From: Candidatus Kerfeldbacteria bacterium
GTDB taxonomy: Bacteria > Patescibacteriota > Patescibacteriia > UBA9570
Length of the DNA stretch: 32,579 nt
Assembly (NCBI GenBank): GCA_016182495.1
Contig: JACPGK010000014.1
Location: forward strand, 1-32,579
Reading direction: 5' to 3'
Part shown: positions 1-32,579 of the stretch, piece by piece
Numbering within the stretch: the stretch's first letter is position 1
Layout of the letters: the number at the start of each line of letters is the position of its first letter
Notes under the pieces: generated by a model
Databases searched by the model: none
What the model was told of the DNA's origin: nothing
What the model saw: the letters and a program-made list of their open reading frames with translations, nothing else
Made by a program: the position numbers and the translations under genes

Positions 1-611
1 CGACGAAGTAAAAATTTTACCGACTGCAGTCCAAAGTTTAAATATCTTAATGGGAAATGTTCATTACAGGTCAGCTTAAAACCAGGTCTTCAATTCCCTG
101 AAATCTTAGGTGTACAAGCACCCAATATTTAACGGTAACGGTAGTAAGGGAGATAACTAACTAGTTTGAACCACAACTTTAAGCTACCCCCTCCCAAAAA
201 CTAAAATTCAATTATGTTTAATGGCATTTCTACACTAACCGACAATCCATCACCTCCAGGTACTCAACAAAATCACTCTTTAATTGAGTTAAATAGGGTT
301 GTGAGAGTGGGGATGACTCCCCGTACACTTTCTTGCACTTTGTTCTATATAGTAACGAGATTATTAAAGGGTGGCATAGACGTGCTAGGTACTCTGAAAC
401 AATACCAACTGATCAAACTCAATACTACAAGAAAAGAACCCGTCAAGGTTCTCAATGAAATAGTTATTACGATGAGATGATTAATGGAAAGTACCTATGA
501 AACCGTATGATCAATGTAAAACACCAGAAGTGATCAGCACGATACTCTGGAGCCTAAGATGTGTCAATCATCTTCATATGCAATGCAAATTAACTGGATT
601 AAATAACTATT
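1..611. other. Region with no confident gene; decayed coding remnants
   Basis: No convincing complete gene is visible. Frame 2 is open from the window edge to a TAA at 77-79 and could be the C-terminus of a gene cut by the edge. A second open stretch, 297-458 in the frame of GGT at 297, follows a TAG and ends in TGA. It reads protein-like (aromatic then basic, ending KKRTRQGSQ) but has no start codon. The ATG-initiated frame over 214-480 has an unconvincing composition. This may be a degraded gene at the edge of the island. Confidence 0.3.
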
Positions 612-839
612 ATGTCTACCATTATCAATTCAAACGAAGAAATTTTAACGCTTGCAGAAGTAGCCACCCTACTCAAGATCAGTCAAATCACGGCACGGCG
701 CTGGTGCAAGTCGGGCAAAATTCCAGCAATCAAAATTGGCAATCACTATCGCATTCGGAGACAAGATATAGATAAACTATTTGATAAGTATGCATTCAGA
801 GATACAACAATTTTTGAGCCAAAAACGCACCAGGCTTAG
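612..839 (+). CDS. Excisionase-family / MerR-fold DNA-binding protein
   Basis: A 75-residue protein whose core is a winged helix-turn-helix of the excisionase (HTH_17) type: LTLAEVATLLKISQITARRW, then a short wing with KSGKIPAIKIGNHYRIRRQD. Proteins of this family bind att-site DNA and steer a tyrosine recombinase toward excision, or act as small regulators. The next gene is a tyrosine recombinase whose ATG at 790 lies 50 nt inside this reading frame, so the two are co-transcribed and probably translationally coupled. The tail after about residue 58 is not conserved family sequence. Recognition of the fold is secure; the role as excisionase rests on the neighbour. Confidence 0.85.
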   Translation: MSTIINSNEEILTLAEVATLLKISQITARRWCKSGKIPAIKIGNHYRIRRQDIDKLFDKYAFRDTTIFEPKTHQA

Positions 840-1683
840 CCCTCAGACGGTTAAGGCGTATGAAAGTGACTTAAACCGCTTTTGTGCTTTCCTTCAGGAT
901 AAGTCAATTAGTGAAGTCACTGCTCAGCATATTGAATCATTCCTCAAACACATTCAGGATAGCTCTGTAGTGCGTAAAAATGCCTATGACAAGAGCGCTA
1001 ACACAGCACGTAAGCTTTCTACAACCAGATCATTTTTTAAGTACCTACATCGCAATGGATTTATTGAGCTTGATCCAACACTTAAAGTTGAGCCAATACG
1101 GGTCAGTAACAGGGTATCTGAGTTCCTGTCACCTGAGGAAAAACAACGTCTCCTAGAGGCTATTAAACGCACTGCAACGCCTTATTACATTGAGCGAGAC
1201 ATGGCAATTGTTCAAACCTTTCTCTATACAGGTATACGATTGCGTGAATTGGTTTCATTAAAAGTAACCTGCCTTGATTTTGAAGGTCAGTGCATTAAAG
1301 TCGTCCGTAAAGGTGGCGATGAAGACAAAATTTTATTACCTAATGAAGCAGCAAAATTCTTAAAAGCCTATTTAGAGGTTAGGCCAAAGTCTGATATTGC
1401 TTACGTCTTTGTAAGTAAGCGTAAGCGAGTTACAAAAGATGGTTACGGCATCTCTCCAAGTGAAGTATATTTGATTATACAAAAATATTTAAGAAAAGCT
1501 GGTATTACCAAAGAACATTTGGGTGTGCATAGCTTGCGACATACATTTGCGACCGACTTATTACGTCTTAATGCTAATCTGGTTCAGATCAAAGAGTTGC
1601 TTGGGCATAAGAATATTGCTACCACCCAACGCTATGTTCACGTTGAGGAAAAAGATTTAAGAAAAATTATTAATCAATTATGA
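790..1683 (+). CDS. Tyrosine recombinase / integrase (XerC/D-like)
   Basis: A 297-residue site-specific recombinase counted from the ATG at 790; a TTG at 781 would add three residues. The N-terminal SAM-like core-binding domain covers about residues 5-90 and the catalytic domain about 110-295. All six expected catalytic residues are visible: Arg150 (GIRLREL), Lys174 (VVRKGG), His247 and Arg250 (HSLRHT), His273 (LLGHKN) and the nucleophile Tyr282 (QRYVH). The length is normal for Xer-type enzymes and there is no lesion. It overlaps the excisionase-like gene by 50 nt, and the next gene starts 4 nt after its stop. With no chromosomal Xer context and a mobile setting, it is more likely the island's integrase than the dimer-resolution Xer, but sequence alone does not exclude the latter. 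Confidence 0.92.
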   Translation: MHSEIQQFLSQKRTRLSPQTVKAYESDLNRFCAFLQDKSISEVTAQHIESFLKHIQDSSVVRKNAYDKSANTARKLSTTRSFFKYLHRNGFIELDPTLKVEPIRVSNRVSEFLSPEEKQRLLEAIKRTATPYYIERDMAIVQTFLYTGIRLRELVSLKVTCLDFEGQCIKVVRKGGDEDKILLPNEAAKFLKAYLEVRPKSDIAYVFVSKRKRVTKDGYGISPSEVYLIIQKYLRKAGITKEHLGVHSLRHTFATDLLRLNANLVQIKELLGHKNIATTQRYVHVEEKDLRKIINQL

Positions 1684-1687
1684 TAGT

Positions 1688-2407
1688 ATGAAAAAAATTA
1701 CTTTCAATCAAATATTATTACTAATAATTACGGTGTTAGTGTTTGGAATATTACTAGTGGTAAGTTGGCCTTATACAAAAAAAGCTTATGATCAATACAA
1801 ATATAATAAAGAACAGGAACTAATAAAAGAAGTGGCCAAAGAACAATATAATAAATCTTTAGAGGAAGCTAATAAGTATGAAGAGACTTTAGCACTATAT
1901 AACTCTGTATTAAAAGAGCCAGCGATTAATGGAGTTCTTACTATGAGCGAAACTACAAAGATGATTGTACCAGGGGTAATTGCATCTACACTTGGTTCTG
2001 TCTGGATAGTTGACTGCAGCGAAATCAATAATGTTATGAGTAATAAGGTTGAGTACTATGACTGGTGCCAAGAAAGCTTCACTACGAGAGATCAGTTAGC
2101 AGAAGATGACATGGATTGGTTTCTTAAAGGGTTTGATATTGATGAGGATTGGCTTAATGAGTATCATCATCCAGAATGTTATTTAGATCATAAGCCGGTA
2201 ACAACAGAAAAGATCATTGAGAAAATTAATTCTTTCAAGCCACAATGTGAATCCGCAATTGTAAAAACCAACAGTTGGATCAAATCGTTAGAAAATGAGA
2301 CGGTTACTTATTCTAGCCTTATTACAGCGACTCAGGATGCCATTAAAGACACTGAAAGGAACCTAAGAAATTCTGATGCCTTTATTTTTAATAATAAGGT
2401 TTATTGA
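1688..2407 (+). CDS. Unknown single-pass membrane protein with coiled coil
   Basis: A 239-residue protein that I do not recognise. Residues about 8-27 form a hydrophobic membrane segment followed by WPYTKKAYDQYKYNKEQE, so the body is probably anchored as a type II protein or carries an uncleaved signal. Residues about 35-70 are rich in Glu/Lys and look helical or coiled-coil. The rest is acidic, with scattered Cys (VDCSE, DWCQE, PECYLD, PQCES) that could form disulphides outside the membrane. It starts 4 nt after the tyrosine recombinase stop and ends 9 nt before the zinc-ribbon membrane protein, so the block reads as one operon. It is probably cargo of the island, possibly an exclusion or transfer factor, but nothing in it proves this. 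Confidence 0.6.
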   Translation: MKKITFNQILLLIITVLVFGILLVVSWPYTKKAYDQYKYNKEQELIKEVAKEQYNKSLEEANKYEETLALYNSVLKEPAINGVLTMSETTKMIVPGVIASTLGSVWIVDCSEINNVMSNKVEYYDWCQESFTTRDQLAEDDMDWFLKGFDIDEDWLNEYHHPECYLDHKPVTTEKIIEKINSFKPQCESAIVKTNSWIKSLENETVTYSSLITATQDAIKDTERNLRNSDAFIFNNKVY

Positions 2408-2416
2408 TAAGAAAAT

Positions 2417-3136
2417 ATGAATAAAGATAATGGAATACAACTCCCCCAGTACCACACGTGGTCACGCCTGCACCCACAGTGTAAGCGTTGCGGTACACAA
2501 GAAACCAAACACAGAGGAGGTGGCTTGTGTTACACGTGTTACTATAAAGTCTACCGTGATAAGCATCCTGAACTCATAAAGAAAGCTATGAGACGGTGGT
2601 TAGATAAGCGTAAAGGCAGGTTTACATATGAGGAAGAAAAAGTATCAGAGTCTACGAAAATGGTATTTAGAGCAGTTGATGCATCATATTATATTCACGT
2701 TAATGAAAAAAAATTGTATCCAAGAAAAATTTGGATAGTGAACTTTTTATTATCATTTGTGGTTGCCTACTTATTCATGGTTAGCGCGTTAGATTTCAGT
2801 TACTTCGGATGTTATTTTACTTCTGACATACCTAATCAATGCACTCTATGGCCTGGCTTAACAAATATTGTCATTGCATTAGTAATAAATATTGTTTTGG
2901 CGTTGGTTGTTCCGTATTGGATATTAATGTTGCTAAGTGATTGGGTATATGATCTTGGTAAAAAAACTGAATCAGAGCTTATGAGACAAACTGTAAAAAC
3001 CCTAGAGCAGGATGGGTCTATAGATGCAAAATGTGCAGAAGTTGTTACGAATGGTATTATGAGCATGCATTGGTCACCAAGTGAAAGAATGATGGCCGCT
3101 ATAAATACGAGCAATGATAATAATAAAGATGGATAA
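2417..3136 (+). CDS. Zinc-ribbon protein with two membrane segments, unknown function
   Basis: A 239-residue protein. The N-terminus has a compact zinc ribbon with Cys22, Cys25, Cys38 and Cys41 (CKRCG ... CYTCY) followed by YRDKHPE, a motif resembling small phage and mobile-element zinc fingers. Two hydrophobic segments follow at about 105-127 and 150-172, separated by a short loop with two Cys. The C-terminal 60 residues are soluble and helical. A nucleic-acid-type zinc ribbon on a membrane protein is an unusual combination. The gene overlaps the serine recombinase start by 8 nt (ATG at 3129, stop at 3136), so the recombinase is translationally coupled to it. I cannot name a function. Confidence 0.6.
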   Translation: MNKDNGIQLPQYHTWSRLHPQCKRCGTQETKHRGGGLCYTCYYKVYRDKHPELIKKAMRRWLDKRKGRFTYEEEKVSESTKMVFRAVDASYYIHVNEKKLYPRKIWIVNFLLSFVVAYLFMVSALDFSYFGCYFTSDIPNQCTLWPGLTNIVIALVINIVLALVVPYWILMLLSDWVYDLGKKTESELMRQTVKTLEQDGSIDAKCAEVVTNGIMSMHWSPSERMMAAINTSNDNNKDG

Positions 3137-4637
3137 AGCGGTTTGTTATATTCGTGTCTCAACAAAAGAACAGGCACGACCTGGACGTCTTTCTCTTGGT
3201 ACACAAAAACAGATATGTGAAGACTTAGCTAAACGTTCAGAACTTCAGATAATAAAAGTATTTGAAGATGCTGGAAGGAGCGCTACTAAGATAAATCGTG
3301 CCGCCTTGCAAGAGATGTTAAGTTTTATCAATGACAATCCTGAAGTTAAAACAGTTATTGTCCAAGATACAGACAGATTAGCTCGCAATACTCAAGATCA
3401 CCTAACAATCATGGCACTCTTGAGGAAACAAGGAGTCCAGTTAATGTCAGCCTCACAGCCAGGCATAGATGACACACCGGAAGGCAATCTGCTTGATACT
3501 ATACTAGCTGCTGTAAATCAACTTCAGTCTGATCAGAATGGGCGCAAGGTTAGAAATAACATGAAAAGAAAAGCCCAGGAAGGCTGGTGGCCAACACAAG
3601 CACCGTTGGGCTATTTGAATGTTAAAAACGAGTTTGAAAAGAACATTATCAAGACTGACCCACAAGGTTCCAAGTACATCAAACAAGCGTTTAAATTATT
3701 TAGTACAGGAAATTATTCAGTTCGTGAGCTTGGTGACGTACTTTACCAAAATGGTTTTAGAAACCATCAGAATAGATCAGTAGGCAAAAACGCTATCAAC
3801 TCTATTCTGAAGAATAAATTTTACTTAGGTAAACTGATTTGGAAACAAGAGGAGCATAAAGGTCAACATGAAGCTTTAATTGACGAACAGACGTTTGATA
3901 AGGTTCAACGGATTTTATACTTGCATGGAGGAAAAGATAACCGTCGTCGTAAGCATACTTTTCTACTGCGAGGCTTTATCTATTGTGTCTGTGGGGCAAG
4001 AATGACCGCCGAGCATCACCCTAAAAAGAATAAGTCGTATTATCGTTGCCCGAAAGGCAAGGCCTGTGACGAGCCATTTATTCAAGTGAATGATCTGGAA
4101 GATGAGGCCGCTAATTTATTTAAGAACCTGCATTTTTCTGATAAGTTGCAACAAACATTAGTGGGTAGACTGCAAACCATTTTTGAGAAAAGAAAAGGTG
4201 TTATTGATAAAGAGCGTCAAACGATCATTAACCAAAGAGTAGCGGTTGAACAAAAAAGAAATGTTGCAGAGGATAAGTTATTGAAAGACGTTATTTCAGA
4301 TGAGGATTTTGGTCGTATCCGTAAGACTGTCGTGGATGAACTAGAGGCTTTGAATAAAGAGCTGAAACGTTTAGACGCTGAGCGTAATTTTGAAATTGAC
4401 CCCATACGAGTCGTATTGGAGTTTACGCGGGATATTCACTCGGCTTATATCAAAGCCCCTGAGAGGCTCAAGAGGCGCTATTTAAATCTATTCTGGGATA
4501 GGTTAGTCGTTCAGAATAAAAGTATCGTTTCTGTAGAACCTACAAAGGTGGTTAAGGCATTGTTGGATGCGAACGCTTTGGTAACAAAAGAACCGGCATT
4601 GAAGCCGGTTCTAATAACGGTTCGTCAGCAGGGGTAG
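3129..4637 (+). CDS. Large serine recombinase (resolvase/invertase superfamily integrase)
   Basis: A 502-residue recombinase from the ATG at 3129; an ATG at 3114 adds only five residues. The resolvase domain has the nucleophile Ser11 in YIRVSTKEQ and the downstream Arg motif DTDRLARN. The Recombinase domain begins near GWWPTQAPLGYLNV, a zinc ribbon follows (CVCGARMTAEHH then YYRCPKGKAC), and then a long coiled coil rich in Lys/Glu. This is the architecture of phiC31/TP901-type integrases. The 3' end is odd: the reading frame passes through the tRNA-Trp terminator hairpin at 4586-4611 and uses a stop (4635-4637) inside the tRNA on the other strand. The C-terminal 20 or so residues may therefore come from the attachment site. 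It appears intact. Confidence 0.93.
   Translation: MDKAVCYIRVSTKEQARPGRLSLGTQKQICEDLAKRSELQIIKVFEDAGRSATKINRAALQEMLSFINDNPEVKTVIVQDTDRLARNTQDHLTIMALLRKQGVQLMSASQPGIDDTPEGNLLDTILAAVNQLQSDQNGRKVRNNMKRKAQEGWWPTQAPLGYLNVKNEFEKNIIKTDPQGSKYIKQAFKLFSTGNYSVRELGDVLYQNGFRNHQNRSVGKNAINSILKNKFYLGKLIWKQEEHKGQHEALIDEQTFDKVQRILYLHGGKDNRRRKHTFLLRGFIYCVCGARMTAEHHPKKNKSYYRCPKGKACDEPFIQVNDLEDEAANLFKNLHFSDKLQQTLVGRLQTIFEKRKGVIDKERQTIINQRVAVEQKRNVAEDKLLKDVISDEDFGRIRKTVVDELEALNKELKRLDAERNFEIDPIRVVLEFTRDIHSAYIKAPERLKRRYLNLFWDRLVVQNKSIVSVEPTKVVKALLDANALVTKEPALKPVLITVRQQG
4586..4611 (-). terminator. Intrinsic terminator of tRNA-Trp
   Basis: On the - strand, GAACCGGC-TTCAAT-GCCGGTTC forms a perfect 8-bp stem with a 6-nt loop and is followed by TTTTGTT. 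It lies about 18 nt after the tRNA-Trp 3' end and fits a Rho-independent terminator for that transcript. On the + strand the same bases are codons of the serine recombinase C-terminus. Confidence 0.75.
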
Positions 4638-4701
4638 CAGGACTCGAACCCGCGACGCGCGGTTTTGGAGACCGCCGCTCTACCAGCTGAGCTATACCCC
4701 T
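4629..4701 (-). tRNA. tRNA-Trp (CCA anticodon)
   Basis: The reverse strand folds into a full cloverleaf: acceptor AGGGGTA/TACCCCT, D arm AGCTCAGCTGGTAGAGC, anticodon stem GCGGT/ACCGC around loop CTCCAAA with anticodon CCA, T arm with GGTTCGAGTCC, and discriminator G. The 3' CCA is not encoded (the next bases are CTG). The gene is the attachment site of the island on its 3' side: the serine recombinase overlaps its last 9 bases on the opposite strand. Confidence 0.96.
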
Positions 4702-4707
4702 ATTCTA

Positions 4708-4737
4708 CTACGCTCTAACTATGTTAGAGCTTCGTAG
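4708..4737. repeat. Palindromic repeat in tRNA-Trp leader
   Basis: GCTCTAAC-TAT-GTTAGAGC is a perfect 8-bp stem with a 3-nt loop at 4712-4730, extended by CTAC/GTAG across a 3-nt bulge. It sits 7 nt upstream of the tRNA-Trp 5' end. The flanks (TACGC ... GCTTCGTAG) resemble those of the palindrome at 4787-4808, so the two may belong to one dispersed repeat family. Confidence 0.6.
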
Positions 4738-4767
4738 GAATTTATCACAGGATAAAGACCAACGAAC

Positions 4768-4822
4768 CTCTACCAACTGTTTGCCGCGCCGTAGCTTTAG
4801 CGAAGGCGGGAGCTATACCCCT
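4768..4822 (-). pseudogene. tRNA-Trp 5' fragment split by a palindromic insertion
   Basis: On the - strand, GGGGTATAGCTC (identical to the 5' end of the intact tRNA-Trp) is followed by 31 nt of unrelated palindromic sequence and then AGTTGGTAGAG, which matches the rest of the D arm (AGCTGGTAGAG) with one change. Similarity ends after this. It is a partial second copy of the tRNA, 121 bp from the first, and looks like an att scar or a decayed duplicate. Confidence 0.65.
4779..4809. repeat. 31-bp palindromic insertion inside tRNA fragment
   Basis: The stem CGCCGTAGC/GCGAAGGCG (two mismatches, loop TTTA, 4787-4808) sits between the two halves of the tRNA-Trp 5' fragment. Related GC-rich palindromes occur at 17284-17300 (CGCGTTGCTTTAGCGCG), beside tRNA-Pro at 26101-26131 and, more loosely, at 4708-4737. 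Confidence 0.6.
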
Positions 4823-4857
4823 ATAAATAAAAGCCAAAGTATCATAGCAGTTTTAAG

Positions 4858-6071
4858 TCATTTGGCAAGAAACGCTGCAGCATTGTTTCGAGCTAAATCA
4901 CGGGCAATCTTTTTTGGTAATTGATCTAGTAATTTTTGAATCGGTTCAAGTGCTCCAATGGCATCATCACTTAAACTATCGGCTGTTGTTGTATTAACGA
5001 TCGTACTCCCCCAGTATTTACTATCCGAACTAATCATTATGCGATCGCGATACTGGGTAATAAAATCAAGCCAGTTCGATCGTAACTGCCCCGTGCTATT
5101 TAATGGGTATGATTTTGTTGCTTCATTGGGCTTACGCATTTTGATGGTAAGATATAAATTAGGATGATTAGCCATCATAGTGCTATAGGTAGTGGTTGTA
5201 TTCGGCAGCTAAATCAGCTAGCCATAGCATTAACTCACTATCTGCTGGAAAAGTAATGTACGGGTGATAATTCACCAAAACCAATATAATCGCCTGATTG
5301 GGCGGCTTCGGTTGCTTGTTGTTGAAACGTAGCTGTCCAGGTAGTGGCATCAGTTGCAATGGCTTGCGTATCCGCCAACAAACCAGATAGTTCAGCTTCG
5401 TTATCTAGGCCATTAGGATAAATATCTGCTAGCGCCAAGTTGGCCGTGCCACCCAAAGCATGCAAAATAGGGTTTAATGTGTTGCCTCCATATACTGTTC
5501 GAAATTGAATATTGTGTTCACCAATAAAGTTAAGCAGCCGGCTTTCAGAATAGCCATTAGCAGCATCTTTTAGCGCATTTGGCACCGGCATTAAATTCAT
5601 CATCGAGATATTCCAATCTGTTAGCACAGTTTGTAAATCTGTTAAGGCTGGTTCAGTGGTTTTAATATTCACATGTGCCAGCATATCAATCAAACGCGGT
5701 TGCGTACCGGTGAGGCTGCTTGGTTTGCTTGTAAATTGTATGGTCGAGTAGGCGCTGGCTCGACCAGTAACGTTGACGGTTTTAACTTGGGCCGTATAAA
5801 TGGTATGCGGTGCTAACCGATGTATCATGGCACTGGTATCAGTGGTATTGGCGGTGTAAAGTATATTTCCGTGGCTGGTAATTTTAATTTTATAATATTT
5901 TACTGTTGTCGTTGTAGCTTTATCCCAAGTTAATTTAACTGATCGAGTAGTGCGTTGACTGGCCGAGAGATGATATGGCGGAGCAAGTTTGCTATAGGCT
6001 GGCAGGCTGCTAGCCAATAACCAAACACAGCAGCTAACTAGTACGATACTGGCACGATAATATGCTGTCAT
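4858..6071 (-). pseudogene. Secreted FnIII + amidohydrolase-like protein, decayed
   Basis: Two - strand reading frames form one broken gene. The first (6071 down to 5238) has a signal peptide (about residues 1-27), a fibronectin type III domain (about 30-115) and the start of a TIM-barrel metal-dependent hydrolase resembling the amidohydrolase family (ending GFGELSP). After a frameshift near 5260 the barrel continues in another frame (HPYITFPADSELMLWLADLA, then AAEYN) to a stop. About 60 expected residues are then missing, and the second frame (5178 down to 4858) resumes with HPNLYLTIKM, the SSDSKYWG strand and the C-terminal helix. A frameshift plus a deletion means it is unlikely to be active. 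The family is judged from motif style without a search. Confidence 0.75.
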
Positions 6072-6120
6072 CTACCAATACTATCATAAAAATGTTATCA
6101 TGGCATTGTTCAAAATAGCT

Positions 6121-6129
6121 TGGTATAAT
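6121..6129 (+). promoter_or_regulatory. Extended -10 promoter of the FG-GAP gene
   Basis: TGGTATAAT is an extended -10 element (TGN plus perfect TATAAT). Transcription from it would begin near 6136, downstream of the in-frame ATG at 6100. This rules that ATG out as the start and favours 6163 or 6151. The stretch 6072-6120 also serves the divergent pseudogene. Confidence 0.65.
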
Positions 6130-6162
6130 CTAAGAACTAAAATAAAGTTAATGGATGCAATT

Positions 6163-8457
6163 ATGAGCAAAATTCAAAGTCGTTTCACTCTATTAGGTAT
6201 TCTTTCGTTCGGGCTGTTACTTGTTTCGCTACCATCTATGGCCCATGCATCTACGAGTATTTCCACGAGCGCGTTACCTGTTATATCAGGAGCTTCTGCT
6301 TCCGTGAATGCAGGGCGTGCCACCGCTATGGCGGATGTTAATGGCGATGGTTATGACGATATGATTATTGGTTCTCCTTTTTTGTCTAGAACTTCAGCTG
6401 GAGGCATCAATATCGTTTTTGGCGGAGTAATGGCTTTATCCACTACTACACTGTCTCCCTCAAATTCTTTAGTATATACAGGCTCAACGGGTGATGAAGC
6501 AGGTATTGCTTTAGCTACAGGAGATTTGAATGCCGATGGGTATGATGACGTGGTCATTGGTGCAAGAAAAGGTTCAACAGCGGTTGGACAAACATACATT
6601 TTGTATGGATCAGCATCTTTAGCAGTGGGCTCGGGCTTATTATCAACTTTACCGTCTTATACTGGGGTAGCACTAGGTGAACAATCGGGCAGTGCAGTGG
6701 CAGTAGGAGATATCAATGCTGATGGGTATGATGATATTGTGATTGGCGCGCCGTTTAATGCCATGGGTGGTTCTGGTACAGGGGCTTTTTATATTGTGTA
6801 TTCCAGTGCAACCCAGCGCACTGGTACTACGAGCTTATCAAGCGCGGTGCGGTTTTACGGTACAACTGACAATGGCGGAAACAACGCCAGCGTGGGTACT
6901 TCTTTAGCTGTTGGAGATGTGAATGGCGACGGAGCGGATGATATTTTAGCTGGCGCGTTCACAGGAAGTCCAAATTCTCTTTCGGCATCGGGATTCGCCT
7001 ATCTTCTAATGGGATCCACTACGAATTTTACAGGCGCTCAATTTAGTTCTTCTTCAATCCGTTTCGATGGTGAGGCCGCGAGTGATGCGCTTGGAACAAA
7101 TGTGGGAGTAGGGGACATAAATAATGATGGTTATGACGATATATTTTTAGGAGCTAGCGGCAATGATGATGGGGCGAGTTCTGCTGGAGCCGTGTATGTA
7201 AAATACGGGTCTTCTACTACGCCAACGAGCGCTCTTGCCAGTACTTTCATCGAACTCAATGGCAGCACGGTCAATGACATCGTGGGCTCCGCTATGGCTG
7301 TGGGAGACGTGAATAACGATGACTACAAGGATCTTTTGATTGGTGGTCCAAACCAAAATGGAACCGGTGTTACCTATATTGTGTACGGCAGTGGCACAGC
7401 CTTGACTTCTTTGGCTCTTGGAACCACTGCAGACGTTATCATGAGTTCAACCACCACAAATGATTCTTTCGGCAAATGGATTGCCACGGGAGATTTGAAT
7501 GGTGATGATATTGATGAGGCAGTGATTGGTGCTCCGCTATATACTTCTGGGCAAGGAGCTGCCTATATACTGTATGCTTCATTTGATGGGGATCATGATG
7601 GAACGCCTGGATCAACCGGCCTTTTAGTTACCGGCACCGACTGTAACGACGCCGATGCCACCGTGACAGCCAATCAAACCTACTATGCCGATAGTGATGC
7701 CGATACTCTGGGTGACCCAGTCGTTACCACTATGGTGTGCAGCAGCACCGCCCCAGCTGGCTACGTCGCCAATGCCACCGATACCAACGATACCATCCCA
7801 AATAATGGAGTAGAAATAGGCAACGATAGCATTGATAACGATGGTGATGGCAGTATTGATGAAGCCAATACCACTACGGAAAATGGAGCTCACCCCTACT
7901 ACAGTACTCTGGATAGTACCGATACCGCAGTTGTTGCTACGGCAATTACTGCTATTACCGCTACCACGGATGGATTAGTGCAAGTAACCTATGCCGATAA
8001 CTCGGTGTACACCTTTAGCGCCTTTACTGGAGGAGATGATGCCCTAGCAGTGGTACAGTACCAAGACACTGGCTATGTGTTGGCGTTGCAGCCAACCGGT
8101 AAAAACGTAGCCTTATTAAATGTCTTCACTGGCGTGGTTGATACAACGGTAACGCTATCCAAAACCAAACGCTATAGTGTCAATTCCCTCAAACTGCTCG
8201 ATGTCCGTAACGATGGTGCCGTGGAAGCCGTTATCACCTCACGCAGTAAAGCCAAGGTGTTACTGTCCATTGTCAAAGTGAATCTGGCTGGCGCCACCCT
8301 AAAAAAATACGATAGTGTTACTGCCACCAATAAAAGTGTCACTCCCTCAAAAACCACTGTCAAGAAGAAAACCCTGCTATTGAAGTCGAAGAAGGGCAAA
8401 GCGTTATTGCGGTATCAAACCAATAAAACATATACATTACATTTGGCCACCGCATGA
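6163..8457 (+). CDS. Secreted FG-GAP beta-propeller protein with MopE-like motif
   Basis: A surface or secreted protein of 764 residues from the ATG at 6163; earlier in-frame ATGs at 6100 and 6151 are disfavoured by the promoter position and by the signal peptide, which begins MSKIQSRFTLLG and ends near MAHAS. Seven FG-GAP repeats with calcium-binding loops (DVNGDGYDD, DLNADGYDD, DINADGYDD, DVNGDGADD, DINNDGYDD, DVNNDDYKD, DLNGDDIDE) would close a seven-bladed integrin-alpha-like propeller. A degenerate MopE-type metal-binding segment follows (DCNDADAT ... YYADSDADTLGDP ... DNDGDGSIDE). The last 180 or so residues form a basic C-terminal domain shared with the beta-helix protein at 11296-13272. 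It probably mediates surface adhesion. Its stop overlaps the next start (ATGA). Confidence 0.85.
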   Translation: MSKIQSRFTLLGILSFGLLLVSLPSMAHASTSISTSALPVISGASASVNAGRATAMADVNGDGYDDMIIGSPFLSRTSAGGINIVFGGVMALSTTTLSPSNSLVYTGSTGDEAGIALATGDLNADGYDDVVIGARKGSTAVGQTYILYGSASLAVGSGLLSTLPSYTGVALGEQSGSAVAVGDINADGYDDIVIGAPFNAMGGSGTGAFYIVYSSATQRTGTTSLSSAVRFYGTTDNGGNNASVGTSLAVGDVNGDGADDILAGAFTGSPNSLSASGFAYLLMGSTTNFTGAQFSSSSIRFDGEAASDALGTNVGVGDINNDGYDDIFLGASGNDDGASSAGAVYVKYGSSTTPTSALASTFIELNGSTVNDIVGSAMAVGDVNNDDYKDLLIGGPNQNGTGVTYIVYGSGTALTSLALGTTADVIMSSTTTNDSFGKWIATGDLNGDDIDEAVIGAPLYTSGQGAAYILYASFDGDHDGTPGSTGLLVTGTDCNDADATVTANQTYYADSDADTLGDPVVTTMVCSSTAPAGYVANATDTNDTIPNNGVEIGNDSIDNDGDGSIDEANTTTENGAHPYYSTLDSTDTAVVATAITAITATTDGLVQVTYADNSVYTFSAFTGGDDALAVVQYQDTGYVLALQPTGKNVALLNVFTGVVDTTVTLSKTKRYSVNSLKLLDVRNDGAVEAVITSRSKAKVLLSIVKVNLAGATLKKYDSVTATNKSVTPSKTTVKKKTLLLKSKKGKALLRYQTNKTYTLHLATA

Positions 8458-10123
8458 TTCGTCGCCTTGTACTGATTACACTATTCACTAGCGCAGCGGT
8501 GGTGTACGCCGCTGGCGGCGATCGTGATCAAGATGGTTATTTGAATAGCGTTGAAGTGGATGATGATGGCGATGCTATTTTCGATTGTAATAACGATGGT
8601 AGAAAAAATGGTCAGGATGACGACGACGGTGATGGCTTACTCGATAGCCAGGATAGCTACTTATTTGATAAAGATAATGACGGCATTAGGAATGATGCCG
8701 AAACCAAGTTAGTATCGAGCCAAAAAGACGACGACGGTGATGGCGTGCGCGATAAATTTGAAAAAATCGCTAATAAATTAAATCATGATAACGATGATTT
8801 AGCTGATAGTGTTGATAGTGATGACGATAATGATGGAATTACTGATGACGCTGAAGTTACAGCCGATAAACGCGATCATGACAACGACGACTATAAGGAT
8901 AAACGGGATAGTGATGATGATAACGATGGCATCCTTGATTTGGTTGAGCAAAACTGTGCTGCTGTTACTACTCCTACAGTGATATCGGCTAATTGGACAG
9001 ATGAATTATATATTGATAATGGCGGCGGATCGGTTGGACATGGTTTAGCCGTGGATAGTAATAATATGTTACACGCCGCCTGGACAGTGGCTACTGGCAG
9101 TAGGCTATATATTAATTACGGTAATTCAACTGATGGGGGAGCTACCTGGACGATAAGCGAAGATATCACCAATAGTAATGGTGCTTCGTTTGGCGGTAAT
9201 ATCGCAGTTGGACCAGATAACACCGTGCATATAGCGTATTTGGTTACCACTGCCACTGGCAATGCGCTGTATTATATTCAGTCAGCTGATCAAGGTAGTA
9301 GCTGGAGTCAGCCGATTAGTTTAACCGATACTGCCTCATTTGATGCGGCTACCCCATCAATTACGGTTGATGATAGTGGCCATATTCATATTGCTTGGCA
9401 TAACGGTGATACTGATTCCGCCACAGTGTATACCAAAGTGTTCTATACTCAATCAATCAAGGAGCTAGTTTTTCTACACCGCTCCAACTCAATACCAACA
9501 ATACCGGACACTCGGCTTGGCCACGCTTTACTGTGTTGGGTGATGGTAACGTAGTCGCCATCACCTGGCGGGATAATCGAGATGGTAACGATTGGGATGT
9601 GTACGTAGCCGTTTCAACTGATGGCGGCAGTATCTTTAGCGAACGAGCCGGTATGGCTACCAGTCAAGTGGAGTGGGATCCCGACGTGGTGGTGGATCGG
9701 TTTAGCACCATTCATTTAGGGGTGATGGTGTATGATAGTGATGGTATTGGTATTTACTATACGCGCTCCAGTGACGCCGGTGTTACTTGGACAACACCAG
9801 TAAAATTAACTGAATATTTTAGCCGCTTTCCATTTTGGGTAGTTGATCCACGCCTTGATGTGATATGGTTATTTTGGAAGGATGAACGTGATCGCACTAG
9901 TGATACCGATGTGCAAGCGGATATTGCGGCCAAATACAGCACTGATTACGGTGATAGTTGGAGTGCGTTAGAACGGGTTACTGATGAAGGTGCTCTTGAA
10001 GTGCGTTTTCCATCACCAGCCCTTGGCCCCAATGGCACTGTGTATCTCACCTGGAGCGATGAGCGCAGTGGCAGTGACGAAAATGAGCAGGTATTTTTTT
10101 CTAGCCGAACCGTGTTATACTAA
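8454..10123 (+). pseudogene. Secreted TSP3-repeat / Asp-box (BNR) protein, frameshifted
   Basis: The gene has a signal peptide (residues 1-20), then about 150 residues of thrombospondin type 3-like calcium repeats (DDDGDGLLDSQD, DDDNDGITDDAE, DDDNDGILDL) and a sialidase-like propeller with Asp-boxes (STDGGATW, SADQGSSW, STDGGSIF, SSDAGVTW, STDYGDSW). The frame breaks near 9450-9470 in TCAATCAATCAAGG: frame one runs to a stop at 9554, while the homologous sequence (QGASFSTPLQLN, then NNTGHSAWPRF) continues in the next frame to 10123. One base lost, or two gained, in the repeated TCAA would explain it. A sequencing error is possible. No sialidase catalytic residues are evident, so it is a binding or adhesion protein at most. 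It is translationally coupled to the FG-GAP gene through ATGA. Confidence 0.8.
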
Positions 10124-10149
10124 ATGTATTAATACCTAATTTTAGTACT

Positions 10150-10512
10150 ATGCTTCAACGTCTACTTACTACTAGCCTGCTGGTCGCAGTATTCATTAGC
10201 ACTACACCAGCTGCCTTAGCCAGCACCAAAGCTACCATAACGCTTAAAGCTAATCCTGATACCGTAGCTGTTGATGAAGAATTTAATTTAGCGGTTACAT
10301 TAACCAATGCCAAAACTGGTCAGCGATTAGATCATAAAACAGTGAGCATACTGTATCGAACACCCGGTAAGTCGAATTGGTTCGTGTTAACCAAGGTAGT
10401 ATCCAATAAAAACGGTCGTATTAAATTAGCGCTAAGCTTAAAAAATGACGTTGAATTTAAAGCCAAGTGGAAAAAGCATAAATCGAATGTTGTCACTGTA
10501 ATGGTTGAATAG
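10150..10512 (+). CDS. Small secreted Ig-like protein
   Basis: A 120-residue protein with a clear signal peptide (about 1-24, ending ALAS) and one predicted beta-sandwich domain. The motif KATITLKANPDTVAVDEEFN followed by VTLTNAKTGQ resembles bacterial Ig-like or carbohydrate-processing accessory folds. It is rich in Lys at the C-terminus. It lies 26 nt after the TSP3/Asp-box gene on the same strand. A TATACT at 10116-10121 could be its own -10 box. The function is unknown; the surface location is inferred from the signal peptide. Its 3' end overlaps that of the convergent methyltransferase by 20 nt. Confidence 0.6.
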   Translation: MLQRLLTTSLLVAVFISTTPAALASTKATITLKANPDTVAVDEEFNLAVTLTNAKTGQRLDHKTVSILYRTPGKSNWFVLTKVVSNKNGRIKLALSLKNDVEFKAKWKKHKSNVVTVMVE

Positions 10513-11278
10513 GGGGTCGTTTTACTGCTTTAAGCGCTAAAAATAAAGGAAATTCTTGGCGGGCTCGATTTTCGGCTTTGGCCCGTGGCCCTGGTTGACT
10601 GTGTTTTGGTGAGGTCCATTCTTCGATAGTTTGAATCATAAAGCCAGCTTCATGCAACGCCGCGCTGTAACTATGTAATGGTCGGTGATATGAATAGGTG
10701 GTCAGATAAGGAGATTTACCCGGATGCGCGCTAATGGCTACTTGATACGATGATATATATTGATCAATCCGACGGTATTGCAGTTGGCGTTGTTGATCCC
10801 ACCCCCAGCCACTTTGCCGTGGTAATCGAAAACAAGGATGGTTTAACACGATCACAAAATAACTGCCGGGTAGTAACACTCGGCTGGCTTCGGCTAGTAC
10901 CGGTGCAAACGGATTAAGATTTTGCAGTGCCAAAATGCAACTGGCACCAGTAAACTGTTGACCAGCACATAATTGGCTGAAGTGTTGTGCATCACCCACT
11001 ACAAATTTTGCACCAGTAATTTTTTTAGCCCGGGCCGCTTGAATTAATTTTGGCGCAGCATCCAAACCCATCAGGTTTTTTACATGGTAGTGCTGGTGTA
11101 AATATGCCAGGAACGATCCTTCACCGCAGGCAATATCAAGGTAATGCCCGCCAGCGTTGGGCTGAAGCAGTTCAGCCGTGCGTGGAAAAATAACAGTACG
11201 CTGATAAGTATTCGTTTGGTCTAAATAATCACGATACCAATCAGCCACCCGATTCCAGCTTGTATTTCGATGGCGCAT
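10493..11278 (-). CDS. Class I SAM-dependent methyltransferase
   Basis: A 261-residue soluble enzyme. Motif I is LDIACGEGSF (residues 47-56), followed by the acidic motif II end GLDAAP, motif III region FVVGDAQHF, and a post-motif LAEASRVLLPGSYFVIVLNHP. This is the UbiE/COQ5-like Methyltransf_11 pattern. The substrate cannot be read from sequence; the N-terminal WNRVADWYRDYLD is typical of small-molecule methylases. The start at 11278 is 17 bp from the divergent beta-helix gene, and a TACTAT box (11291-11286) would give a near-leaderless transcript. The last 20 nt overlap the convergent small secreted gene. Confidence 0.88.
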   Translation of the reverse strand: MRHRNTSWNRVADWYRDYLDQTNTYQRTVIFPRTAELLQPNAGGHYLDIACGEGSFLAYLHQHYHVKNLMGLDAAPKLIQAARAKKITGAKFVVGDAQHFSQLCAGQQFTGASCILALQNLNPFAPVLAEASRVLLPGSYFVIVLNHPCFRLPRQSGWGWDQQRQLQYRRIDQYISSYQVAISAHPGKSPYLTTYSYHRPLHSYSAALHEAGFMIQTIEEWTSPKHSQPGPRAKAENRARQEFPLFLALKAVKRPPIQPLQ

Positions 11279-11281
11279 GAG

Positions 11282-11291
11282 TATAATAGTA
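11282..11291. promoter_or_regulatory. Overlapping divergent -10 boxes, leaderless starts
   Basis: Only 17 bp separate two divergent ATGs. A perfect TATAAT at 11282-11287 ends 8 nt before the + strand ATG at 11296. Overlapping it, TACTAT on the - strand (11291-11286) ends 7 nt before the methyltransferase ATG at 11278. Both transcripts would start at or next to the initiation codon, and the two promoters should compete. Confidence 0.55.
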
Positions 11292-11295
11292 ACAC

Positions 11296-13272
11296 ATGCC
11301 TATCAAATTACTAAGCATTACCAGTTGTATTATAGTTGGTGTGTTGTTTAGCCAAACCGCCAGTGCTAAAATTTTTATTGTTGATGTAACCGATGATCCT
11401 ACTATTGATGGTAGCTGCAATGCCGAAGAAGATGGTGGTGGCATTTGTTCGTTGCGAGAAGCTATTAATAAAAGTAATAGTACTGGTACGGATGATACTA
11501 TTAATCTGGTGGCTGGCACCTATACTTTAAGTTTAACCGCTGGAGCTGATTCTGGCGATTTAGAAGTCGATAAATCTGGTACCACTGTTACTATTACCGG
11601 AGCCGGAGCCAGTACTACTATTATTGACGCTAATGGTTCAGTGACCAGTGATCGAGCTTTTCGAGTACAAGCCGGTACAGTCGAGCTCACTGGGTTAACC
11701 TTCAGTAATGGCCTGCGCTCTTCTAATACCGGTGCTGGCCTGCGCGTTGATAGTGGTGCTACTCTAACAGCTACTGAAATTATTGTTGAAAATAATTCGG
11801 CTGTTACTGGTGGAGGCATTACCAATCAAGGCACGATCAGCCTAATTGATAGCATTATCCGTGATAATACTGCCAGCGTAGGCCAGGGCGGCGGTATTTA
11901 TAATCTCACCGGTGCCGGTATCACTATCACTGGTACAACCATTAGCAATAATATTGCAGCTGGAGCAGGCGGTGGCATTTTTTCCCAGGCTACTCTGACC
12001 GTAACAAACACTACTATTAGCGGTAACACCAGTACCACGGGTGGAGGGATCCATTTAACAGATAGTTCTACCAGCACGCTGATCCATAATACTATTTATA
12101 ATAATACAGCCGCGGCTGGTGGCGGCGGAATATTTTGGTCAACTGCTGTTACAGCTACTATGCGCGGCAATATTTTTTCCGGTAATATTGATACCAGCAA
12201 TGTGGCACCAGAATGCACTGGTCAAACCGATCTTACTTCTGGCGGCTATAATTTAGTAACCACCACTACTGGCTGTACCGATAAGTTCACTTTACAAACT
12301 ACCGATTTAGTCAATGTGGCTGGTGATTTTTCTAGTAGTGGCTTAACCGATAATGGTGGTTTTTCACCCACGGTGGCGTTAGCTGCTACTAGCCCCGCCA
12401 TTAATGTAGTACCGAGTGTGGCCTGTGTGGATGCTGACGGTATCGACCTAACAACCGATCAACGCAGCTTGGCTCGTAGTGGCTACTGTGATATTGGAGC
12501 GTACGAGTATCAAGATAGTACAGCACCAACACTCACTTTGCTCGGTGATGAAACTATTACATTGATAGTAGGGGATAGCTATACCGAGGCAGGAGCAACC
12601 GCGGTGGATGATATTGATGGTGATGTCACAGCCAACATTGTCATTGATAGTAGTGCAGTCAATACTGCTGTACCAGGCACATATTTAGTGACCTATACAG
12701 CGACTGATTTATCGAATAATTCCAGTACTGCTGAACGAACCATTGAAGTATTGAAGATTGGTGGCAAACTTATCAAAGTGAAAAAGCGCGATAATGGCAC
12801 AATCAAACTAACGTATGCCAACGGCACTACCGAAACAATCAACCCATTTAGTGGAAAAAAGAAATTTACCTACGTCATCAGCACCAATCAACATCGTTTA
12901 CTGGTAACTAATGGCCAAGTGTTAAAAGTATATGAAGATGGCGATATGGTTGATCATAGCACTATTGGCAGCACAAGCGGTACCAAGCGAGTATTGAAAT
13001 TGAAAGATTTTTATAACGATAATACTGATGATATCATACTGGCAGTAAGCCATAACAATCAGGTTACAATAACCACCGTACAGCTAACAAAAAATAATAA
13101 ACTAAAACATAAACATAGAACTAGTCTATCCACCAATAGTATCGTAACAGAACTGCATATCAGCATTCAACCAAAGCAGAAACAATTTTCTGTCAGCAGC
13201 ACCGTAGATATTGCCACAATGCAAGTTAAAAAATCAGGTAGCATCGCATTGTTGTACTATTTGGTAAAATAG
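11296..13272 (+). CDS. Secreted beta-helix protein with CSLREA motif and DUF5011-like domain
   Basis: A 658-residue secreted protein with a signal peptide at about 1-24 (ending SASA region SQTASA). Residues 51-56 are CSLREA, the hallmark of a family of surface proteins that begin a right-handed parallel beta-helix. Repeats such as GGGITNQGTISLIDSIIRDN and GGGIYNLTG run to about residue 400. An Ig-like HYR/DUF5011 module follows (VGDSYTEAGATAVDDIDGDV, ending STAERTIEVL, about 412-485). The last 165 residues form a basic domain (TYANGTTETINPFSG, LKLKDFYND) that aligns with the C-terminus of the FG-GAP protein. The likely role is adhesion or glycan interaction at the cell surface. It is expressed from its own near-leaderless promoter. 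Confidence 0.85.
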   Translation: MPIKLLSITSCIIVGVLFSQTASAKIFIVDVTDDPTIDGSCNAEEDGGGICSLREAINKSNSTGTDDTINLVAGTYTLSLTAGADSGDLEVDKSGTTVTITGAGASTTIIDANGSVTSDRAFRVQAGTVELTGLTFSNGLRSSNTGAGLRVDSGATLTATEIIVENNSAVTGGGITNQGTISLIDSIIRDNTASVGQGGGIYNLTGAGITITGTTISNNIAAGAGGGIFSQATLTVTNTTISGNTSTTGGGIHLTDSSTSTLIHNTIYNNTAAAGGGGIFWSTAVTATMRGNIFSGNIDTSNVAPECTGQTDLTSGGYNLVTTTTGCTDKFTLQTTDLVNVAGDFSSSGLTDNGGFSPTVALAATSPAINVVPSVACVDADGIDLTTDQRSLARSGYCDIGAYEYQDSTAPTLTLLGDETITLIVGDSYTEAGATAVDDIDGDVTANIVIDSSAVNTAVPGTYLVTYTATDLSNNSSTAERTIEVLKIGGKLIKVKKRDNGTIKLTYANGTTETINPFSGKKKFTYVISTNQHRLLVTNGQVLKVYEDGDMVDHSTIGSTSGTKRVLKLKDFYNDNTDDIILAVSHNNQVTITTVQLTKNNKLKHKHRTSLSTNSIVTELHISIQPKQKQFSVSSTVDIATMQVKKSGSIALLYYLVK

Positions 13273-13288
13273 GCTAGAGTACTGCCGG

Positions 13289-16200
13289 ATGCAATCGCCA
13301 CAACCTACTATTCACCAGCGCCTAAGCAGTTATTTTTTGGCCAATCATCGCCTGACAATTTTATTGTTGATTTTTTTTATTGCCTTAGGCCTTGGTACAA
13401 CCATCCTGTTACGCACCACTGGTTTTCCCGAACCAGAAATAAAAGTTATTTTTGTACGCACGCTGTATCCTGGCGCTACTGCCGAAAGTGTGGCGGCTGA
13501 TATTACTACCCCACTGGAAGGCGCTATTAAAGATATTCCAGAAATTGATACGTATAGTTCATGGAGTAATCCATCACTGTCGGTGTTATCCTTGCGCTTA
13601 CACGAATCGGCTAGTACCGAAACAGTACGATCAAAAGTAGCCTCGGCACTTGATAGTATTACCTTGCCTGATACTGCTGAACAACCACAAATGACCATAC
13701 CCGAAATTTCTGGTCCCGACATGATTTTAGCAGTAGCTAGCACTGATCATCAAGCTATCTACCAACAGTACAAACAATTGCAGGCCGATTTGAATGAATT
13801 ATCAGCCACCGCCTCGATTACCCCAATGGTAGATATCGAGCAACGCCTAGTAGTACGAATCGATCAAACAAAGCTGATGGCCAGTGGCTTAACAATCAGT
13901 GAGATTACTCGACAATTACAATCACTGGGTGAGCAATTACCGGTAGTATCTGATGTTGAGTTAGATGGCCAACAGTATGCTATCAGTATGTCATTTCCAG
14001 ATGTGACCATTGATACCGTTCGCCAACTGCCACTGCAACCCGACCTAGTGTTACAGCAGGTCGCTACCGTTAGCCTGGAATATAGTTTTACTGATGATGA
14101 TAGTTTAATTGCTTTAAAACAACGCGGCCAAGCCCTGGTGTTACCAGCAGTGATACTGCATATTCGTACCATCGCCGAAGCATCATTATCGGATTATCAA
14201 CAAGCTGTTAATGATATTTTGGCCAAGTATACTGCTGCGGTGATTGTTGAACCAACCGCCGAAGCCGGTGAGGGCAACTTATTTATTGTTAAGGAATTCA
14301 GTAGCAATACCCAAAATGCCCAGCAAGTGGATGAAGTGATTGGTGGTTTAATTGGAACACCACTCGATATTGCCGGACCAGCCAAACACCTTGGGTGGAT
14401 ACTAGGCGGTATTCAATTAGTATTTTTAGTGATGTTAGCTTTTGTATCATGGCGAGCCGCTATTATTGCGGCTTTAGCCATACCTTTGAGCCTGGTATTT
14501 TCTAACATTTATTTGTATATCATCGGGGAAGATCTTAATACTCTGGCATTATTTTCGTTGGTGTTAGTGATTGGTTTAGTAGTTGATCCAGCGTTAGTGC
14601 TGTTGGAAAGTATTCAACGGAAAATCGATATTGGTTTACGCGGCATCAGTGCTGCTCAAGCAGCGGTGAAAGATGTTGGCGTTGGATTGTTTTTGGCCGC
14701 CCTTACTAATGTAATTGTGTTTGCTCCGTTTGCGGTAGTGTCGGGATTATTGGGCGCTGTTTTTGTTTATATTCCTATCACGATTATTCCAGCCATTGTT
14801 GGTTCGTACATTGTGCCGCTGATTTTTTTAGCCTGGTTTGGCAGCATTGTATTACGACCAAAAAAACATGCCACCCAAAACGAAACGGAAAATTTATGGG
14901 GCCTGGCTCGTGGTTTAATTCGTTTGAATACCAAAATTTTAGCCAGTTCAGCTTGGCAGCGCTTGGCTATTATTACAGTAGCATTAGTGGTGCCGTTATT
15001 GGTAGCTGGTGTGTTATTTAATAGTGGGGCTATGAAGGTAGTGCAGTTTTCTGTTACTAACGATGTTTCAACCTTACTGTTAATACAAGAATGGAAACCC
15101 GCCACCACTGCCACCCAGCGCCAGCAGCTGCGCGCCGAAGTATTACGCCGAACGGCGGCAGAACCAGAAGTTAAACATATCTATCCAGTAGAAAGTGTTG
15201 ATTCGTATTTTGTGAATTTAACTGATGAGCATGATCGCGTTCAATTAGGATCAGATATTGCCTGGGCGATTGATCAACGTTTAGCCGAGTTGCGGACAGA
15301 TTTTTTTGATCTGGTCATCAAACCAAGTACCTATGGCTCGCCAGAACCAAATTATCAAGTCAGCGTAGCGGTGCAAGCAACTGATCCGACCGCATTAAAA
15401 ACGGCGGCTCAAGCCATTGGCCTAGCTACTCAACGGGTCTGTTTGATTGATGGTACAGTGACTATTGTTGATGACTGTACCGGCAGGCGGTTAGTGACTA
15501 AAGTGGATGACGGCTATACAGAAAAATCACAACCGGTTATTGATGTTGAATTACAACGCCATGCTTTACTAACGAATCGGGCCATTTTTCCCGAAGGCCC
15601 CATTAGTTATTTTGTGCACAGTGCACTGCAACAACAGTTTGTGATTAATGATCAAAGTATTAGTAACGCTCTAGTGGATGGTGAACCAGTCGAGATTTAT
15701 CTTGATAAACAGGCCGATGACCCAACCACCGTGATTGATGTAGAACAGCTGTCAGTACCAACGCTCACCGGTACTACGGTACAGTTACAGCAGTTGGCTG
15801 ATATTCAAACGAACATTGGATCAACGGTAATTCGGCGAGTGAATGGCCAAACCTTGGCTGTGGTGCAAGCTCGATTAGCGTCTGGCTATACCGACCAGCA
15901 ACACGCTGTCGCCGTTACTAATGCTTTGGTAGAATATTTTCCAGAAAATGTTCAAGCGTTCAGCGAGGGATCTACCGCTGAAAATAATCGATCGTTTCAA
16001 GAATTATTTTTGGCATTAATTTTAGCTGTGGTATTATCATACATTGTGCTGGCAGTATTTTTTAACTCATTTACACAGCCGTTAGTGATTATTTTTGCGG
16101 TGCCATTAAGCTTTGTAGGAGTGTTTCCAGCCTTGTCGTTATGGAACAGGGGTCAATTTGGATTTTTAGAAATCATCGGGTTAATTATTTTGGTTGGAAT

Positions 16201-16570
16201 TGTAGAAAATGTAGCTATCTTTTTTATTGATGCTGCTCGTCAAAAAATTGAACACGAGGGCTGGGATGATAAGCGCGCCATCAGTTGGGCTTCTGGCGTT
16301 CGGTTTCGGCCAGTGATTTTAACCAAGCTCACTACCACCGCCTCACTGATACCACTGGCCTTATTTAGTGAAATCTATCGACCAATTTCACTGGTGATTA
16401 TTTTTGGCTTACTCACCTCGGGACTGGCATCATTAATTACCACGCCGATTCTGTTTATTTTTTTCCGCTGGCTATCGCGACATTTTTGGGCAGCTTCGAC
16501 TGGGCATAAAATCGGTTTCTGGTTCGCTTGGCCGATGTATCTGTGGTGGTGGTCACGACAAGATATATAA
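13289..16570 (+). CDS. RND-superfamily (AcrB/HAE1-like) transporter
   Basis: A 1093-residue inner-membrane transporter with the duplicated RND layout: TM1 at about 22-44, a large extracytoplasmic loop, TM2-6 at about 370-520, a second loop, and TM8-12 at about 905-1070. Family motifs include FPEPEIKVIFVRTLYPGA and GTPLDIAGPAKH. The proton-relay pair of AcrB TM4 is changed: here it is VVDPA (Asp433, then Pro434 in place of the second Asp). In TM10 the usual GIVxNN reads GIVENV (Glu973-Asn974). Neither an adaptor (MFP) nor an outer-membrane factor gene is nearby. In a monoderm host it may export or move lipids, not act as a tripartite pump; that is inference. The start is 16 nt after the beta-helix gene. 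Confidence 0.9.
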   Translation: MQSPQPTIHQRLSSYFLANHRLTILLLIFFIALGLGTTILLRTTGFPEPEIKVIFVRTLYPGATAESVAADITTPLEGAIKDIPEIDTYSSWSNPSLSVLSLRLHESASTETVRSKVASALDSITLPDTAEQPQMTIPEISGPDMILAVASTDHQAIYQQYKQLQADLNELSATASITPMVDIEQRLVVRIDQTKLMASGLTISEITRQLQSLGEQLPVVSDVELDGQQYAISMSFPDVTIDTVRQLPLQPDLVLQQVATVSLEYSFTDDDSLIALKQRGQALVLPAVILHIRTIAEASLSDYQQAVNDILAKYTAAVIVEPTAEAGEGNLFIVKEFSSNTQNAQQVDEVIGGLIGTPLDIAGPAKHLGWILGGIQLVFLVMLAFVSWRAAIIAALAIPLSLVFSNIYLYIIGEDLNTLALFSLVLVIGLVVDPALVLLESIQRKIDIGLRGISAAQAAVKDVGVGLFLAALTNVIVFAPFAVVSGLLGAVFVYIPITIIPAIVGSYIVPLIFLAWFGSIVLRPKKHATQNETENLWGLARGLIRLNTKILASSAWQRLAIITVALVVPLLVAGVLFNSGAMKVVQFSVTNDVSTLLLIQEWKPATTATQRQQLRAEVLRRTAAEPEVKHIYPVESVDSYFVNLTDEHDRVQLGSDIAWAIDQRLAELRTDFFDLVIKPSTYGSPEPNYQVSVAVQATDPTALKTAAQAIGLATQRVCLIDGTVTIVDDCTGRRLVTKVDDGYTEKSQPVIDVELQRHALLTNRAIFPEGPISYFVHSALQQQFVINDQSISNALVDGEPVEIYLDKQADDPTTVIDVEQLSVPTLTGTTVQLQQLADIQTNIGSTVIRRVNGQTLAVVQARLASGYTDQQHAVAVTNALVEYFPENVQAFSEGSTAENNRSFQELFLALILAVVLSYIVLAVFFNSFTQPLVIIFAVPLSFVGVFPALSLWNRGQFGFLEIIGLIILVGIVENVAIFFIDAARQKIEHEGWDDKRAISWASGVRFRPVILTKLTTTASLIPLALFSEIYRPISLVIIFGLLTSGLASLITTPILFIFFRWLSRHFWAASTGHKIGFWFAWPMYLWWWSRQDI

Positions 16571-17268
16571 GCCATACCATCCCCAGTGGGTAGAGGAGGC
16601 ATAATCAGACCATGATTTTTCACAACCAATCCCGCGGTGACTTCTTTAGCAAGTTGCTCAACTTGAATGCCACTGCGAGGCATTTCTAGAGAACAACTCA
16701 AAAAAGCTAGTCCACCTGGTTTCACAATTCTTCTGGCCTCATGGATCCAACGCCGCCATTTCTGCGACCAATGCATAGCATTGATCGAAAATACCACATC
16801 AGCCGAGGCTGTAGCTAGCTGATTTTGGCTGATATCAGTAACAATAGTGGTTACTCTATCAGACAAGCCGATAGCTTCGGCAATGACCCGTGCTCGAGCC
16901 AACATAGCTGGGCTATGGTCAAGCAGGGTTACTTGCTCTATAAAACCATGTTTCAGTAGCCACAATTCGTAGCTAGCTGGGCCACTACCGAGTGACACCA
17001 GATGGCCAACTGGTTGTGACAGTCTTCCTAAAATTTGAACCAGGATATGATCCATGGTGGCCAATTGGAAATGGCTGGCTTCATACACACCATAACCAGC
17101 GGCTACTTTATCCTGGTAGCCAACCATGTTATGGTCTGCTCGCTTACTCATTTGGCCATCAGTGGCTTCACTAATACTGGCCAGAAAATCATCACGATCT
17201 TGATGATATTCAGGAAAATGTCTACACCAAAAAACCATGTAATCACTAAGTAGTTCTTCTCGAGACAT
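16375..17268 (-). CDS. Class I SAM-dependent methyltransferase with antisense-overlapping tail
   Basis: A 297-residue protein. Motif I is LVSLGSGPASYELW (about 90-103), then VTLLDHSPAMLARA, IVTDISQNQLATASADVVF and the post-motif ARRIVKPGGLAFLSC, a Methyltransf_11/25 pattern. A good Shine-Dalgarno (AGGAG, 4 nt from the ATG) precedes it. From about residue 234 the frame runs through the 3' end of the convergent RND gene (196 nt antisense overlap). This tail is Lys/Cys-rich and unlike a methylase C-terminus. The original stop was probably lost through a deletion that joined the two genes. The core domain looks intact, so activity is possible; the substrate is unknown. Confidence 0.82.
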   Translation of the reverse strand: MSREELLSDYMVFWCRHFPEYHQDRDDFLASISEATDGQMSKRADHNMVGYQDKVAAGYGVYEASHFQLATMDHILVQILGRLSQPVGHLVSLGSGPASYELWLLKHGFIEQVTLLDHSPAMLARARVIAEAIGLSDRVTTIVTDISQNQLATASADVVFSINAMHWSQKWRRWIHEARRIVKPGGLAFLSCSLEMPRSGIQVEQLAKEVTAGLVVKNHGLIMPPLPTGDGMAYISCRDHHHRYIGQANQKPILCPVEAAQKCRDSQRKKINRIGVVINDASPEVSKPKIITSEIGR

Positions 17269-17283
17269 TTTGCTCCTAAAGGA

Positions 17284-17300
17284 ACGCGTTGCTTTAGCGC
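17284..17300. repeat. Short GC palindrome (CGCG...GCG)
   Basis: CGCGTTGCTTTAGCGCG lies in the leader of the methyltransferase, between its Shine-Dalgarno and the zinc-ribbon gene. The core GCTTTAGCG is shared with the palindrome inserted in the tRNA-Trp fragment. Confidence 0.45.
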
Positions 17301-17327
17301 GGAAAAATTTTATGCTATTTTTAACCT

Positions 17328-17516
17328 CTAGTCAATCTCGCGGTGTGGGCAATCTTTTTTTAAACACAGCCAAGCATTACTAGGTGTACCATTGAGCACA
17401 ACTAATTGTTTACAATTGCGACATTTTATTTCAATTTCGCTATCGATCAGTAAGCCACGAAATAATAATTTATTATCATTTGGGCAGCGATATTCTTGAT
17501 ACAATGGCGTCTGCAT
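17328..17516 (-). CDS. Small zinc-ribbon protein (Com-like)
   Basis: A 62-residue protein starting MQTPLYQEYRCPNDNKLL. Four metal-ligand Cys form the first ribbon, in CPNDNKLLFRG and IEIKCRNCK, and a further pair (WLCLKKDCPH) may join. The layout of RCPxxxKLLFxG then IEIKCxxCK resembles the Com zinc-finger family of phage Mu, which regulates translation, and generic rubredoxin-like ribbons. The frame is open upstream to an ATG at 17582, but that extension is a hydrophobic, low-information stretch; the ATG at 17516 fits the family length. It lies 60 bp from the methyltransferase start and ends the block before tRNA-Gln. Its role is unknown. Confidence 0.6.
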   Translation of the reverse strand: MQTPLYQEYRCPNDNKLLFRGLLIDSEIEIKCRNCKQLVVLNGTPSNAWLCLKKDCPHREID

Positions 17517-17601
17517 AACACTAAGTATACTAATAAAAGTACTGATCAGTAAAGTGTAGCAAGGTAATGTTATATTCAACAATAATATTCAAGACAAACC
17601 C

Positions 17602-17630
17602 TTTACAATCACGTTAAAAAACGTTATAGT
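17602..17630 (+). promoter_or_regulatory. tRNA-Gln promoter
   Basis: TTTACA (17602-17607) is followed after exactly 17 nt by TATAGT (17625-17630). Both match the sigma-70 consensus at five of six positions. The expected start near 17637 is 12 nt before the tRNA 5' end. Confidence 0.75.
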
Positions 17631-17648
17631 ACGTTGGCTTTGCATAAT

Positions 17649-17716
<68 letters not shown>

Positions 17717-17723
<7 letters not shown>

Positions 17724-17795
17724 AACAGGATGTGTCCGAAAATTTGCAAACTCAACGTCCGCACGAGCGGGCGTTTTGGTTAGCAAATTCCAGGG
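17717..17795 (+). repeat. Left 79-bp direct repeat (attL-like)
   Basis: It starts with CCAGCCA of tRNA-Gln and contains an imperfect hairpin, AATTTGC...GCAAATT outside and CCGC-ACGA-GCGG inside (about 17741-17789). It differs from the right copy at three positions. Read on the - strand it encodes TPWNLLTKTPARADVEFANF, a sequence typical of a serine recombinase C-terminus. Confidence 0.85.
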
Positions 17796-17946
17796 CGTTT
17801 TGAATTCCACTTCCACCTTCCACTCCCGCAGTTGGGCGTTCGAGCCGACCGAACTCACGCAACTCGGTTATTTGCGCTTCAATACTCAAAATCTGCCTAT
17901 TCGGCTCGTCCGTTGATTTTCGTGCATAGAGAAAGAATTTGCTCAT
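17724..17946 (-). pseudogene. Serine recombinase remnant, internally deleted
   Basis: The - strand frame from 17946 begins MSKFFLYARKSTDEPNRQIL and continues SIEAQITELREF, an unmistakable resolvase N-terminus including the catalytic Ser in ARKSTDE. After about 33 residues the similarity stops. In the adjacent frame, REWKVEVEFKTPWNLLTKTP and the following residues resemble the C-terminal tail of large serine recombinases. About 450 residues are missing between them, and the two parts are out of frame. It was probably the integrase of the element and is now dead. It shares the intergenic region with the divergent small ORF at 18014. Confidence 0.75.
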
Positions 17947-18013
17947 ATCGCTTTTGGGCTAATAGGTACTAGTTACAAAAAAGCAATATGCCCAGATCAC
18001 CTTTGAACAGCCG

Positions 18014-18274
18014 GTGGTTAATAAGGATGTACAGATTGGCTTTTTAGTCCAAGTTGAGTCAACGTGTCAGTCGTACGAAAGTATCAGAACTTTGACTAAG
18101 TTGCTTGAAAAGAATTTAGTAACAACTAACTGGTCACTAATGTCTGATGGATTAACATTTCGAATGGGAATACTAACAGGCCGTTTACATGGCTATGATG
18201 AAGAGGATGCTATTAAGCAGCTGATTACATCAAGATTAAAGAAAGGACTACTGAAATTACCAAAAGCAGGTTAA
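18014..18274 (+). CDS. Hypothetical protein, possibly 5'-truncated
   Basis: An 86-residue frame that I do not recognise. Its only plausible start is a GTG at 18014, with no visible ribosome-binding site. The frame is open upstream to 17966 with protein-like sequence (KKQYAQITFEQPVV), which suggests either a missing start or a truncation by the deletion that damaged the adjacent recombinase. The composition is soluble and helical, ending KKGLLKLPKAG. It lies inside the tRNA-Gln element, 142 nt before the BRO gene, and is separated from it by a palindrome. Treat it as tentative. Confidence 0.4.
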   Translation: MVNKDVQIGFLVQVESTCQSYESIRTLTKLLEKNLVTTNWSLMSDGLTFRMGILTGRLHGYDEEDAIKQLITSRLKKGLLKLPKAG

Positions 18275-18300
18275 AAAATATAACCAATTAGACGTTAATG

Positions 18301-18327
18301 CAGTCTGTCGGGAATTCCGACCTACTG
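18301..18327. promoter_or_regulatory. Two-part palindrome upstream of BRO-helicase operon
   Basis: CAGT-ct-GTCGG-gaatt-CCGAC-ct-ACTG is a symmetrical stem with a 2-nt internal loop on each side. It lies 49 nt upstream of the -10 box of the BRO gene. It could be an operator or a weak terminator of the small ORF; no U-tract follows, which favours an operator. Confidence 0.45.
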
Positions 18328-18375
18328 ACGTGGATTGTAAAGGCTTGTGCTCTTTATTTTAGGCTCTATTTGAGC

Positions 18376-18381
18376 TATAAT
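18376..18381 (+). promoter_or_regulatory. -10 box of BRO-helicase operon
   Basis: A perfect TATAAT within GAGCTATAATGG places the transcription start near 18388, about 29 nt before the ATG at 18417. No good -35 box is visible, so an activator may be needed. Confidence 0.55.
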
Positions 18382-18416
18382 GGTTATGAAATTTAACCCC
18401 ATAGTTTTTAGTATTT

Positions 18417-19256
18417 ATGAAATCAATCATTTTATTCGAACATAGCCCAGTCCGTCGCATTTGGGTTGAGGCTGAAGAAAAATGGTATTTTAGTGTAGTT
18501 GATGTGGTTGGCATTTTAGCAGACAGTGCTAATCCTAATAACTACTGGAAAGTCCTTAAAAACCGTCTAAATAAGGAAGGTAGTCAGGTAGTTACAAAAT
18601 GTAACCAACTGAAATTAATGGCTAAGGATGGTAAAAAATATCTTACGGATGTAGCGGATGTTGAAAGTATGCTACGGATTATTCAAAGCATCCCATCTAA
18701 AAAAGCCGAGCCTTTTAAGCAATGGCTAGCAAAAGTTGGCTATGAACGCCTACAAGAAACGGTAGATCCGGAACAAGGGTTAAATCGAGCTAGAGAAAAT
18801 TGGCAAGAACTGGGTCGTTCTGACAAATGGATTGAGAAGCGCATGCTTGGCCAAGAAACCCGAAATAAGCTGACTGACTATTGGAAAAATCACAAAGTGG
18901 AAGAGCAATCAGAATATGCCATGCTAACGAATATTATTCACAAAGAATGGAGCGGGATTAATGTCAGCGAACATAAACAACTGAAGAAATTGAAAGGGCA
19001 CAATCTACGTGGTCATATGACCGAAGCGGAGCTAATTTTCACTGCGTTAGCGGAACTTTCAACTCGCCAAATTGCCCAAGAAGATCAAGCTGAAGGCTTT
19101 AATCAAAATGCCCATTCAGCCAAAAAAGGCGGTGCTATTGCCGGTAATGCGCGTAAGCAACTTGAACAACAAACGGGTAAAAAAGTAGTCAGTAATGAAA
19201 ATTTTTTAGCAGCACCTAAACCTAAACGATCACTACCAAAATCAGATAAAACCTGA
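18417..19256 (+). CDS. BRO-N domain protein (DinD-like antirepressor family)
   Basis: A 279-residue protein. The BRO-N domain spans about residues 3-112: RRIWVEAEEKWYFSVVDVVG, DSANPNNYWKVLKNRLNKEG and LTDVADVESMLRII. The C-terminal half resembles DNA-damage-inducible protein D-like proteins, with NARENWQELGR-type helices and the tail GGAIAGNARKQLE followed by TGKKVVSNENFL. BRO-N proteins bind DNA and are common as antirepressors in phages and islands. It is immediately followed, 2 nt after its stop, by the primase-helicase gene, so the pair is one operon. A regulator or sensor controlling, or acting with, the helicase is the obvious inference. Family assignment is firm, function is not. Confidence 0.85.
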   Translation: MKSIILFEHSPVRRIWVEAEEKWYFSVVDVVGILADSANPNNYWKVLKNRLNKEGSQVVTKCNQLKLMAKDGKKYLTDVADVESMLRIIQSIPSKKAEPFKQWLAKVGYERLQETVDPEQGLNRARENWQELGRSDKWIEKRMLGQETRNKLTDYWKNHKVEEQSEYAMLTNIIHKEWSGINVSEHKQLKKLKGHNLRGHMTEAELIFTALAELSTRQIAQEDQAEGFNQNAHSAKKGGAIAGNARKQLEQQTGKKVVSNENFLAAPKPKRSLPKSDKT

Positions 19257-19258
19257 CC

Positions 19259-21406
19259 ATGCTCACACCCGATGAGAAAATTAAACTCTTCTTATCTTTA
19301 TTTAAAGGTAGGCCAGAGATCTTTGCGAAACGCTGGGAATCACGTGATGGTTTAAAATCTGGGTATTCACCCGTCTGTCAGAATGAATGGAAGCGCGGTA
19401 TTTGTACTAAGGCCCAGGGTCAACCATGTCAGAACTGTGTGTACACTGCTCTGACCCAAGAACATGTTCGTCAACACTTACAAGGTGAGTTAGTGGTTGG
19501 CATTTATCCAATGCTAGCAGATAACACTTCTCATTTTTTAGTAGCTGATTTTGACCAGACTTCGTGGCAAGAGGACGCTACAAAATTTATTGCTCAATGT
19601 GAACATTATCACATCCCAGCTTATTTAGAGCGCTCGCGTTCCGGTAATGGTGGTCATGTTTGGCTATTTTTCAGTGAACCCTATCCAGCAGCGCAAAGTC
19701 GTTTACTTGGTTTTCGACTTTTAAAAGCAGCCGGCTTAGTCAATCAATTCGATCCACTGGATAGCTTTGATCGGTTTATTCCGAATCAGGATATGTTGCG
19801 ACGTGGCGCGATTGGGAACTTAATTGCCTTACCATTACAACATCAGGCTCGCCAACATGGTAATACTGTATTTCTCGATACAAACAAGGATTATCAGCCG
19901 TATGAAGATCAATGGACATTTCTGCAACAGGTTGAAACCAGTACCCCAGAGCAACTAGACAGCGTACTAGCTGATTTCATGGACAAGAAAGGTACAGGTT
20001 CAAGTCAGTCGCAAAAAGTAGAAATTACCATCAATAACTATCTCAGTATTCCAAGAGCAAGTGTCACCTCATTATTGCAAGAGTTCCTCACCAAACAACT
20101 TAATTTTTTGAATGCGCAGTATCTCGTTCTTAAGCGCATGAATCGCAGCACCTATGGCATTGAAAAATATTTTCGTTTAATTGAAGCCGATGATGAACAC
20201 ATTTTTCTACCCAGAGGATTTTTGCAGGCACTTACGACATTTTGTGATCAACATGACATTTCCTATAACATTCAGAATCAACGCCATACCTGTGATAAAG
20301 TGTCATTTCATTCATCATATACATTGCGTACATATCAACTCCTGGCCATCGAAGCGTTAGCGCAACACAATGAAGGTATTGTTGTGGCGCCACCGGGTGC
20401 AGGCAAAACAGTCATTGGTTTAGAAGTCATTGCCCGTCAACAGCAACCAGCTTTAGTGATTGTGCATACCAAACAAATTATGGATCAGTGGGTACAACGC
20501 ATTGAAGATATGTTTGGTATTGCAAAACCAGAAATTGGTCAGCTGAGTGGAGCCAAGAAAAAAGTTGGCAAGTTAATCACGGTGGCGATGATCCAAACAT
20601 TGAGTCGGATGGAATCATTGGAAAAATATAAAGAGCAATTTGGTACTATTGTTGTGGATGAGTGTCATCACATGCCAGCCCAGATGTTTCGTAAAGTGAT
20701 TCCACAGTTTAACCCTTATTATTTGTATGGCCTGACAGCTACACCAGAACGTAAATTTAATGATGCGGCTTTGATTGAAACTTACCTTGGTGAGATTGTT
20801 TCAACGATTGATCAGTTGGCCATGCAAGACAACGCCAATCCAACAACTTCATCTCAACTGATTGATCTACATATCCTGGAAACAGCCGTGCAACTACCGT
20901 TTGCAATCCGAACCACTAATTTGGCATTAGGCTACAAAGCCCTACTGTTTGATACTCAACGTAATCAACAAATCGTAAGTGATATTATACAGTTAGCCGG
21001 CCAACATAAAAAATGTTTAGTGATGACTGAACGAAAAGATCACGTAGAACTGTTACGTTACTATTTAGGAAATAATCACGAAGTGATCACGTTAACTGGC
21101 GATTTAACTAAAACTCAACGTACTATGCGTTTGAAGCAAATCCAAACTGGTGATTTTGACATTGTTGTAGCAACTGGACAGCTACTTGGTGAAGGCACAG
21201 ATATTCCTAGTTTTGATGCCTTATTTTTAGTCTATCCATTTTCTTCGGCAGTAAAGTTAAAACAGTATATTGGTCGCATTCAACGTGGCAAAGAAACTGT
21301 CCGTAGTGTATATGATTATCGTGATCGGCAGATTGATTTCTTTGACCGGATGTATAAAAAAAGAAAGCAGGTGTATACAAAATACTTTGGAGTACAGCCA
21401 GAATAA
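19259..21406 (+). CDS. Primase-superfamily (TOTE-type AEP) + SF2 helicase fusion
   Basis: A 715-residue two-module enzyme. Residues about 1-240 match the archaeo-eukaryotic primase-like domain described in TOTE conflict systems: a Cys cluster (Cys40, Cys49, Cys57, Cys60), the metal motif ADFD (Asp97, Asp99), SRSGNGGHVWLFF (His133) and the FIPNQD/GNLIALPLQ region. After a linker comes an SF2 DEAD/DEAH helicase: PPGAGKT (about 380), VVDECHH (about 467), LTATPE and QYIGRIQRGK. All key residues are present. It is shorter than most TOTE proteins and no nuclease is fused. It lies 2 nt after the BRO-N gene. It may act in defence or in replication of the element; the family alone does not decide. Confidence 0.85.
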   Translation: MLTPDEKIKLFLSLFKGRPEIFAKRWESRDGLKSGYSPVCQNEWKRGICTKAQGQPCQNCVYTALTQEHVRQHLQGELVVGIYPMLADNTSHFLVADFDQTSWQEDATKFIAQCEHYHIPAYLERSRSGNGGHVWLFFSEPYPAAQSRLLGFRLLKAAGLVNQFDPLDSFDRFIPNQDMLRRGAIGNLIALPLQHQARQHGNTVFLDTNKDYQPYEDQWTFLQQVETSTPEQLDSVLADFMDKKGTGSSQSQKVEITINNYLSIPRASVTSLLQEFLTKQLNFLNAQYLVLKRMNRSTYGIEKYFRLIEADDEHIFLPRGFLQALTTFCDQHDISYNIQNQRHTCDKVSFHSSYTLRTYQLLAIEALAQHNEGIVVAPPGAGKTVIGLEVIARQQQPALVIVHTKQIMDQWVQRIEDMFGIAKPEIGQLSGAKKKVGKLITVAMIQTLSRMESLEKYKEQFGTIVVDECHHMPAQMFRKVIPQFNPYYLYGLTATPERKFNDAALIETYLGEIVSTIDQLAMQDNANPTTSSQLIDLHILETAVQLPFAIRTTNLALGYKALLFDTQRNQQIVSDIIQLAGQHKKCLVMTERKDHVELLRYYLGNNHEVITLTGDLTKTQRTMRLKQIQTGDFDIVVATGQLLGEGTDIPSFDALFLVYPFSSAVKLKQYIGRIQRGKETVRSVYDYRDRQIDFFDRMYKKRKQVYTKYFGVQPE

Positions 21407-21593
21407 GTGCTAGCAGCATATTACGCAACTATACCCATCACTAGTCTAGGTATTTCTAGTCGCGATCGAGACAATGTGATATCCTTTTTATAGTGTCTCG
21501 TTTGTCTCATTCTACCTGACCCACCAACCCTGTAGGTAACTCGAAATTTAATCCTAATAAACCCTTGGCGGTCTAGGTTCTAGACCAGTACGT
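21407..21593. other. Right border of element, palindromes but no gene
   Basis: No gene is visible here. CGAGACA...TGTCTCG (7-bp arms near 21468-21502) and a perfect palindrome GGTCTAG-GTT-CTAGACC (21570-21586) lie just before the right 79-bp repeat. Either could be a recombinase site or the operon's terminator; a U-rich stretch (CCTTTTTAT) lies in the loop of the first. Confidence 0.45.
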
Positions 21594-21672
21594 CCAGCCA
21601 GTCAGGATGTGTCCGAAAATTTGCAAACTCAACATCCGCACGAGCGGGCGTTTTGGTTAGCAAATTCCAGGG
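21594..21672 (+). repeat. Right 79-bp direct repeat (attR-like)
   Basis: It matches the left repeat except for GT in place of AA at its positions 8-9 and one G-to-A change. It begins with CCAGCCA, equal to the tRNA-Gln 3' end, and like the left copy it carries the hairpin and a fragment encoding a recombinase C-terminus on the - strand. The sequence just upstream matches the tRNA T-arm region only weakly. Confidence 0.85.
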
Positions 21673-21700
21673 TTTACGTTAATCTCTGATGTGGAAACTG

Positions 21701-22102
21701 CTAACTGTGTGATTCTTCAATGTCATACTTAGATGGTGGTGGAACAGGACGTATTTTTTCGCGTTGGTGTGCATCATCAATTTCTTTTTTAGATCCAAAC
21801 AAAACTGATAATTCATCAATTTTTTGACAGACTAATTCGGAGATACCTGCTATACGTAACATTGCCGCCGTTTTTCTCAACTCACCTGCTTCTGCACGAG
21901 AATCACTATCTTGTTTTTCGGATATTTCCATGGATTGCTTCAAACTAGCCAATATATTTGCTTGCTTCACTAAAGCATCAATGCTGTCTCGCAATTTCTG
22001 TTCTGCCTGACCAATGACTGTTTTGGCTTTTTCGATTCGGTCTGATACATGCATTTGATCAAACGATTTTACTTTTCTACCAAACCCTGGTTCACCTATC
22101 AT
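21701..22102 (-). CDS. Hypothetical coiled-coil protein
   Basis: A 133-residue protein that I do not recognise. Most of it (about residues 20-110) is predicted helix with heptad-like spacing (KAKTVIGQAEQKLRDSIDAL), rich in Glu, Lys and Ala. The C-terminus is Pro-rich (IRPVPPPSKYD). The first ATG at 22102 immediately follows a perfect TATAAT on the same strand, too close to be used with that promoter. The second ATG (22054, MHVSDRIEKAK) may be the real start, giving 117 residues. It lies just outside the right repeat, so it may belong to an older element at tRNA-Gln. Confidence 0.5.
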   Translation of the reverse strand: MIGEPGFGRKVKSFDQMHVSDRIEKAKTVIGQAEQKLRDSIDALVKQANILASLKQSMEISEKQDSDSRAEAGELRKTAAMLRIAGISELVCQKIDELSVLFGSKKEIDDAHQREKIRPVPPPSKYDIEESHS

Positions 22103-22214
22103 ATTATAAAATAAAGATACTATTAAAATATAAACTAGTTCAGGAATACTATAGTGACCCTCGCTGCCTAAATTGATGCCTGGTATTACTATAGCCTAAA
22201 ATCAACGAAGACGC

Positions 22215-22220
22215 TATACT
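22215..22220 (+). promoter_or_regulatory. -10 box of ABC operon, leaderless start
   Basis: TATACT ends 8 nt before the ATG at 22229, so the mRNA would begin within about 2 nt of the start codon. This is the same spacing as at 11296 and 26274. Confidence 0.5.
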
Positions 22221-22228
22221 GCACTGCG

Positions 22229-23161
22229 ATGACGATGGCTACAGTGCTAACAGTGCAAGGTTTAATCAAAAACTACGGTTCATTTCGAGCGGTCGATGGC
22301 ATTAGTTTTAGCGTACCACGCGGCCAAGCCATTGGCTTATTGGGCCCTAACGGAGCCGGTAAAACCACCACCATTCAAGTATTGCTGGGCATTACTAAAG
22401 TTAACGGCGGAACGATTCATTATTTTGGCCAAAATTTTCAGCACCACCGCCAAGCTTGTTTACAGCGCATCAATTTTTCATCATCCTTCAACACCTTGCA
22501 AGGTCGCATTACGGTGTGGGAAAATTTGTTGGTGTACGCCCAGCTCTATCGTGTTCAGCATTCTAAACAAAAAATTATGGAGCTGGTTGATTATTTTCAA
22601 ATCAATAATTTACTGCACGAACGTTTATGGGATGTATCAGCCGGCCAAAAAACTCGCGTTAATTTAATCAAAGCCTTACTGAACGATCCGGAATTGATTT
22701 TACTCGACGAACCGACCGCCTCGCTTGATCCGGATATTGCCGATAAGTTGCTCTCGTTGATAGAACAACTTAAACGTGATCGCCAATTATCATTGCTTTA
22801 TACCAGTCATGATATGGCCGAAGTTACCCGAATTTGTGACGAAGTGATTTTTTTAGATCATGGTAAAATTGTGGCGCAAGATACACCGCTTGGTTTAACC
22901 AAACGCATTACCCATAGTCAATTGCAGTTATCGTTTGACGGCGACCAAACCAAACTGCAGCAAGTGCTGAAGCCATATCAAGTACGGTATACTTTTCCTA
23001 CATCGTTCAGCATTCGAATCAATCTGCCAGAACAGCTGATTCCAAAAGTGATTTTCAATTTGAGCCAAGCCGGCGTATGGATTACTGATATCGAAATAAC
23101 AAAACCTACCTTGGAGGATGTTTTTTTACAAATAGCTCGTGGTCAACATGATATCACTTGA
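22229..23161 (+). CDS. ABC transporter ATP-binding protein (ABC-2 exporter class)
   Basis: A 310-residue cytoplasmic ATPase. Walker A GPNGAGKTT (residues 39-47), the signature VSAGQKTRV (a variant of LSGGQ), Walker B ILLDEPTASLD and the switch His in LLYTSHDM are all intact. The C-terminal 80 residues match the accessory domain of the CcmA/DrrA-type exporters. The permease gene overlaps it by 14 nt, so the two form one exporter. The signature Ser-Ala-Gly-Gln is non-canonical but seen in this class. The substrate is unknown; drug, lipid or polysaccharide export are all possible. The ATG at 22229 is preferred because the -10 box fits; an ATG at 22235 is the alternative. Confidence 0.9.
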   Translation: MTMATVLTVQGLIKNYGSFRAVDGISFSVPRGQAIGLLGPNGAGKTTTIQVLLGITKVNGGTIHYFGQNFQHHRQACLQRINFSSSFNTLQGRITVWENLLVYAQLYRVQHSKQKIMELVDYFQINNLLHERLWDVSAGQKTRVNLIKALLNDPELILLDEPTASLDPDIADKLLSLIEQLKRDRQLSLLYTSHDMAEVTRICDEVIFLDHGKIVAQDTPLGLTKRITHSQLQLSFDGDQTKLQQVLKPYQVRYTFPTSFSIRINLPEQLIPKVIFNLSQAGVWITDIEITKPTLEDVFLQIARGQHDIT

Positions 23162-23939
23162 ACGCATCAAGGCTCTAGTGCAGCAAGAATGGTACATTTC
23201 CAAACGGTCATTGGAAGTGATTATGGATTTGCCGTTTTTTGCCGTGATTGATGTGATGCTGTTTGGCTACGTGGCCCAATATTTGGTTGGTTCCGCTGAA
23301 ACTGAAGCAGCCTATTATTTATTGTTAGGAGCAGTGTTTTGGGAGTCGATTCGGATTACGCAGTATTCCATGACGGTAAGTAGTTTATGGAACGTGTGGT
23401 CGCGTAATTTAAGTAATATGTTCATTACACCGTTATCGTTAACTGAATATATTAGTGCACACATGATCTCTGGCGTGTTAAAAAGTACTGTGATTACCAG
23501 TGGTTTAATTGTGCTCACTGCAGTGGTGTTTGATTTTAATGTGTTGGTGATTGGCTGGTGGAATGTGCTGTTCTGTTTTATCAATTTAGTCATGTTTTCC
23601 TGGAGCGTAGGATTAGTGTTGCTTGGTTTGATTTTTCGTTACGGCGTGCGTGTGCAAGCGTTAGGTTGGGCAGTTATTTTTATTTTTCAACCCTTATCGG
23701 CCGCCTTTTTTCCAGTAGCGGTGCTACCGCCAGTCCTACAAACTTTTGCCAAGTTGCTACCACCAACCTACGTGTTCGAGGCAGCCCGGGGTAATTTACT
23801 CGATCCAAGCATCAATTGGTCGCTGATGCTGACCGCTGTGGTAATAAACGCAGTCTATCTAACGGCGGCTGTAATTATTTTTAAACGTTTGTTTGTTGCC
23901 TCTACCGATACGGGTCAGTTTGCCCGCAATGAAAGTTGA
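23148..23939 (+). CDS. ABC-2 type transporter permease
   Basis: A 263-residue membrane protein with six hydrophobic segments and the ABC-2 motif FQPLSAAFFPVAVLPPVLQT before the last helices. The start is the ATG at 23148, inside the end of the ATPase gene (stop at 23161); a GTG at 23139 is also in frame. With the ATPase it forms a homodimeric-type exporter (two copies of each). The short N-terminal helix with KALVQQEWYISKRS is typical. No substrate can be inferred; the neighbouring SRPBCC gene is not a usual partner. Confidence 0.88.
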   Translation: MISLERIKALVQQEWYISKRSLEVIMDLPFFAVIDVMLFGYVAQYLVGSAETEAAYYLLLGAVFWESIRITQYSMTVSSLWNVWSRNLSNMFITPLSLTEYISAHMISGVLKSTVITSGLIVLTAVVFDFNVLVIGWWNVLFCFINLVMFSWSVGLVLLGLIFRYGVRVQALGWAVIFIFQPLSAAFFPVAVLPPVLQTFAKLLPPTYVFEAARGNLLDPSINWSLMLTAVVINAVYLTAAVIIFKRLFVASTDTGQFARNES

Positions 23940-24003
23940 AGTTATCAGCCGTGTGACCAAAATCCTTGAATAATTAATACTAACCATGCTAACACTACTC
24001 TAT

Positions 24004-24387
24004 ATGAAAACTATTCAACAAGAATATTTAATCGCTGCACCGATTGATGACGTGTGGCGAGCTCTAGTCGACGTAGAAGCGATTGAAGGTTGGGGTGGCG
24101 GTCCGGCTGAAATGGACGATCAAGTTGGCACCGAGTTTAGTTTATGGGACGGTGATATTTACGGAAAAAATATCGAAGTAATTCCACAAGAAAAATTAGT
24201 ACAAGAATGGTACGCCTACGATTGGGAAGAGCCTTCCACTGCTACCTTTACTCTGTTTGAAGAGGATAACGGCACGCGCTTGGAATTTTTACACGAAAAC
24301 GTGCCAGAACGTCATGCCAAAGATATTGAGCAAGGCTGGCGCGATTACTATCTGGGGTCATTAAAGGATTATTTGGAAAATAAATAA
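24004..24387 (+). CDS. SRPBCC (AHSA1-like) domain protein
   Basis: A 127-residue single-domain protein of the START/Bet v1-like fold. It begins YLIAAPIDDVWRALVD, continues GWGGGPAEMDDQVGTEFSLW and ends in the conserved helix EQGWRDYYLGSLKDYLE, as in the AHSA1/SRPBCC family that binds hydrophobic ligands or Hsp90-like partners. The ATG at 24004 fits the family; an ATG at 23986 would add six residues. It lies 64 nt after the permease and 18 nt before the next secreted protein. The specific ligand is unknown. Confidence 0.85.
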   Translation: MKTIQQEYLIAAPIDDVWRALVDVEAIEGWGGGPAEMDDQVGTEFSLWDGDIYGKNIEVIPQEKLVQEWYAYDWEEPSTATFTLFEEDNGTRLEFLHENVPERHAKDIEQGWRDYYLGSLKDYLENK

Positions 24388-24405
24388 ATTTAAAGGTATA
24401 TCCAT

Positions 24406-25548
24406 ATGTTTAAAATGATTGGTCGAGTCTTGGTGAGTAGCTGCGCTATAATTATAGTAAGCGTATATAGCTGGCCAGTCTCGGCAAAAATTTCTACCTC
24501 GATTGAGGGAGTCAGTAATGATCAAGGATTGTATGCCTGGAAAGGACCAACCAGTATTGATAGCACTAATCGTATTAGTCAAAGTGCTGGTTCAATTAGC
24601 TCGGCCGTCGCCCGGGGTGTTTTTCATAAATATAAAATTACCATTGGCAATCAGGTTATTAGTGCCGGCACCAATGGGGATAATGATTATACTCATGTGC
24701 GAGCTGGTTCATTGTTTTACGGCAAAGCCAAATTTATTGGAGCACAACACAATCAAAAAGTGAAAAATTTTAAAATCGTGTACCATCTTGAAGGGGATTT
24801 GAGTTGTGTTGTAGCTGACCCAACAGTGCCAGAAGGTTACGCCTTAAGCTCGGTGGAAACTCAAGTGCGTTTTAATGGTACCGATCGTTTTGTTGGCACT
24901 GGTACAGTGGATGGCATTGGCGGGTTTGATGGTGGCACTGGTCGATTAGCTGGTCAGTTCAATAATACTGAACCATACAGTGCGAGTATCGATAAAAATT
25001 TTAAAGTTAATCTTGGCACAGTCCGTGATGGCCAGGTATATCCTATGCTGTTTTTCGGAGCCACTCTGGTATCGTACGCAGCTGATATTCCAGTGGATGA
25101 ATGTGCGGCAGATTTTTTAAAGACAGCTGAATTTACCGTAGATGATGACGTGGCAACTAATAAAGGACAATTTAAATTTCAATCGGCTAAAGTGGTTCAT
25201 GGTAGCGCTAATCCTAATCCATATAGTCTATCACAATATCCTGATGTGACGGTGTATCTAGAAAATAGTGATGAAACTTTTCTCAATGACATCGATATTA
25301 ATACCATTCAACTATTTGAACGGTTAGGGGATAACGGTCAACTGCAACCTAAAACAATGCATGACATAGGGGATGATGATAGTGATGGCGTACCAGATCG
25401 AGGTATCGTGTTTGACGGATTAACATTCTATCAGTTGTTAGGAATTGCCCTGGTTGGTTATGAAGATACCCTGACATTGTATTTGATTGGAGATACTACT
25501 GATGGCACTCCATTTGTCAGTACACTGGTTGTAGAAACTGAAGTCTAG
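24406..25548 (+). CDS. Secreted protein of unknown function
   Basis: A 380-residue protein with a signal peptide (about 1-27, ending PVSA). The mature part is beta-rich and I do not recognise it. It includes KYKITIGNQVISAGTNGDND and a glycine-rich segment GTVDGIGGFDGGTGRLAGQF. The acidic segment IGDDDSDGVPDRG resembles a single TSP3-type calcium loop. Two Cys (DLSCVVA, VDECAAD) could form a disulphide. An AAAGG sequence about 10 nt upstream of the ATG may be a ribosome-binding site. It follows the SRPBCC gene by 18 nt and precedes a membrane protein by 6 nt, so it is probably the middle gene of an operon. A cell-surface role is inferred from the signal peptide. Confidence 0.6.
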   Translation: MFKMIGRVLVSSCAIIIVSVYSWPVSAKISTSIEGVSNDQGLYAWKGPTSIDSTNRISQSAGSISSAVARGVFHKYKITIGNQVISAGTNGDNDYTHVRAGSLFYGKAKFIGAQHNQKVKNFKIVYHLEGDLSCVVADPTVPEGYALSSVETQVRFNGTDRFVGTGTVDGIGGFDGGTGRLAGQFNNTEPYSASIDKNFKVNLGTVRDGQVYPMLFFGATLVSYAADIPVDECAADFLKTAEFTVDDDVATNKGQFKFQSAKVVHGSANPNPYSLSQYPDVTVYLENSDETFLNDIDINTIQLFERLGDNGQLQPKTMHDIGDDDSDGVPDRGIVFDGLTFYQLLGIALVGYEDTLTLYLIGDTTDGTPFVSTLVVETEV

Positions 25549-25554
25549 TGAGTG

Positions 25555-26121
25555 ATGCGATTAACCTGGTGGCGATTACCGTTAGCGGTGTTAGCTAGTA
25601 CAGAGGTATTGAGTGCGCTTGATATAATTCCGCTCCAGCCGGTGTTTACTGATGTCGGTTTATTATTAGTTTGTTTAGCAGTTTGGTTAGCGTTCGAGCT
25701 TACTAGTCGGTATTTAACAGCTTGGTGGATGGTGTTACCCGGAGTAATAGCTTTGTATCTTGATGCCGGGGGTGATTATTGGCATTGGTATGCCACGGTG
25801 CCGTATTACGACGCGGCCTTACATGCCTTTGGTTCAGGCGCGGTAGCCTGTTGGCTGTGGGGGGTATTACGAACACATGGCTGGTTAGTGCTAACGAGCG
25901 TGATTAGTTTAGGTACGGTGTATGAGATTGAAGAATACTTGGAAGATGTTATCACTGGTTCGCACCGGTTAGGCGACGGGCCAGATACGGCCAATGATTT
26001 GTTAATGAACCTGCTTGGTGTCAGCCTGGCTATCGCGGTGATTCATAGACGTGCTATAATTGACCACGTTCTGCACAGAATAAACTATGGTGGGCCTGCT
26101 CGCCATAGCCGAACGCAGTGA
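25555..26121 (+). CDS. Polytopic membrane protein (DUF2238/YjdF-like)
   Basis: A 188-residue membrane protein with about five hydrophobic helices. The motif set H...AFGSGA, TVYEIEEYLEDVITGSHRLG and GDGPDTANDLLMNLLG resembles the DUF2238/YjdF family, in which acidic and His residues in the helices are conserved. I know of no function for this family. A GTG at 25552 is also in frame; the ATG at 25555 is used here. The last residues (GGPARHSRTQ) and the stop codon come from a GC-rich palindromic repeat inserted between this gene and tRNA-Pro. The original C-terminus may therefore have been replaced. Confidence 0.7.
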   Translation: MRLTWWRLPLAVLASTEVLSALDIIPLQPVFTDVGLLLVCLAVWLAFELTSRYLTAWWMVLPGVIALYLDAGGDYWHWYATVPYYDAALHAFGSGAVACWLWGVLRTHGWLVLTSVISLGTVYEIEEYLEDVITGSHRLGDGPDTANDLLMNLLGVSLAIAVIHRRAIIDHVLHRINYGGPARHSRTQ

Positions 26122-26131
26122 GGCAAAGGCG
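26101..26131. repeat. Palindromic repeat abutting tRNA-Pro
   Basis: CGCC-ata-GCC ... GGC-aaa-GGCG forms a stem interrupted by a 3-nt internal loop. It ends at the first base of tRNA-Pro and supplies the stop codon (26119-26121) of the gene before it. It is one of several GC-rich palindromes that lie next to tRNA genes here. Confidence 0.5.
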
Positions 26132-26205
26132 GGGTATAGCGCAGTTGGTAGCGCGCGCGCATGGGGTGCGTGAGGTCGTCAGTTCGAATCTGGCTACCCC
26201 GACCA
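26130..26205 (+). tRNA. tRNA-Pro (GGG anticodon)
   Basis: A complete cloverleaf: acceptor CGGGGTA/TACCCCG, D arm GCGCAGTTGGTAGCGC, anticodon stem CGCGC/GCGTG (one G-T pair) around loop ATGGGGT with anticodon GGG at 26163-26165, T arm GTCAG/CTGGC, discriminator A, and an encoded CCA. Confidence 0.95.
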
Positions 26206-26239
26206 AATAACCATAGTTAGTAATATACTCTTTTTAACA

Positions 26240-26267
26240 TTGACACTAATGAATAGCGGTATAGTAT
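26240..26267 (+). promoter_or_regulatory. Promoter of the adhesin gene, leaderless start
   Basis: A perfect -35 TTGACA (26240-26245) is followed by TATAGT (26260-26265), which ends 8 nt before the ATG at 26274. The alternative -10, TAGTAT (26262-26267), gives a 16-nt spacer. Either predicts an mRNA starting at or near the initiation codon. Confidence 0.6.
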
Positions 26268-26273
26268 GTTTTC

Positions 26274-28085
26274 ATGTTAATACTTTTATTCATATTTTTA
26301 CCAATATTGACACAGGCCGTAGTAGCTGATGATGTTGTATGCACCGGCTGCATTAATACTAGCGATATAGCAATCAATGCTATCACCAGTCAAAAAATTG
26401 GCAATGGTACTATTACCAATTTTGATATCAGCGCTACAGCAGTCATTGATCCCAGTAAAATTTCTGGCACCGCCTGGACTGTAACCACGGATGGCCTGGG
26501 TTCAGGATTAGATGCCGATCTGCTGGATGGATTGGATAGCCTGCAATTTTTACGCGCCGATCAATCCGGCACTATGGTTGGGGCACTGACGGTGCGTACC
26601 ACCACCACACCACAGTTTTTGATTGATGCTGGCAGTTATGGCGTTGATTACTCGAAAGAAGCTGTCTTGTGGTTACAATCCAAAGATGACGCTGCCCAAA
26701 ATTGGAGAAACGGCCTTGTCACGGATGAAAGTGGAAATCTTGTTCTTAGAAAATCGGATAACGCTAATACTGACCCGAGCATTAACGCGCTGGTGATTAA
26801 TAGATCAGGAGATGTTACGATCGATGGCGTTTTGGGAGTTGGTACGATATCACCACAAGCAAAATTTTCAGTCGTGGCTGGTGCAGACGCGTGGGCCGGT
26901 TCATTTTTTGGCTTGAGCACATCCGACCAAGTACGGTTAGGAACATACGGTGGAGTCGCCACTCTAGGCGCGAATAACAACACCGGCAATGCTTGGTCAA
27001 ATCTTGCAATCAATCCGGGCGGGGGTAATGTCGGTGTTGGCACGAACGAGCCGAATCAAAAATTAGACGTTGTCGGAAATATCGTGTCGCGTAGAGGCGT
27101 GGGATTGGATGATTATGTTCTGTTAGGCGGCGAAGATGTAAATGCAGGAATTGAATTACGGTCAGGAACTTATCATGGTTCTCCATACATCGATTTTTCT
27201 AACGCAGCGGCAGATGATTTTGATATCCGTTTGTCGTTAAGTGGCGATGATCAGTTACTGGTGAATGGCGGCAATGTTGGTATTATAAATGGCGCTCTCG
27301 ATGTAGATGGATCAGTCAATGGTGATAAATTATGTATCAACGGCGACTGTAAAACCACCTGGCCAGCTGAAGGTGGCGGCGGTGTTGACCTGTGGACACA
27401 AAATGAATCAGATATTTATTATACTAGTGGCAATGTTGGTATTGGTACTACATCACCGAGCGCTGGTTTACAGGTGACTGACAATGATGGTGCCTTGTTT
27501 ACTGGCAGTATAAATAATGGTTCAATTCCTACAACCGGCGCTGGAATCAGAATGATGTGGTATTCAGCTAAAGCCGCTTTTCGGGTGGGTAATGCTACCG
27601 CAACAGAATGGGATATGAGTAATATTGGTTATTACTCTGTGGCTACCGGATATGCGACCAAAGCTAGTGGTACTTCTTCCCTGGCAATGGGAGATAATAA
27701 TACAGCAACAGGAGATTATTCGGCAGCTTTTGGTGCCTATTCAGATGCTACCGGCCAAGGATCATTGGCTACTGGTTACAGCACAAGCGCCGATGGAAGT
27801 TACTCGGCGGCTTTTAATAGAAATACTGATGTTGATGGAAATTATGCTACTGCATTTGGCTATAACACTACTGCAGAATCCTATGGTTCCGTTGTGTTAG
27901 GAAGATATAATGAATCGATCGGAAACAATTCTTCTTGGGTGAGTACGGATCCTTTATTTGTGATAGGTAATGGCACTTCTACTTCTGATACTCATGATGC
28001 GTTTGTTGTAGATAAAGATGGAACTATTGAAGTAACTGGCGATATCACATCTGATGGGGAGATCTGTATAGGTAGTGGTTGTTAA
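26274..28085 (+). CDS. Secreted YadA-head-like / tail-fibre-like adhesin
   Basis: A 603-residue secreted protein with a short signal peptide (about 1-18). The middle holds tail-fibre-like repeats with VGIGTTSPSAGLQV and VGVGTNEPNQKLDVVGN, as in many Patescibacteria surface proteins. Residues about 455-540 form a YadA-head-type repeat (SLAMGDNNTATGDYSAAFGA, SLATGYSTSADGSYSAAF), which in trimeric adhesins folds into a left-handed beta-roll. There is no translocator or membrane-anchor domain; the C-terminus ends EICIGSGC. It is therefore shed, held by a partner, or anchored otherwise. The M23 gene begins one base after its stop. Confidence 0.78.
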   Translation: MLILLFIFLPILTQAVVADDVVCTGCINTSDIAINAITSQKIGNGTITNFDISATAVIDPSKISGTAWTVTTDGLGSGLDADLLDGLDSLQFLRADQSGTMVGALTVRTTTTPQFLIDAGSYGVDYSKEAVLWLQSKDDAAQNWRNGLVTDESGNLVLRKSDNANTDPSINALVINRSGDVTIDGVLGVGTISPQAKFSVVAGADAWAGSFFGLSTSDQVRLGTYGGVATLGANNNTGNAWSNLAINPGGGNVGVGTNEPNQKLDVVGNIVSRRGVGLDDYVLLGGEDVNAGIELRSGTYHGSPYIDFSNAAADDFDIRLSLSGDDQLLVNGGNVGIINGALDVDGSVNGDKLCINGDCKTTWPAEGGGGVDLWTQNESDIYYTSGNVGIGTTSPSAGLQVTDNDGALFTGSINNGSIPTTGAGIRMMWYSAKAAFRVGNATATEWDMSNIGYYSVATGYATKASGTSSLAMGDNNTATGDYSAAFGAYSDATGQGSLATGYSTSADGSYSAAFNRNTDVDGNYATAFGYNTTAESYGSVVLGRYNESIGNNSSWVSTDPLFVIGNGTSTSDTHDAFVVDKDGTIEVTGDITSDGEICIGSGC

Positions 28086-28086
28086 T

Positions 28087-30336
28087 ATGAAAACTATTTT
28101 GTTTTCATTTGGTATGGGTTTATTGAGCATATTTACTCCACAAACAGCTGCCATTCAACCTGCGCAACAACCGAGTGAATCCATTACATTTTCAGCACCA
28201 GAGCTTTTAGCATTAGATCAACAATTGCAACACGCGCGAATGGCTAGCGCTGAAAATAATTTCGAAGAAGCCATTGAGTTATTTGAAAATTTAGAAGAAT
28301 CGGGTTCCCACCGCCATCGCTGGGCAGCTATTTCTGGGCAAACAAATATTTATCGCCGTCAACATAATTTTGACGCAGCCCGTGCAGTCACCGCTCGTGC
28401 CAGCACAGCCGAACCAGCGGTCGCCGGATTAATGCATATTTGGAATGGTGATATAGATATGCAAAACAAGGATTACGAAGCTGCTATTACAGAATATCAA
28501 ACCGCGGAACAAAACTACGGCAACACCATAGTAAATAACATGATAATGGGAGAATTGGCGTTAAAGCAAGCTACTCGGGCCGCAATTCAATTTCAACACC
28601 CAGATCAAGCCGCCCAGTTTTCACGGAAAATGGCCAACACATACCCTACAGTTGGTAACCCTGAAGTTGCTTTGGCCAAAGCTTTATTATATGAAACCAT
28701 GGCCAAAGGTGATTTGCCAACAAAAACTTTAGAAACGGTTTTACATGATGGAATTTGTACTGCAGCCAAGCCCTGTTTTATTGCCCAGCAGCGCTTACAA
28801 AAAGAGACCAAATTAGATCAGGCACAATTTCAAAAGTTGGGCGGCATTACTGGAATTGTTTTTGTACTTAATGATAGTGATAGAAAGATTCTCGAAAATA
28901 TCCGACAACCACAGCAACTATCGATTCAACAATCGTTATTGCATTCGCTGGTACCAGCGGTACAAGCTCAAACTGTTAGCTATACGACTTGTGCTGTTGA
29001 AGAAGAATTAGCCTACGATGGTTTTTCTGATCCGATCACAGGAATTTCTCGCGGTGATTTGTTTATGGGGTATCCTGCTTCTGCCAGTACTGATATCGAT
29101 CTTTATCATCCTGGTGTTGATTTAAATAATGCTGATGATCATGTTGGTGGAGATGTATATGATTGCTCGAATCCAGAGGATGACTTTACTACGACAGCTG
29201 CCGGTTGCGTGCAAGATGCCTCAACGGCTGATTGGGGATCGCTAGCCATTACCCATAATTATACACCGTATGATGGTGATTTTGCATCAGATTATACAAC
29301 ATCACAGTATGGCCATGCTGATGAAATTTATGTTTCGGTAGGTGATGCGGTTGGTGCACATGAAGAGGTGGGTAGTATAGGAGGCATTAACGATGATGGT
29401 GATAGTGAATGGGCTTGTCATCTCCATTTTGAAATTCGCGAACCTGACCACCCAGATCCATATAACGCTGGCTATTGGGATACATCCGTCTTGAGTTCTC
29501 AAACCAGTGTCGGCCTCTACTACCAAGATCCGGAATCATTTATTGATGCTCACCCGGCGTTTGATTGGGTTACTTGGATTGACGAGAGTTCCTCTCAATG
29601 GTCTTATGACCCGGATTGGACATATATAAATACCAAAGGAAATGGTAATGATGAAGGGGAAAATGATTTAAACTATACCAGTACAACTGCGGCACCGTCT
29701 CCCACGGCCACGGCCACATTGAGTTTTACCGTCGGAAATGATGGTATACACAGGTTGTGGATGTTTGTTCCATGGAGTACACAATCAAAAAGTGATTCCG
29801 TTCCGGTTGTGATTACTTCGGCAGATGATGGCAGCACAGTTGTATCTACCACCCTTAACTTTTATGGCAATGAAGAGGCAGGAACCGGCACGTGCGACGA
29901 AGATATCGATGGGGATGGTGTGTGGAATTTTGCTGTAACAAAACGGTGCGATGAATGGATTGAGATTGGTAGTGTATATTTGACGAAAAATGAAAACTAC
30001 GAGCTAACAATCTCTAATGCCACCGGAGCGAATGGAGACATCATTATTATTGATGATCTTTTGATTACGTATGGTGATAATATTGGACTATATAAAGTAG
30101 CCATTGTTACAGATGATGAAAATAGATGTACGGTGCCGTTGGCAGGTGATTGGACAGTGTCTAGTGATTGTACGCTAAATTATGCTGCTACCGCACCTGG
30201 CAACGTAATTGTGACAGACAACAAAACCTTAACAATCAATGGTGCTGGTTCCTTGAATATGGATTTGAGTAGTTATTATTTAAGAATACAAAATAATGCT
30301 CGAGTAATTATTGAAATTGGTGGAAAAATATATTAA
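28087..30336 (+). CDS. Secreted TPR + M23 metallopeptidase protein
   Basis: A 749-residue secreted protein from the ATG at 28087, one base after the previous stop; a GTG 12 nt upstream overlaps that gene. The signal peptide spans about 1-20. Residues about 45-250 contain TPR-like helices (NNFEEAIELFENLEESG, KDYEAAITEYQTAEQNYG). An M23 (LytM) peptidase domain covers about 320-460. Its zinc ligands are His341 and Asp345 in YHPGVDLNN and the HxH in HLHFE (445-447). It carries an unusually long insert between them with several Asp/Cys. The C-terminal 280 residues form beta-sandwich-like domains with calcium-type loops (DIDGDGVWN). It probably cleaves or remodels peptidoglycan at the cell surface. 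Confidence 0.85.
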   Translation: MKTILFSFGMGLLSIFTPQTAAIQPAQQPSESITFSAPELLALDQQLQHARMASAENNFEEAIELFENLEESGSHRHRWAAISGQTNIYRRQHNFDAARAVTARASTAEPAVAGLMHIWNGDIDMQNKDYEAAITEYQTAEQNYGNTIVNNMIMGELALKQATRAAIQFQHPDQAAQFSRKMANTYPTVGNPEVALAKALLYETMAKGDLPTKTLETVLHDGICTAAKPCFIAQQRLQKETKLDQAQFQKLGGITGIVFVLNDSDRKILENIRQPQQLSIQQSLLHSLVPAVQAQTVSYTTCAVEEELAYDGFSDPITGISRGDLFMGYPASASTDIDLYHPGVDLNNADDHVGGDVYDCSNPEDDFTTTAAGCVQDASTADWGSLAITHNYTPYDGDFASDYTTSQYGHADEIYVSVGDAVGAHEEVGSIGGINDDGDSEWACHLHFEIREPDHPDPYNAGYWDTSVLSSQTSVGLYYQDPESFIDAHPAFDWVTWIDESSSQWSYDPDWTYINTKGNGNDEGENDLNYTSTTAAPSPTATATLSFTVGNDGIHRLWMFVPWSTQSKSDSVPVVITSADDGSTVVSTTLNFYGNEEAGTGTCDEDIDGDGVWNFAVTKRCDEWIEIGSVYLTKNENYELTISNATGANGDIIIIDDLLITYGDNIGLYKVAIVTDDENRCTVPLAGDWTVSSDCTLNYAATAPGNVIVTDNKTLTINGAGSLNMDLSSYYLRIQNNARVIIEIGGKIY

Positions 30337-30339
30337 ACC

Positions 30340-30634
30340 ATGGTCAAGCAGTTTTTAAAAAGACTAGCTAGTGTACTAGTTATCATTATCGTGGTAGGGG
30401 TGTCGTTGCGTTTGGCTATTCGCTATGTACCAATACCGTTATAGCGCATTGGCTAAAGCTACCATGGACCCAACGGTGTGTGAACGCATCACAGATACGC
30501 GCAGCCAAGGGAGCTGTTATTTTACCCTAGCCCAGCAGCTGGATGATAGCAGTTTATGCGATCGTAGCCCGGAAGAACATGATCGTAAAATGTGTCATAG
30601 TCGCTACAATCAGTATCGTCTACCGTTTTTTTAG
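30340..30634 (+). pseudogene. Membrane-anchored Cys-rich protein, frameshifted
   Basis: The frame from the ATG at 30340 encodes a basic start and a single membrane helix (LASVLVIIIVVGVSLRLAIR), then stops at 30444. In the next frame, 30425-30634 encodes ALAKATMDPTVCERITDTRS, then CYFTLAQQL, LCDRS and KMCHSRYN. This Cys-pair motif is seen in small anchored proteins of archaea and candidate phyla. One base gained or lost near 30415-30430 would join helix and Cys domain into one 100-residue protein. The two frames overlap by 20 nt, so two separate peptides cannot be excluded. Confidence 0.5.
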
Positions 30635-31090
30635 TATAAGCTGTGCATATTATTTTTGCTGCAATGCTTTGATTCTCAATTAGCGTTAGGTCGTTTTTTC
30701 ACAAACCAGCGCCGTCGCGTGAAATGTTATCCACAAGAATTAAAGTCAAATTTTTCAATATTAAAATAGCTTTTTTTGTGATTGCGCCGTCGCATACCAC
30801 CCCTTGTCTATTGTGTCATATCCGTTCACACTAAATTACAGCCTTTCGCACCCTCCACACCACAGCACATTATGCTTTCTTGTCACGGACGGCCAAGGAA
30901 CTGAACTCTTCATGCTCTGGTTCTCCCTCGGCGATCCGGATTCAATCTACAACGAATGAATCGGGATCACGAGGGAGGCGAAAGCACTCCCATGTATCCA
31001 CCTTTACCCACAGCGATTCAACATCGGTGTAGTACTGGTTAGGACGTTATTTTATTAAACCCATCTAATGAATACTACAGCAAGCTCACT
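30635..31090. other. Gene-free region with DnaA-box match and structured RNA
   Basis: No gene is visible in 456 nt. It contains the perfect consensus DnaA box TTATCCACA (30727-30735) followed by an AT-rich stretch, two copies of the 10-mer GCGCCGTCGC (near 30708 and 30783), a strong hairpin (next entry) and a one-mismatch DnaA-box match TTACCCACA (31004-31012). Composition changes to more GC-rich after about 30840. Confidence 0.4.
30923..30991 (+). ncRNA. Strong hairpin with alternative GNRA hairpin (leader RNA candidate)
   Basis: The arms CTCCCTCG-GC-GATCC-G-GATTCA (30923-30944) and TGAATC-G-GGATC-A-CGAGGGAG (30957-30977) make about 19 base pairs around a 12-nt loop. The GGGAG of the right arm can instead pair downstream in GGGAGGC-GAAA-GC-A-CTCCC (30973-30991), a hairpin with a GNRA tetraloop. 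The two are mutually exclusive. This could be a regulatory leader of the lipoprotein gene 100 nt downstream or a free small RNA. Confidence 0.4.
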
Positions 31091-31720
31091 ATGAATCAAT
31101 CTAAACCCATTCTTATCTCCACCCTCGCCGCTAGCCTCCTGTTACTAGTCGGAGCCGGATGCACACAACCAACCACTAACCAGAACAATACCAACACCAG
31201 CAACGTTAATGCAGTTGTGGTAGTAAATACCAATACCGTTGTGGCCAATGAAAATACAAATACCACCAATACTAATTCTGAAGTAGATACCAGCGATTGG
31301 TTGACCTATACGAATGAGGAGTATGGGTTTGAGTTTAGGTATCCGAGGGAGTGGATAGTAAATGACCAACAAAAAAATGTTAGCCTTTATAGCCCAAAGT
31401 TAGTCGGCAGTACTTATGCTAATTCGTTGACCATCGAGATAACAGCAAATGATTTTGTTAGTCAAAAAAAGCAGGTTGAAGATTCCGATTTGATTAATGG
31501 CAATTTATCTCTAAGTAAATTCAATAATGACATAGAAGAATTGGATATAAACGGTTTAACTGCAAAGGTTGGTACGCATTCTACTGCAATAGGGCTTGAT
31601 GAAAGATATTATTTTATTTCCTTATCAAATGATGTAGGTTTGTATTTTGAGTTTTTAAAACCTACGGAAAAAGTTAATGCGTCAATTGAAGATGTGATAC
31701 ATACTTTGGAAATACTATAG
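31091..31720 (+). CDS. Lipoprotein with PsbP-like domain
   Basis: A 209-residue lipoprotein. The signal ends in the lipobox LVGAGC with the lipidated Cys at position 24. A low-complexity linker of Asn, Thr and Val (NTNTVVANENTNTTNTN) follows to about residue 65. Then comes a PsbP-like domain that begins DWLTYTNEEYGFEFRYPREW and ends in the helix ASIEDVIHTLEIL. Such anchored domains are frequent in Patescibacteria, but their function is not known. The first 25 codons are C-rich like the next gene, while the rest is A/T-rich. The gene may be controlled by the structured RNA upstream. Confidence 0.8.
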   Translation: MNQSKPILISTLAASLLLLVGAGCTQPTTNQNNTNTSNVNAVVVVNTNTVVANENTNTTNTNSEVDTSDWLTYTNEEYGFEFRYPREWIVNDQQKNVSLYSPKLVGSTYANSLTIEITANDFVSQKKQVEDSDLINGNLSLSKFNNDIEELDINGLTAKVGTHSTAIGLDERYYFISLSNDVGLYFEFLKPTEKVNASIEDVIHTLEIL

Positions 31721-31790
31721 TACATTCGGAATTATTTTTTCTCTTGACTAACTTAGTGTAGGTTAATGAAGGGAGGAAGTAATTCCTTCA

Positions 31791-31810
31791 ACTGAGCAAT
31801 CCAGCTCAGT
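31791..31810 (+). promoter_or_regulatory. Leader hairpin of M23 gene
   Basis: ACTGAGC-AATCCA-GCTCAGT is a perfect 7-bp stem with a 6-nt loop in the 5' leader. It is preceded by GGAAG-TAATT-CCTTC. A GAGG Shine-Dalgarno (31832-31835) lies 6 nt before the ATG at 31842. A possible -35, TTGACT, is at 31744-31749. Confidence 0.45.
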
Positions 31811-31841
31811 CGTTCCTTCACAACTGAAAGTGAGGTAACTC

Positions 31842-32579
31842 ATGGAACGGTTCGTTCGTGTCCTCCTGCTCGGCATCATGATGATGTTCGGACTCGTCAA
31901 CACGGCCAGCGCTGAATCCGTTCGGTATCCTCTTAACTCTTACGTCATCACTTCCGCGACCTGCGACTTCATGGGTGAGTGCGACATGACCGGCCTGCAC
32001 ATGGCTGAGGACGTTGTCGCTTCTGCGGGTACCGCTGTGTACGCCCCTGCGAGTGGCACGATCAAGGACAATACTGTGCATACGCTCTACGGCACGGTCG
32101 TTCTTCTTGAAGCGAACGTCGACGGTGACACCGTGGTCTTCCTCATGGGGCACATGCGTCAGGTTGATATCCAGGTTTCGATCGGTCGATCAGTGAACAA
32201 GGGCCAGCTCCTCGGCTACATCGGCACCAACAAGGGTGATCGCAATTCATTATACGACAACGGTGGATGGCCTGATCATCTTCACTTCGGTGTCCACAAG
32301 GGAAGCTATTCCAATGGAACTTCCTGCACCGGAGCGTGGACCTACGCTGGCTACGAAACTTTAGAGTGTGCCTACGATGATTGGTACGACCCCACCGACT
32401 TCATCACCTCCCACCAGATCGACTGCACCGACTACAGTAGCGAGATCTCTGCGGTGAAGACCAGCTACGGCTCCTTCATCGGCACCGCCACCAACGACCC
32501 CCACCTGTACTACCAGAACGGCGAATACAGCGACAACGTCTGCATTCGCGACTACGACGCTAGTGGCTCGTCCGACGGT
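31842..32579 (+). CDS. Secreted M23 (LytM) metallopeptidase, cut by window end
   Basis: At least 246 residues, open to the last base. The signal peptide is residues 1-24 (FVRVLLLGIMMMFGLVNTASA). The M23 zinc ligands are His53 and Asp57 in HMAEDV, and the HxH motif in DHLHFGVHKG (His146, His148). Between them are GTAVYAPASGTI and VNKGQLLGYIGTN, as in LytM/lysostaphin-type endopeptidases. The expected HxGxD is changed to HMAED. It likely cleaves peptidoglycan cross-links. Codons end mostly in C or G (CTC, GGC, ATC), unlike all other genes here, so it may be recently acquired or highly expressed. A GAGG Shine-Dalgarno supports the start. Confidence 0.85.
   Translation, partial: MERFVRVLLLGIMMMFGLVNTASAESVRYPLNSYVITSATCDFMGECDMTGLHMAEDVVASAGTAVYAPASGTIKDNTVHTLYGTVVLLEANVDGDTVVFLMGHMRQVDIQVSIGRSVNKGQLLGYIGTNKGDRNSLYDNGGWPDHLHFGVHKGSYSNGTSCTGAWTYAGYETLECAYDDWYDPTDFITSHQIDCTDYSSEISAVKTSYGSFIGTATNDPHLYYQNGEYSDNVCIRDYDASGSSDG

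Follow-up and report, generated by a model that had tools for sequence, protein, structure and literature searches.

A hairpin-broken tRNA-Trp fragment in a Kerfeldbacteria genome and its likeness to GIY-YIG elements beside tRNA genes

The tRNA-Trp locus and its broken 5′ copy

The window analyzed here, meaning the whole stretch of 32,579 nucleotides of contig JACPGK010000014.1 from a Candidatus Kerfeldbacteria bacterium, carries on its minus strand, in reading order, a promoter-like site, a broken copy of the 5′ end of tRNA-Trp, a spacer, an intact tRNA-Trp gene, and a terminator-like hairpin. The intact tRNA-Trp(cca) gene occupies positions 4628–4701 (minus strand; found by ARAGORN, 64.9 bits with the Rfam tRNA model) and is followed on its 3′ side by the terminator-like hairpin (4589–4612, minus strand), which has nine pairs, six of them GC, and a T-rich tail. 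Upstream of the gene, a copy of tRNA-Trp nucleotides 1–12 (AGGGGTATAGCT; 4811–4822, minus strand, 12/12 identity) is parted from a copy of nucleotides 13–24 (CAGTTGGTAGAG; 4768–4779, minus strand, 11/12 identity with one change) by a GC-rich, imperfect palindrome of 31 nt read directly from the sequence (4780–4810, minus strand), so placed between tRNA nucleotides 12 and 13. The preliminary description of this DNA had given the same three parts, and its description of them is essentially correct to the base. A spacer of 66 bp, in which no open reading frame (ORF) and no GIY-YIG remnant was recognized, extends from the fragment to the intact tRNA (4702–4767, minus strand).

The similarity between fragment and gene extends slightly beyond the tRNA itself. 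An exact direct repeat of 15 nt, GAGCTATACCCCTAT, lies at 4689–4703 and 4810–4824, with two of its nucleotides preceding the tRNA; when the whole window was shuffled, an exact match of this 15-mer was absent from all 20 Markov shuffles. In the same genome, copies matching at least 11 of the first 12 bases of a tRNA were sought up to 500 bp upstream of each of 48 distinct tRNA loci, and such copies were found only for Trp, Phe, and one Leu, the reversed-sequence control yielding none.

The promoter-like site (TTGCCA-16-TATGAT; 4841–4868, minus strand) was located by a consensus scan with 10/12 matches and a TG before the second hexamer. Taken alone it is weak, because one such site was found against 1.0 expected in shuffles, but it is likely to be the native tRNA-Trp promoter. 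The fragment then lies in what is presumably the leader of the tRNA-Trp transcription unit, away from the recombinase genes of the window. Those genes lie within 781–4637, where a tyrosine integrase (781–1683) and a serine integrase (3114–4637) flank two ORFs of 239 aa that belong to no known family; the stop codon of the serine integrase falls inside the 3′ end of tRNA-Trp. On the other side, two adjoining minus-strand ORFs of 106 and 277 aa (4858–6071), the longer with an fn3 domain, may be pieces of one broken gene. A group I intron in the tRNA was considered and rejected: tRNA-Trp is uninterrupted according to ARAGORN, and the inserts in the fragment and the spacer measure 31 and 66 nt.

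As a fold, the 31-nt palindrome is weak (z −0.4, equaled by 62 of 200 shuffles), and the notion that it is a thermodynamic oddity was dropped. A much stronger fold is provided by a second hairpin within the spacer between fragment and tRNA, an inverted repeat at 4705–4737 with stems of 8 bp and 4 bp separated by a 3×3 internal loop (z −6.1; none of 200 shuffles equally stable); this hairpin is absent from the preliminary description. The exact core of the palindrome is present once in its own genome, so that the multiple near-identical copies per genome characteristic of REP and MITE repeats are not found there; the other matches to the core carry two or three mismatches in 16, and all matches together number 18, versus 7 in the reversed control. 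Among related genomes the motif is common.

Excision of the 31-mer restores a continuous tRNA sequence, and we regard the palindrome as an insertion, possibly a mobile one. Of the earlier claim that it is a mobile or insertable unit, the insertable half is borne out here and at tens of other loci, while the words "direct evidence" of mobility were too strong: the core is single-copy, and no empty counterpart of this site was found among the genomes examined, none of which is of the same genus. Relatives carrying the same 55 bp with flanks devoid of tRNA similarity, named in the preliminary description as the contrary case, were not encountered.

Hairpin-broken tRNA 5′ copies in other genomes

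To assess recurrence of the arrangement, 286 class genomes and the GTDB collection were scanned for TAGCTYCCGCC-loop-GGCGGRCA, a pattern in which no more than five bases are generic to tRNAs. This pattern was matched in 27 of the 286 class genomes, and at least 137 distinct matches were obtained overall. Among the matches listed, at least 67 have a tRNA on the same strand starting no more than 320 bp downstream; the 12 bases ending in TAGCT equal the first 12 of the adjacent tRNA at no fewer than 40 loci, and identity to the adjacent tRNA's own 5′ end reaches at least 11/12 at 49 or more. Seven of the 12 compared bases are free of the pattern and vary among tRNAs, and the tRNAs with varying copy bases are Thr, Arg, Val, Ile, Ala, Lys, Met, Pro, Phe, and Asn. 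The matches listed come from Patescibacteria lineages, Marinimicrobia, Elusimicrobia, Bacteroidota, and Kiritimatiellota.

Past the hairpin, the copy often continues with the D-loop sequence of its own tRNA, and removal of the hairpin restores the tRNA at the identical D-arm point in tens of loci that involve different tRNAs. By eye, most fragments stop near the point where the D arm or the anticodon arm closes. The hairpin of the window matches those in the tRNA copies of other loci in both type and position. Two units stand in tandem at L093, L141, L189, and L195, and at some loci the copies have drifted from the tRNA (L112). Forms without an ORF outnumber ORF-bearing forms in the pattern scan.

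For tRNA-Trp itself, an upstream 5′ copy is present in 6 of 14 loci of the class and in none of the control. A GIY-YIG-like ORF lies between the 5′ copy and the tRNA at two of these loci (L324 and L334), and ORF-less units are found in the window, in G003, a genome of the same family, and at L342. The tRNA-Trp of G001 has no 5′ copy, and its leader shows, by eye, no clear similarity to that of the window.

Three parts of tRNA copies harbor hairpins: the D arm, the anticodon loop (in tRNA-Glu copies), and the T loop. The tRNA-Glu anticodon-loop hairpins lie at TTTT^CATCC in L244, L247, and L275, and a T-loop hairpin is seen in L260. A double-hairpin form is dispersed, also away from tRNAs, in 56 of 192 genomes, with none in the reversed control. 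Of 41 copies, in which tRNA positions are partly repeated, 28 are preceded by T and 17 are followed by CA, flanks that would fit an insertion preference of the hairpins, though many copies share tRNA positions.

Several loci show further arrangements. In the same genome as the window, a tRNA-Leu 5′ fragment (about nucleotides 1–26) that contains no hairpin lies 433 bp upstream of tRNA-Leu(cag) and is followed by a 90-aa ORF that, by eye, is not GIY-YIG (L314). Directly 3′ of a tRNA-Phe at a contig end in G012, a 66-bp tandem repeat (L006, 2766–2915) has units that start with a tRNA-like 5′ end and a hairpin (CGGGGCGTAGCTTCCTGCTTCGCTAAAGC...). In G003, two nearly full-length pseudo-tRNA-Thr sequences stand in tandem 3′ of the intact gene (L321, 915–1170), both of them interrupted at T12^C13 by a double hairpin, and the second with an additional T-arm hairpin. 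A tRNA-Glu 3′ half whose anticodon loop carries a double hairpin lies downstream of the intact tRNA-Glu in G017 (L363, 1410–1500), which indicates that the hairpins are not limited to 5′ fragments. At L087, L131, L104, L157, L173, L174, and L202, the right arm consists of CCARCTTCGCTA and part of the acceptor complement; this arm repeats the tRNA 5′ end in inverted orientation with TGA changed to TTC, and the unit can therefore form a three-way junction.

GIY-YIG reading frames between copy and tRNA

A fuller form of the arrangement is present at the tRNA-Phe of the same genome, where the 5′ copy lies 374 bp upstream and is followed, before the tRNA, by a GC-rich D-loop hairpin and a 78-aa ORF. 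This ORF encodes a GIY-YIG nuclease (Pfam PF01541, 6.1e-17) that also matches the PHROG family "homing endonuclease with GIY-YIG motif" (3e-4); the NCBIfam group I intron endonuclease was matched below its cut-off only. Full elements thus carry the catalytic domain of a known homing endonuclease class (PF01541).

Small GIY-YIG ORFs were collected from 28 relatives, and 66 loci were read. A same-strand tRNA lies just downstream of 22 of the 66 ORFs, its start ranging from 22 bp before the stop codon to 152 bp after it (median 5.5 bp), and some of the ORFs terminate on bases of the tRNA itself. Upstream of the ORF, a script found 10 nt or more of the tRNA 5′ part copied exactly in 16 of the 22 cases; further copies are plain by eye at L242 and L261. 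The copies stop roughly where the D arm or the anticodon arm ends, and they bear one to three hairpins. At L136 (3965–4500), two GIY-YIG stretches stand in tandem before tRNA-Tyr, each after a hairpin-bearing tRNA 5′ copy. In a second search, a profile built from the GIY-YIG proteins was run on loci that had been fetched only by the hairpin pattern; nine GIY-YIG stretches were found, six of which adjoin a tRNA with a 12/12 upstream copy.

A tree of 66 GIY-YIG proteins, built on few columns and with many open forks, falls into two halves in which the tRNA-linked proteins are distributed very unevenly (23 of 36 versus 0 of 30, p = 7e-9). The count of 23 linked ORFs exceeds the scripted 22 because L242 and L261 were labeled by hand, the ORF of L261 running into the tRNA. 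Within this tRNA-linked clade, the protein from the tRNA-Phe locus clusters (support 100/97) with proteins located at tRNA-Glu and tRNA-Met, which indicates that targets change. Lineages each homing to a specific tRNA are not supported, the targets being scattered across the tree; this scatter makes the pattern weaker than classical homing would predict.

An occupied and an empty version of one site can be compared in G017 and G205, which belong to one genus. The tRNA-Glu of G205 is empty, and that of G017 is occupied. The ~96 bp before the intact tRNA-Glu of G205 align with the sequence before the G017 fragment with a score of 115 (shuffled maximum, 32), versus only 22 for the alignment of the G205 leader with the sequence before the intact G017 tRNA-Glu. 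The element therefore went in downstream of the native leader and upstream of the tRNA seen there today. At another tRNA-Glu (L358), an ORF-bearing and an ORF-less unit stand in tandem with identical fragment and hairpin, which indicates that an ORF-less unit can originate next to a full one. Duplication of the leader was rejected as a rule: ~30–50 bp are duplicated at L131, L210, and the tRNA-Phe locus of the genome studied here, but not at the tRNA-Glu of G017.

Interpretation and relation to known systems

Based on these data, the feature in the window is probably a relic or mini-form, lacking an ORF, of a homing-type GIY-YIG element whose insertion sites are tRNA genes. It has the look of a scar left by a selfish element that spares a working tRNA, because the arrangement recurs at many tRNA genes, often with a GIY-YIG gene in between. 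With the other members it shares the same-strand upstream copy of a tRNA 5′ end and the GC-rich hairpin inside that copy. The spacer of the window holds no GIY-YIG ORF between copy and tRNA, and the feature is therefore classed as a relic or mini-form rather than a full element.

In full elements, the promoter and leader native to the tRNA come first, followed by ~25 or ~43 nt of its 5′ end with one or more GC-rich hairpins in them, an ORF for a GIY-YIG nuclease of ~80–100 aa, and finally an intact copy of the same tRNA. This anatomy and its recurrence are seen directly, as are a single empty site, a coherent group of nucleases, and ORF-less units next to ORF-bearing ones; the mechanism is an inference. 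In it, the D or anticodon arm of a tRNA allele that is still unoccupied would be cut by the nuclease, and the element would be installed by repair from an occupied allele. The old 5′ part of the tRNA would be left behind dead, with a rebuilt tRNA downstream of it, and the hairpins would prevent this remnant from serving as a tRNA. At the tRNA-Trp locus of the window, an ORF would once have been present and is now gone, with fragment, hairpin, and spacer persisting in the leader. Given the greater frequency of ORF-less forms in the pattern scan, some loci may carry the nuclease merely as a passenger.

Alternatively, the palindrome itself could be the actor. According to this account, a REP- or MITE-like hairpin targets T^CA in loops that resemble those of tRNAs, this locus never had a nuclease gene, and the hit on tRNA-Trp was rescued by a short, replication-linked duplication that restored the tRNA. 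The lack of an ORF at most pattern loci speaks for it, as do the dispersal of the double-hairpin form, the T and CA flanks, and the presence of hairpins in three different parts of tRNA copies. We nevertheless consider it unlikely, since the core is single-copy in its own genome, the flank counts pool repeated tRNA positions with independent sites, and GIY-YIG ORFs are linked to the same fragments far beyond chance. A tandem duplication of the entire tRNA-Trp gene, with decay of the upstream copy and a chance insertion of the palindrome, is improbable to a further degree: full-length pseudo-tRNAs with hairpins are known, such as the tandem tRNA-Thr copies of G003, but fragment ends, judged by eye, mostly lie near the arm closures instead of falling at random, and the hairpin sits at one fixed point in tens of loci.

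Slightly less credit still is given to a functional leader RNA that controls processing or expression of the tRNA. The position of the fragment between promoter-like site and tRNA would suit such a role, and at some loci (e.g., L087, L131, and L202) the right arm is complementary to the tRNA 5′ end. That complementarity is not general, with a mean of 9.7 matches of 19 versus 9.4 for mismatched tRNAs, and a conserved leader with a tRNA-complementary right arm was rejected as confined to few loci; moreover, copies drift from their tRNA at some loci, such as L112, and the arrangement is scattered, being absent from the G001 tRNA-Trp. The least probable origin, an attachment-site scar of the recombinase-bearing island beside tRNA-Trp, was rejected as the main explanation since, although the serine integrase ORF (PHROG integrase, 4.8e-90) ends inside the tRNA 3′ end at 4637, the copy and the island lie on opposite sides of the tRNA (5′ and 3′, respectively), no second copy of the tRNA 3′ end is present in the assembly (96% complete; the contig ends inside the island), and many tRNAs that lack recombinases have such fragments too. 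The two events proposed in the preliminary description, a partial tRNA duplication next to an island and a later insertion, survive as a partial duplication with a palindrome inside the copy, whereas their tie to the island is not supported. The wider context, a recurring element that has a GIY-YIG gene when complete, lay outside what that description could draw on.

The reading as a relic or mini-form of a GIY-YIG element places the feature in a wider class that is, as far as the openly licensed papers searched can tell, undescribed: none was found in which a tRNA 5′ fragment broken by a hairpin accompanies a rebuilt tRNA. The locus in the window would be of minor interest alone; it gains interest from the class. 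We hold as an evenly balanced proposition that the class represents an intron-less GIY-YIG family residing in tRNA genes of Patescibacteria and other bacteria, which supplies a fresh 5′ part to the tRNA, rides the tRNA promoter, hops between tRNAs, and sheds ORF-less hairpin mini-elements such as that of the window. Selfish DNA usually avoids essential single-copy genes or resides in them by means of a self-splicing intron. An element that breaks a tRNA and then rebuilds it from its own sequence would be a different solution and, if true, would explain the small GIY-YIG genes beside tRNAs in these bacteria. Hairpin-broken tRNA fragments are easily searched footprints of such elements, and defined pairs of GIY-YIG protein and target are available for cutting assays.

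Among known systems, intronless homing has been reviewed (PMC3984707), and in T-even phages SegB, a free-standing homing endonuclease of the GIY-YIG class, cleaves inside tRNA-containing sequence and promotes recombination at that place (PMC13096335). SegB resembles the elements considered here as a small GIY-YIG gene beside tRNA genes and outside any intron; it differs in belonging to phage genomes with tRNA clusters, and the parts of that account consulted describe neither a hairpin-broken 5′ fragment nor a rebuilt tRNA (PMC13096335). Inserts in the rRNA genes of CPR bacteria include GIY-YIG ORFs in inserts that match no intron, as well as short (<200 bp) ORF-less ones, and lie mostly at the tips or bases of stem-loops (PMC11270868). 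They are alike in the bacterial radiation, in GIY-YIG ORFs outside introns, and in short ORF-less forms; they differ in having an rRNA host gene, and the portions consulted describe no gene-restoring duplication, while the text does not mention tRNA, palindromes, or hairpins (PMC11270868).

The hairpins themselves, short, GC-rich, imperfect, and dispersed in the genomes of relatives, recall a further class of repeats. REP- and MITE-type repeats of bacteria are short GC-rich imperfect hairpins as well; unlike them, many of the copies described here lie inside tRNA fragments, and the core in the window has no second exact copy in its genome. Finally, integrative elements with attachment sites in tRNA genes replace part of the tRNA and leave a displaced fragment, and in this respect they are alike. 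Such elements use integrases and usually restore the 3′ end of the tRNA, whereas here it is the 5′ part that is rebuilt and a nuclease gene of ~80–100 aa that is carried.
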